A program made the translations under genes and the position numbers. 64,000 nt of DNA from Embleya hyalina (lineage in GTDB: Bacteria; Actinomycetota; Actinomycetes; Streptomycetales; Streptomycetaceae). The notes beneath the pieces are model-generated. The model was not told the origin of the DNA, searched no databases, and saw only the letters and a list, made by a program, of their open reading frames with translations. The stretch covers positions 1 to 64,000 of the forward strand of contig NZ_BIFH01000059.1 in assembly GCF_003967355.1 (NCBI RefSeq), read 5' to 3'. Shown here one piece after another: positions 1-64,000 of this stretch (position 1 is its first letter; the number at the start of each line of letters is the position of its first letter).

Positions 1-806
1 CTACGCGATTGGCCACCCCATCACCCGCATTCGACTGGCGACCGTCGTTGCCCCGGAACTGCGCCGGCAGCGACCGGGGTTCGCGTCCGGGCCCGTGTTC
101 ACGCGGGAGACGGAAAACCGGGGCGGCGTCCCATGGAACAAAACCAATACCCCACGACAGCACAGGATTTGGAACCGCCGCCCATCAACGATTGTTGGAA
201 ACAGGCGACTTCACGATCGCCGAACACTTCCAATATTAGGTCGGCATCGGCATCACCGGGCAAGAGCATGCATCAAAACTCGACCCGGGTACGATTCGGG
301 AGACGGGCGGGGTCCCACCGGGACCCCGGACCGGGCCGCTCCGCGGCCCCACCGCCACATCAAGCAAGCGAACCGACACCGACCCGCAGGCCCATCGAAC
401 CAGCCTCCACAACTACCACAAGCCCGCCACGCAACCACCAGAAACCGCTACACAAGCGGCCTGGGTACCCTCCTGCGGCCCCCGCACATCCGAACCGCCC
501 ATCCCGCCAGAGGCCGGGCAACACGCACAGCGCCATCGACAGACCCGGACACCCGACCCGAAAGTCGTGAGGAAAACCAGACAGGAAAACTCGACAGGAA
601 ACCGAGACACGCCGTAGGAACCGCCACGCCTGCAACCCTGGATCGACTCAACGGCATCAAGCCCGTCGACCGGACGTCCCAGGCTGGGACCGGCACAACG
701 ACGCGACCGCGGTCTCTGCGGAGATGCGCTCCACCGGTTCACGGCACGGAATGCGGCTCAGTCAGGACATTCGCGAGAAATCGGTGACGGGGCGTCATCC
801 GATTGC
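1..806. other. No convincing gene; contains a dispersed repeat
   Basis: Open frames here lack family resemblance, plausible starts and codon-position bias, and look like chance frames in GC-rich DNA. The only structure seen is a dispersed repeat near 555-683. The last bases lie downstream of the minus-strand gene that ends at 807. Confidence 0.5.
555..683. repeat. Dispersed repeat, copy A
   Basis: This stretch shares ordered blocks with 13272-13390: a CCCGAAAGTCGTGAGGAAAA-like start, CCAGACAGGAAA, then GGAACCGCCACGCC and, about 50 bases later, GACCGGACGTCCCAGGC. A partial copy lies at 2801-2856. The copies flank unrelated genes and are not conserved as protein, so they are non-coding dispersed repeats of unknown role. 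Confidence 0.6.
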
Positions 807-2057
807 TCAACCGAAGGTCCAGACGCCGTCGCCGAGCAGTTGGTCCAGGTCATTGGCGACCTGCTCGATGAGGTCGTCTCCGAAGACGACGAGGGCTTGT
901 TCGGCGTAGTGGGCGAACGTGCCGAGGCGGGCATCCGCGGTGACGAGGAACTGGAACTCATCGTCGGCGATGGCGCTGCCCGGCCAGGGCGGCTGCCCCG
1001 GGCCGCCGACGCGGTGCGGATCGAACTCCCAGCCGTTGAGATATGGACGGCACTGGTAGACCCATTCACCGGGCCGGACGCAGGCACGCAGGCCGCGCTC
1101 GATGACGCCTTCGGCAGCTGAGATCGCCGGAGCGCCACGGTCAAGCATGCCGTAGAACCAACGGCGCGAGTCGAGCGGCGCTGTATACCGCCCGCTCCCG
1201 CTGGCGTAATCGAAGCCGATGCGAGCCTCGCCGCGACGCGCTATCCGTCCGGACCCGGCGTCGTGAAGAGAATGCCTCGCGGGCGGGGCCACAGCGGGCT
1301 CGCCTGGCGGGGCCCAGCGGTGGGACCGGACCATCGTGACGTCCCGAAACCCAACGGCCACAAGGGCGCTGCGCAGCTGCCCGTCGGCCTCGGCGACCAG
1401 GAACCCCTTCGCCGGCGGCTGGAACCGCCACAACGGCAGCTTGGCGAGCAGTTCGGCACGTGAAGCGGTCAGGCCCCCGACAGCAGCGAACCCGGTGCCC
1501 CGAACGGTCTCCAGCCAGCACGCCGCGGCAACCCTTCCGCGGTGAGTCAGCACGCGGACATCGACGTCCCAGTACGGGATCGAGCCCATCGCGTGCCAGA
1601 CCGACAGGGGGACCCGGTGCGGCCCGGAGCCGGCGGAGAGGTCGAGCGCCTGCTGCGCCTGCGCCTCGTCCCACCGGACCGATTCAATTCCCCACTCCGG
1701 CTGCGGCCGGGGGAAGTCGAGCTCGGCGACTTCGCCGACCAGGACACTGCGCTCCCATCCTGCGGTGAAACCCGCCGCTTCCAGCGAGGCCGTCAGCCGT
1801 GACGCTTCTGTGTCGTGGGCGAACACGCGCCACTCCACAGGTTCCACACGCGCAGCCGCGCACTGCTGCACTTGCGAAGCAAGCTGCGCGGTCGAGATCG
1901 AGGCGTCCAGGGCGGGGTGATCGACGATGCAGTGGGTGCCGTAGTGCGTGAGGGCCAGCGGTCCGATCCGCTCGACCACGGTGCCGAATCGCGGATGCGC
2001 CGAATCCGGGCTACGCAGGCTGCGATCGTACGCTGCCAGCAGTTCTTCCACATTCAT
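807..2057 (-). CDS. GNAT-like N-terminal domain fused to a DUF2716-like C-terminal domain
   Basis: Predicted cytoplasmic protein of 416 residues. The first ~270 residues look like a degenerate acetyltransferase of the GNAT fold, with the pattern LEAAGFTAGWERSVLVGE typical of that fold. The C-terminal ~130 residues (FDYASGSGRY onward, with WEFDPHRV and a closing FAHYAEQALVVFGDDLIEQV) resemble DUF2716, in which a GTFGHPWEQTLCVFG-like block is usual. The ATG at 2057 (MNVEELL) is preferred; an in-frame ATG at 2099 would add 14 residues, and neither has a strong ribosome binding site. DUF2716 proteins are often solitary immunity-like genes, so the fusion is unusual. Domain assignment is from memory and function is unknown. 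Confidence 0.65.
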   Translation of the reverse strand: MNVEELLAAYDRSLRSPDSAHPRFGTVVERIGPLALTHYGTHCIVDHPALDASISTAQLASQVQQCAAARVEPVEWRVFAHDTEASRLTASLEAAGFTAGWERSVLVGEVAELDFPRPQPEWGIESVRWDEAQAQQALDLSAGSGPHRVPLSVWHAMGSIPYWDVDVRVLTHRGRVAAACWLETVRGTGFAAVGGLTASRAELLAKLPLWRFQPPAKGFLVAEADGQLRSALVAVGFRDVTMVRSHRWAPPGEPAVAPPARHSLHDAGSGRIARRGEARIGFDYASGSGRYTAPLDSRRWFYGMLDRGAPAISAAEGVIERGLRACVRPGEWVYQCRPYLNGWEFDPHRVGGPGQPPWPGSAIADDEFQFLVTADARLGTFAHYAEQALVVFGDDLIEQVANDLDQLLGDGVWTFG

Positions 2058-2099
2058 GACCACCGCGGTATTCAAGCACTGCGGTTCCCGCGACGCCAT

Positions 2100-2883
2100 T
2101 GAAAATGTCAGGGACGCCGAGCGCGGTGCGGCTCTCGTCCGGCCAATGGCGAGCGCGAGGACACCGTCTGGCGGCGGCCGACCCCGACCACACGACCACG
2201 CACGGCAGTTCCTGGGGACTCACCGCCCGGCCCGTGATCATCCACCCCGAAACGGTCACCCTCGCCCGCGCCCTCGCTCGTACGCGCCTGGCGGCGACGC
2301 CCCGGCCCGACCGGCACCCGGCCGTGACCACATTCCTCGGACACACCGCCCACACACTCGGACTCACACGCTGGCCCCCGGACCCGACGACCTTTTGCGG
2401 TCCTGGATCCACCACCACACGCGACCCTGAAAACCCCGCTGCCCCTCGGGCCGAGCCCCCGGACCACCCGAAACGGGCCGCCAAACGCTACCGCCGCCTA
2501 TGGCATCCCCAACCGAACTGCACAAAATCTCAACGCATCCCACAACACCCGCGAAACCCAACAGAAGTGAGAAAACCCCAGCTCACAACCCCGCCCGAGC
2601 CCACCCGAACACCCACCCGCACCCCGAAACCACGCCCACCAACCCTGCGCCCGGAACAACCATCCCGATACAACTGCGAAACCCCAGCCCACACCCCACG
2701 CCACCCCAGAACCAACGACCACTCACACCAACAACCACCCGGCAGCCAGCGCAACGTCGCACAACGCCACCCACAAGCCCGGCACCCAAACAACAACCCA
2801 ACCCGAAAGTCGACAGGAAAACCGAGGAGGAAAACTCGACCGGAAAAACGGGTCCCATCGCTTCCGGACACGAAGGCGGATCG
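2100..2883. other. Gene-free AC-rich stretch with a partial dispersed repeat
   Basis: About 780 bases without a convincing gene. Bases 2480-2800 are unusually rich in A and C on the plus strand (many ACCC and CAAC runs) compared with the flanks. Bases 2801-2856 carry the start of the dispersed repeat (CCCGAAAGTCGACAGGAAAA), immediately downstream of the toxin stop codon at 2884. Confidence 0.45.
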
Positions 2884-3135
2884 TCAGAAGGGGCTGGGTG
2901 CGGCCCGAACGACGGTGACACGCAGAACCGACTTGGAGACCTCGTAACGAATGACCACGTCGGCGACGGTGGCATCGCGACAATCCTCGTAGCCCGCACG
3001 GGCGGGCGCGGACCCGTTCCCGTACGGATCCCGAGCCAGCACGCTCATGCCCCGCTCAAACGCACGCAACCGATCGGGCCCCAACCGCCTGAGCTCGACC
3101 TCCGCGGTCGGCGCATACGCCACCGCGTAACTCAC
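2884..3135 (-). CDS. RelE/ParE-like toxin, pair 1
   Basis: Predicted 83-residue basic protein with a small RelE/ParE-type pattern: an early helix (AEVELRRLGPDRLRAFERG), the block LARDPYGNG, and a final beta stretch ADVVIRYEVSKSVLRVTVVR. The GTG start overlaps the upstream antitoxin stop in a GTGA tetranucleotide, implying translational coupling. Two intact relatives (11702-11944, 34692-34934) and one decayed relative (near 11110-11357) lie in this window with the same architecture. RelE/ParE toxins usually cleave mRNA or poison gyrase; which applies here cannot be told from sequence. The toxin call is inferred from size, fold pattern and pairing. Confidence 0.65.
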   Translation of the reverse strand: MSYAVAYAPTAEVELRRLGPDRLRAFERGMSVLARDPYGNGSAPARAGYEDCRDATVADVVIRYEVSKSVLRVTVVRAAPSPF

Positions 3136-3374
3136 GGCGCGAAGGGGGTGCCGTCGAGGTTGCGCAACCCGGAGAAGTCCCCCGCACGCACCCGGTCCAG
3201 AACGGCACGATCCTCCGCGCGCTCCTCCGGCGTCAACGCCCACTCCAACACGATCTTCGCGTAGAGCTGATCGAACGGAGTGTTCGCGAGCTGCTCCTCG
3301 AACTCGACACGCTCCTCCGGCCCCAACCGCTCACGAATCTCCGCGATCGTCGCGGGCCTGCCCTCCACCGCCAT
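3132..3374 (-). CDS. Antitoxin, pair 1
   Basis: Predicted 80-residue acidic partner of the downstream toxin. The order is a short beta-like start (MAVEGRPAT), helix IAEIRERLGPEERVEFEEQL, helix DQLYAKIVLEWALTPEE, then a conserved tail RAGDFSGLRNLDGTPFAP. Antitoxins 11941-12207 and 34931-35224 share the pattern T-x2-(E/D)IR, a W-A hydrophobic helix, and (A/S)GD(L/F)-G-V/L near the end. I do not recognise a named DNA-binding fold. It is first in a two-gene operon, and autoregulation is likely by analogy only. Confidence 0.6.
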   Translation of the reverse strand: MAVEGRPATIAEIRERLGPEERVEFEEQLANTPFDQLYAKIVLEWALTPEERAEDRAVLDRVRAGDFSGLRNLDGTPFAP

Positions 3375-3938
3375 CACGCCTCCCGAGTCCGTCGGCCCTC
3401 CCAGTCTGCCCGCTCCGCGGACCCCGTGTCCGGCCCATCGCCCGAGAGGCTGCGGAGCGTATGCCACGACCCCGAATGCCGGGGCGGCCGAGGAGGCCGC
3501 GCGGGCGTCGGGTCGGGTGGAGATGTCGGGCGTGACGAGCATCGGCGACGTCGGCGGCGCTGCCGTCTTTGCCGCGCCCGGGCGACCGATCCCGAAGTAC
3601 CCCGGCCGGGACGAGTCGTTCACCGTGGTGCCGGTGACCGCCGCCCTGTCCGAACCGACCGACCCCGACAACCCCGTGGACCCGGCGATCGGCGGCCTTG
3701 GGGAGGACCACCCCGAACGCGGCCTGTGTCGAGCCACGTTCGTCACGCACCGGTCGTGGGTACGCCGGCTCCTCGACGACAACACCCTCCCGGCGCACGC
3801 GCCACTCCACGACGACGAACGCGCCCGCCCGAACGTGACACCACCGACCGGGCCCGGCGGCACCACGCCGGCGGCCACGATCGGGAACCGACCGTCGTCC
3901 GGCCCGGCCGGGATCGTCCGAGTCGGCCGCGCAGACGC
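3375..3938. other. Intergenic, no supported feature
   Basis: Several long overlapping frames exist but none shows a ribosome binding site with a recognisable protein. I see no repeat or strong hairpin. Confidence 0.4.
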
Positions 3939-4388
3939 TCACGCGGGCGGCTCGACCCGCCCCCGCCAGACGACCGCGTCGAGGGACTCCATCGACGCCT
4001 CGTCCAGGAACGGACTCGGATCGTTCCACCCGATGTCCCACCACCCCCACGACACACTCCCGCACAGGACCCAGTGCCCGGCGGCGCCGCCGTGCAGGGC
4101 GCTGGTCCCCGTGACGGAGAAGTACCTCGCCCGACGGTGTTCCGGCACCGGCACCTCACCCGGCGGCGGCACGTCCAGCGGACGCACGACAGCGCCGGGA
4201 ACGTACGGCTCGATCATCGCCTTCCGCACATCCCAGAAACACACGTCCAGGACCCGGTCGTCGTCGTAGCGGATCCCGTACTGCGTCTGACGACGGAACA
4301 CCATCCTCGAATGACCCGCGTCATAGGCCCACAACTGCAACGGCGACTGCGGCACCACCAACGGAAACCCACCCGGCACGAACCGCAC
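3939..4388 (-). CDS. Hypothetical protein, 149 residues
   Basis: Predicted soluble aromatic-rich protein. The GTG start is supported by GGGGGAGGG about 7 bases upstream on the minus strand. Recognisable traits are FRRQTQYGIRYDDDRVLDV, the block VRPLDVPPPG and a tryptophan cluster SWGWWDIGWNDPSPF. It has no signal peptide or membrane helix. The composition resembles small solitary actinobacterial proteins, sometimes immunity factors, but I do not recognise a family. It follows the pair-1 toxin-antitoxin genes on the same strand with a gap of more than 500 bases, so it is probably a separate unit. Confidence 0.5.
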   Translation of the reverse strand: MRFVPGGFPLVVPQSPLQLWAYDAGHSRMVFRRQTQYGIRYDDDRVLDVCFWDVRKAMIEPYVPGAVVRPLDVPPPGEVPVPEHRRARYFSVTGTSALHGGAAGHWVLCGSVSWGWWDIGWNDPSPFLDEASMESLDAVVWRGRVEPPA

Positions 4389-5226
<838 letters not shown>

Positions 5227-6267
5227 TCAGCGCCCCTGGGGATCGCCCGGTGTCCAGCGCATCGCCTGGCGGCACTTCGGCGGTTCCGTCGGAGCGTTCG
5301 CGTCGTGCGGGGACGCGGAAAGCGTGCGGCCGTCGGGAGTGCGGACGCAATCGTCCGCGCTCCGGGCCTTGCCCGGAACGAAGTCCCAGAGCAGCGCGCC
5401 CGACGCGTCGTACGCACGAAGCCGGTCGTCGTTGTTCACGGGTTCGTTCGGGCGCCGCGACGAAGCCGAGACGTACCAGACCCCGCCCGCCATCAACGCG
5501 TCCTGCTCGCCTCGACCGACGTCCATGGTGATCCGGCTGACGGCGCCGGTGTATCGGCCCCACGCGCTGGTCGTCCAGTTCCCGGCGAGCGAGTTGCCCC
5601 CGCCGCCGCCGTAGTCGACCGGGCCGTCGATCCAGGTGGTGTCCCGGGGGTCGCCCTCCGGGGACGGGACCGATGTCGGGTCCGCTTCGCCTCCGCACCC
5701 CACGAACCGGGCCCGGTCGTCGACCGCGATCGCGAAGTACTCGTCCGGCCGACCCGACCGTGGTGTCCGCACCGCCAGGTAGGGGCGGAACTTTTCTGCC
5801 AGTTCGGTCTGTGGGCGGCCCTCGGGGTTTGGTACGGTCCGCACGCAGTCGGCCACGAACTTGCGGGCGAGTGGTTCCGACATCGCCCGGTCCGCCGGTA
5901 CGGGAAGCAGGTTCCTCGACAACTCGGGCAACATCGAGGTGCTTGCGGCGGGAGACGGGGAAGCCGCAGTCGACCCCCTGTGGGGTCGGGCGTCGCTGTC
6001 GGGCAGGGCCACGGCAACACCGGCCACCACGGCGGCGACCGATGCGGCGGCGATCAGGGGGACACGGTGTCGCGCGAGAAGTCCTCGCCGGGACGCGCCG
6101 GAACGCCGCGCGCCAGCGGCGGCGATCTCGACGGGGACGATCGTGTCGACGAAGGCGTCGGCGTCGTCGAGGCCGTCCGCGTCGTCGAGCAGGGCCAGTA
6201 CCTCCGCCCGGCGTGCGGCGTGTGCCCGCAGATCCCGGTCGGCGGGCGGGTGGTGGGGGCTCGTCAT
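5227..6267 (-). CDS. Sigma-factor-linked membrane protein
   Basis: Predicted 346-residue protein encoded just after an ECF sigma factor; its ATG overlaps the sigma stop as ATGA. Residues 1-60 are acidic and cytoplasmic (RRAEVLALLDDADGLDDADAF). A single transmembrane helix follows around residues 70-90 (VPLIAAASVAAVVAGVAVAL), then an extracytoplasmic domain rich in Gly, Trp and Tyr with several cysteines (VADCVRTV, FVGCGGE, DDCVRTPDG, PKCRQAMRW). This is the layout of a sigma-operon sensor or anti-sigma partner, though I see no canonical zinc anti-sigma HxxxCxxC motif. The outer domain may sense an envelope signal. Confidence 0.75.
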   Translation of the reverse strand: MTSPHHPPADRDLRAHAARRAEVLALLDDADGLDDADAFVDTIVPVEIAAAGARRSGASRRGLLARHRVPLIAAASVAAVVAGVAVALPDSDARPHRGSTAASPSPAASTSMLPELSRNLLPVPADRAMSEPLARKFVADCVRTVPNPEGRPQTELAEKFRPYLAVRTPRSGRPDEYFAIAVDDRARFVGCGGEADPTSVPSPEGDPRDTTWIDGPVDYGGGGGNSLAGNWTTSAWGRYTGAVSRITMDVGRGEQDALMAGGVWYVSASSRRPNEPVNNDDRLRAYDASGALLWDFVPGKARSADDCVRTPDGRTLSASPHDANAPTEPPKCRQAMRWTPGDPQGR

Positions 6268-6887
6268 CGGGACACGTCCTTCACGCACGAAGACGGACGA
6301 TTGGTCGCGGCGGGATCGCCGGCGGGCGGAGGGAGCGCGGCCACGAGGTCGCGCAGGCGGGCGCGGGCCCGGTGCAGCCGGGACTTGACCGTGCCGACGG
6401 CCACGCCCAGGGCCGCGGCCGCCGCCTCCTGGGACAGACCGCTCCAGACGCACAGTTCCAGCACCTCGCGATCGCGTTCGGGCAACGCGGCGACGGCACA
6501 GAGCACGCTCGCCATGGCGCGTTCGTCGTCGAGTCGCGCGGCCACCTCGTCCGCGTGATCGGGAGCAGCCGGCGGGAGCGGGAGTCGGGCCTGCAGCGCT
6601 CGGTAACGTAGCAGCGCCCGGCCGCTGTTCGCGGCCATGTTGCGGGCGACCCCAAGCAGCCACGGCAGCGCGCTGTCCTGAAACAGCACGACCTCCGCCC
6701 GGATCCGCCACGCGTGCAGGAACACGGCGGAGGTCAGGTCCTCGGCGTCGGCCCACGAGCCGGTGCGCCGAAAGAGAAAGTTGTGCACCGCGCGGGCATG
6801 GCGATCGAACAGGTCACCGAACGCGGAGCGTTCGCCCGCGCAAGCCCTGTCCCACAAATCGCGGTCGGTCTCGGTGGAGATGTTCAC
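6264..6887 (-). CDS. ECF RNA polymerase sigma factor
   Basis: A 207-residue sigma-70 family protein. Region 2 is FGDLFDRHARAVHNFLFRRT followed by ADAEDLTSAVFLHAWR, the core-binding and -10 recognition helices. Region 4 is LPERDREVLELCVWSGLSQE followed by AAAALGVAVGTVKSRLHRAR, the -35 recognition helix-turn-helix. The length is normal for an ECF sigma. Its stop overlaps the downstream membrane-protein start, so both are probably co-translated and the partner likely controls it. The target regulon is unknown. Confidence 0.92.
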   Translation of the reverse strand: MNISTETDRDLWDRACAGERSAFGDLFDRHARAVHNFLFRRTGSWADAEDLTSAVFLHAWRIRAEVVLFQDSALPWLLGVARNMAANSGRALLRYRALQARLPLPPAAPDHADEVAARLDDERAMASVLCAVAALPERDREVLELCVWSGLSQEAAAAALGVAVGTVKSRLHRARARLRDLVAALPPPAGDPAATNRPSSCVKDVSR

Positions 6888-7185
6888 ACCCCTACATGTG
6901 CGCGGCCCACCCGGGGGTTCCCACTATCGTGCCGGAAAGGATCGGAAACCCGCCGCGAAGGGGTTCTCGCCGCGGCGGCGCGGCTGGGCGGCCGTCGCAA
7001 CTGCCTCGGAGGCCGTGTGCGGCAATTCGATGGTCACAACCACATCGTGCCGGTCCATCGCAGGGCAAGGCGAACCAGCGGACGAAGACGGTTGATGAAG
7101 GAACGGACGCGGCGGCTCGACGTCGGTCTCCGGGGTCCTCCGATTCCCGCCGCCACGGCGCGCATCGGGAGAAGGGGAGAGATCC

Positions 7186-8040
7186 GTGTCTTCGATCATC
7201 CGGTCGCGCCGCCCGTACCCGCGTTGGCGGCGCGGCGCGGTCTCGGTGGTCGCGAGCACGGCCCTTACCGTCGGCGGACTGGTGGCGCTGGCCGGGCCTG
7301 CGGCGGCGGACGGGATGTGCGGCACCCCGGTGGTCTCGGGCGCCACGACCACGATCACCTGCTCGGCCGGGGCACCGGCAGTGTCACCGTCCCGCCGGCC
7401 GTATCCGGTGTGGTCGTGACGCTCGACGGCGCCGGGGGCTTTGCGAACGGGGTCGGGTGCCCGGTGGCGAGGGCGCCCACGTGGTGGCCACGCCGGCCGT
7501 CACCCCCGGGCGGGTCCTGAACGCGACCGTCGGCAGGAAGGGCCCCTGGACACCGGGTTGCCCGCGGGCAATGTGGGCGGGCTCGGCGGGGACCTGGTCG
7601 CGGTCACCGACTCCACCGGCACCCCGCTGCTGACCGCCGGGTCCGGCGGCGGCACCGGGGCCTTCTCCTTCGCCGGCCAGCGCGGCGCCGACAGCGGCCG
7701 CAACGGCCTCGGCGGCGGCGTCGGAGGGCTCGCGGGGCGGCGGCGGCGCGGGCGGCGAGGCCGGGACCGCCACCGCCAGCGGCGGCGCGGGCGGCGAGCG
7801 GGATCGGCCAAGGCACCTCGACCGCGGGCGCCTCCGGCACCTTCCCCAACGGCAACGCCCAACCCGGCGGGCAGGCCGTCCTCCCCGGCGGGCGCGGGCG
7901 GGGCGGCGGGGCCGGCTACGGGGCCGGAGGCCGGGGCGGCACCGGCAACTCCGGCATCGTGAACGGCAATCCCGTCGTCGGGGCCGGGGGCTCCGGCGGC
8001 GGCCTGATCCCCAGCACCTACCCCGACGCGACCTCGACCC
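7186..8040 (+). pseudogene. Frameshifted glycine-rich secreted protein
   Basis: The N-terminus (RRPYPRWRRGAVSVVAST, then a hydrophobic run ending GPAAADGM) is a clear Sec signal peptide with an Ala-x-Ala cleavage site. The mature protein then jumps between frames: TGSVTVPPAVSGVVVTLDGA near 7375, ATPAVTPGRVLNATVG near 7497, GGLGGDLVAVTDSTGTPLL near 7577, and Gly-rich repeats to GAGGSGGGLIPSTYPD near 8020. At least three frame changes are needed. The 3' end runs into the oppositely oriented repeat-switched gene. It was probably an exported structural or surface protein, now inactive unless the shifts are sequence errors. Confidence 0.7.
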
Positions 8041-8940
8041 TGGTCGACAGCTCGAACGCGGGCGACGACTCCATCGTGTTCGTCTTCACCCGGTCGCGGG
8101 CGGTGCGAGCCCGGTCGAGGTGGTCGAGCGTGATGTCGCTGCGGTGTCGGGTGAGGCCGATCTCGTGGTCGAGTCCGTGTAATCGGTCGTGGTCGATCGG
8201 GGGGTGGGTGAGCAGGTGGACGCGTTCGCGGGTGAGGTCGGTGAGGTGTCGGTGGAGGTGGTCGGCCAGGACGTAGAGCAGCAGGGCGGCCTTCTCGGCG
8301 CGGGCGTGGGCCCGGTGGCTCTCGTCCAGGGCCTTGCGGAGTTCGTTGGCCTCCTCCAGCGCGGCGATCAGACGGTCGCGGTCGTCGGGTGATCGCGGGG
8401 TCGGCGCGGGGGATCCGGGGCGCGCGGACCCGGGGCACGGGAACGCCCGCTCGGTGTCCGCGGGCACGGGGCCGGCGCCGCGGGGTGAGGCGGCGGTAGG
8501 CGGCGGTAGGCGGCGGTAGGCGGCGGTAGGCGGCGGTAGGCGGCGGTCCACAACGCGCGGGCGTGCTCGAGGCGTTCGTGTTGGAGGGTGTGCTCGTTGG
8601 TGCACACGCCAACGACCGCCGCGACCAACTCCCACGTCAGACCCTCGCCGTTCAGGCGTGTGCGCAGCACGCGCAGGGTGGGCACGGTCGCGGCGGGCAC
8701 GCGGTCGGGGCGGTCGTGGTGCGCGGGCGGGGTCAGATGCTCGGGAGTCAGCGCGGCGTGCAACGCCCGCACGGTGACACCGGCCTCGTCCAGCCAGTCG
8801 CGCAACAACCACACCAGATCGTTCAACTCCCGGCTCGAGGCGTTCGGTTCGTCCCACGCCCGCCCCCTGCCCGCGTCGTTGTCCCGGGACAACCCGGGGT
8901 TGTTTCCCGAACAACCCCGGCACGTCCGCCGAACAATCAT
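8018..8940 (-). CDS. Helix-turn-helix-like and coiled-coil protein split by a 10-bp repeat (possible phase switch)
   Basis: The N-terminal part, read in the frame of the ATG at 8940, gives SSRELNDLVWLLRDWLDEAG and NGEGLTWELVAAVVGVCTNE, a pattern like small Streptomyces DNA-binding domains. The C-terminal part, in the frame ending at 8018, gives RDRLIAALEEANELRKALDE and a long helical tail, a typical coiled coil. The two are joined across a tandem 10-bp repeat at 8491-8547 and are out of frame in this sequence. Because 10 is not a multiple of 3 and the unit encodes the same decapeptide in all frames, gain of one unit or loss of two would restore one protein. As sequenced, the product stops near 8368. 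Confidence 0.65.
8491..8547. repeat. 10-bp tandem repeat (CGGCGGTAGG, 5.7 copies) inside a coding region
   Basis: Five perfect copies plus seven bases of a sixth. On the minus strand it encodes the repeating decapeptide PTAAYRRLPP whichever frame is used, so the repeat itself contains no stop. Copy-number slippage changes the downstream frame, the hallmark of a contingency repeat. Confidence 0.9.
8878..8920. promoter_or_regulatory. Two adjacent perfect palindromes, possible operator
   Basis: GTTGTCCCGGGACAAC (8878-8893) is a perfect 16-bp palindrome. It is followed directly by an 11-bp perfect inverted repeat, CCGGGGTTGTT with loop TCCCG and AACAACCCCGG (8894-8920). Both carry GTTGT/ACAAC half-sites. 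They lie at the 5' end of the repeat-switched gene and 120-165 bp before the divergent gene at 9042. If they are an operator, the true start of the minus-strand gene may be downstream of 8940. Their role is inferred. Confidence 0.55.
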
Positions 8941-9041
8941 CCAACCCGGTCACCGACAGCGTCCGGGCCGTAATCGTGGGTTCCGTCGGTCACCTCGGAC
9001 CGCGCAACTCGCCCACACCCGAACCCTGTTGGGAGAAACCC

Positions 9042-9269
9042 GTGCGAAACCCCTTCCGGCGCCACACCCCCACCGACACGAACCCCGACTCCCCCACCGA
9101 CCGGCCCGACACGACCGACACGACCGGCGGGACCGCATCACCGCGGCGGCGACGACGCGTCCGCACCGCGCTCGCCACCCTCGCACTCGTGATCCTCGTC
9201 GGAGCCGGCCCGGAAACCGGACACCTCACCGGAACGATCGCCGACATCACCCACACACTCCTCGGCTGA
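9042..9269 (+). CDS. Small membrane-anchored protein
   Basis: Predicted 75-residue protein beginning at a GTG with GGGAGA about 5 bases upstream. Residues 1-40 are Pro/Thr/Asp-rich, followed by a basic run (PRRRRRVRTAL), one hydrophobic segment (ATLALVILVGAG) and a short tail. The arginine run before the helix predicts a cytoplasmic N-terminus. The size and build recall small membrane proteins of actinobacterial plasmids, but I cannot name a family. Confidence 0.55.
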   Translation: MRNPFRRHTPTDTNPDSPTDRPDTTDTTGGTASPRRRRRVRTALATLALVILVGAGPETGHLTGTIADITHTLLG

Positions 9270-9846
9270 GCCGACTCCGCCCGTCCGCGCACAGGCCCGG
9301 ACGGAAGCCGCCCGGGGCATCCCCGGATGACGGCCACGACGGCAATCGGGGACGTCGGGCGGCGGGAGGAGAACACGGGCGGGGACACGACGAGTTCGCG
9401 GTAGGACACGGCCGGCCGAACGGCGACACCACAGTGAGGTTCGCGTGGGGTTCGAGGCGTCGATCGGTGACCGGTCGACCGCCTCGGGCGTGTCCGGGCC
9501 CGCTCACGCGCCACCGGACCGGCCCGGCGTCCGACGGCCGGCCCTCGAACGTCGACCCGACGCGAGATGCCCTACCGGGCCGGCTCCGGCAGCGTCGGGG
9601 GTCGGCCGGTGTCGAGGTCCCGAAACACCTCACCGCGCCGCCGCGGCGCACGGCCCGATCCCCCGCCCGGACACAAGAGAATCCATGGGGATTCCCGCGA
9701 TACATCCGGCATTCCAGCCGAACCTCGGAACCGCAGGTCATCACACCGCAGGTCCCCGATCGGAACCGGACACCCGCGATCCGGGCGGGTCGAACGGCAC
9801 CTTGGGAAACACGGATCCGTCCGGCCGAACCCCGGGACCACAGCCC

Positions 9847-10839
9847 ATGCCCACAAAGAAACCCGAGAACTCACAGGGCGCGGCCTCGCGCAAGCCCTTG
9901 GATCCCCGCACACGACAATGCCGGTCCGCCGTAGTCTGCGTGGCCGGGGTGTGCGCGGCACCCGTGAGCGTGGGGGGCCTGTTGGACAAGGAGCAAGGTG
10001 TCGACGGCATTTGGCGGAAGGTGCCGGACGGGCCCTCGTGCATACCGGGATGGCTGGTGCAGTACGCCAAGCCGCATCGGAACCTGGAGGTCGTCGTCCG
10101 ACGGAAGCGGAGCGAGGACGGGCGGTTCCACGACTACGAGTACGGCCTCGCGTGCACGCTCCACCTTCGTGGTCATCCCATCGGGCGGCGGCTGGTCCCC
10201 GGGGCGCGCGAGGGCGAGTACACCGAGCGGAACAAGCTGTGGTGTCCCGATTGCACTCCGGGGACCACGGCCGCACAGCTTCGGGTGGAGCCGCTTCCCG
10301 AGGAGACCGCCACGACATCGGCGGCGGACGCGACGATCCCCGTGCCGACCGACTACCGTCGGCGGGTCCGGGACCTGGAGGCCCCGGATCGGGGGAGTCT
10401 CCCGCCGCGCGAGACCGCCGTCCTCCGGCTGCGACGCTCGCGCGAGGCACGGAGCCTGGTCGTCGCACGCTCAGGCGGCCGGTGTGAGAGTCCGGTGTGC
10501 GCGAGCGGCGACTTCCGCGAGGTCACGCCGGCCGGCGAACCGATACTCGAGGTCGACCACGTCCGGGATCTCGCCGGCGGCGGCCGGGACCACCCGGAGA
10601 ACATGATCGCGTTGTGCCCGAACTGCCACGCCGTCAAGACACGCGGAACGAATGCCGAACGACTCCGCGAAATCTTGCGCGACACCGCCCGACAACGACA
10701 CGCCCGGGCCATGGAAACGAGCACGGAACCAACCGGCGCGCACGACGACCCTGGCGACACCGGAAGCCGTACGCGGGCTCGGGGGCCGGGCAACGGCTTC
10801 GGACCCTCCGCCTCGGGAAGAGCCGAACACCGGCACTGA
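9847..10839 (+). CDS. HNH endonuclease
   Basis: A 330-residue protein whose C-terminal third holds an HNH nuclease: CESPVCASGDF provides the first cysteine pair, ILEVDHVRDLAGGGRDHPEN carries the catalytic DH and the structural Asn, and MIALCPNCHAVKTRG supplies the second cysteine pair and final His. This matches the zinc-binding McrA-like HNH subclass. The N-terminal part (residues ~40-160) includes tryptophan-rich LVQYAKPHRNLEVVV and a second CPDC motif, possibly a recognition domain. The ATG (MPTKKPENSQ) is the first methionine after low-complexity sequence. It stands alone without a modification methylase, so it could be a restriction-like, phage-derived or housekeeping nuclease. Confidence 0.82.
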   Translation: MPTKKPENSQGAASRKPLDPRTRQCRSAVVCVAGVCAAPVSVGGLLDKEQGVDGIWRKVPDGPSCIPGWLVQYAKPHRNLEVVVRRKRSEDGRFHDYEYGLACTLHLRGHPIGRRLVPGAREGEYTERNKLWCPDCTPGTTAAQLRVEPLPEETATTSAADATIPVPTDYRRRVRDLEAPDRGSLPPRETAVLRLRRSREARSLVVARSGGRCESPVCASGDFREVTPAGEPILEVDHVRDLAGGGRDHPENMIALCPNCHAVKTRGTNAERLREILRDTARQRHARAMETSTEPTGAHDDPGDTGSRTRARGPGNGFGPSASGRAEHRH

Positions 10840-11109
10840 GCCGCGTCGAAGAGGACACGACGGCACGCGTGTCCGGGCCGCGACCCGTGCGGGCAGCGAT
10901 CCCGTCGCGCGCCCGCACGCGAGGTCCTCGAGCGGGCACGGGCGTAGGGGTGCCGCGCCGATCGGCCCGCCGTGTGCCGTATGAAGGTGCGACACGGCCG
11001 GAGCGCCCCGGCGGGCGCGACGCCCTCGACGTGCGGGACCTCGACGTCGTTTCCCGCACGGCGCCACACGAACCGAGACGAGCTGGAAGGTTCGCGCCAC
11101 GGCGAGAGG
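10840..11109. other. Intergenic, nothing supported
   Basis: No gene with a plausible start or recognisable product between the HNH gene and the decayed toxin. Confidence 0.4.
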
Positions 11110-11357
11110 ATGTCGACGACGGTCACCGGAAGCCGATGGGCTGTGATCCGGTACACGACGAGAATCCCGCAGCCGAGCGTCACCTCACGCCGGTCCTTCG
11201 ACCGGGTCGCGACGGAGCCGCTCCCCCACGGGTCTGCGGCGGTCGCGTCCATGCCGGTCACGGCCTCCGAGCCGTCGTGGAACGCGTGGAGTACACGGGG
11301 CGCACCCATCACGCGTTCACCACACCGGATCGCACGGTCCGCTACCGTCGCCCGCAC
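11110..11357 (-). pseudogene. Decayed orphan RelE/ParE-like toxin
   Basis: The minus-strand frame from the GTG at 11357 gives VRATVADRAIRCGERV, then DPWGSGS, then DRREVTLGCGILVVYRITAH and PVTVVDIL. These align in order with the toxin at 11702-11944 (DPYRSGT, DRRTVAFGDVIVVYVISAG, VVTVVHL). There is no stop at the expected C-terminus and no recognisable antitoxin upstream. It is therefore a decayed member of the repeated toxin-antitoxin family, about 350 bases from an intact pair. Confidence 0.55.
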
Positions 11358-11375
11358 GACCAGGCGTAGAACGAC

Positions 11376-11701
11376 GAGCAACTGTCGCCGATGCCGGGGA
11401 GAAGGCCGGCGTTCTCGTAAGTCACCGCACCCTCGCCGGCGAACGAGCCGGCGCCCTCGCGTCAGCGCAGTGGCACATCCAACGGTTTGCCACCCCCGGA
11501 GTCGTCTCCACCGGATCGTCCGCACCCGACCACCACGCCACGACCGTCCCGATCAGGACCCCGGGCGTGCGGCAACCCGGAACGCCAACCGACCCCCGAC
11601 GCGGCCCGCGGATACAACTCGCCGAACCCCACCGAGGAAGACGAAGCCGGCATCGCGGACCCTGGCCGCCGACTCCGAGGGTGACCGGTCGGCGTGTGTG
11701 T
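11376..11701. other. Intergenic, nothing firm
   Basis: A plus-strand frame (TLAGERAGALASAQWHIQRF near 11430-11490) hints at a gene fragment, but there is no start or family match. Confidence 0.3.
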
Positions 11702-11944
11702 TCAGAGCGGGATCAGGTGCACGACGGTCACCACCAGGACGCCGGCGCTGATCACGTAGACCACGATGACGTCACCGAACGCGACGGTGCGCCGGTCCGG
11801 ATCCTTGCCCTCGGGACGCGTACCGCTGCGATACGGATCGTCGGCAAGCTCCCGCAAGCCCCGGTCGACGGCGCTCCTCTGGCGGGCGTCGAGGTGGTCG
11901 TAACCGTCGCGGGCCTCGTCGGTGAGCTGGACACGCCAGGTCAC
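11702..11944 (-). CDS. RelE/ParE-like toxin, pair 2
   Basis: Predicted 80-residue protein (WRVQLTDEARDGYDHLDARQ, then LADDPYRSGT, DRRTVAFGDVIVVYVISAG, VVTVVHLIPL). The order of helix pair, DP-R/G-SG turn and terminal beta strands is that of RelE/ParE toxins. The GTG start overlaps the antitoxin stop as GTGA, as in pairs 1 and 3. The biochemical activity (ribosome-dependent RNase or other) is not determined by these residues. Confidence 0.68.
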   Translation of the reverse strand: MTWRVQLTDEARDGYDHLDARQRSAVDRGLRELADDPYRSGTRPEGKDPDRRTVAFGDVIVVYVISAGVLVVTVVHLIPL

Positions 11945-12207
11945 GGCGTCGCGGGCGTGCCGTCGGGATTCACGACACCGTCCAGGTCGCCGGCCTCGAT
12001 CCGCGCCACGGCCGCGTCGGCGTCGTCGCGGGCCTCGCGCGGGATCGCCCACGACACCGCGACCTGCGCCAGATGCCGCAACTCCGCGTCGCCGATCTCC
12101 CGGTCGAACTCCTCCCGCTGCTCCGCCGACAACGACGCGCGGATCTCGTTCAACGTGCCCGGCAACGTCACCGTCTCGCCCCGCACCCGCATCGTCGGCC
12201 TGTGCAT
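11941..12207 (-). CDS. Antitoxin, pair 2
   Basis: Predicted 88-residue acidic protein. It has a beta-like N-terminus (MRVRGETVTLPGT), helix LNEIRASLSAEQREEFDREI, the hydrophobic helix LAQVAVSWAIP, an acidic helix and the tail AGDLDGVVNPDGTPATP. GGAGGG lies 7 bases before the ATG. It is the closest relative in this window to the antitoxin at 34931-35224 (TLPGT, EIR, W-AIP, GDL-GVV). It is the first gene of the pair and presumably neutralises the coupled toxin. Confidence 0.65.
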   Translation of the reverse strand: MHRPTMRVRGETVTLPGTLNEIRASLSAEQREEFDREIGDAELRHLAQVAVSWAIPREARDDADAAVARIEAGDLDGVVNPDGTPATP

Positions 12208-12481
12208 CCCCCGACCCTCCCCGGTGTGCCGCCACGAACACCGACCAGTATGCGCGCACCACCACACCCACGGAACCACCCACACACAAGCCGGAACCGG
12301 AACACGTCGACCCCCCGGCCGGCCGCCGGGGAGGGCGGATCGAACCGCCCGAAACGCCGGGAGGGCATGAGGCGGAACATCGACGACGCCGCGATCGGGG
12401 ACGGGCCGGTCCCGCGCCGGGCGGGCTTCGACACCCGCCGACACCCGACCGCCGCCGCCATGCCGAACACTCGCGGTGGGT

Positions 12482-13186
12482 TCAGAACGGGCCGGGCATC
12501 GGCTCGACCAGCGCCGCGAGTTCGCGCAGCTCACGCGCCTGTGCGACGTGTTCGTCCGCCAGGGGCGGCTCCAGGACCGCGAGACGCTCGAGGTGCTCGG
12601 CCTGGGTCCTCAGGCCACTCGCCCACGCGACCCCGGACTCCAGGCTCCCACCCGGACTCGTCCTCCACAGCGCCGCGGCCTCGGCACGCCCCCGATCCGC
12701 CTCCTCCCGCGCGGCCTCCCCCGACGGGCCCGCGGACACCAGGCCCGCCGTCACCACACCCTCGACCCCCGGCTCCACACCGCGATACCAGGCGTCGACG
12801 TCACCGGCGACGGTCACCGAATCGACCCGACCGGGCGGACGTCGTCGACCCGCTCCCACCCAGTCCCGGACCGGACCCGCCCACCGCCCACGCGCCTCGT
12901 CCTCGCCCACCCCCGCCAACACCGCGACATCGGCCCAGGACGCACCGCCCTCCAACGCGACGACCACCGCACACTCCACCAACCGCGCCGCAAGGTCCGC
13001 CAGGCGCAGCGCCGCCTCCAGGTCGTGCCCGGGTCCGCGCCCCGCGCCCCGCGCGAGCGGCACCGCGTCCCACGCACACACCGCCACCTCGCGCAGGACC
13101 TCCGCGTGCGCGACGTAGGCCTCGTCCAGGGGAACCAGGGGCCCGGGGCCGACAACCCCGGCTTCGGAAACCGGCCGATCACTCAT
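12482..13186 (-). CDS. Helical hypothetical protein, 234 residues
   Basis: The ATG is preceded by GGAGGA 5-6 bases upstream. The protein is almost wholly alpha-helical and Ala/Glu/Arg-rich: LDEAYVAHAEVLREVAVCAW, LRLADLAARLVECAVVVALE, a possible helix-turn-helix ASWADVAVLAGVGEDEARGR, then WYRGVEPGVEG and a C-terminal helix with ARELRELAALVEP. Proteins of this kind recur in Streptomyces as conserved hypotheticals. The ASWADVAVLAGV-like helix suggests possible DNA binding, but no function is established. Confidence 0.7.
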   Translation of the reverse strand: MSDRPVSEAGVVGPGPLVPLDEAYVAHAEVLREVAVCAWDAVPLARGAGRGPGHDLEAALRLADLAARLVECAVVVALEGGASWADVAVLAGVGEDEARGRWAGPVRDWVGAGRRRPPGRVDSVTVAGDVDAWYRGVEPGVEGVVTAGLVSAGPSGEAAREEADRGRAEAAALWRTSPGGSLESGVAWASGLRTQAEHLERLAVLEPPLADEHVAQARELRELAALVEPMPGPF

Positions 13187-13821
13187 GATTCCTCCGATAC
13201 AACGAGACGGGATACACCACACGAAGCCACTCCGCAACAACACGACGGACCCGGCATCCACTGAAAACCGAGCCCGAAAGTCGTAAGGAAAACCAGACAG
13301 GAAACCGAAAGGCGCCCCACAGGAACCGCCACGCCAGCGACACCGGTTCGCCTCAACCGCGGCCAGGACCCGCCGACCGGACGTCCCAGGCCTCACCCGC
13401 CGAGGCAGCCCTCGGAAACGACACCGATCAGGAACGACACGAACAGCCACCGAGACGCAACCCCGCCCCCGTCCACAGGTTTTCCCAACCGAACCGACCA
13501 TCCGTCCCAAATCCTGCAAACCACAGGCCACAAGCCAGACCAAAGCCGAGCAAGACGCAAAACCCAGGCCACGCACCCAAGATCCAAAATCCCAGATCCT
13601 GCAAACGCACCGGTCAACACATGATCAATCGACAAGAACTTTCAAAACAGCCGGGACGGAGCACCCGCCCGCACCCCGGGCGGCAGCGGCGCGAGGTCCT
13701 GGGACACCCTTCCGTCCCGGCTGTGATTCACGTCACTGCCGGCGGCTCGGTGCAGCACCCGGCCCCGTTCCGCCGTCATGGGGGCAGTGATCGGGACGGG
13801 ACGAGGAGAGGAGGTCGGCGG
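13187..13821. other. Gene-free region with a dispersed repeat and A-rich stretch
   Basis: About 630 bases between divergent genes. It holds dispersed repeat copy B (13272-13398), an A/C-rich stretch at 13420-13640 with two ATCCTGCAAAC motifs (near 13510 and 13594), and the leader of the sigma factor gene, which ends in a GAGGAGAGGAGG ribosome binding site. Confidence 0.5.
13272..13398. repeat. Dispersed repeat, copy B
   Basis: It shares with 555-683 the ordered blocks GCCCGAAAGTCGTAAGGAAA, CCAGACAGGAAACCGA, CAGGAACCGCCACGCC and GACCGGACGTCCCAGGC, with a variable middle. The conservation is in nucleotides rather than protein. Confidence 0.6.
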
Positions 13822-14370
13822 GTGAGGTTTCGCAGGAGCGGTCCGGGCAACGGATTCACGGAGTTCGTCGCACAGCGGTCGGGAGCGTTGTTCCGCACCG
13901 CGTATGCGCTGACCGGTGACGTGCACGTGGCCGAGGATCTGGTGCAGGAGACGCTGGAGCGGGCGTGCCGACACTGGCGGAAGGTCGCGGTGGCGGACTC
14001 GCCGGAGGCGTACGTGCGCAAAGTGCTGGTCAACCTGGCCAACGACCGCTGGCGGCGGCTGTCGCGCCGGGGCGAGCGCCCCGGGCTGTCGGGGGTGCCC
14101 GAGACGGCCGACCCCCGGGACCGGTTCGGGCAGGTGGATCTGCGCGCGGAACTGATCGAGGCACTGCTCGGGCTGCCGATGGGCATGCGCAGCGTGGTGG
14201 TCCTGTACTACCTGCACGATCTGGACGCCCGGCAGGTCGCCGACGTCCTGGACATCTCTTCGAGTGCGGTGAGGTCCCAGCTCGCCCGCGGCCTGGCCAA
14301 GCTGCGCGATTCCGTATCGGGCGCCCAGGCGCCGCACCCGCCGTCGGCCGCTTTCGGAGGTACGAAGTGA
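13822..14370 (+). CDS. SigE-type ECF sigma factor
   Basis: A 182-residue sigma factor of the actinobacterial SigE/SigM-like 50S group. Region 2 is FVAQRSGALFRTAYALTGDV with HVAEDLVQETLERACRHW. Region 4 is MGMRSVVVLYYLHDLDARQV with ADVLDISSSAVRSQLARGLA. The GTG start is chosen because GAGGAGAGGAGG ends 8 bases upstream and the coding signal begins there. Its stop overlaps the next gene's GTG, implying a coupled pair with a membrane partner. Confidence 0.92.
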   Translation: MRFRRSGPGNGFTEFVAQRSGALFRTAYALTGDVHVAEDLVQETLERACRHWRKVAVADSPEAYVRKVLVNLANDRWRRLSRRGERPGLSGVPETADPRDRFGQVDLRAELIEALLGLPMGMRSVVVLYYLHDLDARQVADVLDISSSAVRSQLARGLAKLRDSVSGAQAPHPPSAAFGGTK

Positions 14371-14945
14371 GGAACACGTCGTCCGGACCGGCCCCGTTCG
14401 AGCCGGGCCTCGAAGCCGAGCTGCGTGCCGCGGTGGCCTCCTTCGCCGACGGGCCGACGGCGCCGGTCGTCGACGCGGCCGCGATCGAGCGAGCCGTCGG
14501 CCGCGGCCGCACCCGCCGGGCGCTCCTCGGCACCGCTGCGGCGTGCTGCGTGCTGGCGTGCGCCACGGTGGGGTCCTTCGCGCTGAAGCCCGTGCCGCCC
14601 GCGCCCGGCGCCTCCCCGTCCCTGTCCCCACCGGCGAACGGGGCGTGCACCCCGCTCGCCACCGGCACCCCCAGGAGCGGAAGCGCCGACGCGACTCCGA
14701 CACGGGAGCAGGAGCGGACCGCGGGAGCGGGCATCGCGCTGCCGGACCTGGCCGGCATGCCGGTCGAACAGGCCGAAAGCCTGCTGCGCGGACTCGGACT
14801 GAGCTGCACGATCATGCGGCACACGGACTGGAACGCTCCCGCCGGGCAGGTGATCGGCAGTCACCCCCGGGGCGGCGCGGAACCGGTGGCACCGGGCTCG
14901 TCCGTCCTCCTGCTGGTCTCGACGGGCAAACCCGGCAGAACCTGA
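14367..14945 (+). CDS. Sigma-linked membrane protein with a PASTA domain
   Basis: Predicted 192 residues starting at a GTG that overlaps the sigma stop, with CGGAGG upstream. A cytoplasmic helix (LEAELRAAVASFADGP) is followed by one transmembrane segment (LLGTAAACCVLACATVGSFA), a Pro/Ser-rich linker and a C-terminal PASTA domain. The PASTA domain reads LPDLAGMPVEQAESLLRGLG, then QVIGSHPRGGAEPVAPGSSV and LLLVSTG. PASTA domains bind peptidoglycan or beta-lactams in Ser/Thr kinases and PBPs. Here one is attached to a likely sigma-factor regulator, suggesting cell-wall sensing. Confidence 0.8.
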   Translation: MRNTSSGPAPFEPGLEAELRAAVASFADGPTAPVVDAAAIERAVGRGRTRRALLGTAAACCVLACATVGSFALKPVPPAPGASPSLSPPANGACTPLATGTPRSGSADATPTREQERTAGAGIALPDLAGMPVEQAESLLRGLGLSCTIMRHTDWNAPAGQVIGSHPRGGAEPVAPGSSVLLLVSTGKPGRT

Positions 14946-15388
14946 GCGACCGGGCCCTTCGGCCCGCGCACCGGCCGAGTGACCCAGGGGCCGGTGCCGG
15001 GCAGTCCGTCGACCGCGGCGCACCGGCTGGACGCGCCGGACTCGACGGCGCGAACGACGTGATGTTCGCGACGGTCACCGCGATGTCCCCGGACGATCGG
15101 CGCGGCGCGGCGAACACCGCACCGGAACACGGTCGCGCACGCCCGTATCGTCGTCCCGGTCGAAGCGACGCCGAGTGGCGAACGCACACCCCGTACGACG
15201 AACCCGGTGCTGCTCTGACGGCGCCGGACACTCCTTCGCCTGGGCGCAGCGGAGACGTTGGCCTGTGGGAATTGAGGCGGCCGGGGGTGCCGCGCGACGG
15301 GTGGTGTGGGTCGCGGTGGGGTGTGTCTTCCGCGCCGATGTGGTGTTGCGTCATCATGGGGTTTCTCTGGGTGATCGAGGAGGCGTTC
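14946..15388. other. Leader region of the peptide/methyltransferase pair
   Basis: No gene supported. It should contain the promoter of the short peptide gene; the final bases carry CGAGGAGG as ribosome binding site (15376-15383). Confidence 0.45.
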
Positions 15389-15508
15389 ATGGGACAGCAC
15401 GAGAAGCCGCCGCCGGATCCGTCGAAGGGGAATCCGCCGCCGAACAACTCCGATGGGCAGGTGCCTGCTCCTCCGCCGTCGAACGGCCAGCACAAGAAGG
15501 ACAAGTAG
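15389..15508 (+). CDS. 39-residue Pro/Asn/Lys-rich peptide, candidate substrate of the adjacent methyltransferase
   Basis: A short gene with a strong ribosome binding site (GAGGAGG, five bases before the ATG), ending 5 bases before the methyltransferase start. The peptide opens with MGQHEKPPPDPSKGN, has a central NNSDGQ holding its only Asp-Gly, and closes with NGQHKKDK. It has no membrane helix or lipobox. Asp-Gly is the sequence most prone to aspartimide formation, the chemistry that protein-isoaspartate-methyltransferase homologues drive in some RiPPs. That it is a precursor peptide is inferred from size, coupling and the DG site; it could also be a small regulatory protein. Confidence 0.6.
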   Translation: MGQHEKPPPDPSKGNPPPNNSDGQVPAPPPSNGQHKKDK

Positions 15509-15513
15509 CTCGC

Positions 15514-16635
15514 GTGGATGTTGTCGAGGCGCGGTCGCGGTTGGCGGTCGAGATGGATCGGCGTGGGCAATGGCCACAGCGCGCGCCGTGGATCCGGCTT
15601 GCCGTGGAGTCCACGCCCCGGGACGAGTTCGCGCCGGACCGGCTGTGGCGCTGGGACGGCGACGGCTATGTGCCGGTCGATCGGGGGGTCGACGAGGACG
15701 CGTGGGTGGCGCTGGTGTACGCGGGGCCGGACGACGCGGCGGTGACGCAGGTCGTCGACGGGGTTCCCACGTCGAGCCTGTCGTGCCAGGCGGTGGTGGT
15801 GGACATGCTCGACTCGCTGCTCCTGGAACCCGGGCACCGGGTCCTGGAGTTGGGTACGGGGACGGGGTGGAACGCGGCGTTGGCCGCCCGGCGCGCCGGG
15901 CCCGGCAACGTCGTCAGCGTCGAGGTCGATCCGGGCTTGGCCGAGGGGGCCCGCAAGGCACTCGCGGCCTCCGGGCTGGACCTGTGCGTCGAGGTCGGGG
16001 ACGGCGCGGCCGGTCGTCCGTCGGAGCGGCTGTGGGACCGGGTGATCTCGACGTACGCGGTGGAGCGGGTGCCGTGGGCGTGGATCGCGCAGGCCCGACC
16101 CGGAGGCCGTGTGGTCACACCGTGGGGGCGGTTGGGGCACCTCGCGTTGACCGTCGCGGACGACGGAGGCTCGGCGAGCGGGTGGGTTCAGGGGCTCGCC
16201 ACGTTCATGCCCGCCCGGGGCACCCCGGCCGAACGTGGTTTCGCCGATGTACGCGGCGACGCGGAGGTCGGGGAGGAGCGCGAAGTCGTCCGGGACCTGG
16301 CGCCGTTGTGCGACGACGCGCATCTGCTGTTCGCGTTGCGTGTCGCGCTGCCCGAGCTGCGGGTGCGCGCCGCGCGCGACGCCGACGGCGTCAATGCCTG
16401 GATCCACGATGGCGACGCCTCCTGGGCCGTGTACTCCGCGTCCGCGGACGGCATGACGACGCTGTACCAGGGCGGCCCACGGCGCTTGGGCGACGAGGTG
16501 GAGACGGCCTGGGACCGGTGGATCGCCGCCGGTGCCCCGGGGCTGTACGACCACGGAATGACCGTCACTCCCGACACGCAGTTCGTGTGGGCCTACGACT
16601 CCGACACCGGGCCCAGGTGGCCGACGACCACGTAA
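15514..16635 (+). CDS. Protein-L-isoaspartate O-methyltransferase homologue (RiPP-type)
   Basis: Predicted 373-residue SAM-dependent methyltransferase. It has PCMT-type features: PTSSLSCQAVVVDMLD (substrate-loop region), SAM motif I VLELGTGTGWNAALA, motif post-I VVSVEVDPGLAEGA, then VEVGDGAAG and ISTYAVERVPWAWIAQARPG. It is much longer than housekeeping PCMT (~220 residues). The extra ~150-residue C-terminal domain (LATFMPARGTP onward) is seen in methyltransferases of actinobacterial peptide-maturation loci. It directly follows the 39-residue peptide gene, which makes that peptide its likely substrate. A graspetide operon lies 2 kb further on the other strand. Confidence 0.8.
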   Translation: MDVVEARSRLAVEMDRRGQWPQRAPWIRLAVESTPRDEFAPDRLWRWDGDGYVPVDRGVDEDAWVALVYAGPDDAAVTQVVDGVPTSSLSCQAVVVDMLDSLLLEPGHRVLELGTGTGWNAALAARRAGPGNVVSVEVDPGLAEGARKALAASGLDLCVEVGDGAAGRPSERLWDRVISTYAVERVPWAWIAQARPGGRVVTPWGRLGHLALTVADDGGSASGWVQGLATFMPARGTPAERGFADVRGDAEVGEEREVVRDLAPLCDDAHLLFALRVALPELRVRAARDADGVNAWIHDGDASWAVYSASADGMTTLYQGGPRRLGDEVETAWDRWIAAGAPGLYDHGMTVTPDTQFVWAYDSDTGPRWPTTT

Positions 16636-16864
16636 CCCGCGTGACGGCGGCGCCAGGCGACGTCGGCCGACCGTGGACGAGAACTCCACGACACGGATCC
16701 ACGCGGGCCGGTCGTCCGTCCCGGCCGGCCCGCTGCGCCTGCCGTGTCCGGCCGGGATGTCGCCCGAACATCTGCCTCGTCAACGCATCTGCACCGTCGT
16801 TGTCCGGGCTGGTGCCACCGTCCGCAGCCGTCGTACACCACCACCGGTCCCGGCGTGCCCCCGC

Positions 16865-18073
16865 TCACTCAAGCGAAGATTGTCCGTTCGACTTGGTGTC
16901 GGCGGCACGGGTTGTCGAGGTTGCGTGTGCTCGCCACCAGTTCATCAACACCTCGCGAGTGATGTGGGCGTAGGTATGCAGGTGCATGGGCAGATCTGCT
17001 GCGCTCCAGGTGCTCGAACCGGCGGCAGAGGCGAGCCCGGGTGGGCGCTCGGGCGGTGTCTGGCCGGTGAACGTGAACGGGGCCGCGCACATGGGCGAGG
17101 GAAACGGCAGCCCGACATGGAGCTTCTTGCTGCGATAGCCGTACACCTGTGTCGCGGCCGCGATGAGGTTCTCGCGCTCCCACAGGACCCTGTCCGTCTC
17201 GGGACGTCGGGATGGCGGGGCGGGGAAGTACCTCTCTATCAACGACCGGTAACGCGCTGTGCTGCGGACCAGTGGTCCTGCGGCCTTCGCGACCACGCAC
17301 AGCAGGTCTTCGTCGCCGGCCGCAACAAGGGCCTTCCGGACCTTCTCGTTCCACAAGCCCAGGGTTTCGACGGGATCGGTGATCGCCTGTTCCTCGACCG
17401 CGACCGTCTCCAGCGCCGAGACCAGCCACAGCCAGGCGATCTCGGGGTCCTCCTCGGCCCACCACAGCGCGTCGCGGTAGTGGCGGGCCGCGCGCATCAA
17501 CGCCAGGGCGTGTCCGGGCGCCAGGTCCCGAAAGCGGCCCATCCACTCGGCCACTCCCTCGAACGGGACTACCCGACCGGCCAGGCCGGGAAGAACTTCG
17601 GGAGGTTCGGGAAGGCGGAACGGGCAGGGTTCATGGTCGTACTCGACGGGACGACCCCGCAGGTCGGAGTCGTCCTCGAACACCCGCACCGCACCGCCGG
17701 ACCGCAGCCGTACTCCCAGAGCCAGCGAACCGAGGACCGCGATTTCGTCATCCGGCCTCAAAGCCAACCACCCCTCGGCGTCGGTCGCATCCATCTTCGG
17801 CGTCCGACGCGGCACGTGATCGTCCACGCGCAGAACCACGCCTGCGCGCATGCGAGGTCGGAACGGAGCCGGAAGGGTGCTGATGAACCGATACGGGCCA
17901 CTGTCACCCACAGGCCCACCGGCGAACGATGCGTCGCTGTAGAGCGCGAACTCCGCGGTGGTCACCACGGGTTCTCCCGCGTCCCGACGCCGCCAGTTGT
18001 CCCAGGCCCACGGCGCGGCCGCACCAGCCGGGCCGTCCTCGATCCCGCTCGTCTGTTGTGCATCGATGTCCAC
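16865..18073 (-). CDS. HEPN-like protein with an R-X4-H motif
   Basis: A 402-residue soluble protein read from a GTG start with only a weak ribosome binding site. The N-terminal half is beta-rich (LRVDDHVPRRTP, EIAVLGSLALGVRLRSGG). The C-terminal half is helical: ALALMRAARHYRDALWWAEE, AWLWLVSALETVAVEEQA, LWNEKVRKALVAAG, ending with YGYRSKKLHVG. The last gives R314-X4-H319, the catalytic spacing of HEPN RNases, and the layout resembles ApeA-like HEPN proteins. HEPN nucleases are common in toxin and anti-phage systems. Family assignment is by pattern only, and no partner gene is obvious. Confidence 0.6.
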   Translation of the reverse strand: MDIDAQQTSGIEDGPAGAAAPWAWDNWRRRDAGEPVVTTAEFALYSDASFAGGPVGDSGPYRFISTLPAPFRPRMRAGVVLRVDDHVPRRTPKMDATDAEGWLALRPDDEIAVLGSLALGVRLRSGGAVRVFEDDSDLRGRPVEYDHEPCPFRLPEPPEVLPGLAGRVVPFEGVAEWMGRFRDLAPGHALALMRAARHYRDALWWAEEDPEIAWLWLVSALETVAVEEQAITDPVETLGLWNEKVRKALVAAGDEDLLCVVAKAAGPLVRSTARYRSLIERYFPAPPSRRPETDRVLWERENLIAAATQVYGYRSKKLHVGLPFPSPMCAAPFTFTGQTPPERPPGLASAAGSSTWSAADLPMHLHTYAHITREVLMNWWRAHATSTTRAADTKSNGQSSLE

Positions 18074-18495
18074 CCCATGAGCGTCTCAGTAGGCATCTGA
18101 TCCGGCCACGGGTTTGCGAGCGCTGCTCACTGGCCACTTGCCTCTGAAGATGGGTTCGCTCAGGTGAGCGGCCGTGTCGGGGCGTGGTCCCGAAGCGTAC
18201 GCCTCGGCGGGTGGGGCGACGGGGCGCTTCGGGTGCTGTCGGCGCCGCGGGTACCGACCGGGGACGCTGCGCATCCGGGCTCGGTGGAGGGTGTCGACGG
18301 TCGCTGTGGGGTCGGTGGAGCGGACGCCCGATCGGTGCCGGTTCGACGTGCGGCCCGCGCGTGGCCGCGCCCGCGGCCGCGCTGTCGTCGCCCGCAGGTG
18401 TCGAAGGCGGCTGCTGTCGAGGCGGGGTCTCTCGGGCGTGGGCATCCGGGGCAGGGCGCACGCGGGGCTGGGCGGCCCGTGGTGGTCGGTGGGGT
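18074..18495. other. Intergenic, no supported gene
   Basis: Overlapping Arg/Pro-rich frames on both strands lack starts or family features. This is the region downstream of the graspetide operon; I see no strong terminator hairpin. Confidence 0.4.
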
Positions 18496-19287
18496 CTAAG
18501 TTGTTGCGTGTGCAATGAGGGCCTCGAGTTCCGGGGCCGGCCATGGGCGGGCGTCGGCGAGGGGGACGTGGTGTCGGCCGGTGGCGATGTCCTCGAGGAG
18601 GTCGTCGAGGGTGACGCCCGGGCCGACGTCGCGGGTGGTGGCGGGGGTGGTTCCGGTCCAAGCCCAGCGCAGGGCGGCGGCGAGGGCGTGGCGTTCGTCG
18701 GCGGGGGTGAGACGGATGTGGACCTCGGGTGGGGTGTGCAGGAGTTGGCGGGCGACGCCGGGTGTGGTGGCGTGGTCCATGCCGCCCCGGTAGGGGCCCG
18801 CCGGTGGCAACAGGCCCTGGTGGTGGGTGTATTCGTGGTCGACGAACACGGGCTGGTCGCCGGGGTCGATCAGGATGTTCCAGGGTTGCAGGTCGCCGTG
18901 GCGCCATCCGGCGGCGTGGAGGTCGTCGAGTCCGGCGAACGCGCGGTGGGCGATCGTGGTCAGGCGCGGTGCGAAGTCGGGCGGCGGGTCGGGGACGCGG
19001 CCCAGGGCGCACCACCGCCACAGGTCGACGCCGGGCAGGAACTCCACCGCAGTCCAGACCCCGTCGCCGACGCGCCCGTGTCGGCCGTCGGCGGGATGCA
19101 GACCCCGGGCATGCAGCAGTCGCACGGCTTCGGCCTCGTGCAGCAGCAGGGCTGCGGCGGCCGGTTCGGTCGTGGTCTTGATCTTCCAGCGGCCGGCCCG
19201 CCAGGCGTCGGTGTGGTGTGTGGTCAGGGGGTGGGGCTCGTCGGTGACGTCGAGGGCGGCGAGAGCGGCGGCGAGCAGCGGGTCCAT
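18496..19287 (-). CDS. Kinase-like (APH/lipopolysaccharide-kinase fold) protein of the graspetide operon
   Basis: A 263-residue protein with a protein-kinase/aminoglycoside-phosphotransferase pattern. Lys37 (RWKIKTTTEP) is a candidate ATP lysine, Glu51 sits in the following helix, and the catalytic loop is GWRHGDLQPWNILID (H130-G-D132, N137) followed by a metal-binding VFVDHE (D150). GAGGA lies 7 bases before the ATG. It is third in the operon after precursor and ligase, with a 35-bp gap. Known actinobacterial ligase operons of this type usually carry a methyltransferase here. A kinase-like enzyme in its place could phosphorylate the peptide, the host or an ingested ligand. Confidence 0.75.
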   Translation of the reverse strand: MDPLLAAALAALDVTDEPHPLTTHHTDAWRAGRWKIKTTTEPAAAALLLHEAEAVRLLHARGLHPADGRHGRVGDGVWTAVEFLPGVDLWRWCALGRVPDPPPDFAPRLTTIAHRAFAGLDDLHAAGWRHGDLQPWNILIDPGDQPVFVDHEYTHHQGLLPPAGPYRGGMDHATTPGVARQLLHTPPEVHIRLTPADERHALAAALRWAWTGTTPATTRDVGPGVTLDDLLEDIATGRHHVPLADARPWPAPELEALIAHATT

Positions 19288-19322
19288 CGTCACATCCTCG
19301 CGCGCACGGGCGCCGTGCGGTG

Positions 19323-20267
19323 TCAGGTGGCAGTGGTTGCGCGGGTGTGGTGGGTGAGGAGGCGGGCGATCGCGGTGGAGATCGGCAGGTCGGTGAGGGC
19401 TTCGATCCAGCCGAACTCGCCCGCGCAGTTGGTCTCCAGGTAGGTCCAGCCGTCGGCGGTGACGACGAAGTCCAGCGCGGCGTAGACCAGGCCGAGTTCG
19501 CGCACGTGTTCCACACAGGCGCGTTCGACGTCGGCGGGTGGCGTGATCGCGGCATGGCGGCAGTCGGCGGCAGGGACGGTACGCCAATCGAGGGCACCGT
19601 CGGTGGCGATCGACGCGGCGAACACCCGATCCCCGACCACCGTGACGCGGGCGTCGAACAGGCGGTCCTCGACGAGGGCCTGGAGGTAGTGGACGGTGCC
19701 GGCGATCGCGTCGAGGTCGTCGCACGCGCGCAGGCGGGTGGTGGGGATCAGGGTGGTGTGGCGTTGGGTGAGGGCCTTGACCACGACCTTGTCGCGGTGG
19801 GCGGTCACGAAGGTACGGGCCGTGTCCGGGTCGCACGTGAACAGCGTGTCCGGTACGCGCAGACCGTGGCGGGCGGCGCAGGCGAGCTGGGTGGGTTTGT
19901 GCTCGGACGCGTCGACCACGAGCGGGTCGTTGATCCACAGGACGGGATGGGCGCGGAGCAGGCCCAGGAGTGCGGTGGTGTTCTCGTCGGCGCGCCATCG
20001 TTCGTCCGCGTCGGGGTGGGTGTCGGGGCGGGTGGGTTTGCGCCAGTACACCGAGGTGGCGGGGCCGACGGTCACGGCCCGCCGGCCGTCGTCGATCGTG
20101 GTGGCCCAGGTGCCGGCGGCGAACCGGCCGCCGGCGGTGACGGTTTCGCGCAGGCGGCCGGGGTCCAGGCGGATGAACGCGTCGCGGCCGAGGCGGCTCG
20201 CCACCAGGTCGGCGGTGAGGTCGTCCTCGGCCGCGACGACGATCACACGGGCTTCGCGAGGGGGCAT
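19323..20267 (-). CDS. tgmB: ATP-grasp ligase, graspetide (RiPP) maturase
   Basis: A 314-residue ATP-grasp enzyme of the actinobacterial peptide-maturase family (TgmB/SAV_5884-like). N-terminal substrate domain: IVVAAEDDLTADLVASRLG and VYWRKPTRPDTHPDADERWR. ATP-binding Lys164 lies in VVVKALTQRH. Metal and catalytic residues lie in ALDFVVTADG (D266) and YLETNCAGEFGWIEALTDLP (E278, N280). These enzymes activate Asp/Glu side chains of a precursor core with ATP and form ester or amide crosslinks to Ser/Thr or Lys. Its ATG overlaps the precursor stop in TAATG, so the two are translationally coupled. Confidence 0.88.
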   Translation of the reverse strand: MPPREARVIVVAAEDDLTADLVASRLGRDAFIRLDPGRLRETVTAGGRFAAGTWATTIDDGRRAVTVGPATSVYWRKPTRPDTHPDADERWRADENTTALLGLLRAHPVLWINDPLVVDASEHKPTQLACAARHGLRVPDTLFTCDPDTARTFVTAHRDKVVVKALTQRHTTLIPTTRLRACDDLDAIAGTVHYLQALVEDRLFDARVTVVGDRVFAASIATDGALDWRTVPAADCRHAAITPPADVERACVEHVRELGLVYAALDFVVTADGWTYLETNCAGEFGWIEALTDLPISTAIARLLTHHTRATTAT

Positions 20268-20482
20268 TACTTGGGGTCGTCCTTGCGGCGCACGCCGCCC
20301 TGGTCCTGCGTGCTGGTGTAGTTCGCCACCGTCGCCGGATCGGCCGCCTCCACCAGCAGCCGGCCGTCCGCGACGACGTTCGCGCCGACCAGCGGGTCGT
20401 AGCGGTGCTCCGGCAACGGCAGAGAGCGGCCGGTCGGGGCGGGAATCGGGAGTCGGCGGGTCAGGAGCAACGGAGTTGCCAC
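20267..20482 (-). CDS. tgmA: ATP-grasp-modified RiPP precursor (graspetide)
   Basis: A 71-residue peptide from a GTG start with AAGGGA 7 bases upstream. The leader (TPLLLTRRLPIPAPTGRSLP, then EHRYDPLVGANVV) has the tyrosine-Asp-Pro block typical of leaders recognised by this ligase family. The hydrophilic C-terminus TSTQDQGGVRRKDDPK is the likely core: acidic donors D60, D68 and D69 face acceptors T56/S57/T58 or the lysines. Compared with usual TgmA cores it has fewer Thr/Asp pairs and an unusual VRRK segment. The ring pattern cannot be predicted with certainty. It is first in the operon, followed at once by its ligase. Confidence 0.8.
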   Translation of the reverse strand: MATPLLLTRRLPIPAPTGRSLPLPEHRYDPLVGANVVADGRLLVEAADPATVANYTSTQDQGGVRRKDDPK

Positions 20483-20673
20483 GGGAAGTCCCTTCGTGTG
20501 TGGTGCGAACCGTCGTGCGTTTCCAGGACATCGCGTCGGGGCGGGGGTGGGAAGGCGGTGTGCGGGGTGTGCATGCGGTGTGCGTGTTGTGCACATGGCG
20601 TCGACGCTGGGTGATTCGCCGGCTACGGTGGGGGCGGACATCGTCTGCACGCCGCGCGCCCGAGGGGGTCGTG
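20483..20673. promoter_or_regulatory. Divergent promoter region between graspetide operon and XRE regulator
   Basis: This 191-bp gap separates the leftward precursor gene from the rightward XRE gene. It should hold both promoters and probably the regulator's binding site. A GTGTGC-rich run lies near 20570-20600 (GCATGCGGTGTGCG and neighbours). I do not see a decisive -35/-10 pair. Confidence 0.45.
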
Positions 20674-21978
20674 ATGGTCGAGCTCCGTCCGCCGTGGGAT
20701 ACGCCGCGGGTGCGGGTCCTGGCCGCGCGTGGTGATGTCGGGGGCCTGGTGCGTCTGGGGCGATTGGCGCGGAAGTGGCGGCAGTGCGACCTGGGGTCGA
20801 TCGTCGGCTACTCCGCGTCGACCGTCTCGCGCCTGGAGTCGGGCGCGCGTTCGGGTCGGGACGTGGCGGTGTTGCGCAGGTTGGCCGCAGCGGTGGACAT
20901 GCCTGTCGGGGTGCTGGGCGCGGCACTGGGTGTGAGCGCGCCGCTACCGGCTAGGGTGGGCCGGACCGCCGTGCGGCGGGACGAGGAGGACGATTCGATG
21001 CGCCGACGCCGCCTGCTGACCGCCTCCCTCGCGGCCGTCCCCGCCACGATGCTCGGCGGGATCGACCAGGCGCTCGCGTCCATCCCCACCCGCTCCTCCC
21101 CCACCACCGGGAACGATGTGCTCGCCCTGTTGGCGCGGGCTCGCGGGTGGTACGACGGCGGTGATCACGCCCGATTGGTCGCGGCGTTGCCGGAGTTGCT
21201 CGCGGCCGGCCACACCCACGCCGACACTACGGGCGACGCGGCGGCGTTCGCGCGTCTGGCCGCGTGCTACGACCTCGCCACCGAAACCCTCTCCAAGATC
21301 GGCCGGTACCAGCGGGCGCGGACCGCGGCCGACCGGGCGACGGTGTACGCCCACCAGTCCGGCGCACCCCTCGCGGCCGCATCGTCGGCGCGGATGCTCG
21401 CCATCGTGTTGCGCCACCAAGGGCAGGAGGCCACCGCGCAGCGTGTGACGCTGGAAGCGGCCGCGCGCGTGGAGGCCACCGGGTTGAGCACCCCGGAACA
21501 GGCCGCCGCCTACGCGCAGATGCTGTGCACCGCCGCCTACACCTGCGCGGCGGCCGGGGACCGGGCGAACGCGCTGGAGTTGATGGCCGACGCCAAACGT
21601 GCCGCCCGGCGCGTGCCGAGCGGGCCCGAGGCGCGGACGGTGTTCACGGTCACGCCCGCATCGGTGGGGTTGTACGAGATCGGGGTGCTGTACTCCCTCG
21701 GCGACGCCGGCGCCGCCCTGCACGCCGGACGCGACCTCCACCCGGGACGGTTCCCCACCGCCGAACGGCGCGGACGCCTGCACACCGACCTCGCCCGCGC
21801 GTGGTGGCAACTCGGCAAACCCGAACAGACCGCCGCCGCCCTCATTGCCGCCCACCACGAAGCACCCGGCGAAGTCCGCGACCGACCCACCATCCGCCAC
21901 ATCGTCACCGAACTCGCCGAACGACACCCCCATGCCATCGGCGTCGCCAACCTCCTCACCACCACCGGGATCCGTTGA
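20674..21978 (+). CDS. XRE-family transcriptional regulator with TPR-like C-terminus
   Basis: A 434-residue regulator. N-terminal helix-turn-helix: VRLGRLARKWRQCDLGSIVG followed by YSASTVSRLESGARSGRDVA. A twin-arginine-like stretch RRRRLLTASLAAVPATMLGG precedes a TPR-like helical C-terminus of paired helices (AAAFARLAACYDLATETLSK, ARTAADRATVYAHQSG, WWQLGKPEQTAAALIAAH). GAGGGGG precedes the ATG by about five bases. It is divergent from the graspetide operon, a common arrangement in streptomycetes, so it probably controls that operon, perhaps by binding a peptide through the TPR domain. This is inferred. Confidence 0.82.
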   Translation: MVELRPPWDTPRVRVLAARGDVGGLVRLGRLARKWRQCDLGSIVGYSASTVSRLESGARSGRDVAVLRRLAAAVDMPVGVLGAALGVSAPLPARVGRTAVRRDEEDDSMRRRRLLTASLAAVPATMLGGIDQALASIPTRSSPTTGNDVLALLARARGWYDGGDHARLVAALPELLAAGHTHADTTGDAAAFARLAACYDLATETLSKIGRYQRARTAADRATVYAHQSGAPLAAASSARMLAIVLRHQGQEATAQRVTLEAAARVEATGLSTPEQAAAYAQMLCTAAYTCAAAGDRANALELMADAKRAARRVPSGPEARTVFTVTPASVGLYEIGVLYSLGDAGAALHAGRDLHPGRFPTAERRGRLHTDLARAWWQLGKPEQTAAALIAAHHEAPGEVRDRPTIRHIVTELAERHPHAIGVANLLTTTGIR

Positions 21979-22344
21979 CGACACCCGCCCCCGACGAAGA
22001 CCACCGGCGGGCAAATGCGCCCGGGTCCTCGAGTCCTCCGCGAGCGTGGCCGCGCGACGTGCCGGGAACCGGTTCTCGACGTCGGCAAGGGGACGGAACC
22101 CGCCATCGACGTCCCCTCGTGTCGAGCCGCCGAACACCGCCCACCGGCAGCCGCACGCACACACGGCGGGAAGGCGCGAAACCGAGCCCGCCGTCGACCC
22201 GTCGATCCTTTGGCCGGTCGGTGACTCGATGGCGTGCATGAGCCGGGTTGTCGCCCCGTGCCCGTAGCCTCCCCGACGTCGGACGCGCGTCGGCCGCGTG
22301 CCGCGGGATCGACGGACGAGCGGCGGGGGTTCGGCGTGGCGGGT
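21979..22344. other. Intergenic, no supported gene
   Basis: Overlapping frames only. No repeat or terminator seen. Confidence 0.4.
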
Positions 22345-22810
22345 ATGTGGGACGTGGTCGAGGAATCACGGCGCGCGGTGTGGTCGTTCACGCCGTTCGA
22401 GCACGTGGGGCCGCTGAGGTTCGGCATGACGCACGAGCGGGCGGCGGCCGCGCTCGACGGGGTCCTGGAGACCATCGGATCGCAGGGGGACGGCACCGGG
22501 TGGGTGTCGCGGGCCGACATGTGGCCCGTCCACCACGGCGCGGGGGCCGGGGTGCACCTGTACTACGACCGGGGGATCGGCCTGGCCGCGATCGTCGTCG
22601 ACGCCAGGATCTCCTGTCCGTCGGGCCGCGTCGGACCGCCGTCCGATCCCCGGCGAGCACCCCTGCGGCCTGTGCCTGCGCTGCGACTCCGCCAGGGTGG
22701 GGAAGCCGCCGACGCGGCGCGCGGCGAGGAACTGTGCGTGGCCCAGACCCTGTTCGTCTTTCCCTCGAGGTGGACATCGCCTCCCGCTGTCAAAGAATGG
22801 GGAACGCGCG
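22345..22810 (+). pseudogene. Disrupted small actinobacterial protein
   Basis: It begins clearly at an ATG (MWDVVEESRRAVWSFTPFEH, then VGPLRFGMTHERAAAALDGV), resembling a small Streptomyces hypothetical family. Coding signal is good to about ARISC (22615). The middle then degrades in all frames, and LCVAQTLFVFPSRW near 22740 looks like the original C-terminus. No single frame gives a coherent product. It precedes the convergent gene ending at 22831 and was probably a solitary immunity-like gene. Confidence 0.45.
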
Positions 22811-22830
22811 GTGACGGCGCCGGGAGAGGG

Positions 22831-24327
22831 TCAGATCACAGACGTGCTCCGGCCGGCTCCGGTCGTGACGTGCAGGGCGCCCTGGTGCAGGTCGAGACCG
22901 CGGGCGGTGGTGGGCTTGCCCACGCGGACGAGCCGGCCGGGGCCATGGAACGCATCGGTGCGAAGGCGGAAGGTGTCCGGATCGGCGCAGTCGACGGTGC
23001 GCAGTCGCCAGGGGGCCGAAGAGGTGTCGTCGTTGCGGGGCGGCAGGGCGAGGTGGAGCTGGGCGGCGGCCGGACGCTCTGTCCCGTAGTCGGTGTGTGT
23101 CGCCGTCCAGGCGGCCATGACGAGAACCGCCTGCGACGGCGTACGCGACATGGGCGGGCCGTCGTGGAGGTCGGGAGTTGTTCGTTGTGCAGGGCGGGGG
23201 GCGATGATGTCCGGGCGGCCCGCGCGTTGCTTGAGGACGGTGGCGATCCAGCGGGTGATGTCCGGGTCGCCTTGGTCGGCCCAGGCTCGGATCACGTCCC
23301 GGAAGGCCGCCTCGCGGCGGTGGGCGCCGCGTTGCGACCCGGCGGCCAGGATCGCTTCGCCCGCTCCCGAGAAGGCTTCGCACAACTTCGGCACGGGGAC
23401 GTCGTCCGCGTGGGCGGCGTATCGTACGGAACGCAGTTCCAGCATGGCGTGGTGCAAGAGTGTGGCGGCGGCGTGTGCGTCGGGGTCCAGGTCTGCGCCC
23501 GGCGGCCGAGGTGGATTCGATCGGCTGGTTCGGGCGGGGGTGGTGGCGTCGGCGCGGCGGCCGCCGGTCGACAGGTGCCATGAGCGGTCGTCCAGGCGAT
23601 ACTCGCCGCCGGCGGCGCGGAGCCGACCGCCCGGGCCCAGGGAGATCCCGACCTCTCGCGGTCCGGTGTGCAGGGTCACTGCCCGGGTGTCGGCGAGGTC
23701 GAAGGCGATGTCGGTGACGTCGTCCAGCCACACGTCCAGCAGGGCGGGCGGCGCGGGCTCGTCGACGGCGAACCTGCGGTCGGCGACCAGTCGGACATGA
23801 GCGGTCAGGCGGGTACCGGCACGCTCCACCCGCAGGTGGCGGACCGACGCCGCCGCCAGATCGTAGTCGGGGACCAACTCGTCCACGTTGTGGCGCGTGA
23901 GCCGGCATTGCGGTGCCATGACGTGTCCGCGATAGTCCCGGCCCGGCATGTGCGGCCCGGCCGGTGGTAGGAGCGGTTCGAGGTCGTACCCGGCGATCGC
24001 GGCCTGCTCGGTCATCCATGCGCGCCGGCGCTCGCCGAAGTCGGCCATCCATTCCAGTACGGTCGTCGCCCGCCGCTCGCGTCGACCGGCGTTGGACGTG
24101 CTCGCGGCCCAGAACAGTGGAAACAGATTGTTGTCCCACACATCCGCCGCCTCGCGAATGGCTTCCCGGTCGAACCGGCGGACATCCGCCGCAGCGTCCG
24201 CCATCCGATCCAGCGAACGATCCAGCAGCGCCGCCAGGACGGACATCGCCGACGCGGGACGCACGGGCGAGCACGGTGCATCGGACGGTGGAGGGACAGG
24301 TATGGCCACGTCGTGATCGTCGCACAT
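22831..24327 (-). CDS. Hypothetical protein, 498 residues
   Basis: A large intact soluble protein. The N-terminal third is helical (LDRSLDRMADAAADVRRFDR, EAADVWDNNLFPLFWAASTS). The middle (RLTRHNVDELVPDYDLAAAS, LLDVWLDDVTDIAFDLADTR) is beta-rich. The C-terminal third has LLHHAMLELRSVRYAAHADD, FRDVIRAWADQGDPDITRWI and a beta tail. The ATG at 24327 follows GGGATGG. Motifs such as WLDDVTDIAFDL recall immunity-type proteins, but I cannot name a family. It has no signal peptide or membrane helix and sits in a cluster of decayed immunity-like genes. Confidence 0.6.
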   Translation of the reverse strand: MCDDHDVAIPVPPPSDAPCSPVRPASAMSVLAALLDRSLDRMADAAADVRRFDREAIREAADVWDNNLFPLFWAASTSNAGRRERRATTVLEWMADFGERRRAWMTEQAAIAGYDLEPLLPPAGPHMPGRDYRGHVMAPQCRLTRHNVDELVPDYDLAAASVRHLRVERAGTRLTAHVRLVADRRFAVDEPAPPALLDVWLDDVTDIAFDLADTRAVTLHTGPREVGISLGPGGRLRAAGGEYRLDDRSWHLSTGGRRADATTPARTSRSNPPRPPGADLDPDAHAAATLLHHAMLELRSVRYAAHADDVPVPKLCEAFSGAGEAILAAGSQRGAHRREAAFRDVIRAWADQGDPDITRWIATVLKQRAGRPDIIAPRPAQRTTPDLHDGPPMSRTPSQAVLVMAAWTATHTDYGTERPAAAQLHLALPPRNDDTSSAPWRLRTVDCADPDTFRLRTDAFHGPGRLVRVGKPTTARGLDLHQGALHVTTGAGRSTSVI

Positions 24328-24480
24328 CCATCCCGGCAGGCCCGAGCCGACAGGGGCCGACGGGGAACAGCGTTCGGCGAACGGCGATTTCGGCCTTCTT
24401 CCGCGTCCACACCGCACCGTGGATCCCGCGATCGGCTCCGGTCTCGAAGCGAGACCATGCACCTCCCGTACGGTTCTGCC

Positions 24481-24738
24481 ATGACCGCGGTCGAGTACCC
24501 CATGTTGGTGCACGCATTTCCGGAACTCGCCGCCGAGATCGTCGAATTGTTGCGCGCCGACGGCGATCACGTGCCGGCCGGAGTGGTGGGCGACCTGCGG
24601 TACTTCGGACGGTGCACGTGCTCGCCGACGTGCCTGCCGACCGCTCCGCGGAGTTCGCCATGCCCTGCACGCGGTCAAGCGAATCGGGCGGCGCCCCGTA
24701 CTATCCTCGGTGTCTACCACTCACCGACCATGACGTAG
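24481..24738 (+). pseudogene. Truncated small cysteine-containing protein
   Basis: The start is convincing (MTAVEYPMLVHAFPELAAEI, then VELLRADGDHVPAGVVGDLR) and leads into YFGRCTCSPTCL, a CxC...C block typical of a small actinobacterial family. After this the frame becomes Pro/Arg-rich and ends inside the neighbouring minus-strand gene. The normal C-terminal beta region is missing, so it is probably truncated or frameshifted near 24640. Confidence 0.5.
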
Positions 24739-25460
24739 ACCCGCCTCGTCAAAGGATCTGTTCCCGAGTCGTCCCGGATGACATAACGGGGATCGTGGTC
24801 GAGGGCGTCCGCCACGAACAGGCCGTATCGGCTGGTGGGCGGCCGAAAGCGGAGATAGTCGAGTATCCCGCGCGGGTCTGAGGGATCGGGCCGATTGCTG
24901 GGTTTGGTGTACCAAAATGCCGGTTCGATGAGACCACCGAGTTCCCACTCGTCCCATGACAGGACGGAGAGCATGCAGAAGAAGTCGTGGCCCCTGCCGT
25001 GTTCGACGATTCGTGGCAGGTGCGCGGCGGCGGCACGAATCAGCAGGCGGTTCTTCTGCCCGACGGACAGGCTGTCGAGAAATGCCAGTTGATGGAATCG
25101 GGAGTAGAGCGGCAACTCGTCGAAGAGTTCGACCGGCCCCAGAAACCGGTCGAGATCGTCGAGTCGCTCGCAATGGATCAAATCCACGAACTCTGGCACG
25201 AACCTCGGATCGACGTGCATCAGCCCTCCGGGGGCAACGACGAGAACACATCCCGGCCGACGGCTACGGGGGTTCCCCCGATGTGTGGACTTGATGGCCC
25301 AGAAGAACGGAGTTCCCGCAGGGACGAAGTACTGTCCACCCTCACGCGGAAACGTCGACGGCAAAGGCACCGGATCCAGTGTCCGGACGGCCGAGGTGGC
25401 GCACCCACCGCACTGGTGGGTGTGTTTGTCAGTGCTGGGATTGTCGTGGGGGTGTGGCAT
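24714..25460 (-). CDS. Hypothetical protein, 248 residues
   Basis: A soluble protein with good codon bias: HQCGGCATSAVRTLD, then GGQYFVPAGTPFFWAIKSTH, RFVPEFVDLIHCERLDDLDR, SRFHQLAFLDSLSVGQKNRL and a C-terminal YVIRDDSGTDPLTRRVYVMV. The ATG at 25460 is chosen over a GTG at 25499; neither has a clear ribosome binding site. I do not recognise the family. It may be an immunity protein by context (DUF4303-like and SMI1-like remnants follow), but this is only contextual. Confidence 0.5.
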   Translation of the reverse strand: MPHPHDNPSTDKHTHQCGGCATSAVRTLDPVPLPSTFPREGGQYFVPAGTPFFWAIKSTHRGNPRSRRPGCVLVVAPGGLMHVDPRFVPEFVDLIHCERLDDLDRFLGPVELFDELPLYSRFHQLAFLDSLSVGQKNRLLIRAAAAHLPRIVEHGRGHDFFCMLSVLSWDEWELGGLIEPAFWYTKPSNRPDPSDPRGILDYLRFRPPTSRYGLFVADALDHDPRYVIRDDSGTDPLTRRVYVMVGEW

Positions 25461-25601
25461 CGTCGCCCGTGGTATTGGTGTCGGCGACGATTCCGACACG
25501 GGTGTCGAGTTCGTGGTGGACTGCGGAGACGTTCCCGTACCGACATGCCCATAACACCCGGATCTCAGTAGGTAACTCGGGCTGGTCGCCGTAGCGACTC
25601 C

Positions 25602-26191
25602 TCACAACGACCACGTACGACCACCGAACCTTCGTCCCGGGACCGAAGGGTGGCCACGCACGCGGCGGCCGGAGGTGCAAAGCGCAGATTCGGGCGAGCT
25701 TGCCACGAACGCGGCGGCTGCCGCCGAGGGGTTCATGCAGACGTGGGCAACATTGTCGGCCTCGTCCCCGGGAACCTCGACGACGGTGACGACGGACAGA
25801 CGCCCGAACCAGCCCTTCCGCGTCGAGGCGGGCCAACGCCGTGACCATCGCGCGCAACCGCAGTTCGAACTCGGCATCCCCTCGTCGTCGGGGAGGTCGA
25901 AAACCTGCGCTCGGGCGTCGAACAGGCTCCGGATCGGGGCGAAGTACCGCTCGCCATAGGCGCAGAACGGCGAGGCCGCGTAGGACCACCACAACACTTC
26001 GGCCTCGTCACGGGGCCACCCGCCGCAGCGGCCAGGGCCTGGGGCGACCAGGCCGACAGCGACGGGACGAAAGCCTCGCCCGACGTGACCGGCGCGCAGC
26101 AGTGGAAGTCGTGCTCCGGATACTCCCGGAATAGGTCCGAGACGGCGGCCCGGTACACGGCTTCGGCGGGATCAGCCTTGGATGGCGTCAC
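25602..26191 (-). pseudogene. DUF4303-like protein with multiple frameshifts
   Basis: Fragments in order across three minus-strand frames give one family profile: VYRAAVSDLFREYPEHDFHC, then WWSYAASPFCAYGERYFAPI with RSLFDARAQVFDL, then AEFELRLRAMVTALARLDAE, then LSVVTVVEVPGDEADNVAHV. This matches the DUF4303 layout (a WYFGDSPY-like block followed by E-x-RL-AM--AL--LD). At least three indels break it. DUF4303 proteins are found among polymorphic-toxin immunity genes. Confidence 0.6.
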
Positions 26192-26284
26192 AGCGACTCC
26201 CCGTGCGCATGCCTACGAATTCCCGGCCGGCCCCGCCCACAGAGTGGGTCCCACAGCCGGATGCCCGCTCATCCTGCGTTGCGT

Positions 26285-26570
26285 TGGTCCGGATCGTCAC
26301 GGAAAAAAACGCCAAGACGCAGTCGAGGAAGTCGCGCAGGTCGGTCGCGATGGGCGTGCAACCGCCGTTCAAGGCAGCGGTGTGTGAGCGGTACACCTTG
26401 TTGTCGGGGCCCATGGCGTAGAGGATTCCTCCGCCGTTGCCGGCGAAGATCGCGCCGGTATTGCCGTCGTCGAGGACGACGGGATCGCCGGCAAGTTGCC
26501 TGATACGTCGCTGAGCGGGTTGATGAAGAACGCGTTGGCGAAGGCGCCCTTGAGCACCTCGTCGATCACG
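26285..26570 (-). pseudogene. SMI1/KNR4 (SUKH)-like fragment
   Basis: Minus-strand pieces read SVIDEVLKGAFANAFFINP in one frame and VVLDDGNTGAIFAGNGGGIL plus CTPIATDLRDFLDCVLAFF in another. A hydrophobic strand, TGAIFA, a G-rich turn and a closing DLRDFLD helix are typical of SUKH-superfamily immunity proteins. The N-terminus is missing, with one frame change near 26490. Weak but consistent. Confidence 0.4.
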
Positions 26571-26579
26571 CTGTAGGAG

Positions 26580-27257
26580 GCGACCCTGGCGCAGGCCGCA
26601 GCCCTCGACCAGGACCGCGCCACCGTCACCCGATGCCTGGCCTCCTCCCAGACCCACATCGAACACGCCCCCGCCCACACCTCGGGAACGTCCTGGGCCG
26701 GCCACTACAGCATCGGCCGCTGGGCCCACGAGAGCGGAATGGTCCTCGCCCGCCTCGGCGAACTCGACGAGGCACAGGCCCACCTGCGGCACGCCCTCGA
26801 CGTCCACGGCCTCGACCGCAGGCGCACCCGCGCGATCGTCCTGGCCGTCCTCGGCGAACTCCACCTACGCCGCGGCGACCCCGACACCGCGATCGCCACC
26901 TGGAACGAATTCGTCACCTGCGCCACCGGCGTGCGTTCCCTCAAGGTCGACACCACCGGCCAGGACATGCGCGCCCGCCTGCACCGCCTCCGCACCGACG
27001 GCATCCCCGGCGCCGACGAACTCGAACACCGCGCCCACCTCGCCTGGGCGTCGGACGTCCAGCCCGCTCCGCTCCCCCCGCCTCACTGGGGGACGGGTGA
27101 GGAGACGAGCCGTTCTTCGTCGATGCCTCGGCGGGATCTCGGGCCGGGCGAGAAGGAAGGCGTCTCCCCGCACCGGGGGATTCGGGTAGAGGTGTCGGGG
27201 TGGTCGCGGCCGCGTGGACAAGGGGTGACCAGGCTGTTCGTCGCCGGGACCGCGTGA
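26580..27257 (+). pseudogene. C-terminal TPR fragment of a regulator
   Basis: An in-frame stop (TAG near 26575) precedes QAAALDQDRATVTRCLASSQ, which continues into typical TPR helices: GHYSIGRWAHESGMVLARLG, ELDEAQAHLRHALDVHG, AIVLAVLGELHLRRGDPDTA. This is the C-terminal third of an XRE/TPR regulator like that at 20674-21978. The helix-turn-helix is absent, so it is a truncated relic. The sequence after about 27057 is low complexity and probably not original. Confidence 0.6.
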
Positions 27258-27420
27258 ACCCATCTCCCCGGACGAGGCGACCGAGGTTGTCGGCGTACAC
27301 CTCTATCTGCTCAGGACGGTACAACCGAGGTGCTCGGCTCCTCTGGCCCAGAGGGGAGTGCTCGGCAAAACGGGCGGCGCTACGGGCGTGGGATGCGGAA
27401 CACTTCGCCGGGTGATCGTG

Positions 27421-28053
27421 ATGCAGCCCGTCCTGGAGACACGCACGCCCGACCGCTTCGACCTCTGGCCTGTCGGCAAGATCGAGCCGTTCGACTTCCT
27501 ACCTCTCGGTGGTGGACTCTCACCCGTCGAGGTCGGGACGGCCGTGATGTGCATCGTCGGCTGCAATGACATCGACCCCGACGGTGAGCGCCCGCCTCGT
27601 CCGGACGACGCACTCGGCTCGTTCCTTCACGGGCTGTTGACCTTCGACAGTCTCTTCGCCGCCGGCGGCCTGCGGGTCACCGACGACTCCACGGGCGTCA
27701 CCTTCCTGCCCGGCTGCTGCGATGGGCTGGAGGACTGGCGCGACTGGCACCGGTTCGTCGACGGCGGCGGTCCGCTCGGATTCGGACATGCGCCCGTGTC
27801 ACCGGTCGCGGAGCTCTTCGGCGACACCGTCCGGCTCACCGTCGACACCGAACAGAGCGACAGTCCGGTGATCGAGATGTCCGTCACCGAGCTCCGCCAC
27901 CTGCTCGCCGGTGCCGAACGCGACCTGGCCGACTTCCTCGCGCTGGCAGCCGCCTGGGCCTCCGAGCACCTGCCCGACCACTGCGCTCCCGTCACAGCCG
28001 CCCTCGCCCGCGTGCTCGACCTTCCCGCGCCGATCGTCCCGAGGCAGCCGTAG
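27421..28053 (+). CDS. Hypothetical protein, 210 residues
   Basis: An intact soluble protein with good bias: RTPDRFDLWPVGKIEPFDFL, FLHGLLTFDSLFAAGGLRVT, CCDGLEDWRDWHRFVDGGGP and LRHLLAGAERDLADFLALAA. The ATG at 27421 is used; GTG 27412 is an alternative, and no strong ribosome binding site is visible for either. The compact aromatic/acidic composition resembles solitary actinobacterial immunity-type proteins. I do not recognise a family. Confidence 0.6.
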   Translation: MQPVLETRTPDRFDLWPVGKIEPFDFLPLGGGLSPVEVGTAVMCIVGCNDIDPDGERPPRPDDALGSFLHGLLTFDSLFAAGGLRVTDDSTGVTFLPGCCDGLEDWRDWHRFVDGGGPLGFGHAPVSPVAELFGDTVRLTVDTEQSDSPVIEMSVTELRHLLAGAERDLADFLALAAAWASEHLPDHCAPVTAALARVLDLPAPIVPRQP

Positions 28054-28461
28054 GGCAGCGGGCCCGGTTTCGTCGGCCCGGAACACGGGTCCCGCAGCCG
28101 TCAGCGCGTGCGACGCGGTGAGCACGCTCGCATGTACCTGCCTGGGCACTTCGACGTGTACGCCGACAGAGGTGGTCGAACTGATGGACATGGTCCTCGA
28201 CGGCGGGCGCTGCCACCACTCCCTGAACCGGGGCGCCAATCCGGGAGGAACTCTTGTTGTCCCGATCGCCCGAATCGACATCGCAGCGCATGACCGGAAT
28301 CCGCTCGGGTACACACAGCGCGCCGCGAGCGCACGTGCGGTGCGACGCGAAGAGGTGCGGTGCGGTGTGGTCCATCGATGCGGTGCGTACCCCCTCGCAC
28401 GATGCGGTGCGCCGACGAGGTGTGTGTGCCGTCCGCTCACAACGGTGTAGTGCGCGCGTCT
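28054..28461. other. Intergenic, one possible relic
   Basis: No gene supported. A short frame (MYLPGHFDVYADRGGR, near 28132) resembles a minus-strand frame near 27300 (YRPEQIEVYADNLGRL), possibly remnants of one family. Bases 28340-28430 are rich in GCGGTGCG-like repeats. Confidence 0.35.
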
Positions 28462-29451
28462 TTACCAAAGGCCGATCTCGTCGTCCTCGAACCAGGTGTC
28501 CACCGTCGACGGCGCCGAGGATCCGGCCCGGCCTCGCGCGGGAGCCGACCCGGACTCGGGCCGTGCCGGTGCGCCCGATGGGAGGGCGGTCGTGTCCAGT
28601 CGCGCCAGGCGCAGACGTGGTGGTCGTGTGTGCAGCGGCAGCCACAGGGCTTCGGCCGGGGAGGTCCCCGGTGTCCACACGCCGGTGGCGATCGGCGCGG
28701 TGGTGGAGGTGCGCTCGAGTGCGGCGCGGGCCTGGGTCGCGCGGTGGGTGGTGGTGAAAACGAACACCACGATGGGGCGTTGGTGGCCGAACAGTTCGTC
28801 GGCCTCCCATCCGTCCGGGGTGCGGGGGTCGAGGGAGAGCAGGGCGGCGTAGCGGTCGGTCTTGTCGACGAGGCGGGCCAGGCGTTCGGTGCCGGTGTCG
28901 TATTCGAGGGCGAGGGTGGATTGGGAAGGTCCTTCGCGCCAGGTCAGGACGGCGTCGGGGCGTACGCGCTGTGAGTACAGGCCCTGTTCGGGCATCTCGC
29001 GTTCGCTGAGCCAGCGTTCGACGGCGGTGTCGGGGTGGGTGCGGGCGTGGGCTTGGAGGGCGGTGTGGAAGCCGTTGACGCCGAGCAGGTGTCGCAGGCG
29101 GCTCGGGGATTTGAGGCCGAGTTCGCGGTCGCGGCGGGCGCGGCGGATCGCCGGCTTCGTCTCCAGTTCCGCGTCGACGGCCACCACCGCGGCGCCGGCG
29201 GGGGACAGGACGAAGTGGGAAGGATACGAACCGCGGTCCGCCCTGGGGCGGAACCGGTCCACGGCCTGCATTTGCTCGAGTTGCTGCATGCGGTGGCGGG
29301 CGGTGACCGGGCTGTCGAACGCCAACTCCGCGATCTGGTGGGTGGTCAGCAGGCGGTGGGTGGCCAGGGTGCGCAGGATCAGGCGGTCCCGGTCGGTCAA
29401 CCGGGCCGCGAGTTTTCGGATACGAGACGACGAGACTTCGTCGGCGGACAT
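28462..29451 (-). CDS. Replication-relaxation family protein
   Basis: A 329-residue protein typical of the Replic_Relax family (PF13814) of actinobacterial plasmids and integrative elements. An N-terminal winged helix (LTDRDRLILRTLATHRLLTT, HQIAELAFDSPVTARHRMQQ) is followed by a restriction-endonuclease-like core (LGVNGFHTALQAHARTHPD, RVRPDAVLTWREG, LALEYDTGTERLARLVDKTD, YAALLSLDP). The ATG has AAGGAG 8 bases upstream. The C-terminal ~50 residues are Ala/Pro-rich linker ending FEDDEIGLW. It suggests plasmid or ICE ancestry of this part of the window. Confidence 0.85.
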   Translation of the reverse strand: MSADEVSSSRIRKLAARLTDRDRLILRTLATHRLLTTHQIAELAFDSPVTARHRMQQLEQMQAVDRFRPRADRGSYPSHFVLSPAGAAVVAVDAELETKPAIRRARRDRELGLKSPSRLRHLLGVNGFHTALQAHARTHPDTAVERWLSEREMPEQGLYSQRVRPDAVLTWREGPSQSTLALEYDTGTERLARLVDKTDRYAALLSLDPRTPDGWEADELFGHQRPIVVFVFTTTHRATQARAALERTSTTAPIATGVWTPGTSPAEALWLPLHTRPPRLRLARLDTTALPSGAPARPESGSAPARGRAGSSAPSTVDTWFEDDEIGLW

Positions 29452-30269
29452 CGCAAAACTCCTTCTTCTCGGTCGTGCAACGAGGCAAGGCCGGCCAGCG
29501 GGGCGCAGCGGCCGAGCGGTCGGCGCGGGAGGGCAGGGCAGGGCAGCTTGGGGCGTCGAGCCCCGACAAGGCGGACGGGGCGGGACTGGGCCGGGGGGAG
29601 GGCCCGAGGCGGCGAGGCCGGAACGGGGGGCGGGTCGGACCGGGGGCGGGTCGGACCGGGGCAGCCGCCGGGAACAGGTCGTGAGGGATGACGGCCGGCC
29701 GGGGCGACGAGGGTGTGGACTGCAATCCGCGCGGCCGCCGCAGGGATTGGAGAGAACACTTCTCTACAAACGGTCCGGGGCACCACCGGCCTGGATACAG
29801 GCGCGGTGACCTGCGGAGACGTGGAGAGATGCCCGGACGATGAGAGTGTCCGCCCGAGTTGCCGCCCGGATTGCCGCCCGAGTTGCCGGGGGCGTGTCCG
29901 CGGCGCGTTCGGGTTGTGTCGGGGACCGTGGCGGGCGAGACGGGTCCTCGCCGGGTCGGTCCGGAGGGCGGCCGGGGTTCGATTACACACCTGTCGGTTC
30001 GGATCCGGCAAGGGCCACCCGGCGGGTCGCGGCGCCTGTGCCGCACGTCCGGTCTCGGGTTCGCTCGTTCACCGGGCGGGCAATCATCACTTGCCGCAGG
30101 CTGGTTCCGGTCCCATCGCCGAGTCGACCATCGCCACACCGGAGCCACGCGAGGCGTTGCAGCGGATCGCGGCGGCCGGGAGCAGGGCCGGTGCCTGGCT
30201 CGGTGGGTTGGGTCGGCCCGGTGGGCCGGTGTAGGCGTTGGCCGGGGGATCGAGCACACGCTGACCGCG
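29452..30269. other. Intergenic region upstream of the replication-relaxation gene
   Basis: About 800 bases with no supported gene. Bases 29470-29690 are extremely G-rich on the plus strand with GGGCAGGGCAGGGCAG and GGGGCGGGTCGGACCGGG-like direct repeats. A run of TTGCCGCCCGGAT/AGTTGCCGCCCG repeats lies near 29855-29890. The G-rich strand could form quadruplexes. Confidence 0.4.
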
Positions 30270-30773
30270 ATGGACCCGTACGGCCCGGCCGAGGTCGACC
30301 CCTGTCCCGCACTTCCCCGGCCCCACGGCGAGCCGATGCCCTACCCGGACCCGTTTACGAGCCCGGCGGGCCGGTCGTCGGCGCCGTGCGGCTCACGTCG
30401 GCGGAGACGGTCGCGGTGGTCGTCGCCGCCGGCTGCGCCCGCATCGCCACACAGGTGATGTCCCGCCCGGGGTGGGCCGAGCGGCTGCACGTCCCGGCCG
30501 AGGCGATCGACGACGCCATCGACCATGCCGCCCACCCCGATCCCGTCCTCGAACACCTTCTCGGCCCACGCCCGTTGGACCGGGGACGACGAAAGCCCGG
30601 CGCAGCCGCGGTGACGACGACGGAACCCACCTCGACCGGACGGAGGCCTGGATCGAGCAACTGCGGGAGGCGTACGACAACGAGACCCCACCGGCGCCCG
30701 GCGCCCACGACACCTGGGGGACATGCTGCACTGGAGCGAGGCCTTCACCCCACCCGTCCTGCCGACACCGTGA
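30270..30773 (+). pseudogene. Frameshifted hypothetical protein
   Basis: The pieces form a coherent protein only by changing frame: MDPYGPAEVDPCPALPRPHG, then VRLTSAETVAVVVAAGCARI with EAIDDAIDHAAHPDPVLEHL, then DGTHLDRTEAWIEQLREAYD and finally TWGDMLHWSEAFTPPVLPTP before TGA at 30771. At least three frame changes are needed. The family is not recognised. Confidence 0.5.
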
Positions 30774-31006
30774 GCAGTGCTTCGGACCATGCTCGGACGT
30801 CACCTGCCCGACGCCGGGAATCCGGGCAACGTGACAGGACCGGTCGGGCAGGCGTCGCACGGCGCGCGCACATCGTCGAGTTCGACCGGCTGGACGTGCC
30901 GGCGGTGATCGCCGACGCGTCCGGTGGTCACCCCAACCGAGACGGACGGCGGCTTCGTACCGCGCATCGCACGGGCCCGCGCTCGGGCGATGGGTACATG
31001 TATCGC

Positions 31007-31383
31007 ATGGAACGTGTCCACCGGCCCGTCGTGGTCGACCGGGTCCGACAGATCGTCCCCGAGTTCGATGTCGGCGTGACCTTGCGGCAGCTCCGGTATC
31101 GGGTGATCTCCGAGGGGTAGGTACCGAACACGCCGTCGATGTACCGCCGGCTGCCCTCTCATCTGGCCCGGCCCGGCGGGAGGGGCGCTTTCCCGACCTG
31201 GTCGACACCCTGCGCGAGGTCCTCGTCCCGCCCGCCTGGACCGACAACGCGGCGTTCCTCGGGCAGACGCCCGACCGGTTCCGACCGGACCGCAGCGGCG
31301 GGCAGGACGTCGCCGTGTACGTCGCGGCGGAAGTGGGCTCCTTGCAGCGGATGTTCAGTGACGAATGGCTCGACAACCGGTGA
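31007..31383 (+). pseudogene. N-terminal remnant of a large mobile-element protein
   Basis: The ATG opens HRPVVVDRVRQIVPEFDVGV then TLRQLRYRVISEG, followed by an in-frame TAG and VPNTPSMYRRL. A frame change leads to ARREGRFPDLVDTLREVLVP, PAWTDNAAFLG and QDVAVYVAAEVGSLQRMFSD. The pattern (TLRQL-YR-ISEGL-NT---Y--L--H-A-AR-EG-FP-L-D) matches large actinophage/plasmid proteins of unknown or nuclease function. One nonsense change and one indel, with the C-terminal half missing. The stop is followed directly by the 55-bp repeats. Confidence 0.5.
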
Positions 31384-31401
31384 CGCACGAGTGCCGGGCA
31401 A

Positions 31402-31511
31402 GCGTTACCCGAGGTCTCGCCGGTGGGTAACGCTTTCGTTACCCATGCAGGTCACCGCGTTACCCGGGCTCGTTTCGACGGGTAACGCATTCGGTACCCG
31501 CCCAGGTCACC
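31402..31511. repeat. Two 55-bp tandem repeats each with a 9-bp-arm palindrome (iteron-like)
   Basis: Unit 1 spans 31402-31456 and unit 2 31457-31511. Each begins GCGTTACCC, then 14 bases of variable spacer, then the inverted copy GGGTAACGC, then ten bases or so with a third half-site (CGTTACCC in unit 1, CGGTACCC in unit 2) and the common end CAGGTCACC. The conserved bases are exactly the half-sites while spacers differ, so selection on protein binding is likely. The context (replication-relaxation gene, integrase tail) fits a replication origin, partition site or operator. Confidence 0.8.
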
Positions 31512-31618
31512 ACGACGGGTGTCGCGGCAATGCGCCACGCGTCCACGCCGATCCCACGGCGGGCCGGGCTCGCCGAACACGCACGGGATATCCGGCGAGC
31601 CCGTTCCCGATCAACACC

Positions 31619-31669
31619 CCGGACCGTCCTGGTGGGCCGTCCGTCGGGCGGCCCACCAGGACGGTCCGG
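31619..31669. terminator. Strong hairpin terminator
   Basis: A perfect inverted repeat with 21-bp arms (CCGGACCGTCCTGGTGGGCC and its complement) and a short loop of about 9 bases. It lies immediately downstream of the minus-strand gene ending at 31673. There is no long T-run on either side, as usual for high-GC actinobacterial terminators. Confidence 0.8.
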
Positions 31670-31672
31670 TAA

Positions 31673-31951
31673 TCAAATGGTGTCGGTCGCCCCGGTCGCT
31701 TCGACGAGATCGGGGCGCTCGCCGTTTGCCGGGGACACCACACGCACGCAACCCGTGCGCCACAGGGAGAGCGACACGCCGTACCAGTCGATCTGCCGCT
31801 GCGTCCAGGCCTCTTGCTTCGGAGCGCCCTCCTCCGACGGGAACGGCCCCGGGGGCGGGGAGAGTTCGTGAAAGAAGTCGGACATCGCCACGGGCTTCGG
31901 CGACGCCGCGATCTCGCGGAGCAGGGCCCGCTCGTCGTCGCTCAGATCCAT
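31673..31951 (-). CDS. Small hypothetical protein, 92 residues
   Basis: The ATG begins MDLSDDERALLREIAASPKP; then FFHELSPPPGPFPSEEGAPK and QRQIDWYGVSLSLWRTGCVR. It is soluble, with a helix followed by a compact winged-helix-like segment. It ends just before a strong terminator, which supports it as a transcribed gene. No family recognised. Confidence 0.55.
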   Translation of the reverse strand: MDLSDDERALLREIAASPKPVAMSDFFHELSPPPGPFPSEEGAPKQEAWTQRQIDWYGVSLSLWRTGCVRVVSPANGERPDLVEATGATDTI

Positions 31952-32110
31952 GCTCGTGAGCGCGGCCGGACCACACCGGCCTTCCCGAAGGCACGCGCAT
32001 CTGCGGGCACTTCGGCCCCGCGCTTCCACTTTCGGGCTTGCCCGCCCTGCGGCCGGGGAGCGCGGGTGCGTGTGCCGAGGCGCATCCCGACCAACGCGTC
32101 GACCGCGGTG

Positions 32111-32602
32111 TCACAGGCGCGGTTCCCACCGCTCCCCGGCCAACGCCTCCCCGACCAGGCGCACCGCCCGCTCGGTCGCCGCCGCCCGCGCGCCCTCGAG
32201 GGCGTACAGGCGCAGCGTCTGTTCCAGGACCGTGGCGGGAACGGTGGTGGCGAGGTCGGATCGGGCGGTGCCGTATCCGTGGCGGGCCGCCGCGAGCGCG
32301 GCGCCGACGTGTTGCAGGGCCATTCGGGTCAGGATCAGCGGGTGTCTGCGGAGCACGTCGTGGCTGCGATAGCCGGGCGGGCACAGGTCCCACAACCATG
32401 CGACGGCCGTGCGCTCCCACCCGGGCACACCCGGCGGACGCACCTGCCGCGGCCACCCCGGCGGCGCCACACCCGCCCGACCCCGCGGCCTCGAGGCGGC
32501 TTTCGTCCCGGCGAGGACGCGGGCGAAACGACCCGGGCGCTCCCACCCCGGGGTGTCGTCGCCGCCATCGTGACCGTACATATGTTCGATTGTCGGTTTC
32601 AT
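32111..32602 (-). CDS. Conserved actinobacterial hypothetical protein
   Basis: A 163-residue protein. After a Pro/Arg-rich start it contains WPRQVRPPGVPGWERTAVAW, LWDLCPPGYRSHDVLRRHPL, ILTRMALQHVGAALAAARHG and a long C-terminal helix ending ALAGERWEPRL. This ordered pattern is familiar from many Streptomyces genomes as a conserved hypothetical, often near mobile genes. The ATG at 32602 is chosen over 32647 because the upstream residues are atypical. It is helical and cytoplasmic, of unknown function. Confidence 0.65.
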   Translation of the reverse strand: MKPTIEHMYGHDGGDDTPGWERPGRFARVLAGTKAASRPRGRAGVAPPGWPRQVRPPGVPGWERTAVAWLWDLCPPGYRSHDVLRRHPLILTRMALQHVGAALAAARHGYGTARSDLATTVPATVLEQTLRLYALEGARAAATERAVRLVGEALAGERWEPRL

Positions 32603-32821
32603 ACGCCGAAAGGGCACACCGTCGGCGTGTTGCCGCCGAACCGCCATCGAGGCAAGGCGGAGCCGGTGATCCGTTCGGGCGAATCCGACCGGCCCATCGG
32701 GGCGTCACGTCGTCGGGCACGACGACGTACGTACCTTCGGACGCATGTCCGACATGTTGCCCGGGCGGCTGCGCCGGGCGTCCACGGCGATCGGCCGCGA
32801 TCGAGGTTCTGCGGGCCGCAT

Positions 32822-33158
32822 ATGATGTACGCGGACTGGGACGACGGGGGACTGCGGGTCTCGGCACTGGAGGCGGCGATGGCTGTGGCCGGGCTGGGTG
32901 ACTCTTCCGGTTCGTGCCTGTTCGTCGCCGCTTTGGAGGACGAGTCACCACGTGTCGGGGAAATCGCGGTGCGGGCCCCGGATTTCCTCCCTCTCGCGGG
33001 GCGGGGGCGTTCGGTTGTGGGTGAAGGCGTTGAACGATCCCGCCGGTCATCTCCGCCACTGGGCGATGTGGGCCCTCGTCGAAGTCGGCACCCCCGGGGC
33101 CGTCGTCAGCCCCAGTACGAGCACAGGAGCCATCGAGGCCGGTCCTGCGTGGGCGTGA
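32822..33158 (+). pseudogene. HEAT-like repeat protein fragment
   Basis: The ATG frame gives MYADWDDGGLRVSALEAAMA, then CLFVAALEDESPRVGEIAVR; a frame change near 33000 continues with ALNDPAGHLRHWAMWALVEV. Paired helices of the form AL-D-SPRV-E-AVR are HEAT/armadillo-like. A G-run (GCGGGGCGGGGGCG) at the break suggests an indel. The 3' end collides with the minus-strand gene 33106-33576. Confidence 0.45.
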
Positions 33159-33576
33159 TCCCGAGCGCGGCCACGGCGGCGGCGAGCTTCGCGTCCCAGC
33201 CTTCGCGCCCCGGGACGGCCCTGAGCGCGTCCAGGTCGATGGTCTTGATGTCGCCGCGGGCCACGATGATGGCGTGGGCGGCGAGCAGATACATGGGTTG
33301 GCCGTCGGAGCAATAGGTCTCGAACTCGACGCCGAGTGCCTCCCGGGCCGCACGCTCCCGCTCGAAACCGGTCTCGTCGCGCGGAGGCCGGCGAGCGGTG
33401 ATGCCCACGCCTGCCATGAGGCGCTCCCGGCAGAGTTCGATGAAACCGTCGGAGTCGGGGTCGTACCAGTCGAGTTCGATCTCGCCGTTCGCGCCGGTCG
33501 CTTCGCGGATCCTCCAGGGTTCGCCGCCGCCGATGTCGTAGCCATAGGCGAGGATCGCGTTGGTGTCGACTCCCAT
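33106..33576 (-). CDS. Hypothetical protein, 156 residues
   Basis: The ATG (MGVDTNAILAYGYDIGGGEP) has AAGGAG 5 bases upstream. The protein continues with ELDWYDPDSDGFIELCRERL, RERAAREALGVEFETYCSDG and LLAAHAIIVARGDIKTIDLD. This MGVDTNAIL-YGYDLGG form is widespread in Streptomyces and their phages, and the function is unknown. It is intact, cytoplasmic, with no partner gene. Confidence 0.72.
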   Translation of the reverse strand: MGVDTNAILAYGYDIGGGEPWRIREATGANGEIELDWYDPDSDGFIELCRERLMAGVGITARRPPRDETGFERERAAREALGVEFETYCSDGQPMYLLAAHAIIVARGDIKTIDLDALRAVPGREGWDAKLAAAVAALGITPTQDRPRWLLCSYWG

Positions 33577-33844
33577 GTCGCTCCTTGGTGTCGCTCGTGA
33601 CTCGTTGGGATCAAAGCGCGGCAATGGCCTCGGACCGGGCCTGTTTTCCTGGTGTGGCACAACCGTGGGCGGATGAGCTCGTGCTCCCGCACTCCCCTGT
33701 CGGGCACGGGTATACGGCAGTCGTGTATACCGTGCGCCGGGTCCGCGTCGGGATCGACCCCGCGCCGCCGTCCGGGGAGGAGTTGAACGGGAAGGGGGAG
33801 AGCATGTGCCCGTTCGCGCCGATCGCCACGTGGGGAGCATGGTT

Positions 33845-34330
33845 GTGGTTCGCGGAGCCACAGGATCAGCGAGGCGAGGGCGACGCGCGCCGTAGTGGGC
33901 GGTGAGCTTGTCGTGGCGTGTCGCGATCGCCCGGAACTGCTTCAGGCGGGCGAAACACCGCTTCATGACGTTGCGTTCGCGATACGCCTCCCGGTCGAGC
34001 CTTGGGCGGACGCCCGCGCACGACCCCGACGGCGACGATTCGCCCGCCGACGGCGCGTTCGGGGACCACACCACCACCCGCACCCCCGCCGCCCGCAGGC
34101 GGGCGCGGATCGCCCGCGAGCAGCACGCCCGGTCCGCGATCACCCGTCGAACGCCGGCGCGCCCCCGGCGAGCCCCTCGCGAGCTGCACGCACCGGGCTC
34201 GGCGCCGCACGCTCCGCACCGCCCGGTTCGTCTCCGTCCACACCCCCCTTTCGCACGCCCGGGTCGCGCCGACCGCCTCCGCCCCGGAGCGCAGCTGTCG
34301 ACCGACTCGACGCCAGCAGGTAACTGCGGG
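33845..34330 (-). mobile_element. IS5-family transposase remnant
   Basis: Minus-strand reading gives VIADRACCSRAIRARLRAAG, a degraded centre, then LDREAYRERNVMKRCFARLK and QFRAIATRHDKLTAHYGAR, the DDE-domain second half of IS5-type transposases (R-x-Y-R-RN-V-R-F-RLK-FR-IATR-DK). A frame change near 33875 is needed to continue into VALASLILWLRE. The N-terminal half and both inverted repeats are missing. Confidence 0.7.
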
Positions 34331-34691
34331 CCCGGAGGTGTCCCGCGCGGGGGCGGCGCGGCGGGTGTCGGCTTCCGGACAGCGGATGTGCGCTTGCCGT
34401 GGGTGGATCGCACGGAGGACCGGCGGACGGTCGCGGAGGTGCAGGGACGGCCGTCTCTCCCCGGCGTTGATCCCGCTTGCGGTGCTGTACCAGTCGGAAC
34501 ACTTTTCGCCGCCTCGGTTTCCCCTCCCCGTCGGCAACGTAGCCTGGGCCGTACGTGGAACGCTGCTGGGCCGAGGCGAACCTGGCGGGCGGGGTACTCC
34601 TCGCGTGCGGGGCCGGCTCGACACTTCTGTGGGGGTACGGCTTGGTCGGCCCGACACGCGGCGGGTGGGGTGGCCGGTGGTCACCGGTGGT
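34331..34691. other. Intergenic, nothing supported
   Basis: Overlapping Arg-rich frames only. Confidence 0.4.
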
Positions 34692-34934
34692 TCAGATGGA
34701 GACGAGCTTGAGCATGGTCACCACCAGGACGTCGCGGCTGATCTCGTACTCGGTGATCACCCCCGCGAGGCACGCGGAGCGCCGGTCCTTGTCGCCGCGG
34801 ATGGCGGCGCCGTGGGCGTGGGGGTCACGGGCCATGTCGGCGACGGCGCGGTCGAAGCCGCGTCGTGTCACGGCGGGCAGGGCCCCGTGTTCGCCGCGGG
34901 CACGGTCCAAGTACTGCACGTAGTAGCCACTCAC
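34692..34934 (-). CDS. RelE/ParE-like toxin, pair 3
   Basis: Predicted 80-residue protein from a GTG that overlaps the antitoxin stop (GTGA): YYVQYLDRARGEHGALPAVT, FDRAVADMARDPHAHGAAIR, DRRSACLAGVITEYEISRDV, LVVTMLKLVSI. It has the same order of elements as the toxins at 2884 and 11702 (DP-x-x-x-G, K/R-DRR, a VI-Y-IS-x-VLVVT strand pair). RelE/ParE-like by pattern; activity untested. Confidence 0.68.
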   Translation of the reverse strand: MSGYYVQYLDRARGEHGALPAVTRRGFDRAVADMARDPHAHGAAIRGDKDRRSACLAGVITEYEISRDVLVVTMLKLVSI

Positions 34935-35224
34935 CGCTCCACCGGCCTGCCGTGGACGTCGACGACGCCGGTGAGATCGCCGGATCGGATGCGGTCGGCA
35001 TCGGCCGCGATGCGGGCATGCTCCTCGGGGGGAATGGCCCAGTGGACGGCGATGGCGGCGAGGTCCCGGATCGCCGCATTGTTGATCTCCTCGTCGAACG
35101 CGTCGCGTTGGTCCTCGGGAAGTGCCGCGCGGATGTCGGCGAGGGTTCCGGGGAGGGTGGCGGGGCGGCCGTCGATGGTGGTCGTGATGGTCGGCCGGTC
35201 GGGGTCGCGGAGGTCGTGGTCCAT
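34931..35224 (-). CDS. Antitoxin, pair 3
   Basis: Predicted 97-residue acidic protein: an N-terminal strand (ITTTIDGRPATLPGT), helix LADIRAALPEDQRDAFDEEI, hydrophobic helix LAAIAVHWAIPPEEHAR, and tail IRSGDLTGVVDVHGRPVE. It is closely patterned on the antitoxin at 11941-12207. An in-frame ATG at 35224 gives the full length. It is the first gene of a coupled pair. Confidence 0.65.
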   Translation of the reverse strand: MDHDLRDPDRPTITTTIDGRPATLPGTLADIRAALPEDQRDAFDEEINNAAIRDLAAIAVHWAIPPEEHARIAADADRIRSGDLTGVVDVHGRPVER

Positions 35225-35400
35225 GGCCTCAGGGTGACACCGCGGCCCGCGTGATCGGCAGCCGGCGCACTCGGGCGGGACACGCGCCCCGCGGCGCGCC
35301 CTGGGAGGCGGGTGGAACGCAACGAGGCGGCATCAAACTCCGCGAAAGCGACCGGGACCTGCGGATCGACATGCTGCGCGCCGAGGTCGTCGCCTGCCGA

Positions 35401-35545
35401 ACACCCCAGCCTACGAGGCCGATCACAAATCGGCTCGATACCAGTCGAGTCCCTACGAAGCATCCCCGCTCGCACGGGGCCGACGCCTCGGTGTCGATGT
35501 CGATACCGATGCGCTTGGAGCAATCCCCGCTCGCGCGGGGCCGAT
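35401..35545 (-). CRISPR. Relic type I-E-like CRISPR array (three repeats, two spacers)
   Basis: Three units recur at exactly 61-bp spacing. Cores are at 35401-35423 (degenerate), 35462-35484 (ATCCCCGCTCGCACGGGGCC + GAC) and 35523-35545 (ATCCCCGCTCGCGCGGGGCC + GAT). Read on the minus strand the repeat is GTCGGCCCCGTGCGAGCGGG + GATGC, the palindromic actinobacterial I-E repeat form (~28 bp), leaving ~32-33-bp spacers as in type I-E. No cas gene is present in the window. The terminal repeats are mutated, so it is probably inactive. Confidence 0.65.
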
Positions 35546-35589
35546 TCCGCCGTAGGCCCCGCGTCGATCGCGGGGTTGGTCCGGCGGAG

Positions 35590-35990
35590 GCGGGGCTGGT
35601 CAGGCGACGCGGGCGCTGGCGCACCGACTCCACGCACGTCCTGGCAGCGGCGCGGCGCCTGCTCCCACCACCCCGGCCCGGCTTCGGTGGCTGCCCAAGG
35701 TCGAGATGCTGCGGCAGGTCCGGATCCCAGCAGTACTGGTTCGACGAACACGGCGACCTGCGCCGGCGCGGACCCAAGCAGACCCGTGACCGGCTCAGCC
35801 GTCGCACCGCGGCCCGGCGATCCGCTTCCGGGCCTGCCTCGGCCGGAAACCCCGACCCGGCCATCGCCTGCGTGCCGTGGTCGTCGGTGGAGATCGTCTC
35901 CCCACTTGATGAGCAGGCGCTCTTCAGCCACAAACCCGGGAGGGCCGAGTGGGTCGGCTACAAGAACCATCAGACCGAAACTCCGAGGGA
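35590..35990 (+). mobile_element. IS1182-family transposase remnant
   Basis: Plus-strand pieces read WRTDSTHVLAAARRL, then QQYWFDEHGDLRRRG, then VSPLDEQALFSHKPGRAEWV followed by GYKNHQTE. These match IS1182 transposases in order (WRTDSTHVLAAVR, a YWFDEHG-like block, SPYDPDARYSHKRG--W-GYKVHLTET), with frame changes and large internal loss. It abuts the CRISPR relic. Confidence 0.6.
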
Positions 35991-36046
35991 CGGCCGGACA
36001 TGTGGGACTCGGTTTCTCGGAGTGTCCCCGGACGTATGCTCGCGCA

Positions 36047-37006
36047 ATGTCGACCAACGGCTCGGCGCCGCGGCGTGATGTGCTCGTCGCCGGCGCGTAT
36101 TTCGCGGATCTCGTCTTTCATGCGTTGCAGGAGCCGGTGCGTCAGGGGGGCGAGGTGTTCGCGGAGGGGTTCGCGCTGGTGCCCGGCGGGGCCTACACCC
36201 TCGCGATGGCGGTCCATCGCCTGGGCCACGACGTGCTGTGGAGCACCGACTTCGGCACGGACCCGTTCAGTGCCCAGGTGCTGTCCGCGGCGCGGAGCGA
36301 AGGGCTGGACGAAACCGGTTTCCGTCACCATCCGCGCCCGGTCCGGTGTCTTACCGTCTCACTGTCCGGGTTCGGGGACCGGGCGATGGTCAGTTACCTG
36401 GACCGGATCGATCCTCGGCCCCTCGGTGCCTTGCTCCGGGAGCACCGGCCGCGAGTGCTGATGCTTCCGCAACTTCGCTGGGACGCCGGGACGTTGGCGG
36501 CCCTGCGGGTCGCCCGGCGACTCGGCACGGTGGTGGTGATGGACTGCCAGGACGTGGCGGCCGGCCTCGACGACGCGGCGGTGCGGCGAGCCCTCGCCCT
36601 GGTCGACGTCTTCGTGCCGAACCTCGCCGAAGCGCTGCGCCTGACCGGCACGGTCGACCTGGACGACGCCCTGGCCGAGTTGAGCGCGCTCGTGCCGACC
36701 GTCGTGGTCAAGCGCGGCGGCGACGGCGCCACCGCGGTGTGGGACGGCCGGAGACACGACGTGCCCGCCGTCCCGGTGGACGTCGTGGACACCACGGGAG
36801 CGGGCGACTGTTTCAACGCCGGGTTCGTCCACGGGCTGCTCGGAGGGCGGAGCGTGGCGGACTCGCTCGCCTTCGCGGTGGCCTGCGGAGCCGCCGCCAC
36901 GACCGCCCCGGGCTCCGCCGCCGCCCTCCGTGCCGATCGCCTGTCCCACTGGTTGGATCGCGGGTCCGACACGTCGCACACCTGCGGCCGCGGTTGCGCC
37001 GAGTGA
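36047..37006 (+). CDS. PfkB-family carbohydrate kinase
   Basis: A 319-residue ribokinase-like kinase. The N-terminus (DVLVAGAYFADLVFHALQEP) and the GGAYTLAMAVHRLGHDVLWS block form the substrate side. The signature DTTGAGDCFNAGFVHGLLGG carries the anion hole and catalytic Asp, and VVVKRGGDGATAVWDG precedes it. It phosphorylates a sugar or sugar-like alcohol with ATP in the cytoplasm. It lies 45 bases upstream of the phosphatase-glycosyltransferase fusion in the same direction, suggesting a two-gene operon for a glycosylated compatible solute. Confidence 0.88.
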   Translation: MSTNGSAPRRDVLVAGAYFADLVFHALQEPVRQGGEVFAEGFALVPGGAYTLAMAVHRLGHDVLWSTDFGTDPFSAQVLSAARSEGLDETGFRHHPRPVRCLTVSLSGFGDRAMVSYLDRIDPRPLGALLREHRPRVLMLPQLRWDAGTLAALRVARRLGTVVVMDCQDVAAGLDDAAVRRALALVDVFVPNLAEALRLTGTVDLDDALAELSALVPTVVVKRGGDGATAVWDGRRHDVPAVPVDVVDTTGAGDCFNAGFVHGLLGGRSVADSLAFAVACGAAATTAPGSAAALRADRLSHWLDRGSDTSHTCGRGCAE

Positions 37007-37051
37007 GATTATGGTTCCGCCCCGTTTCGGCTTCGTGTTAGCGTCCCCCGG

Positions 37052-39142
37052 ATGCGCATTCTGGTCACGGATCTGGACGGCACGCTGCTGGACGGCGACG
37101 CAGAGGATCGGCTGCGGTTGAAGGCCGCACTCGCCCGCCATCCCGAGTTCACGGTGGTCTTCGCCACGGGGCGCGGACTGTCTTCGGTCCGCGGCCTGCT
37201 GCGGGACCCTCTCCTGCCGCCGCCGCGCTGGATCATCGCGGACGTGGGCGCCAGCGTGATCGACGGCACGGACTTCTCGCCCGTCGAACGCCTCCGCGTC
37301 CGGTTGCGCGCCGGGTGGCCCGGCCGAGACCGCGTCCGTGCGGCGTTACGCCGTTTCCCGGCGCTGGTCTACCAGCACGACGTGGTCCAGGACGGCCGCT
37401 GCTCCTACCACCTGGCGCCGGACGACCTGACCGGGGAGATCACCGAGACCGTTCGAGCGCTCGGCTGTACCTGGATCCACTCGGCGGGCCGCTACTTCGA
37501 CGTCCTGCCGCCGGGGGCTTCCAAGGGGAGCGCGCTCAAGGCGCTGGCCGAGATGTCGGACTGGGCGGCGGATTCGATCCTGGTGGCCGGGGACTCGCTG
37601 AACGATCTGTCGCTGTTTCGGCTCGGTACGCACAGCGTCCTCGTCGCGAACGCGGAACCGGCGTTACGGGCAGCGGTTTCCGACGAACCTCTGGTCCACC
37701 GTCCGGACCGCCCGGGCGCGGCCGGCATCCTGGCGGCCCTGGAAGCGCTGGGCTGGGTATCGCCCGGCCCCGGCCGGTCGGGGCGCCGCCACCGACTGGT
37801 GGTGGGCTACCACCGCCCACCCGCGTGCCGGATCGACGGGGGCCGGCAGAGGTCGACCAGCCCCAATGGCATCCTGCCCACCCTGAACAGTGCCTTCGCC
37901 GACGGCCTGCCGGGAGTCTGGGTCGCGGCCGACGTCTCCCGAGACGGATGCCGGCCCGACGGCGGCACGCGGCGCCCCGGACCGCCGCTGTCCCTCGTCC
38001 CGCTCGGCCTCTCCGCATGGAACGGCTATTTTCACCACGCGTGCAAGGAGACCCTCTGGCCGGTGCTGATGTCCGAACCGCACCTGATGGTCGACGACCG
38101 GGACAGCTGGGCCCACTACCGTGCCGTGAACACCCTGTTCGCGGAGCACATCAGCGCGCAGGCCGCGCCCGGGGGAACCGTCTGGCTGCACGACTACAAC
38201 CTGTGGCTGGTGCCCGGCCTGCTTCGCGCCGCCCGACCCGACCTGCGCATCGGCCTGTTCCACCACACACCGTTCCCGCCCGCGAAGATCTTCGCCGCCC
38301 TGCCGGCCGCCTCGGAACTGCGGGCCTCGCTGGCCTGCCTGGACTGGGCCGGGTTCCACACCGACACGTTCGCCGAACACTTCCGGCAGACCCTGACCGG
38401 CCCGACCGGCCCGACCGGCCCGGCCCGGCTCCCACGCGTGGGCGTCCACCCGCTCGGGATCGACCGGCTCGCCATCGAGGCGCTCGCCTGCGGCCGGATC
38501 CCGTTCCGCCGACCAACCCTGCGGCATCTGGTGTTGTCGGTGGAGCGCCTGGACTACGCCAAGGCCCCGGTCCACAAGGTCGACGCCATCGCGCGACTGC
38601 TCCGGCAGCGCCCCGACCTGCGCGAACGGGTGACGTTCCGGCTCGTCTGCCCGCCACCGGAGCCGGGCATCACCGCCTACGACTCCACCCGCCGGCTTCT
38701 CGAGCGGCGCATCGCCGATGTGAACGGCGCCTGGCAGAAAAGCGGTTGGCAACCGGTGGAATACGTTCCATGCACCCTCTCTCCCACCGAGGTGGTGGAC
38801 GAGTACCTCTCCGCGGACGTGTTCTGGGTGACCTCGCTGCAGGACGGAATGAACCTGACGGCCAAGGAGTTCGTCGCCGCGCAGGCAGCCGTCGGCACCC
38901 GCGAATCCGACCGGCCCGGCATCCTGGTGCTCTCCCGCCACGCGGGCGCGGCCGCCGAGTTCGGCGACGCGGCGCTGCTCACCGACCCCCGCTCACCCGA
39001 GAACCTGGGGACCGTCCTGGCGCGCGCCCTCGCCCTCGCTCCCTCGGAGCGTCGCGTCCGCTTGGACCTGCTGTCCCGGCGCCTCGGTCACGAGCAGCCC
39101 GTCGACTGGGCACAACGGATCATCCACGCGATCCAGGAGTGA
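37052..39142 (+). CDS. Bifunctional HAD phosphatase / GT20 synthase (glucosylglycerol-phosphate type)
   Basis: A 696-residue fusion. Residues 1-240 are a HAD phosphatase: catalytic DLDGTLLDG (D7, D9), ATGRGLSSVRGLL and GDSLNDLSLFRLG. Residues ~250-696 are a family-20 glycosyltransferase: SPNGILPTLNSAFADG, WLHDYNLWLVPGLLR, HHTPFPPAKIFAAL, SVERLDYAKAPVHKVDAI and LQDGMNLTAKEFVA. The SPNGILPTL block resembles glucosylglycerol-phosphate synthase more than OtsA. Fusions of phosphatase and GgpS are known in some proteobacteria and make the osmoprotectant glucosylglycerol from ADP-glucose and glycerol-3-phosphate. A trehalose or related product cannot be excluded. Confidence 0.82.
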   Translation: MRILVTDLDGTLLDGDAEDRLRLKAALARHPEFTVVFATGRGLSSVRGLLRDPLLPPPRWIIADVGASVIDGTDFSPVERLRVRLRAGWPGRDRVRAALRRFPALVYQHDVVQDGRCSYHLAPDDLTGEITETVRALGCTWIHSAGRYFDVLPPGASKGSALKALAEMSDWAADSILVAGDSLNDLSLFRLGTHSVLVANAEPALRAAVSDEPLVHRPDRPGAAGILAALEALGWVSPGPGRSGRRHRLVVGYHRPPACRIDGGRQRSTSPNGILPTLNSAFADGLPGVWVAADVSRDGCRPDGGTRRPGPPLSLVPLGLSAWNGYFHHACKETLWPVLMSEPHLMVDDRDSWAHYRAVNTLFAEHISAQAAPGGTVWLHDYNLWLVPGLLRAARPDLRIGLFHHTPFPPAKIFAALPAASELRASLACLDWAGFHTDTFAEHFRQTLTGPTGPTGPARLPRVGVHPLGIDRLAIEALACGRIPFRRPTLRHLVLSVERLDYAKAPVHKVDAIARLLRQRPDLRERVTFRLVCPPPEPGITAYDSTRRLLERRIADVNGAWQKSGWQPVEYVPCTLSPTEVVDEYLSADVFWVTSLQDGMNLTAKEFVAAQAAVGTRESDRPGILVLSRHAGAAAEFGDAALLTDPRSPENLGTVLARALALAPSERRVRLDLLSRRLGHEQPVDWAQRIIHAIQE

Positions 39143-39153
39143 GCGCAGTCGCA

Positions 39154-39191
39154 AGAGCCACGGAGCCACGGAGCCACGGAGCCACGGAGCC
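39154..39191. repeat. GAGCCACG tandem repeat, four copies plus a partial
   Basis: Head-to-tail 8-bp units starting just after the stop codon of the synthase gene. The eight-base unit would shift frame, but it lies outside coding sequence. Similar GGAGCCAC satellites occur in actinomycete intergenic DNA. Confidence 0.85.
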
Positions 39192-39251
39192 ATCGCATCC
39201 CGCCGTGCGGACGCGGCCGCCTGCGGCCGGACGGAGTCCGAGGACATCGCG

Positions 39252-40294
39252 TTGATCCGGCGGCTGTTGACACGCCGGAGCGGCCCCGAGATCGAGGACA
39301 GCATCTGCCTCGAAGTCGTCGGCGAGGTACCCGTGTTCGACCTGGGAGAGGACCGCCTGCGAACGTGGCTCGAACGACGCGGACGCGAGACGCTGGCGTC
39401 CCTGGAAACCTGGGAGGGGCGGGCCCGGCACAGTGAGGGGTTCGACGCATCGACGCTCCCCGAGGTGGACACGGTGATTGCCGAGTCGGGCGAAGGCGCG
39501 AGGACTCTCGAGGAGGGGCGGAGTTGGACGCCCGGGAACGCGCCGGGGAGACCTGGACGGCCGAGGAGCTCCGGTACGTCGCCGAGTTGCGCGGCATCGG
39601 CGAGCGCGTGCGCCGGACGTACGTGTCCCTGGCGTTCACCACGACGGAGCCCGATCCGCGGTCACCCGCGGAGTACCGTGCCGAGGTCGAGGCCCACCTC
39701 GCCGACTGCCGGGAGAAGTTCGTGCGCGAGGCCCGCGGGCTGCTCGTCTCCGGGCCGACGTTGCGGTTTCGGCTGGTGAACACGGGCAAGCACTACGTCG
39801 AGGGTGTCCAGGTCATGGTCACCGTCGCGAAGGAGGGGACCGTGGTCGCCCTCCCCGCCGATGCGCCGCCGGTCGCGGCGTTTCCCGACCCGCCGCGCGC
39901 CTACGGCCCACGTCGCAGGAATCTGCTGCCGTCGCCGGTCCCGGAATGGATGACGCGAGAAGGCGCGACGTGGTCGCCACGCGACCTCGGCGCCTTGGCA
40001 TACCGCTTCCCCGATCCGCGTGCCCCCGAGATCGACGAGCACGACGGCGATGTCGAGATCGTCTTCTCCCCCGTATCCGTGCGGGCCTTCGACACCGTCG
40101 ACCTCGAGCCGGTGACCATCACCGCCCGGGTACCCGCTCCACGATCACTGCCCTTGCGCTGGCGTGCCACGGGCACCAACCTGCCGGGCCGGGCGAGCGG
40201 CACCATCGACGTCGACACGGCATCGCAGGCGAGCGCGTCGCTCGCCGAACGGCTGCTCCCCACCGCATCACCCGAGGCTGTCAACGCTCTCTGA
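39252..40294 (+). pseudogene. Truncated and frameshifted Streptomyces hypothetical protein
   Basis: The first frame gives LIRRLLTRRSGPEIEDSICL, then RTWLERRGRETLASLETWEG and DTVIAESGEGARTLEE. The protein continues in another frame from about 39524: ETWTAEELRYVAELRGIGER, VRRTYVSLAFTTTEPDPRSP, LRFRLVNTGKHYVEGVQVMV and a beta-rich end. Homologues I recall have the same order (a GEGSRT-like motif, W-x-EE--Y---LR, LAFT-x-EHDPRTP, NTGDRYF--VQVEI) in one frame with an extra N-terminal domain. One frame change near 39515 and a lost N-terminus make it non-functional as sequenced. Confidence 0.6.
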
Positions 40295-40365
40295 AAAAAC
40301 TGGTTCTGGATCACTTTTGATGCCAGGGCCACGGAGCGTCACCGGAACCGCGATGATGAACTCCC

Positions 40366-40482
40366 GTGGCTGACGCTCTCCTTCAGGATCTCTGGTTCCA
40401 TCACGCCGACCATGTCGTGCTCGACACCATCACCATCCAGCCCCGCCGCGTGACCCTCCACGCCACCACGACCAGCGGCTGA
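40366..40482 (+). mobile_element. ISL3-type transposase N-terminal fragment
   Basis: GTG then ADALLQDLWFHHADHVVLDT, ITIQPRRVTLHATTTSG and a stop. The pattern LL---LFPHL-GV-VE-I---GR-V-I-A-T is the start of ISL3-family transposases. Only the first 38 residues remain. Confidence 0.5.
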
Positions 40483-40888
40483 AGGCAGAGCCGGCCGCGA
40501 CCTCGACGGCAGGACATGGGACGAGTTCCCCCGACCCACGCCTGGGCGCAGCGCGCGCGACGGCACGGCCCCGGGGCGGCGAGCGTGAGCGAGCGAAGCC
40601 GATGGGGCAAAGCGGGTGTGCCACTCACACCCGCGGAGGCCCGAGCCCTTCGTGAACGCGCCGCCCGCAAAGGCCGACACGACGAGGAGGACACCCGCAT
40701 CGCGCGGCGTTTGAGGGTCGCCCCGGTCGAAATGCCCTATGACCTGTGTCGGATGCACACCCGCACGCGATCCCCACGCGGCCGACCATGTCATCCCATC
40801 TGCACCGAACGCCGAACCGCCCGCTGCAGGACCACCCATCGCGATGACCCGTCCCGAGGACGCGAGTGTCCCGATACGACCCGACCCT
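40483..40888. other. Intergenic, possible gene scrap
   Basis: A short plus-strand stretch LTPAEARALRERAARKGRHD near 40625-40690 looks coding but has no start or continuation. Nothing else supported. Confidence 0.35.
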
Positions 40889-40930
40889 AGAGGGCCCTCA
40901 CAAGCGCGGCAGCGCTTGTGAGGGCCCTCT
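40889..40930. terminator. Strong hairpin terminator
   Basis: Perfect 19-bp arms (AGAGGGCCCTCACAAGCGC and its complement) with a GGCA loop. It lies 33 bases downstream of the minus-strand gene ending at 40964, so it probably ends that transcript; the symmetry would allow bidirectional use. Confidence 0.85.
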
Positions 40931-40963
40931 GTTCGCCGACGTGCACCCCGGTCGAGGTTCGAA

Positions 40964-41386
40964 TCATCCGTCCGTGCGGCTCGGGACTGTCGGTGTCGGT
41001 GGGAAGAGATGAGGCAGCACACGGACGTCCATGACCCAGCGCGCGTCGCCGGCCCGGACCGCCGTCCGCACTTGCTCGAGGACTGTGCTCCGCGGTACAG
41101 GCGTCCCGGCGAGCGTGGCGCGGCGCGGGAACTTCAGCAGGCCCGCGAGTTGGGCGGTTCGGAGGCCGGACTTCTCGTGCAGCGAGCACAACGGCAGGAA
41201 CCGGTTCGCGAACAGATTGCGGATCGCCGGGTCGACGTGGTGGATCCGGTACAGCTCGGACAGGTGGTTCGTGTCGTCGTACGGGACGTGCCCGTGGACG
41301 GCGTACACCAGGCGTGTCCCGTCGTGTCGGGCGAAGTGCCGCCCGTGGGCCGCGACATGGGCGCCGGCACCCGACGTGGTGGTCAT
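40964..41386 (-). CDS. Hypothetical protein, probably 5'-disrupted
   Basis: The open frame from the ATG at 41386 gives SGAGAHVAAHGRHFARHDGT, RLVYAVHGHVPYDDTNHLSE, LLKFPRRATLAGTPVPRSTV and VRAGDARWVMDVRVLPHLFP. The coding signal continues upstream of 41386 in the same frame (LDPRAALHVTVLTAARRHDA) and then in another frame (APAHLLEIAGNAPERLILSR near 41480-41560). The gene was therefore longer and is probably broken by an indel near 41490. It is followed by a strong terminator. The family is not recognised. Confidence 0.45.
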   Translation of the reverse strand: MTTTSGAGAHVAAHGRHFARHDGTRLVYAVHGHVPYDDTNHLSELYRIHHVDPAIRNLFANRFLPLCSLHEKSGLRTAQLAGLLKFPRRATLAGTPVPRSTVLEQVRTAVRAGDARWVMDVRVLPHLFPPTPTVPSRTDG

Positions 41387-41934
41387 CGCGGCGATGTCGG
41401 CGTCGTGCCTGCGGGCCGCCGTCAGGACCGTGACGTGCAGGGCTGCCCGGGGGTCCAGGACCAGGCCGTCCAGGCCGAGCAGGGTCCAGGTTGATTCCGT
41501 GGCCGCGGGAGAGGATCAGCCGCTCGGGGGCGTTGCCCGCGATTTCCAGGAGGTGCGCGGGTGCCCGCCCGTGGAAGTCCCCGCGGGTTCGGATGCGTCA
41601 TCACCGGTGTGCCCCGCGAGGACGTGCTCACGCACTACTCCTGCCGCCAAGCCCTCACAGCCCTGCACCACTCCCCCGAACTCCTGGCCGGCTCACCGGT
41701 CGGAACGGATTTGCTCGCGATCATCGACCGGGTCGTGGGAGCGAGCGCCGGGGCAACGACGGCCTGCGGGGCACATGACCGCGTCACGTTCCGTGGAAGT
41801 CATTTCGACGCGAGTTCGGGAGTCACCTGCGGCACCGAAGCAAGACCAACGTCAGTGTGAATTGATGTCAGTCCCTGACCAACGTTGCGGGGGCTGGGTA
41901 CTGCCCGGCCCCCGCAACGTGGTGTTCGCGATAA
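41387..41934. other. Gene debris
   Basis: It contains the upstream remains of the 40964-41386 gene (minus strand) and a plus-strand open frame at 41561-41860 (PREDVLTHYSCRQALTALHH, then SPVGTDLLAIIDRVV) that may be a fragment of an unknown gene. No intact gene can be supported. Confidence 0.35.
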
Positions 41935-42481
41935 CTAACTTGCTCGCTGTGGTGTCTGTCGGGCGTGGGAAACCATCGCCTGGTCCACCGCAGACGAGTG
42001 CACTCCTATGCGGAGGCGCCCTGTGCGCCGAATTGCAGTGTCGGCACTCGGTGGGGGGCCGAGCTTGGGGCGTGTCATGGCGGGTTCGAGGACTTCGACG
42101 AGCAGCAGTTCGTGGATGAACTGGACGGTTCCGGCGAGGAGGTGGCTGGTCTTGCCTTCGGCGGCTTGGCCCTTCAGGCCCTCGGCCACGTGGATGTGGG
42201 GCGCGACGGTGTTCGCTTCTTCGTCCCCAGGCGATGGTTCCGCAGCCGAGGGCCTCGACCAGTTCGTATTCGGCGGCTGACCATACGGGTGCGTCCGGGT
42301 TGTCCATGCGCTCGCAGGTGCCGACGAGCCGGACGTGGCGAAGGCCGCCCAGGAACATGGGCAGATATCCGGCGCGAATGCCGTGCTCGGTGCAGAAGGC
42401 GACGAGTTGGGGAAGGAAATCTTCGCCCTCGTCAAGGGCGATGCCGAACGTGCGGCCGACGCTGACTTGCGTGAAGCGCAT
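41935..42481 (-). pseudogene. PPC/DUF296-domain protein with a frameshift
   Basis: From the ATG at 42481: SVGRTFGIALDEGEDFLPQL, VAFCTEHGIRAGYLPMFLGG and CERMDNPDAPVWSAAEYELV with EALGCGTIAW. Then, in a second frame, EEANTVAPHIHVAEGLKGQA and GTVQFIHELLLVEVLEPAMT. This is the complete PPC (plants and prokaryotes conserved, DUF296) profile: a D-x-G-D-L-L-F-H-I core and a G-x-x-H-x-H-x metal-like block (PHIHVA). A single indel near 42230 breaks it. The sequence after PAMT is unrelated tail. Confidence 0.6.
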
Positions 42482-42618
42482 AGGGCTCAAGACCTCCTTG
42501 GCAAGGCGAACGAACCACCGGACTGCTCGAGTCGCGGCGTGTGCACCATCCTGCCCGGATTCTGGGCGCGCCTGTGCGGGCGCCGCGTGTTCCGACCCGT
42601 CCATCCTGATCGTTCGGG

Positions 42619-43449
42619 CTACCCGGTCGCGGTGCGTCCGGCTTGGGCTTCGATATGGGCGAGGCGGTAGGACTGGGTGCCGGTCTGGATGATTGCGCCG
42701 TTGAACGTGAGCCGGTCGACGATGGCTGCGCAGAGCCGCGGGTCGGTGAAGGTCTTCGTCCAGCCGCTGAACGACTCGTTCGAGGCGATGGCGACGCTGT
42801 TCTTCTCCTCGCGTTCGGTCAGCACCTGGAACGGCAGTTCGGCTCCGCGGCGGTCGGGTTCCATGTAGCCGAGTTCATGGGCGTGGCCCTCGGAGAACGC
42901 CTCCTGCCCGGCGGTGGCGAACACCCGGTGCACCGCCTTGCCGGAGTACGACAACCGCAGCGAGAACAGGTAGGCCCGCGTCACCGTGCCGGCGAACACG
43001 ACCTGGACCTCACCGAAGTCCACCTCCGTCTCGGCCCCGGGCAGGTGCGTCTGGGGCACGAACAGCGCCTGCGGGCCCAGCCCGGCCTCCCGCCGCACCT
43101 CCGCCCGTCGGTCTTTCACATGGGCGCGCACCATGGCGTACGAGATGTCGTCGGCGTCGTGCTCGTCCGCCAGTCGGTCGAAGATCCGCTTCGCGGTGTG
43201 ACGCTGCTTCGGAGGTGCGTCCAAGTCCGCCCGGAGCATGCCGTCGATCAGGGGCTTGTAAGGGTCAAGCCGCGTCTCCCGGCGTCGCGGCGCCTTCCGC
43301 TCACCGGGCCACTGCCCGTCCAACGCCCGCCGCACCGTCCGCCAGGTGACGTTGTACTTCCGTTGCAAAGCCCGCTGCGACAAACCGCTTTGGCGATGAT
43401 CTCGCCGGATCGCGGCGTATAGGTCGACCCTCGACTGCGACTTCCCCAT
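42619..43449 (-). CDS. IS21 transposase IstA fused by deletion to IstB C-terminus
   Basis: The N-terminal ~205 residues are IstA: KSQSRVDLYAAIRRDHRQSG, helix-turn-helix LSQRALQRKYNVTWRTVRRA, then TEVDFGEVQVVFAGTVTRAY of the DDE core, to AGQEAFSEGHAHEL. The remaining residues are the IstB C-terminus: FQVLTEREEKNSVAIASNES, FSGWTKTFTDPRLCAAIVDR, LTFNGAIIQTGTQSYRLAHI. The catalytic half of IstA and the AAA+ core of IstB are deleted, leaving one in-frame 276-residue hybrid. It cannot transpose; a DNA-binding or dominant-negative role is conceivable. Confidence 0.85.
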   Translation of the reverse strand: MGKSQSRVDLYAAIRRDHRQSGLSQRALQRKYNVTWRTVRRALDGQWPGERKAPRRRETRLDPYKPLIDGMLRADLDAPPKQRHTAKRIFDRLADEHDADDISYAMVRAHVKDRRAEVRREAGLGPQALFVPQTHLPGAETEVDFGEVQVVFAGTVTRAYLFSLRLSYSGKAVHRVFATAGQEAFSEGHAHELGYMEPDRRGAELPFQVLTEREEKNSVAIASNESFSGWTKTFTDPRLCAAIVDRLTFNGAIIQTGTQSYRLAHIEAQAGRTATG

Positions 43450-43629
43450 CCGGCCTCCCACGGCAGAAGCCCACTCCACCGTCCCACCGCAAGGCACCAG
43501 GTGACGTCAAAACAAACGGACACCGCAAACTCGGTCGGAAGCCGACTCCCACAGACACATCGAAACGACTCCCGCCCTCAGTAACAAAGCCAGGGCGCAG
43601 GCCCACGGCGCGGCAGACATAGTCGCGGG

Positions 43630-43988
43630 ACCTACGCGCGGCTGCGTCCGCAGGACATGGGCATTCCCGACTTCGGTGGCGGTCCGCGTCGGGTGCGGGG
43701 GTTGCGTCGGGAGGAACTCGCCCTGTTGGCCGGGGTCAGCGTCGACTACCACGCATGCCTCGAACGGGGTCGGGCCGCAACGTCTCGCCCGACGTGCTCG
43801 ACGCCGTCGCCCTGGCGCCGGGCCTCGACGACAGAGGCGCGCATCCGCACAACCTGGCCCGCCCCGCCTCCGGCCGCCGGCGTCCCGCCCGTCCACAGCG
43901 GGTCTGCGTCGAGATGCGGCAGGCCCAGGACGCGCCGTCCGGTGTCCTCGCCCACATCATCGGTCGCCAGTTGGACGTGCCGGCCTGA
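43630..43988 (+). pseudogene. MmyB-like XRE regulator, frameshifted
   Basis: RVRGLRREELALLAGVSVDY followed by HACLERGRA is the helix-turn-helix of MmyB-like actinobacterial regulators. A frame change near 43770 continues as NVSPDVLDAVALAPGLDDRG and AHPHNLARPASGRRRPARP. The ligand-binding domain is missing (stop at 43988), so it is a relic. Confidence 0.65.
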
Positions 43989-44140
43989 AACGACATGGTG
44001 CGAGCCCTGGGCCGTTTCCGGCCCGTCGTGTCCGTACAAGCCGACGCTCCCCCACCCGGATAGTGTCTGCGGTACCCGCCGCCAGGTTGCCAAGTGGCGT
44101 GTCGAAACCAAGAGTTGGTCTCCGGAGAAGAGTGTTCGGC

Positions 44141-45076
44141 GTGGCAGTGCGGCGATCGATGGTGGCCGGGGTGAGCGCCCTGCTCGCCCTGACCGTGACG
44201 ACCTCGTGTTCGTCGGTCAAGGATCCCGGGTCCAAGCCCGACGCGAACAAGCCCGTCCAAACCGTCGCACCCACGCTCTCACGGGTACCGGTGACCGCGA
44301 AGACGACCTATGTGGCGTTGGGGGATTCCTACGCGGCGGGGGTGAAGATCCCGCCGCTCGTGGCCGACGCGCCCGCCGGGTGCAGCCGTTCGCAGGCGAA
44401 CTACGCGCATCTGGTGGCCCAGCGCATAGGCATCGTCGACTTCGTGGACGTGACCTGCAGCGGAGCCACCACGGTCGACATGGCCGCGCCGCAGAAGGTG
44501 GCCGGGTCACCGCCACCACAACTGGACGCACTGCGCGCCGACACCGGGTTCGTCATCCTCGGCATCGGCGGCAACGACTTCGGGTTCACCGAAGTGCTGC
44601 GCACCTGCGGAGAGAAAGCGCTGAACCGGTCGTTGAGCCCGTGCAAGAACTTCTTCACCGCCGACGGTCACGACGAGTTGGCCCGCAGGATCGAGGAATT
44701 GGGACCTCGAATCGCGGGCACCCTCGACGCGATCAAACGACGTGCGCCCACAGCGCGCATCCTGGTCGTCGGCTACCCGTCGATCCTGCCCGAGTCCGGC
44801 CCCGTCTGCCCCGGCGATGCGCCGTTCGCGCCGGGTGATATCGGCTACCTGCGTGATCTCGTACCGGACATCAACAACGTCCTGGCCACACGCGCCAAGG
44901 CTGCGGGCGCGGAGTACGCGGACATCTACACACCAAGCCTCGGGCACGACGTCTGCCGGCCGGTCGACACCAAATGGGTCGAGGGCGCCGATCCCGCAGC
45001 CGACGCCGCCCCCATGCATCCCAACGCACGCGGGCACCAGGGCATCGCCGAAACGATACTCGGCACCCTGGACTGA
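44141..45076 (+). CDS. Lipoprotein SGNH/GDSL hydrolase
   Basis: A 311-residue exported esterase. N-terminal lipoprotein signal (VAGVSALLALTVTTSC with lipobox TTSC). Block I is VALGDSYAAG (catalytic Ser), block III is ILGIGGNDFGF (oxyanion Asn), and block V is APMHPNARGHQGIAE (catalytic His). Six cysteines after the signal (CSRSQANY, VTCSGATT, LRTCGE, SPCKNFF, PVCPGD, DVCRPVD) fit three disulfides, as in Streptomyces secreted SGNH esterases. The GTG at 44141 is used, with CGGAGAAG about 10 bases upstream. Likely substrates are acyl or acetyl esters in the envelope or environment. Confidence 0.88.
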   Translation: MAVRRSMVAGVSALLALTVTTSCSSVKDPGSKPDANKPVQTVAPTLSRVPVTAKTTYVALGDSYAAGVKIPPLVADAPAGCSRSQANYAHLVAQRIGIVDFVDVTCSGATTVDMAAPQKVAGSPPPQLDALRADTGFVILGIGGNDFGFTEVLRTCGEKALNRSLSPCKNFFTADGHDELARRIEELGPRIAGTLDAIKRRAPTARILVVGYPSILPESGPVCPGDAPFAPGDIGYLRDLVPDINNVLATRAKAAGAEYADIYTPSLGHDVCRPVDTKWVEGADPAADAAPMHPNARGHQGIAETILGTLD

Positions 45077-45329
45077 AGGACGTGGACCCGCAGTCTTCCT
45101 TCGGGCCGACCACACGACGATCGGACTCGGCCCAGGGAAGTTCCGGTGGCCGCGTACGAGCGACGCGCCGCTGCCGAAGCAAACCGCTTGGTGGACATCG
45201 CGCCTGTCATCGATCGACGTCGACATGCCCGGTATCGGATCGCCCGCCCGCCGCTCGGAGCCGTTTCCACCGGACCCGGTGGAAGATCGGGTCGACGGCG
45301 ACGACGCAGAACGCGTGTACGGGTCGGTC
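45077..45329. other. Intergenic, no supported gene
   Basis: No feature seen between the esterase stop and the transposase scrap. Confidence 0.35.
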
Positions 45330-45510
45330 CATGCCCGCCGGGGTAAAAAAGCCGATCTTGTCGCCGAGGAAGCTCTCGCCGCGCCGATGGACATGACGAT
45401 CCCCGGCCACACGGTCGCCGACGACCTGCCGGAGGAGACGTCGACGGCGGAGGTGGTGCGGTTGGCGAAGATCCGGTGGCGGATCGAGCACGACTACCGC
45501 GTGCGGTGGG
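45330..45510 (+). mobile_element. IS701/IS4-type transposase scrap
   Basis: STAEVVRLAKIRWRIEHDYR near 45440-45500 is the conserved C-terminal YREK-like block of IS701-family transposases (ELVRLAKLRWRIEHDYRELK). It ends abruptly at VRWVGG. Upstream sequence is not clearly alignable. Confidence 0.5.
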
Positions 45511-46222
45511 TGGGAGGGGTGGGGGCGTGTTCCAGGCGCGGCGATCGTCTCAGGTGTGGGTGCGGGTTCGGGTTGCGCGGACCCAGGTACGGGCCGCCGT
45601 GGTCGCCGATGCCGAGGCCGGGGCGAAGGTCGCGGACGTCGTCGCGAAAGATCTGCCAGGCATCACGGTCGGGGTACGGGTCCGCGCGCTCCCGCGGGTC
45701 GGGTGGAGCCGCCATGAGATAGGCGGGCGCCACGACGCTCATGAGGTCGACGCGTGCGACCGGGCTGTACGGAAGGTACCGGACGAGTTCGGCGAGTCCA
45801 TCGGGGCGTTCTCGGAGCAGTAGATGGAGCAGGCGCTGCAATGTGTCGTCGTTCAAATGTCGTTGTGGCACCTTGGCGAGCGCGTGGCCGACGGATGGGC
45901 CGTTGCGTAGGTGGGGTCTGGGGTTGTGCGGGGACCACAGGGTGGCGGCGACCGCCAGGAGCACGGCTGCCGCCGCGTAGCCCCGACTCGGTTCCTCGGC
46001 GGTGCGGGGCGACTCGTGTACGTCCGCCGGATCCGGTAGACCCGCCCGGGTGATCGCCTCGATGACCGTCGGCCGATGAACAGCCGAGGTCAGGGTTGCC
46101 GCGCCCGGCCAGGCCTGTGCGAGCCGTCTCGCCGGCAACAGCCATGCGCCGTCGGGTGCGAGCGGGTTCGCCGTGAGGTGCCGGCGGAGTCGGTCCGGGT
46201 ATTCGGCTCGCACTGTGGGCAT
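45494..46222 (-). CDS. Hypothetical protein with a rearranged C-terminus
   Basis: The ATG has AGGA 5 bases upstream. The first ~190 residues look genuine: RAEYPDRLRRHLTANPLAPD, AWLLPARRLAQAWPGAATLT, GYAAAAVLLAVAATLWSPHN, DTLQRLLHLLLRERPDGLAE. The last ~45 residues are Pro/Arg-rich and overlap the IS701 scrap on the other strand, so the original C-terminus was probably replaced by the insertion. Family unknown. Confidence 0.45.
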   Translation of the reverse strand: MPTVRAEYPDRLRRHLTANPLAPDGAWLLPARRLAQAWPGAATLTSAVHRPTVIEAITRAGLPDPADVHESPRTAEEPSRGYAAAAVLLAVAATLWSPHNPRPHLRNGPSVGHALAKVPQRHLNDDTLQRLLHLLLRERPDGLAELVRYLPYSPVARVDLMSVVAPAYLMAAPPDPRERADPYPDRDAWQIFRDDVRDLRPGLGIGDHGGPYLGPRNPNPHPHLRRSPRLEHAPTPPTHRTR

Positions 46223-46289
46223 GGTGTCCTGCTCGGATCGGCTCGGTGGCGTCGCACTCGCGGCTTCTCACCGCGCGCCTGCCGCGGCC

Positions 46290-46840
46290 GGGTCGACCTC
46301 GCCGGGATCGAACGCCACTGGGAGGGCGTTCGTCGGATCATCGGCTCCATCCACACCGGCGCCGTTCGCGCGTACGACGTGATCCGGATGCTGTCCCGTG
46401 ACGGCCGACCCACCCCGCTCGGCGATGCTATCGCCCACTACGGGCGGATCGCCAAGACCCTGCACATCCTGCGCCTGGCCGACGAGCCCGGCCACCGGCG
46501 GCAGATCAAGAGCCGGCCCAACCTCCAGGAAGGCCGCCACTCCCTCGCCCGGAAGATCTTCCACGGCCGGCCCGGGCAGCTCTACCAGCGCTATCAGGAC
46601 GGCATGGAAGACCGGATCGGCGTGCTGGGCCTGGTTCTCAACGCCCTCGTACTGTTCAACATCCGCTACATGGACGCCGCCGTCACGCAGCTCCGGAGCG
46701 ACGGCTTCGAGGTCCGAGACGAGGTCGTCTCCCGGCTCTCCCCGTTCGCGCGACATCACATCGATGTGCTCGGCCGGTACTCCTTCCAGCTCCGACCTGC
46801 CCGGCGGAATGCGCCCCCTGCGCGACCCGGACACCGACGG
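46290..46840 (+). mobile_element. Tn3-family transposase C-terminal fragment
   Basis: VDLAGIERHWEGVRRIIGSI, TGAVRAYDVIRMLSRDGRPT, GDAIAHYGRIAKTLHILRLA, GMEDRIGVLGLVLNALVLFN and DEVVSRLSPFARHHIDVLGR form the end of a Tn3 TnpA DDE domain, ending (after a frame change) in MRPLRDPD. No start and no upstream two-thirds of the gene, so it is a relic. Confidence 0.85.
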
Positions 46841-46939
46841 GGATCGAGTTCCGCGCCGCTCTCGCCGTGCAGTCGGTGAACCCAACCGACCCGGTGTCGG
46901 ACTACGCCATGGGCAGTGGCGTATCCGAAGCCTGTCGGG

Positions 46940-47335
46940 TCAGGTGCCGAGTGTGTGTCCGGTCGTTGAGTCGACATGCTCTGGGATCTCGTCGTGGCGA
47001 TCGCCCACAGTCGGTGTCCCGGTGGGCTCGAACATGAGGATTGCGGCGCCGGACGGAGCGTACGGCTTGTGCTCTGTGCCTCGGGGGACGGTGAAGACCG
47101 CCCCCTGCGGGAGCAGGACCGTGCGCTCCCCGTCGGGCTCGCGTAGGGAGATGTGCAGTTCGCCGTCGAGTACCAGGAAGAACTCATCCGTGTCGTCGTG
47201 GACGTGCCAGATGTGTTCGCCCTCGACCTTGGCGATGCGGACGTCATAGTTATTGACGCGCGTGACGATGCGGGGGCTCCACAGGGCATCGAAGGAGGCC
47301 AGAGCCTTGCCGAGGGGGATGGGTTCGCTGCGCAT
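46940..47335 (-). CDS. Cupin-domain protein
   Basis: A 131-residue single-domain cupin. Motif 1 is HIWHVHDDTDEFFLVLDGEL (metal ligands W-H-x-H, E), followed by HISLREPDGERTVLLPQGAV; motif 2 is FTVPRGTEHKPYAP (His). AGGA lies 8 bases before the ATG. It is divergent from the AraC/GlxA-type regulator at 47387 with a 51-bp gap, so that regulator probably controls it. Small cupins bind metal and sugars or organic acids; the exact ligand is unknown. Confidence 0.88.
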   Translation of the reverse strand: MRSEPIPLGKALASFDALWSPRIVTRVNNYDVRIAKVEGEHIWHVHDDTDEFFLVLDGELHISLREPDGERTVLLPQGAVFTVPRGTEHKPYAPSGAAILMFEPTGTPTVGDRHDEIPEHVDSTTGHTLGT

Positions 47336-47386
47336 GGGCTCATCCTGAGCCGTTCCGCATGCCACCGCGAGTGCTAGGAATTGCAC

Positions 47387-48380
47387 ATGGCGAAAGAATC
47401 CTCGCACGCAGCCCACGCGGCGGGCGTACACCGAGTCGTCGTGATCGTGGACGAGAACTCGAACCCCTTCGAGCTCGGCTGCGCGACCGAGGTCTTCGGT
47501 CTGCGCAGACCGGAGATCGGCCGTGATCTCTACGACTTCAGGCTCTGTTCCCCCCCAGCCCCGCACCCTGATGCGGGACGGATTCTTCACGCTCACGGGA
47601 GTCGCCGACCTGGAAGCGGCCGACGCGGCGGACACCTTGATCGTCCCCAATCGCCCGGACACCGACGTGCCTCGCCGTCCCGCCGTGCTCGATGCCGTCC
47701 GCCGGGCACACGCCCGCGGTGCGCGCCTGATCGGCTTCTGCAGCGGCGCCTTCACCCTGGCCGAGGCCGGAGTCCTCGACGGGCGCCGGGCCGCCGCGCA
47801 CTGGCAGTGGGCGGATTCCTTCCGGGCCCGCTTCCCCTCTGTCCGCCTCGAAGCAGACGTGCTGTTCGTGGATGACGGTGACATCCTCACCGCGGCAGGG
47901 AGTGCAGCTGCGCTCGATCTCGGGTTGCATGTGGTTCGCCGCGACCACGGCGCTGAGGTCGCCAACTCTGTGAGCCGGCGGCTGGTCTTCGCGGCGCACC
48001 GGGACGGTGGGCAGCGGCAGTTCGTGGAACGTCCCATGCCCGACCTGCCGGACGAGTCTCTGGCGCCTGTCCTGGCCTGGGCTCAGGAACGGTTGGACTC
48101 ACCGCTTGCCGTGTCGGACCTTGCGATGCGTGCGGCGGTCAGTCCGGCGACTTTGCATCGCCGCTTTCGGGCGCAACTGGGCACGACGCCGTTGGCGTGG
48201 CTGACGGGGGAACGGCTTGCTCTGGCGTGCCGGTTGATCGAGCGAGGTGAGTCCCGGTTCGAGCTGGTCGCGCGACGCAGCGGGCTTGGCACCGCTGCCA
48301 ATCTGCGCACGCTGATGCGCCGCGAGACCGGCATCACACCGTCGGCATACAAGCGCCGGTTCGGGCCGGAGGCGACCTGA
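47387..48380 (+). pseudogene. GlxA/FtrA-type AraC regulator with a frameshift in a C7 run
   Basis: The first frame: AGVHRVVVIVDENSNPFELG, CATEVFGLRRPEIGRDLYDF. The protein continues in the next frame after about 47555: LMRDGFFTLTGVADLEAADA, ARLIGFCSGAFTLAEAGVLD (DJ-1/PfpI nucleophile-elbow-like block), then AraC helix-turn-helix SDLAMRAAVSPATLHRRFRA and LVARRSGLGTAANLRTLMRR. The break lies at or next to CCCCCCC (47549-47555), a classic indel or sequencing-error site. AGGAA precedes the ATG. If the indel is an error this is an intact ~330-residue regulator, divergent from the cupin. Confidence 0.8.
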
Positions 48381-48415
48381 CGGCGGGCATCCTCCTGCGA
48401 CGAACCACGTGTGCC

Positions 48416-48562
48416 TCATCGTCTGCTGTCGCCGCGCACGGTGGTGTGCTCGTCGAGGAGGGCACGGGCCTGCCCATACGACAGCCGCGCCAGGCTCTCC
48501 GATCCGCTTCGCCGACCGGGCACCCGGCACACCGTGGGTTCGGCTCCCCCCAACCGGCCGGG
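48416..48562 (-). pseudogene. Tyrosine integrase fragment
   Basis: The minus-strand frame ends ARLSYGQARALLDEHTTVRG followed by a stop, preceded by PTVCRVPGRRSGS. The L(S/G)Y-QA-ALLDEHT block is found in actinobacterial tyrosine recombinases just before the catalytic HxxR region, which is missing here. It suggests a deleted integrated element ending near this point. Confidence 0.5.
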
Positions 48563-48642
48563 ACGGCGTGGGCGGGAGCGAGGTCGGCGGGCACCCCCGT
48601 GGTCCGCCGGCCTCGCTCGCCTGGTGTTCGTGTTGCCGTGGG

Positions 48643-49563
48643 TCAGCGCTGTACGGCGCCGCGCAGGACGGCGGCGAAGTCGGCGTGCAGGCGCTGGCTG
48701 AGGGACGCGGACGGGCTGACGCCGTCGAAGCCGTGGAACGCGTCGGGCAGGTGGCGGATCTCCACCTTGACGCCCTCGCGGATCATCCGGAGCGCGTAGT
48801 CGAGGCCCTCGTCGCGCAGCGGGTCGAGCTCGACGGTCAGTACGTACGCCGGGGGCAGGCCCGACAGGTCCTCGGCGCGGCCGGGGGCGGCGTACGGGGA
48901 GACGGTGGTGCGCTCGTCGCCGAGGTAGCGGTGCCACATCAGTTCGGCCTGGGAGCGGTCGAAGATGGGGGTGTCGGTGTAGTGGTCCATCGAGTGGGTG
49001 TCCATCCGGTCGTCGATGACCGGGTACATCAGCAGTTGGAAGCGGATGGCGGGCCCGCCTTCGTCCCTGGCCCGCTGGCACACCGCCGCGGCCAGGGCGC
49101 CGCCGGCGCTGGCGCCCGCCACCACGACGGCACCGGTGTCGACGCCGAGTTCGTCCGCGTGGGCGACGGCCCATTCGAGGGTGCGGTAAGCATCGTCGAA
49201 TCCGGCCGGGAAGGGGTGTTCGGGGGCGAGGCGGTATTCGGGGGCGATGATGTGGCAGCCGACCTGGGCGGCGAGCCACGTGCACAGGTCGTCGTCGATC
49301 TCGCAGAAACCGAGGGCGAATCCGCCGCCGTGCAGCCAGACGACCAGGGGCGCGGGTTCGGTGGTGGCGAGGTTGCGGTAGGTGCGCAGCCGCACGGGTG
49401 GTCCGCCGGCGCCGTCGGGTTCGAGGTGGTCGACGTCGACGGCGGGGTCCCGCAGCGGTTGCGCGGCCGCGTACTGGCGGCGTTGCAGTGCGCGGTGCGC
49501 GGCCAGGTCGTAGGGGTCGACGGCTTCCAACAGGGCCAGTGCGGCGGCGATTTCGGGATCCAT
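48643..49563 (-). CDS. Alpha/beta hydrolase (hormone-sensitive-lipase family)
   Basis: A 306-residue esterase. The oxyanion motif is VVWLHGGGFALGFCEIDDD, the nucleophile elbow VVVAGASAGGALAAAVCQRA, the acid and base are in VELDPLRDEGLDYALRM and LPDAFHGFD. It lies 80 bases downstream of the ABC permease on the same strand, last in a likely four-gene operon. It may deacylate or open a lactone of the imported carbohydrate, or be incidental. GGAGGAAG precedes the ATG. Confidence 0.9.
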   Translation of the reverse strand: MDPEIAAALALLEAVDPYDLAAHRALQRRQYAAAQPLRDPAVDVDHLEPDGAGGPPVRLRTYRNLATTEPAPLVVWLHGGGFALGFCEIDDDLCTWLAAQVGCHIIAPEYRLAPEHPFPAGFDDAYRTLEWAVAHADELGVDTGAVVVAGASAGGALAAAVCQRARDEGGPAIRFQLLMYPVIDDRMDTHSMDHYTDTPIFDRSQAELMWHRYLGDERTTVSPYAAPGRAEDLSGLPPAYVLTVELDPLRDEGLDYALRMIREGVKVEIRHLPDAFHGFDGVSPSASLSQRLHADFAAVLRGAVQR

Positions 49564-49643
49564 CCTGGTCTTCCTCCGGGCGGGTGTGGGGTGTTGCGTG
49601 GGGTCGTCGACGGACGGCGCGGCGGTCGTTCGGGATCCGCGGG

Positions 49644-50648
49644 TCATCCGGACCGCCCGGTGCGGAAGCGGCGGCGGCGTCGGGCCTGGTCGACCATGAC
49701 CGCCAGGACCAGCACCGTGCCGGTGGCGACGTTCTGCCACAGCGGGTTGACCCGGGTCAGCACCAGCGTGTTGGCCAGGACCGAGAACAGCAGGGCGCCG
49801 AGGGCCGTGCCGCCGACCGAGCCGACCCCGCCGAACAGACTGGTGCCGCCGATGATGGTCGCCGCCAACACCTGGAACGCGAAGGACGATCCGCCGGAGT
49901 TGGGGTCGGCGCTGGACAGCCGGGCGGCGAGCAGGATGCCGCACAGCGCGGCGGTGCCGCCGCTGATCACATAGAGCCAGGTCTTGACCCGGTCGACCGC
50001 GACACCGTTCGCCAGTGCGGCGGATTCGTTGCCGCCGATGGCGCGGGTGTCGTAGCCGAACCTGGTCTTCTCCAGGACCAGGTGGCACAACACACCCGCG
50101 ACCACGGCGTAGACGACGAGGTAGGGAATACCGCCGATCTCGCCCTGGCCGGCGCGGCCGAAACCCTCGGGGAAATCGAACAGGGGATTGCCTTCGGTGA
50201 GCACCGTGACCAGGCCGTTGACGGCGAAGAACGAGCCGAGTGTGGTGATGAACGGCGGCACTTGGGCAACGATCACCAGGAACGCGTTCAGCGCGCCGAG
50301 CAGTCCGCCGACGGCTACGCCGAGCACGATCGCGGCAGGCCAGGGCACGCCATGGTTCATCAGCATGCCGGCGGCGACGGCGCCCGCGGCGAAGACCGAT
50401 CCGATGGACAGGTCCAGGCCGCCGCCGACCAGCAGCATGGTGGCGCCGCAGCCGGCGATGAAGTAGGTGACGGTGGACCGCAGGATCTCGATCAGGTTGT
50501 CGCTCTGCAACGCCACGGGGTTGCGCGCCTGGGTGATCGCCAGCAGCACGACGATGGCGGCGAACACACCGGCCTGGGGGCCGGTGAGCAGTCGTGCGGC
50601 GCGGCCGGACCCGGTGCGCAGCACGGCGCGTACGGTCACGGTGCTCAT
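49644..50648 (-). CDS. Ribose-type ABC transporter permease
   Basis: A 334-residue integral membrane protein of the RbsC/XylH family with 8-10 hydrophobic segments, beginning AGVFAAIVVLLAITQARNPV. Family signatures are MLLVGGGLDLSIGSVFAAGA, PPFITTLGSFFAVNGLVTVL, GGNESAALANGVAVDRVKTW and IIGGTSLFGGVGSVGGTALG. Its ATG overlaps the ATPase stop (ATGA). Only one permease gene is present, so a homodimer is expected. Confidence 0.93.
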   Translation of the reverse strand: MSTVTVRAVLRTGSGRAARLLTGPQAGVFAAIVVLLAITQARNPVALQSDNLIEILRSTVTYFIAGCGATMLLVGGGLDLSIGSVFAAGAVAAGMLMNHGVPWPAAIVLGVAVGGLLGALNAFLVIVAQVPPFITTLGSFFAVNGLVTVLTEGNPLFDFPEGFGRAGQGEIGGIPYLVVYAVVAGVLCHLVLEKTRFGYDTRAIGGNESAALANGVAVDRVKTWLYVISGGTAALCGILLAARLSSADPNSGGSSFAFQVLAATIIGGTSLFGGVGSVGGTALGALLFSVLANTLVLTRVNPLWQNVATGTVLVLAVMVDQARRRRRFRTGRSG

Positions 50649-51394
50649 GTGTCCCTCCTCGAACCGGTGATCAGCGCGACCACCTCGTCCCGATCGGTTT
50701 CCGCGACGGTTCGCACACCCGCGACTCGGCCCAGTCGCATCACCTGCACGCGATCGGCTGTGTCGAAGACGAGTTGCATGTCGTGGCTGACCACGATCAC
50801 GGCCTTGCCCTGGTCGCGGAGCCGGCGGATCAGGTCGGCGGCCTGGGCGGTCTCGCGGACGCCGAGCGCGGCGGTCGGTTCGTCGAGCAGGACGGTGTCC
50901 GCGCCGGTCTTCAGGGCCCGGGCGATGGCGACGATCTGGCGCTGGCCGCCGGAGAGCATGCCGATCTCGGTGCGCACGGAGGAGACGGTCACGTCGAGGG
51001 ACCGCAGGAACTCCTCGGTCTCGCGTTCCATGCGGGCGCGGTCGACGAACAGGCCGCGGCGGGGGAAGCGGCCCAGGAACAGGTTGGTGGCCACGTCCAG
51101 GCACTCGACGAGGGCGAGATCCTGGTGGACGGTGGCGATGCCGGCCGAGCGGGCCTGGGCGGGGGTGGCGAAGCGCCGGGGGTCGCCGGCGAGTCGGATC
51201 TCGCCCTCGTCCGGTGCGTACAGCCCGGACATGACCTTCACCAGGGTGGACTTGCCCGCTCCGTTGTCGCCCAGGAGGGCGAGGATCTCGCCGGGTCGGG
51301 CCTGCAGGTGCACGTCGTCGAGCGCGGTGACGTGCCCGAATCTCTTGGTGATGCCCCTGAGTTCCAGGGTGGGTCGGTGCGTGGTGGTTGTCAT
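50645..51394 (-). CDS. Sugar ABC transporter ATPase, single-domain
   Basis: A 249-residue ATPase: Walker A LGDNGAGKSTLVKVM, signature MLSGGQRQIVAIARAL, Walker B DTVLLDEPTAALG, and H-loop VIVVSHDMQLVF. Ribose-type ATPases are often duplicated (~500 residues); this is the single-domain form, as in FrcA-like systems. It is coupled to the permease by an ATGA overlap and lies 52 bases after the binding-protein gene. Confidence 0.94.
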   Translation of the reverse strand: MTTTTHRPTLELRGITKRFGHVTALDDVHLQARPGEILALLGDNGAGKSTLVKVMSGLYAPDEGEIRLAGDPRRFATPAQARSAGIATVHQDLALVECLDVATNLFLGRFPRRGLFVDRARMERETEEFLRSLDVTVSSVRTEIGMLSGGQRQIVAIARALKTGADTVLLDEPTAALGVRETAQAADLIRRLRDQGKAVIVVSHDMQLVFDTADRVQVMRLGRVAGVRTVAETDRDEVVALITGSRRDT

Positions 51395-51446
51395 GCGTGG
51401 TCTCCGCTTCCACGGGCCCGGTGCGACGCGGGGGCGTCGACGGGGG

Positions 51447-52433
51447 TCACTGGGCGGGCAGGGTTTCCTTCGTGACGAACGTGGCGCCCGTGTCGATGTT
51501 CGGGGGGATCGCCTTGCCCTGCTCCAGGTCGCGGACGGCTTGGACGGATCGGGTGCCCATCTCGCACCAGCCCTGGATGCCGAGTCCGTGGATCTGGCCC
51601 TGTTCGACCGCCTTGCGGTGGTCGTCGGTCAGGTCCAGTCCGACGATGGCGACCTTGTCGCTCATGCCGTGTTCGCGTACCGCGGTGATCGCGGCGGGCA
51701 GCGCGGCGCCGGCGGGGGTGAAGATCGCGGTGATGTCGGGGTGCGCGGTGAGCATGTTGCCGATGATGTCCACGTCCTTCGTGGCATCGCCGTTGTCGTA
51801 CTCGTTGGCGACGAACTTCATGCCCGGGTACTTCGCGGCGGCCTGGGCCTTGAAGCCGGCGATCTGATCGGCGTGCGAGACGGTGCCGGCCGACACGGAC
51901 AGGAACGCCACCCGCGCGTCCGGATACTTGGCGCCCAGACCGTCCGCCATCACGGCGCCCATGCGCCGGTGCACGGTGCCGACCTGGGTCTGTTGTCCGG
52001 TGTTCGCGTCGCCCGCGTTGAGGCCGACCACGTATACGCCCTTGCCTCTGGCCTGCTTGATCACCGGAGTGAACAGTTTGTCGACCACCGGCACCACCAC
52101 CAGCGCGTCGGTGCCGCTCGCCAGTGCCTGGGTGATCTGGTTGATCGAGCCCTGGTTGTCGACCGCGGTCCCGCTGATGCCGACCTGGACCGGCTTCCAG
52201 CCCTGCTTGCGGGCCTCGGCCTCGAAACACTTGCCCGCGATGTTGAAGTCGGGATACGACGGCAGCGGGTTCACGTAGGTGATGGTCTTGACCTTGCGGT
52301 GTCCGGACGACGTGCTGCTCGAACCGCCACCGTCACCGCACGCGCTCGCGGCCAGCAGTCCGGCGGTGACCAGCGCGATGGGGGCCAGGCGTGCTCTGCG
52401 CGTCGTTCTCGCGGCGTGCGTCATGTGCGTCAT
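51447..52433 (-). CDS. Sugar-binding lipoprotein
   Basis: A 328-residue type I periplasmic binding protein. Signal peptide with lipobox LVTAGLLAASAC; then the fold of ribose/fructose binders: TYVNPLPSYPDFNIAGKCFE, ALASGTDALVVVPVVDK, DQIAGFKAQAAAKYPGMKF and GLDLTDDHRKAVEQGQIHGL. It captures a sugar or related ligand outside the membrane for the downstream transporter genes. It is first in the transporter operon; the promoter lies in 52434-52567. Confidence 0.93.
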   Translation of the reverse strand: MTHMTHAARTTRRARLAPIALVTAGLLAASACGDGGGSSSTSSGHRKVKTITYVNPLPSYPDFNIAGKCFEAEARKQGWKPVQVGISGTAVDNQGSINQITQALASGTDALVVVPVVDKLFTPVIKQARGKGVYVVGLNAGDANTGQQTQVGTVHRRMGAVMADGLGAKYPDARVAFLSVSAGTVSHADQIAGFKAQAAAKYPGMKFVANEYDNGDATKDVDIIGNMLTAHPDITAIFTPAGAALPAAITAVREHGMSDKVAIVGLDLTDDHRKAVEQGQIHGLGIQGWCEMGTRSVQAVRDLEQGKAIPPNIDTGATFVTKETLPAQ

Positions 52434-52567
52434 CAGCGAACCTCCTCGATTCTCCTGATGTCCGCGACGCCCGGGTGGAGCGTCGGGCCATCAGCGTAGA
52501 AACGGAGGGACGGCTTCCTCATCCGACGCATGGCCGCCGATGACGCGACGGTTCGCCAACTGGCGAG

Positions 52568-53737
52568 TCAGTCCTCCAGGTGCCCCAACCGCCACAACTG
52601 GACCGCCAATTGCGCGCGACTCAGCGACTCGGGCGTCTCCAGCGAATAGCCGAGCGCCTGCTCGGCCTTGCGCACCCGGTGCGACAGCGAACTGTGGTGC
52701 AGGTGCAGGTCGACCGCCGCGCGCCGGAGCGAGCCGGTGCGGCACACGCTGACCACAGCGGCCAGTTCCTCGCGACCGGTCTCCGTGGCCATCAACCGGC
52801 CCACGGCCGCCACGTCCGGCTCGCGCATGCTCTCCCCGGTGGGGATCTGCGCCAGCAGGGCCAGCGGCCCCAGGTCGGCGTAGGCGACGACGGCACCGCG
52901 TCCGCCCGCACGGGCGAAGCGCAGCGCGGTGCGCGCCTGTTCCCACGATTCCGCGCAGCGGGCCGGCGGTCGGGGGGTGCCCAGACCGGCGAAGGCGGAT
53001 CCCTCCAACGTCCCGCCGATCCCGTTCGGGGTCAGCGGCGACGCCGACACCAGGGCGATCTCCCCCTCGACCACGCCGCCGCGCACCAGGCTGCCGCCCA
53101 CCCGACCGGCGGCGGCACCCAGACCCCGGGCCGTCTCTGCGACCGACTTCGGCACCCGGATCGCGGCGACCGTCAGTTCCTGGTCGCGCGGGAAACCCAG
53201 CAGTTCCGCCGCCCGTCGGGCGTCCCGCTCGGAGGCCCGGCCGCCGAGCAGCAGCGGCAACAGTTCCTCGCCCCCCAGAGCCCGCGGTCGCCCGCGATCC
53301 ATCCGGTCCCAGATCACATCGGCGGCGACGGCCATCCGCTCCAGGAGCAGTTCGTCCAGCGCGGAGGGGAGCGCGGGACGCTCCAGCCATACCGTGCCGC
53401 GTTCGTCCGAGGTGGAACCGAATTCGCGCTCCAGTGAGGCCACCCCCAGGGCCCCGGAGAGCGGACGTCCATGCTCGTCGAACCTGACCGCGGCGCCGCC
53501 GTGCGGATCCCGGAATCCGGCCGGGCACTCCGCCAAATTCGCGGCGGCCCGTACCAGCGCCTGCACGCTCGCCCGGTTCTCCACGAGTCGGTCGAAGAAC
53601 TCGATGACCCGGACCGCGCTCTCCGCGTTCGGGTCCAATGCGGACAGCCTCAGCAGCAAGCCTCGCACCACCAGCTCCTCACGCGACGTAGCCGACCGCC
53701 GTCGGGGCAGGCGGCGGTACCTCGTGCCTGCGGTCAT
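52568..53737 (-). CDS. PucR-type helix-turn-helix regulator
   Basis: A 389-residue regulator. The long N-terminal sensor is ENRASVQALVRAAANLAECP then GTVWLERPALPSALDELLLE, GAF-like. A middle domain follows, then a C-terminal PucR-type helix-turn-helix: CRTGSLRRAAVDLHLHHSSL then SHRVRKAEQALGYSLETPES. The start at 53737 (MTAGTRYRR) is chosen because upstream residues are low quality. It is upstream of and co-oriented with the transporter operon, suggesting local control of uptake. Confidence 0.85.
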   Translation of the reverse strand: MTAGTRYRRLPRRRSATSREELVVRGLLLRLSALDPNAESAVRVIEFFDRLVENRASVQALVRAAANLAECPAGFRDPHGGAAVRFDEHGRPLSGALGVASLEREFGSTSDERGTVWLERPALPSALDELLLERMAVAADVIWDRMDRGRPRALGGEELLPLLLGGRASERDARRAAELLGFPRDQELTVAAIRVPKSVAETARGLGAAAGRVGGSLVRGGVVEGEIALVSASPLTPNGIGGTLEGSAFAGLGTPRPPARCAESWEQARTALRFARAGGRGAVVAYADLGPLALLAQIPTGESMREPDVAAVGRLMATETGREELAAVVSVCRTGSLRRAAVDLHLHHSSLSHRVRKAEQALGYSLETPESLSRAQLAVQLWRLGHLED

Positions 53738-53962
53738 CTTGCCGGGCCCCGGGCGGCGCAGGTCAAGCACGGCGCAGACACACATTCGACACTTCGCAGC
53801 CGACGAACGGCGCGTTACCCACGGGCACACAGCGTCGCGCTCCGGGAGCCGGCGAGCGGTCGGTCGGCAACCCTCGGTGAGCGTCGACGGCCGCAGCGAC
53901 ACGAGCGCGCCGGGTCCGCGGTATGTGTTTCCCATCCGGTTCGGACCGGGCGCGCGGCGTGC

Positions 53963-54976
53963 TCAGCCGTCGGCGGCACCGGTCGAGTACGGCGACGCCG
54001 AGCACGCGAGCGAGGCTGCCTCCAGGGCGGCGCCGACGGCGCCCGCTCGCGTCCCGAGCGCGGCGAGCCGCAGATCCACCCAACCCACCAACGGCCCGCG
54101 GCCGGTCAACGCCCGCGCGGTCTCGGCTCGCATGAACTCGAACGCGGGTGCCACTCCCCCTCCGATCACGACGGTACGAAAGCCGAGCAACGCGAGCGCA
54201 CCACCGAGCACCCGCCCCAGCGCATCACCCGCGTCGGCCAGGATCCGCAGCGCGCCGGGATCGCCCACCCGGGCGGCGGCGACCAGGTGCGCGGCCCCGG
54301 ACACGGCCGTGTCCGGCGCGGCCGAGCCTCCCTCCCGGTCCCATGCCCGGGCCAGCGCACGTCCCCCGGCGACGGTCTCCAGGCAGCCGCGTGCCCCGCA
54401 GCCGCACGGCGTGCCGTCCGCGACGGCCGGCATGTGCCCGATCTCACCGAGCCGGTCGCCCGGGCCGCGCAGCACGGCGCCACCCAACGCGAGGGCGCCG
54501 CCGATGCCGGTGCCCATCGTCACGAACACCGCCTCCGACCGGTCCCGGGCCGCGCCCAGGGCCAGTTCGGCGCGCGCGAAGGCGCGAGCGTCGTTCAGCA
54601 GCGCCGTCGGGACCTCGGTGACGTCCCGCAGCCGGTCCGCCAGCGGATACCCGGCCCACTCCCCGGGCACGTTCGGCACCAGACGCGTGGACCGGCCGTC
54701 CCGCCCCAGATGCCCGGGCACCGCCACGCCCAGCGCCCCGACCGGCGGCTGCGTCCCGACCAGGTGCGCGATGGCCGTCACCACCGAGTCCGGCCCCAAG
54801 CGCGGCGTCGGCAGCGAACCCTCGTTCACCACCGACGCGTTCGCCCAGCGCACCCACTTGATGTCGGTGCCGCCGACATCCACGCCGAGCACGGCGGTGG
54901 CGGTGTGCCGGGCGGGGCCGGCCCGCTCGGGCCGCTCGGCCCGCTCCGCGTCCCGCTCACGGCCGATCGTGGTCAT
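53963..54976 (-). CDS. ROK-family sugar kinase
   Basis: A 337-residue ROK protein without the repressor helix-turn-helix, so a kinase. ATP motif VLGVDVGGTDIKWVR; catalytic Asp in LLNDARAFARAELALG; MGTGIGGALALGGAVL; ROK zinc signature GEIGHMPAVADGTPCGCGAR followed by GCLETVAGG. It phosphorylates an aldose or amino sugar in the cytoplasm. It is last in the four-gene operon starting at 57780, 7 bases after the oxidoreductase stop. Confidence 0.92.
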   Translation of the reverse strand: MTTIGRERDAERAERPERAGPARHTATAVLGVDVGGTDIKWVRWANASVVNEGSLPTPRLGPDSVVTAIAHLVGTQPPVGALGVAVPGHLGRDGRSTRLVPNVPGEWAGYPLADRLRDVTEVPTALLNDARAFARAELALGAARDRSEAVFVTMGTGIGGALALGGAVLRGPGDRLGEIGHMPAVADGTPCGCGARGCLETVAGGRALARAWDREGGSAAPDTAVSGAAHLVAAARVGDPGALRILADAGDALGRVLGGALALLGFRTVVIGGGVAPAFEFMRAETARALTGRGPLVGWVDLRLAALGTRAGAVGAALEAASLACSASPYSTGAADG

Positions 54977-54983
54977 CGCGGGC

Positions 54984-56318
54984 TCACAGCAGCGCGCCGT
55001 CGACGACGAGGCGTTCCCGCAGCGTGGCCATGTCGACCGAACGCACCCGGGTCCCGCCGGCCGCCGCCTGTGCGGCGGCGGTGCCGGCGGCCTGCCCCAT
55101 GGCCATGCACTGACCCATCGAACGCACCGAGGCGTGCGCGTCGTGGGTGGCCGACAGGCAGCGGCCCGCGACCAGGAGCCCGTCGACACGGCGGGGCACC
55201 AGACAGCGGAACGGCACCCCGTAGGAACGTCCGGTCGGGGTTGTATCGCCGGAGCCGACGTAGCGCCAGATCGTGTCCCGGCCCGCCGCGTGGTCCTCGA
55301 TCGGCGCGCCGCACCGCGCGACGGCGTCGTCGAACTCCCGCGCGGACAACACGTCGTCACGGGTGAGCACGTACTCGCCGATCAGCCGCCGGCTCTCCCT
55401 GACTCCGATACGCGGCGCGGCCCCGGCCAGGAACGCCCGCTCGTAGCCGGGGACCCGTTCGGTGAGGAAGCGCACGTACTCGACGCTTTGTCGGCGACCC
55501 TCCGCCTCGGCCTCGGACAGTTGCCACGGGTCGGTCGGGTCCACCCCGTGTACGCGCGTCAGATTGGTGTGCACGACACCCGGCGCGGTGGTGCGGTGCG
55601 CCGAACCCTCCCGTCGTGGCAGGTCGTAGGCGCCGCTGTCGCCGTGTTCGCGCATGAGCCGGTGCAGTTCGGCGGTGGTGGTGCGGACGGGGTCGACGCC
55701 GGCGAGCCGGAAGGTCTGGGTGAGCGGTTGCACGACCCGGTCGGCCCGCGGCCGTTCCAGCGCGCAACCGGCACGCCAGGCGATGTCGGCGTCACCGGTG
55801 GCGTCGACGACGACCCGGGCGCGGATGTGGCCGGGGCCGGCGACGGTCTCGATCAGCACGCCGCACACGGTGTCGCCGTCCATCACCACGCGCGAGGCGC
55901 GGGCGTGCAGGAGCACCGCGACGCCGGCTCCGCGAGCGAGTTCGTCCCAGACGACCTTGAGCACCTCGGGGTCGTAGGTGACACCGGTGCCGGCGCCGTA
56001 GGTGTTGAGGCGCTCGAACGCGGCGTCGCGGTCGGTCAGCGCGCGGCAGACCTCCCACGCGATGCCGCCGACGACACGTTCGGCGCCGCCAGGGGCGTAC
56101 AGCCCGTAGAAGGTGTCGAGCACCGCGGTTCCGGTGCCTCCGAGGCAGGCCGCGCTCTCCACCAGGAGGGTGCCGCGGCCGTGTCGGGCCGCGGCGACGG
56201 CGGCCGCGGCGCCGGCGGACCCGCCGCCGATCACCGCGACGTCGCCGTCCCACAGCAACGGGTAGCGGCCCGCTTCCTCGGGAGTGACCCGGACCGGGTC
56301 GAAGGGGACGAGAGTCAT
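54984..56318 (-). CDS. FAD-dependent oxidoreductase
   Basis: A 444-residue flavoprotein of the FAD_oxidored (PF12831) type. The Rossmann fold is DVAVIGGGSAGAAAAVAAAR ending LLVESAACLGGTGT; middle FAD contacts are VVVDATGDADIAWRAGC; the closing motif VDGLLVAGRCLSATHDAHAS binds FAD. It probably oxidises a hydroxyl of the imported sugar. Its ATG overlaps the SDR stop (ATGA), so it is translated with that gene. Confidence 0.9.
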   Translation of the reverse strand: MTLVPFDPVRVTPEEAGRYPLLWDGDVAVIGGGSAGAAAAVAAARHGRGTLLVESAACLGGTGTAVLDTFYGLYAPGGAERVVGGIAWEVCRALTDRDAAFERLNTYGAGTGVTYDPEVLKVVWDELARGAGVAVLLHARASRVVMDGDTVCGVLIETVAGPGHIRARVVVDATGDADIAWRAGCALERPRADRVVQPLTQTFRLAGVDPVRTTTAELHRLMREHGDSGAYDLPRREGSAHRTTAPGVVHTNLTRVHGVDPTDPWQLSEAEAEGRRQSVEYVRFLTERVPGYERAFLAGAAPRIGVRESRRLIGEYVLTRDDVLSAREFDDAVARCGAPIEDHAAGRDTIWRYVGSGDTTPTGRSYGVPFRCLVPRRVDGLLVAGRCLSATHDAHASVRSMGQCMAMGQAAGTAAAQAAAGGTRVRSVDMATLRERLVVDGALL

Positions 56319-57004
56319 CGCAACTGCCACCCTCCGTCGACGGGGAGCACCGATCCGGTGGTACGCGCCGCGGCGTCGGACAACAACCACACGACGGCGT
56401 CGGCCACTTCGTCCGGCGTGCAGGCCCGGGCACCGAGCGGCATGAGGCGGGGCATCCGCCCTTGGATCACGGGGTCGCCCATGGCGCGCGCGGCCATGGG
56501 CGTGTCGACCAGGCCGGCGGCGACCAGGTTGACGCGTACGCCGCGCGGCGCCCCGGCGAACGCGGCGGAGCGAACGAGGGGAATCAACGCGCCCTTGGCG
56601 GTGGTGTAGGCCGCGGTGTGGAAGTCCTCGTCGAAGGTGCCGGCCAGCGCCGAGCCGATCACCACGATCGACCCGCCGTCGGTCATCGCCCGCATCCCGG
56701 CGCGCAGCAGGTGGAACACCGAGTCGAGGTCGACCCGCAACACCTCGTGCCACGCCTCGTCGGTGCACTCGGTGATCGGCCCGTCGCCCAGTCGGCGGCC
56801 GGACATGCCGACCGCGTGCACGATGCCGTCGAGTCCGCCGAGCGCGCCGACCGCGGCGGCCACCGCGTCGTCCGCGCCGGTCGACACGGTCACGTCGTGG
56901 TCGTGCCGGTCGACGCCGAACACCCCGGCGCCGGCGGCCCGCGCGGCCCGGACGCAGGCGGCGCCGATGCCGCCGTGCGCGCCCGCGACCAGCAGACGCC
57001 TCAT
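56315..57004 (-). CDS. Short-chain dehydrogenase/reductase
   Basis: A 229-residue classical SDR. NAD(P) motif LLVAGAHGGIGAACVRAARA, then AAAVGALGGLDGIVHAVGMS, the catalytic Ser in SIVVIGSALAG and YTTAKGALIPLVRSA with Tyr-x3-Lys, and a C-terminal VVWLLSDAAARTTGSVLPVD closing on a proline-glycine strand. Asp in VDRHDHD after the first strand suggests NAD preference. Start and stop overlap neighbours by four bases (ATGA) on both sides. Confidence 0.93.
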   Translation of the reverse strand: MRRLLVAGAHGGIGAACVRAARAAGAGVFGVDRHDHDVTVSTGADDAVAAAVGALGGLDGIVHAVGMSGRRLGDGPITECTDEAWHEVLRVDLDSVFHLLRAGMRAMTDGGSIVVIGSALAGTFDEDFHTAAYTTAKGALIPLVRSAAFAGAPRGVRVNLVAAGLVDTPMAARAMGDPVIQGRMPRLMPLGARACTPDEVADAVVWLLSDAAARTTGSVLPVDGGWQLR

Positions 57005-57780
57005 CGCGGTCCACCCGAGGTGCGCAGCGTCGAGGCGGCCCGGCGGGCGAAGTCCAGGTAGGCGTCCTCGAACAGGTCCTCGCTGCGCTCGGCGCCGACC
57101 AGACGGGCGCTGGTGACGACCGACGGCATGGCCGCCTCGGCGGCGAGGAGTTCGGCGACCCGAACCTTGACCTCGTTGACCACGGCGACGGCGGTGAAGG
57201 TGCTCACCGGCCCCACGGGCACGTCCAGGCCCGGCACCGCGCAGATGGCGTCGCCGACGGGTGAGCCGAGGTCGATCACGACGTCGGCGTGGTCGCGCAG
57301 CCGGGTGCCGCCGGAGTGGCGGGACTCCCCGGCGTCGGTCTCGGCGCGCGAGGTGGCCACGATCACCGGAAGTCCGGCCCGGCGCGCGCCCATCGCCATC
57401 TCGATGGGGACGGCGTTCAGGCCGCTGACGCTGAAGATGAACATGGCGTCACAGGGGCGGAGTCGGAAGTTGTCCAGGATCCGGTCGGCCAGGCCCTCGG
57501 TGCGTTCGATGAACATCGCCTGGCGCTGTCCGTTCGCGCCGACCACCTGGGTGTGGAAGGTCATCGACAGTTCGGCGATCGGCTGGAACCCGGGATAGGA
57601 GCCGTAGCGCGGGAAGAACTCCTCCACCGGGATGCGGGAGTGACCCGTCCCGAAGGTGTACACGACGCCGTCGGCCGCGATGGCGCGCGCGGCGATCCGG
57701 GCCGCGGCCTCGATGGCCTCGGCTTGTGACTGTGCGAGCCGCTCGACGATGTCGACGGCGGAGCGAATCCAGGAAGGCAT
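57001..57780 (-). CDS. SIS-domain sugar isomerase/phosphosugar-binding protein
   Basis: A 259-residue single SIS domain. YTFGTGHSRIPVEEFFPRYG (phosphosugar loop), IFSVSGLNAVPIEMAMGARR, LPVIVATSRAETDAGESRHS. The ATG at 57780 has GAAGGG about 8 bases upstream; a GTG at 57813 is an alternative. It is first in the leftward operon SIS-SDR-FAD-ROK, divergent from the GntR gene with a shared operator region. It would isomerise or bind the phosphorylated sugar made by the ROK kinase. Confidence 0.88.
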   Translation of the reverse strand: MPSWIRSAVDIVERLAQSQAEAIEAAARIAARAIAADGVVYTFGTGHSRIPVEEFFPRYGSYPGFQPIAELSMTFHTQVVGANGQRQAMFIERTEGLADRILDNFRLRPCDAMFIFSVSGLNAVPIEMAMGARRAGLPVIVATSRAETDAGESRHSGGTRLRDHADVVIDLGSPVGDAICAVPGLDVPVGPVSTFTAVAVVNEVKVRVAELLAAEAAMPSVVTSARLVGAERSEDLFEDAYLDFARRAASTLRTSGGPR

Positions 57781-57842
57781 GGCACGGCCCTTCGGTTCGG
57801 GGCGGTCGCTCACGGGAATGAGACCGGCGCTACACCAGTACT

Positions 57843-57860
57843 ACCCGTCTAGACAGGTAA
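57843..57860. promoter_or_regulatory. GntR/DasR-like operator, SIS side
   Basis: TACCCGTCTAGACAGGTA is a near-perfect 18-bp palindrome centred on GTCTAGAC, 60-80 bp upstream of the SIS start. It resembles the responsive elements of HutC/DasR-type GntR regulators (TGGTCTAGACCA core), matching the UTRA regulator encoded next door. Confidence 0.75.
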
Positions 57861-57967
57861 TCGGGAATGCACCGTATCCGCTCGATCTCCAGTGGTCAAC
57901 GGCCGTGATGCGCACCGATTGTTCGGTCGTGGACGTCACCATCGAGATGACCTAGACTCCATGGCCA

Positions 57968-57984
57968 TACCGGTCTAGACATGA
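57968..57984. promoter_or_regulatory. GntR/DasR-like operator, GntR side
   Basis: TACCGGTCTAGACATGA contains a second GTCTAGAC core (57973-57980), ending 15 bases before the GntR start, where binding would block its own transcription or translation start. A weaker CCTAGACT lies at 57951-57958. Confidence 0.75.
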
Positions 57985-57994
57985 GAGAGTGAAG

Positions 57995-58699
57995 ATGGCC
58001 CGTGGTGGCATGCCTCGTCACGAGGCGGTGGAACGGCACATTCGGAGCCGGATCGCGGGACTGCGCCCGGGCGACCCGCTCGAATCCGACGCGGAGTTGT
58101 GCGAACTGTTTCGGGTCAGCCGCATGACGGTGCGACAGGCGACGCAACGTCTGGTCGCCGAGGGGGCCATCTATCGGGTCTCCGGTGTCGGGACGTTCGT
58201 CGGCGAGCCGCGGGTGCACCGACAGATGGGGCGTCTGCGCTCGTTCACCGAGGAGATGGCCCTGCGCGGGATGACCGTGTCATCCGAGGTCCTGGCCGCC
58301 CGACTGCGCCCCGGTACCCCGGACGAGGTGGCCGAACTGCGCCTGCCGCCGAAGTCGAACGTCGTGCAGGTGCGCCGGATCCGCCGGGCCGGCGGCGAAC
58401 CCATGGCAATCGAGGACGTCGCACTGCCACCCCACTGCGCGTGGCTGCTCGACGTCGACCTGGCCGAGGGCTCGCTGCACCGCGCGCTGACCGACCACGG
58501 CTTGGCGCCCGTGCGCGCGACCGGCACCCAGGTCGCCGCCATCGCCGACGCGGAGGACGCGAGGTTGTTGCACATCGCGCCCGGTGCCCCGGTGTTCGTC
58601 GAACGCAGGTTGGTCGGCACCGCTTCGGGCGACCCCATCGAGCGCACCGAATCCCGATACGCGGGTGCGCGCTTCGTGTTCCACATCGAACTGACCTGA
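57995..58699 (+). CDS. GntR-family regulator with UTRA domain
   Basis: A 234-residue HutC-subfamily regulator. Winged helix: AVERHIRSRIAGLRPGDPLE, LCELFRVSRMTVRQATQRLV and IYRVSGVGTFVGEPR. UTRA effector domain: GRLRSFTEEMALRGMTVSSE, VVQVRRIRRAGGEPMAIEDV, APVFVERRLVGTASGDPIER and YAGARFVFHIEL. ATG 57995 is used (GTG 57989 possible). It lies between two GTCTAGAC operators and is probably an autoregulating repressor of the catabolic genes, relieved by a phosphorylated sugar. Confidence 0.93.
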   Translation: MARGGMPRHEAVERHIRSRIAGLRPGDPLESDAELCELFRVSRMTVRQATQRLVAEGAIYRVSGVGTFVGEPRVHRQMGRLRSFTEEMALRGMTVSSEVLAARLRPGTPDEVAELRLPPKSNVVQVRRIRRAGGEPMAIEDVALPPHCAWLLDVDLAEGSLHRALTDHGLAPVRATGTQVAAIADAEDARLLHIAPGAPVFVERRLVGTASGDPIERTESRYAGARFVFHIELT

Positions 58700-58728
58700 G
58701 GTTTGGCCACGCACGCCGAGGAGTCCCC

Positions 58729-59706
58729 ATGACCGACACGACCGTCGAAACCGTTCTCGGCCCCGTACCGGCCCACGACCTCGGCACCGTCGACGCGCAC
58801 GAACACGTCTTCCTGCGCACGCCGGTCAACCCGGGGGAAGAGTTCCTCGACCCGGACAAGGCAGCCGCCGAACTGTCGGCCGTGTCGGCCTCCGGGATCC
58901 GCACGGTGGTCGACCTGACCCCGGTGGGCCTGGGCCGCCGGCCGCTCGAACTGGCCGACGCGGCCCGGCGCAGCGGCGTGCACGTGGTGGCCGCGACCGG
59001 CTACCACCGGGCCGCCCACTATCGCGAAGACCACTGGGCCCGGGATGCGGACGAGGAGACCCTGTTGTCGATCCTGCTCGACGACCTCACCGTCGGCATC
59101 GACCGGCACGACTGGACCTTCCCCCACCCCGAGCCCACCACGCACCGCGCCGGGATCATCAAACTGGGCGCCTCCTACCAGCACATCAAGGGCGTCGAGC
59201 GGCGCTGGTTCGCGGCCGGGGCGGAGGCCGCGCGCGCCACCGGCGTCCCGATCGCGGTGCACACCGAGGTCGGCACGGCCGCGTTCACCGCCCTGGACCT
59301 GCTCGCCGAGCACGGAATCCCCGCCGGACGTGTGCTGTTGGCGCACACCGACCGCAACCCCGACCCCGAGCTGCACCTCGACCTGATCGCCCGGGGCGCC
59401 CACCTCGTCTACGACACGATCGGCCGGATCAAGTACCGCCCCGACGCGGTCGTGCTCGACCTGCTGGAGACGATCGCCGCTCACGACGGCCTCGACCACG
59501 TGTGCCTGGGCACGGACGTCGGCCGCCGATCCATGCTCACCTCGTACGGCGGCGGACCGGGCATGGACGTCCTGGGCCGCGACTTCGTCCCCCGCCTGCG
59601 CCGCCGCCTGGGCGACGAGGCGGTGCGCACGGTGCTGGAGACGACGCCCCAGCGCCTGCTCACGCCGACTCCGTCCACCGCCGCCGCCCCTGTCGCCGTC
59701 GCGTGA
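58729..59706 (+). CDS. Phosphotriesterase-family metallohydrolase (lactonase-like)
   Basis: A 325-residue amidohydrolase-superfamily enzyme with all binuclear metal ligands: H24 and H26 (VDAHEHVFL), Lys145 (IIKLGAS, to be carbamylated), H178 (IAVHTEVG), H206 (LLAHTDRN) and Asp263 (LGTDVGRRSM). It has GAG-GAG upstream and follows the GntR gene by 29 bases in the same direction, so it is probably co-transcribed. In sugar catabolic clusters such enzymes open lactones made by the oxidoreductases. Confidence 0.92.
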   Translation: MTDTTVETVLGPVPAHDLGTVDAHEHVFLRTPVNPGEEFLDPDKAAAELSAVSASGIRTVVDLTPVGLGRRPLELADAARRSGVHVVAATGYHRAAHYREDHWARDADEETLLSILLDDLTVGIDRHDWTFPHPEPTTHRAGIIKLGASYQHIKGVERRWFAAGAEAARATGVPIAVHTEVGTAAFTALDLLAEHGIPAGRVLLAHTDRNPDPELHLDLIARGAHLVYDTIGRIKYRPDAVVLDLLETIAAHDGLDHVCLGTDVGRRSMLTSYGGGPGMDVLGRDFVPRLRRRLGDEAVRTVLETTPQRLLTPTPSTAAAPVAVA

Positions 59707-60143
59707 CGGCGGTGACTGCCGCTCTCGGCGTCGACGTAGGCGTCCTCAACGGACAGCCGTACGACCGGGTGGGCAGGCGTCGTGACCCCGTCCACGGCCA
59801 CATCCCGGCCCTGCGGCGCTGATGAGAGGAAATCAACCCGAGCACGACTGAGCACCCACCGTCGGCACCATCTCGCCGGAGCCCGCCGACAGCCGCCGGC
59901 ACCAGACGCACCGACACCGACACCCCACCACACCCTCGCGGGCAAGGACCGGGGAGGAGGTACGCGGCCGCGGCGAGGCGTCGATGCTTCGACGGCTTTG
60001 TCCAAGTCTCACGAAGGCGCTTTCGCGGATGATGATGCGTCCACGACGCCGGGTGACCTGTGTTTTCGGCAAGGGCACGACGTCGCGGGATCGGCCGCCT
60101 CGTTTCGGGCCTCGATCGTGATTCCCTCCCGAACGGACGACCG
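59707..60143. other. Intergenic, no supported gene
   Basis: No convincing frame. Bases 59870-59960 are rich in CACC/GACACC on the plus strand. No terminator with a clear hairpin seen after the lactonase. Confidence 0.4.
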
Positions 60144-61340
60144 ATGTATCAGCCGGACCGACCCGCCTTCACGACCCACTCGGGCATTGTGAGCCTCGAC
60201 GAGGCGGGAGGAGCGCGGGAATCGTTCCCCGACCAGGGCGCCGCCGCCCGCGCGCACCTGTTGACCCTCTGGCTGGGCGAGGACGCCGCGCCCCTCGACG
60301 AGGCCCTTTCACCAACGGGTCCCGTACCCGCGCTGTACGCCGACCATCGCCGGAGCCCCTCCGCGAGTACCCCGAACCCGGCAACGGCCCACGACGACCG
60401 GCACTTCCCGCACATCGACGCCACATCGGGCACCCTGCGGAAGGCCGTGGCCTGCGAACCGATCGACGAAAGCGAGCTGCGTGACGCACTTATGGACGCG
60501 ATCGAGCGCCCATTGCGCGACCGGGGTGGCGAACTCGGCTCACGCGCACGCCTACTGCTGGACGAATTCATACTCGATCTGACCGGCGAATTCCTGGACG
60601 CGGTCGTCGTCGAAGCCCTGGACACGAGTACGGGACGCGTCGTACGCGATGAACTGCACGTCATCGTCGTGGACTACCGGGGCTCGACGCGCGTCAGCGT
60701 GCTGCCCGAAGCGGCGGGCCTTCCACGCGGATCGGACCCGACTCCCGATCCTCGATGCACTTTCGGCGGCCTCGAATGCTCCGACGAGCATTTCCTGGAT
60801 GACGACCAACTACATCGCGTCAACGTCCGGTTGCGAGCAGCGTGTGCCGCACGGATCCTCGCCGACGGGCTCGTGATGAGCCACACCGGCGAAGTCGTCT
60901 TCGACGTCCGGATCGCGCCGCACGACCTGCGGTCCGTGGACGCGACGACCATCCGGTCCTGGCTTCCCCCTGCGGCGTGGGAGATCGAACAGGACGATGC
61001 CCACTTCCATGTGCTCGACACCCGTGAATGGCTGAAGGACCTCGACGCCTTCCGCAAGGACTGCCTGGAGGAGTACGGCGGCAACGAAGGCGATCACGAA
61101 TACGACGATCCGTCCGTCGTGAAGGCGAATCGGACCGCGCTGGCGGGGCAGTTGTGGGCCGAGTCGGTCGACGCGCCGCTGCGATACATCACCCGGGGAC
61201 ACCCCGCCACCGCCGCCGAAACACTCGGCGTCGTCGGTACCTGGGATCACGGGCACACCATCGGCTCCCACGAGTTCGCCGGCGTCATGGTCTTCGGCCC
61301 ACACGAGGTTCTGCTGTTGAGCATCTACCCGGAAGGCTGA
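60144..61340 (+). CDS. Hypothetical protein, 398 residues
   Basis: An intact soluble protein. Its N-terminal ~100 residues are disordered-like; then come a helical block (ESELRDALMDAIERPLRDRG, ARLLLDEFILDLTGEFLDAV) and a beta-rich C-terminal domain (VRIAPHDLRSVDATTIRSWL, DDAHFHVLDTREWLKDLDAF, VGTWDHGHTIGSHEFAGVMV). The ATG (MYQPDRPAF) is first in frame after poor sequence. No family recognised, no signal peptide or membrane helix. Not part of the catabolic island. Confidence 0.65.
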   Translation: MYQPDRPAFTTHSGIVSLDEAGGARESFPDQGAAARAHLLTLWLGEDAAPLDEALSPTGPVPALYADHRRSPSASTPNPATAHDDRHFPHIDATSGTLRKAVACEPIDESELRDALMDAIERPLRDRGGELGSRARLLLDEFILDLTGEFLDAVVVEALDTSTGRVVRDELHVIVVDYRGSTRVSVLPEAAGLPRGSDPTPDPRCTFGGLECSDEHFLDDDQLHRVNVRLRAACAARILADGLVMSHTGEVVFDVRIAPHDLRSVDATTIRSWLPPAAWEIEQDDAHFHVLDTREWLKDLDAFRKDCLEEYGGNEGDHEYDDPSVVKANRTALAGQLWAESVDAPLRYITRGHPATAAETLGVVGTWDHGHTIGSHEFAGVMVFGPHEVLLLSIYPEG

Positions 61341-61354
61341 ACCGTTCCGACGAA

Positions 61355-61576
61355 ATGTCATCCACCACGGCGAAGTGGTCCCGCCGGCGCCCGTCGGTCT
61401 CCGACGGTATGACGTCGCCGCCCGTCTCGGTCGAGGTCGACGGCGAACCCGCCGAACTCGACCCTGCCGGATGTCGACCGCTGCGTGACGGACGCCCCGA
61501 GCGCATGTGGGGACGGCGTGTTCCGTCAGCGAATCGGAACGACGACCCTCATGCCCGACAAACCAAAAGTTCGTGA
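61355..61576 (+). CDS. Small hypothetical protein
   Basis: An ATG frame of 73 residues (SSTTAKWSRRRPSVSDGMTS, then PVSVEVDGEPAELDPAGCRP) with no good ribosome binding site. The segment PVSVEVDGEPAELDPAG has a beta-hairpin-like look, but the ending is polar and unstructured. Real status is doubtful. Confidence 0.25.
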   Translation: MSSTTAKWSRRRPSVSDGMTSPPVSVEVDGEPAELDPAGCRPLRDGRPERMWGRRVPSANRNDDPHARQTKSS

Positions 61577-61704
61577 GAGCCGCACCTACGTCCGGCGGGT
61601 GACCCTGCGACGGCCTCATGAGGGCGACTTCCGCCCCAGGATATGCGGGAGACACGGCCGGGACGGCTCTGCCAGTCTGAGGAGGTGATCACCAAGGAGA
61701 CCTT

Positions 61705-63837
61705 GTGAGAGACGACGAGTCGTCGCGTCTCGACGAGTTCGGCGTGCGACTGGAGAGCGACGACGTCGACGTCGTCCGCCGGGCTTTGGACGACTACCAG
61801 CAGGCCCAAGCCGACACCAGATGGGGCGTGGACAACCCCTATCGGCCGCTCGACGACGAAGTGCGGTCCGCTGCCCGAGACCTCCTCGGGCGACCTTCGT
61901 CCGGCGGCAGCCACGAGAGCGCACTCACCGTGTTGTGGCATCTCGCCGAAGAGGAGGACGCGGACCTGATCGCCGACGTCCTCGAAGGTGCCCCGGACGC
62001 CGTGGAGCGAGAGACGGCGCTTCGCGCGGCGGGGACCGCTCTCGCGGAGGGCGAGGAGCCGAACCGGCGGCTGCTGGGGCTGATCACCGCCACGGCTCTG
62101 GACGAGAGCCTGGACACGCGGGATCGCAAGGACGCCTTGCGCTCACTCGCCGATCTCGACTCTCCGGAGGTCGAAGACGTCATGATCCGTGTCGGTGAGT
62201 CGTCCGAACGGGAACTCCAGGTGTGCGCGGCGTGGCACCTCACGATGCCCCGGCGACTCCGTGTCCACCGCGACCGCGTCACGCGGATCGCGAAGTCCTG
62301 GCCAAAGGACGCGGGTTGGGAGGCCGAGCACGTTCGCGAAGCGCTCGCGGGCTTCCACAGCACCTACTGGAAAGGCACCGAACCCGACCGGCCCGCACTG
62401 CGGCAGGCGCATGACGAGCTGATGTTCCCGACTGACGACGAGGAGTGCTTGCGGGCCTTCGTCACCCTGCTCCGCAGTGAGGACCCGGTGGCCGTGGGTA
62501 TCGCGCTCGACCACTACGCGTCCTGGGAGGGACTGCGTCGCGTCCTGGAGGACGAGGAACGTGCCGATGCGTACCTGATCGAGGTGTCGGCCCGCGCTCG
62601 TGAGGTGCTCCGGCGGAGGATGTCGCCCGCCGAGGTGAGCGCCCTGAACATGATCAGGGCAACGGACGTCGAGCACGGTGACGTCGACCTCCTGCTGGAT
62701 GTTCTCACGCGCACGGACTCCGACGGGGTGCGCCACGAGGCCCTCTGGATGGCGCGGGGCGTGCTCGACGCGTCGGAGGTGAAGGACGAGCGGCTCGTCG
62801 CGATGTTGGGCACCCTGATCTTCGAGCCGTCCGTCGGCACGAAGGAGACGGCGATCCGCGTCCTGGCGGACAGCCTCGGCGCGGCCGCGGACGAGATTCT
62901 CCTGCGGGCGCTCCGCGAGGGGGAGCCGAAGGTGCAGGCCCACGCGTCCTACCACCTGGTCGGGACGGGTGGACTGGACCGGCACCGTGCGACCCTGGAG
63001 GAGGTCGCCGAGAGTTGGGGAGGCCGGCCGCCCGAGTGTCCCTGGGGCCGGAATCCCATCGACATGATCTTCGGCGCGCCGCACAGCATCCACTGGGAAG
63101 GCCACCGACTGGCGAACCCCGAGCTGTATCGCGCCCACAAGAGGCTGCGGGCTCCCGCGGTGGACGAGTCGTATCATCGGGCGCTTCGCACACTGCTCGA
63201 AAGCGGTGACCAGGCGGCCGTGGGCATCGCCCTCGACCACTGGTGGAGTCCCGCCGGCGCCGAGCGGCGGGGCGGCGAGGAAGCACGTGAACCGGAGAGG
63301 GCACTCGTCCTCGACCGCATCGGAGAAGCGTTGCGGCAGCCTCCCTCACCAGCCGAACTCAGCCGCGACTACGGGCCCATGGCCAAACACCTCACCGCGC
63401 TGTCGGCGCTGGACGTCGTGGCGGCGCAAGAGCCCTCCCTCCTGGCCGAGGTCTTGGAGACCGCCACGAGCGATCACATCCGCGAGCGGACTCTCGACTC
63501 GGTGGAGACGGTGTTCAAGAACGCGGAGAACGCCGATCCGCGGCTCGTCAAGGCGCTCGGGAAGGTCGCGTCCGACGAGAACGTGCCGTTGCCCGATCGT
63601 GTCACAGCGGTGCGTCTGTTGGCCCGGTCTCCGGGCACCGACTCCGTGGACCTGCTCGTCCGAGCGACGCACTGCCCCGAGGTGGAGCTTCAGGCCGCTG
63701 CGGCGTGGGGGTTGATGCGGGAAGAACTCATCGAGGACCATCGCACCGTCCTCGTGGGGCTCAGTGCGAACTGGCCCGTGGACGATGTCCCCCGGGAGGT
63801 CGAATGGGTGCGGGACAAGCTCGACGACCTCGAATAG
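61705..63837 (+). CDS. Triple-repeat alpha-solenoid (HEAT-like) protein
   Basis: A 710-residue acidic protein starting at GTG with AAGGAG 5 bases upstream. It consists of three ~235-residue copies of one unit. Each ends in a similar block: ELQVCAAWHLTMPRRLRVHR, KVQAHASYHLVGTGGLDRHR and ELQAAAAWGLMREELIEDHR, followed by 'SWP', 'SWG' or 'NWP'. Each also has a middle block such as VAVGIALDHYASWEG or AAVGIALDHWWSPAG. Paired helices of the form D-V--R-AL--L are HEAT-like. It is probably a scaffold or binding protein; no enzyme motif. Confidence 0.75.
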   Translation: MRDDESSRLDEFGVRLESDDVDVVRRALDDYQQAQADTRWGVDNPYRPLDDEVRSAARDLLGRPSSGGSHESALTVLWHLAEEEDADLIADVLEGAPDAVERETALRAAGTALAEGEEPNRRLLGLITATALDESLDTRDRKDALRSLADLDSPEVEDVMIRVGESSERELQVCAAWHLTMPRRLRVHRDRVTRIAKSWPKDAGWEAEHVREALAGFHSTYWKGTEPDRPALRQAHDELMFPTDDEECLRAFVTLLRSEDPVAVGIALDHYASWEGLRRVLEDEERADAYLIEVSARAREVLRRRMSPAEVSALNMIRATDVEHGDVDLLLDVLTRTDSDGVRHEALWMARGVLDASEVKDERLVAMLGTLIFEPSVGTKETAIRVLADSLGAAADEILLRALREGEPKVQAHASYHLVGTGGLDRHRATLEEVAESWGGRPPECPWGRNPIDMIFGAPHSIHWEGHRLANPELYRAHKRLRAPAVDESYHRALRTLLESGDQAAVGIALDHWWSPAGAERRGGEEAREPERALVLDRIGEALRQPPSPAELSRDYGPMAKHLTALSALDVVAAQEPSLLAEVLETATSDHIRERTLDSVETVFKNAENADPRLVKALGKVASDENVPLPDRVTAVRLLARSPGTDSVDLLVRATHCPEVELQAAAAWGLMREELIEDHRTVLVGLSANWPVDDVPREVEWVRDKLDDLE

Positions 63838-63890
63838 CCGAAGGTCGCGGTTGCGGCGGCGAGGCGGGGACAGGCATCCGTCGCCCGCGT

Positions 63891-63914
63891 GGCCCCGGAC
63901 CGGGCTCCGGGGCC
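63891..63914 (+). terminator. Hairpin terminator after the solenoid gene
   Basis: Perfect 9-bp arms GGCCCCGGA and TCCGGGGCC with a CCGGGC loop, 54 bases after the stop codon. No T-run, as usual for high-GC actinobacteria. Confidence 0.65.
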
Positions 63915-64000
63915 CGTTCGTAGGTTCGCGTCCGAAACGTCCGCGCCGCCGGGGGTGACTGGCCGGCGTTGCGAGGGATTCCTTCAGCGCAACGGCGAGG

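Follow-up and report, generated by a model that had tools for sequence, protein, structure and literature searches.

Imiditides, or type I pamtides, are an already published class of RiPP. As set out in two accounts of the class (PMC10787088; PMC13001092), they are encoded by two-gene BGCs with linear precursors of ~45 aa that are rich in Gly, Pro, Asp and Lys, and on these a stand-alone PIMT homologue forms a methyl ester that passes to an aspartimide and then to hydrolysis products. The same accounts report a dependence on the C-terminal residues of the precursor and a WXXXGXP motif in the enzymes, and refer to 1414 type I pamtides listed by Kim and colleagues. Imiditides are credited with strong positive charges, a membrane-active role has been proposed for strongly cationic members, and the biological role of the products is given as unknown across the whole class (PMC13001092). 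Cysimiditides (type II pamtides) are described as having two CXXCXGXG zinc-binding motifs (PMC13001092). Among the matches listed in a literature search joining Embleya and RiPP, none concerned imiditides by title.

A two-gene locus of an Embleya species, found in the window (the whole 64,000-nucleotide stretch of DNA that was analysed), is very probably a cassette of this class, and in the features that could be compared at the level of sequence it fits the published description (Table 1). The peptide ORF runs from its ATG to a TAG at 15506-15508 and translates as MGQHEKPPPDPSKGNPPPNNSDGQVPAPPPSNGQHKKDK, which lacks Cys and contains exactly one Asp-Gly among three Asp (D10, D22, D38). A good Shine-Dalgarno sequence ends 5 bases before the ATG, and 5 bases lie between the peptide stop and the GTG of the methyltransferase gene. 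The sequence-only reading had described a 39-residue peptide with a strong ribosome binding site, a stop 5 bases ahead of the enzyme and a single Asp-Gly, and coordinates and translation bear it out on each point. CATCATG begins 37 nt before the peptide start codon; CA[CGT]NATG occurs upstream in 25 of 49 clade precursors (up to 140 nt upstream looked at), with 21 of these 25 occurrences at 36-50 nt before the start, and we infer that the CANNATG element is a promoter. Further upstream on the same strand, at 13621-14942, the window holds a SigE-family ECF sigma factor (TIGR02983) followed by another ORF, which we take to be a PASTA-type protein from its appearance.

Table 1. Coordinates of the features discussed, in window positions.
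Feature	Position	Strand	Basis or content
Promoter-like CANNATG element (CATCATG) and Shine-Dalgarno AGGAGG	15340..15388	+	Sequence
Precursor peptide gene, 39 aa	15389..15508	+	ORF reading, family census, pN/pS
PIMT-like O-methyltransferase (PAMT), 373 aa, GTG start	15514..16635	+	PCMT domain and C-terminal extension with WIAAGAP (WXXXGXP)
Second RiPP locus	18499-20500	-	ATP-grasp maturase, precursor-like ORF ending YTSTQDQGGVRRKDDPK, kinase-like ORF
ATP-grasp ribosomal peptide maturase (SAV_5884-like), separate RiPP locus	19326..20267	-	TIGR04187 254 bits, cut-off 350

The PCMT domain (PF01135, E 9.4e-23) spans residues 80-212 of the methyltransferase. The nearest NCBIfam model is TIGR04188, 'ATP-grasp peptide maturase system methyltransferase', at 242.6 bits against a cut-off of 380; the lanthipeptide FxLD methyltransferase model TIGR04364 gives 113 bits (cut-off 320), and scores against the housekeeping PIMT equivalog models fall far under their cut-offs. 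An AlphaFold2 model (pLDDT 94.4) has a well-folded C-terminal extension and, by fold, matches best the Thermotoga maritima PIMT 1dl5 (366-378 columns aligned, TM 0.51-0.54 by query length), an enzyme of 20-21% sequence identity that, according to a review (PMC13001092), likewise bears a C-terminal extension. The solved PIMTs matched are mostly of ~210-235 aa, that of T. maritima having 317, so that the earlier estimate of ~150 residues beyond housekeeping PCMT agrees with the length found here.

Homologues of the window enzyme were sought at E<=1e-100 in 394 Streptomycetaceae genomes, and 60 were recovered from 52 of them. Scores in a draw of 121 genomes of the family left a gap, lying either at >=375 bits or at <=200 bits, and when 296 genomes were drawn more widely, from the whole class, three had a match: the window's own genome, another of the Streptomycetaceae and one of a different family. 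Reading the upstream regions of all 60 homologues gave an intact family peptide at 54, each with an in-frame start codon, a frameshifted one at two (L004, in the window's own genome, and L151) and none at four (L131, L136, L167, L173). The match at L173 is partial, its alignment starting from query residue 62; L131, L136 and L167 yielded no precursor by RBS filter or three-frame reading. Side observations from these exceptions are that in L136 the methyltransferase frame itself opens with a peptide-like MREHE stretch, without a separate precursor, and that in L004 and L151 the precursor is frameshifted while the enzyme remains open, sequencing error and decay being indistinguishable. One pattern recovered 49 of the 54 peptides, and another pattern or inspection by eye the remaining five (L009, L143, L145, L148, L150). 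The 49-locus pattern was composed after family members had been seen and thus tests place rather than discovery; since all its matches in 736,554 bases, both strands counted, fall just where the peptide is expected, ahead of the enzyme at 49 of the 60 loci, the pairing of peptide and enzyme is not chance. Co-occurrence of the peptide family with the methyltransferase, proposed by the sequence-only reading as the check on its idea, is therefore found at 54 of 60 loci, and the outcome that it named as damaging, homologues lacking any upstream peptide, arises in a minority (four of 60) as against the 54 with a peptide and the two with a frameshifted one.

Across the 54 peptides (53 distinct), Gly14, Pro17, Pro18, Asn20, Asp22 and Gly33 are invariant. 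Asp22 is the sole invariant Asp, D10 being present in 42, and the residue after it is Gly in 48, Ser in five and Val in one; at L036, a named locus outside the census, His follows the conserved Asp. An alignment had been expected to reveal an invariant Asp-Gly: the Asp held in all 54 peptides, the following Gly in only 48, and because residue 23 varies in this way the real invariant is Asp and not Asp-Gly. The clade motif can be written MGxHxKP(x)nGxPPPxNxD(G/S)(Q/K)VP(x)nGKHKK, with a conserved P-P-x-N-x-D core that holds D22, a largely conserved N-terminal MGxHxK and a mostly basic C-terminus, G-x-[HR]-[KRG]-[KR]. In the window peptide Asp22, encoded by GAT at 15452-15454 within PPPNNSDGQVP, is the predicted modification site. 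The peptides average 38 residues (P 26.2%, G 15.9%, K 12.3%, D 8.4%), and the last eight residues carry a net charge of at least +1 in 52 of 54; whole-peptide net charge, His not counted, ranges from -5 to +4 and is zero or below in 26. Cys was found in none of the 54. The peptides are very hydrophilic, and their C-terminal stretches (up to 36 residues each) lack W, F, Y, I and C altogether. No leader/core boundary is visible in the set, conservation running from end to end. In ten chosen cassette pairs, which are non-independent and give small counts for the peptide, pN/pS was 0.09-0.27 for the peptide and 0.29-0.52 for the enzyme, and the peptide codons look to be under purifying selection.

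By analogy with published relatives, we infer methylation, imide formation and hydrolysis as successive steps. The D22 side chain would be methylated with SAM (+14 Da), the peptide being linear and carrying no other modification; the backbone nitrogen of residue 23 would then attack the methyl ester, with loss of methanol, to give an aspartimide (net -18 Da) that would hydrolyse to isoAsp or Asp. The basic C-terminus of the peptide is probably bound by the enzyme's additional C-terminal domain. The original proposal, in which a stand-alone PCMT-like enzyme acts on this peptide to make aspartimide or isoaspartate, is strongly supported by co-occurrence, the invariant Asp, codon constraint, phylogeny and the published biochemistry of the class (PMC10787088; PMC13001092).

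The surroundings of the cassette were searched for conserved genes by all-against-all comparison of ORFs of at least 70 aa at 45 loci, with flanks of ~4-10 kb, and no exporter, protease or second maturase was found to recur beside the clade; the product may therefore use shared machinery or act intracellularly. With groups positioned on the enzyme or peptide itself set aside, the commonest third gene was an HTH-regulator-like ORF (a label taken from reading one sequence) in 11 of the 45 loci, two of which, L039 and L171, share one contig; it stands in varying places and was not taken into the system. The next commonest groups occur in four of 45. A short ORF so tightly coupled to the enzyme, with no recurrent exporter or protease in this search and with a product that is very hydrophilic, lacks W, F, Y, I and C C-terminally and has no leader/core split, could also be a translated regulatory leader (attenuator), or a small protein repaired or regulated by the enzyme, rather than a natural-product precursor. 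We regard this as very unlikely: the constraint acts on amino acids, distant invariant positions included, and published homologous pairs form aspartimide (PMC10787088; PMC13001092). Such a reading would in any case alter the role of the peptide and not the chemistry.

The claim that no other maturase stands next to the peptide holds for its immediate neighbours and fails a little further out, where an ATP-grasp ligase with a precursor-like ORF lies 2.7 kb from the cassette on the other strand. The region from 18.5 to 22 kb comprises, besides the ligase, this precursor-like ORF upstream of it, a kinase-like ORF weakly similar to class III/IV lanthionine synthetases (far under cut-off) and an NsdA-like regulator (43 bits, under the cut-off of 75). 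Three paralogous ligases, on contigs C31, C21 and C34 of the same genome, are accompanied by similar precursor-like ORFs; C21 and C34 have no homologue of the window methyltransferase at E<=0.001, and on C31 a ligase 77% identical to that of the window lies ~2.9 kb from a paralogue of the enzyme. This repeated proximity, the TIGR04188 best match and the presence of a DG in the precursor-like ORF of the ATP-grasp locus as well would suit a methyltransferase that tailors the nearby graspetide-like ATP-grasp RiPP (about 18.5-20.6 kb), the 39-aa ORF being incidental. Against it, enzyme and ligase are convergent in the window and divergent in C31, and a relative of the ligase occurs at one of 45 other clade loci, namely the C31 paralogue itself (tblastn, E<=1e-5; flanks of ~4-10 kb where the contig allows, clade loci with ~1.5 kb flanks being left out).

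Inheritance of the cassette points the same way. In blastn comparisons (hits of at least 120 bases) the contig of a same-genus orthologue (G003) matched the window at 15346-16627 only, and peptide and enzyme are conserved there without the ligase in the 20 kb read; the C31 paralogue of the own genome matched at 15311-16639 and, apart from this, at the ATP-grasp locus (18515-20415). A tree of 73 sequences (74 had been chosen, of which L042 dropped out) placed the 26 clade enzymes on one side of a branch with support of 100/100, and the four ATP-grasp-adjacent methyltransferases of the own genome (C43, C25:231801, C41, C42) formed a group of their own on one side of another branch (100/98). Given the rarity of the ligase at other clade loci and the separate tree groups, the ATP-grasp locus was rejected as a partner of the cassette, its proximity being read as incidental or as a sign of RiPP islands, and a tailoring role for the enzyme in that locus is a slender prospect. 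A separate observation concerns L176, where the ATP-grasp gene, which has a methyltransferase beside it, is preceded by a precursor-like peptide beginning MGDHAK, a start of imiditide type within an ATP-grasp locus.

A housekeeping protein-repair PIMT behind a chance upstream ORF, suggested by the PCMT domain and by nearest solved structures that are PIMTs, is scarcely conceivable and in the main refuted by the census, given the C-terminal extension, as many as 13 homologues in one genome, the sporadic presence of the clade (52 of 394 genomes), and a peptide that is kept under codon-level constraint, at 54 of 60 loci, and whose pattern had no match elsewhere. Points that tell against the imiditide reading itself are that the nearest NCBIfam family is that of an ATP-grasp system (below cut-off) with an ATP-grasp locus nearby here and at one paralogue, that four of 60 enzymes have no peptide and two a frameshifted one, that WXXXGXP is exact in 19 of the 26 clade enzymes of the tree set (aligned segments), and that the charge is not strongly positive.

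The genome has unusually many copies of the imiditide cassette. Its 13 homologues at E<=1e-30, a count that takes in ATP-grasp-linked enzymes, are the most in any of 121 family genomes (median two, 27 with none), and the window clade has four members here as against two at most in any other of the 394 genomes. Fourteen own-genome homologues were inspected (the 13 and C42): four directly adjoin an ATP-grasp gene and ten, judged stand-alone by that feature alone, do not. Eight of these ten have an intact upstream peptide, one a frameshifted one, and one none found. Five own-genome copies other than the window cassette (L005-L008, L175) likewise have an upstream DG peptide; the copy at C38 (L178) gave no precursor by RBS filter or three-frame reading, and C26, a weaker match, has no such peptide. 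Contig C31 (229 kb) alone holds four imiditide-type methyltransferase loci (L002, L004, L005, L007). Upstream of the precursors of L006 and L008, both on C16, there is a near-palindrome, ACCCC(T/A)TATGGGT, a possible operator. Among 72,556 plasmid records 53 contained a homologue (E<=1e-30), and the members on three linear Streptomyces plasmids that were examined are 55-68% identical, two of them (L183, L185) being accompanied by a peptide frame. In that of L183 the interval from the preceding stop to the conserved His contains no ATG, GTG or TTG; at L184 (pSSP121038) the clade enzyme is shortened at its 5' end beside an ISL3 transposase and has no peptide.

Removal of the initiator Met is favoured by a small second residue, and NH2-Gly-x-His is the amino-terminal Cu(II)/Ni(II) (ATCUN) motif. 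The clade peptides might accordingly be metal-binding, exposing an N-terminal Gly-x-His for copper or nickel after loss of Met, a speculative reading that we consider very unlikely. A small residue at position 2 with His4 begins 47 of the 54 clade precursors (best-RBS start) and 16 of 50 precursors from 64 loci of other subfamilies, in none of which His stands at position 3 or 5, the base rate being 27 of 1234 mechanically listed ORFs; rows in these counts are related and non-independent. Among the seven exceptions, the His is buried by an N-terminal extension in four (L157, L160, L163, L169), replaced by Arg in two (L143, L150) and found at position 5 in one (L122). Of the 49 peptides recovered by the pattern, 47 have a His-to-Asp spacing of 18, and in the remaining two the match began at an Arg; such fixed spacing fits enzyme recognition too. 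NmaA lacking its first 20 residues still yields aspartimide, at lower levels (PMC13001092), and the N-terminus may therefore be kept for something beyond recognition by the enzyme. Among the papers listed as joining ATCUN and RiPP, none concerned the imiditide class by title and abstract start. If the reading were true, the product would be a metal-binder, hydrophilic and close to neutral, that bears an electrophilic imide and of which a genome makes many paralogous variants. Because the MGxH start is common, metal binding would be cheap to test.

Whatever the role of the products, at least eight intact stand-alone pairs, the orthologue and the graded paralogues constitute natural test pairs for enzyme-precursor specificity, and within the clade one Asp in PPxNxD emerges as the fixed element, the next position tolerating Gly, Ser or Val. 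With its net charge near zero, the clade does not match the membrane-active role suggested for strongly cationic members of the class.

Set beside the described systems, the locus is neither a type II pamtide nor a housekeeping PIMT. Type II pamtides (cysimiditides) are alike in pairing a stand-alone PAMT with a short precursor and differ by their two CXXCXGXG motifs, Cys being absent here, and a housekeeping PIMT consists of a PCMT domain alone (~210 aa), in contrast to the extended enzyme of 373 aa. Graspetide tailoring methyltransferases (TIGR04188, tgmC) are alike as the nearest NCBIfam model, yet they occupy a separate tree branch, the score lies below the cut-off and a relative of the ATP-grasp ligase was found at one of 45 other clade loci searched. 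The closest resemblance is to NmaA-NmaM of Nonomuraea maritima and SpaA-SpaM of Streptomyces sparsogenes, compared here by published description. With these the locus shares a two-gene cluster in which no primary RiPP maturase is conserved alongside (the search for maturases by name being for the ATP-grasp ligase only), a linear Gly/Pro/Asp/Lys-rich precursor (mean 38 aa, against ~45 aa) with a conserved Asp near Pro/Gly, conserved charged termini of which the C-terminal one is basic, and a PIMT homologue with a C-terminal extension and WXXXGXP, in the window WIAAGAP. It is set apart from them by a peptide motif of its own, shorter mean length and a net charge of about zero, and from NmaA, in which His follows the modified Asp, by Gly at that position in the window peptide.
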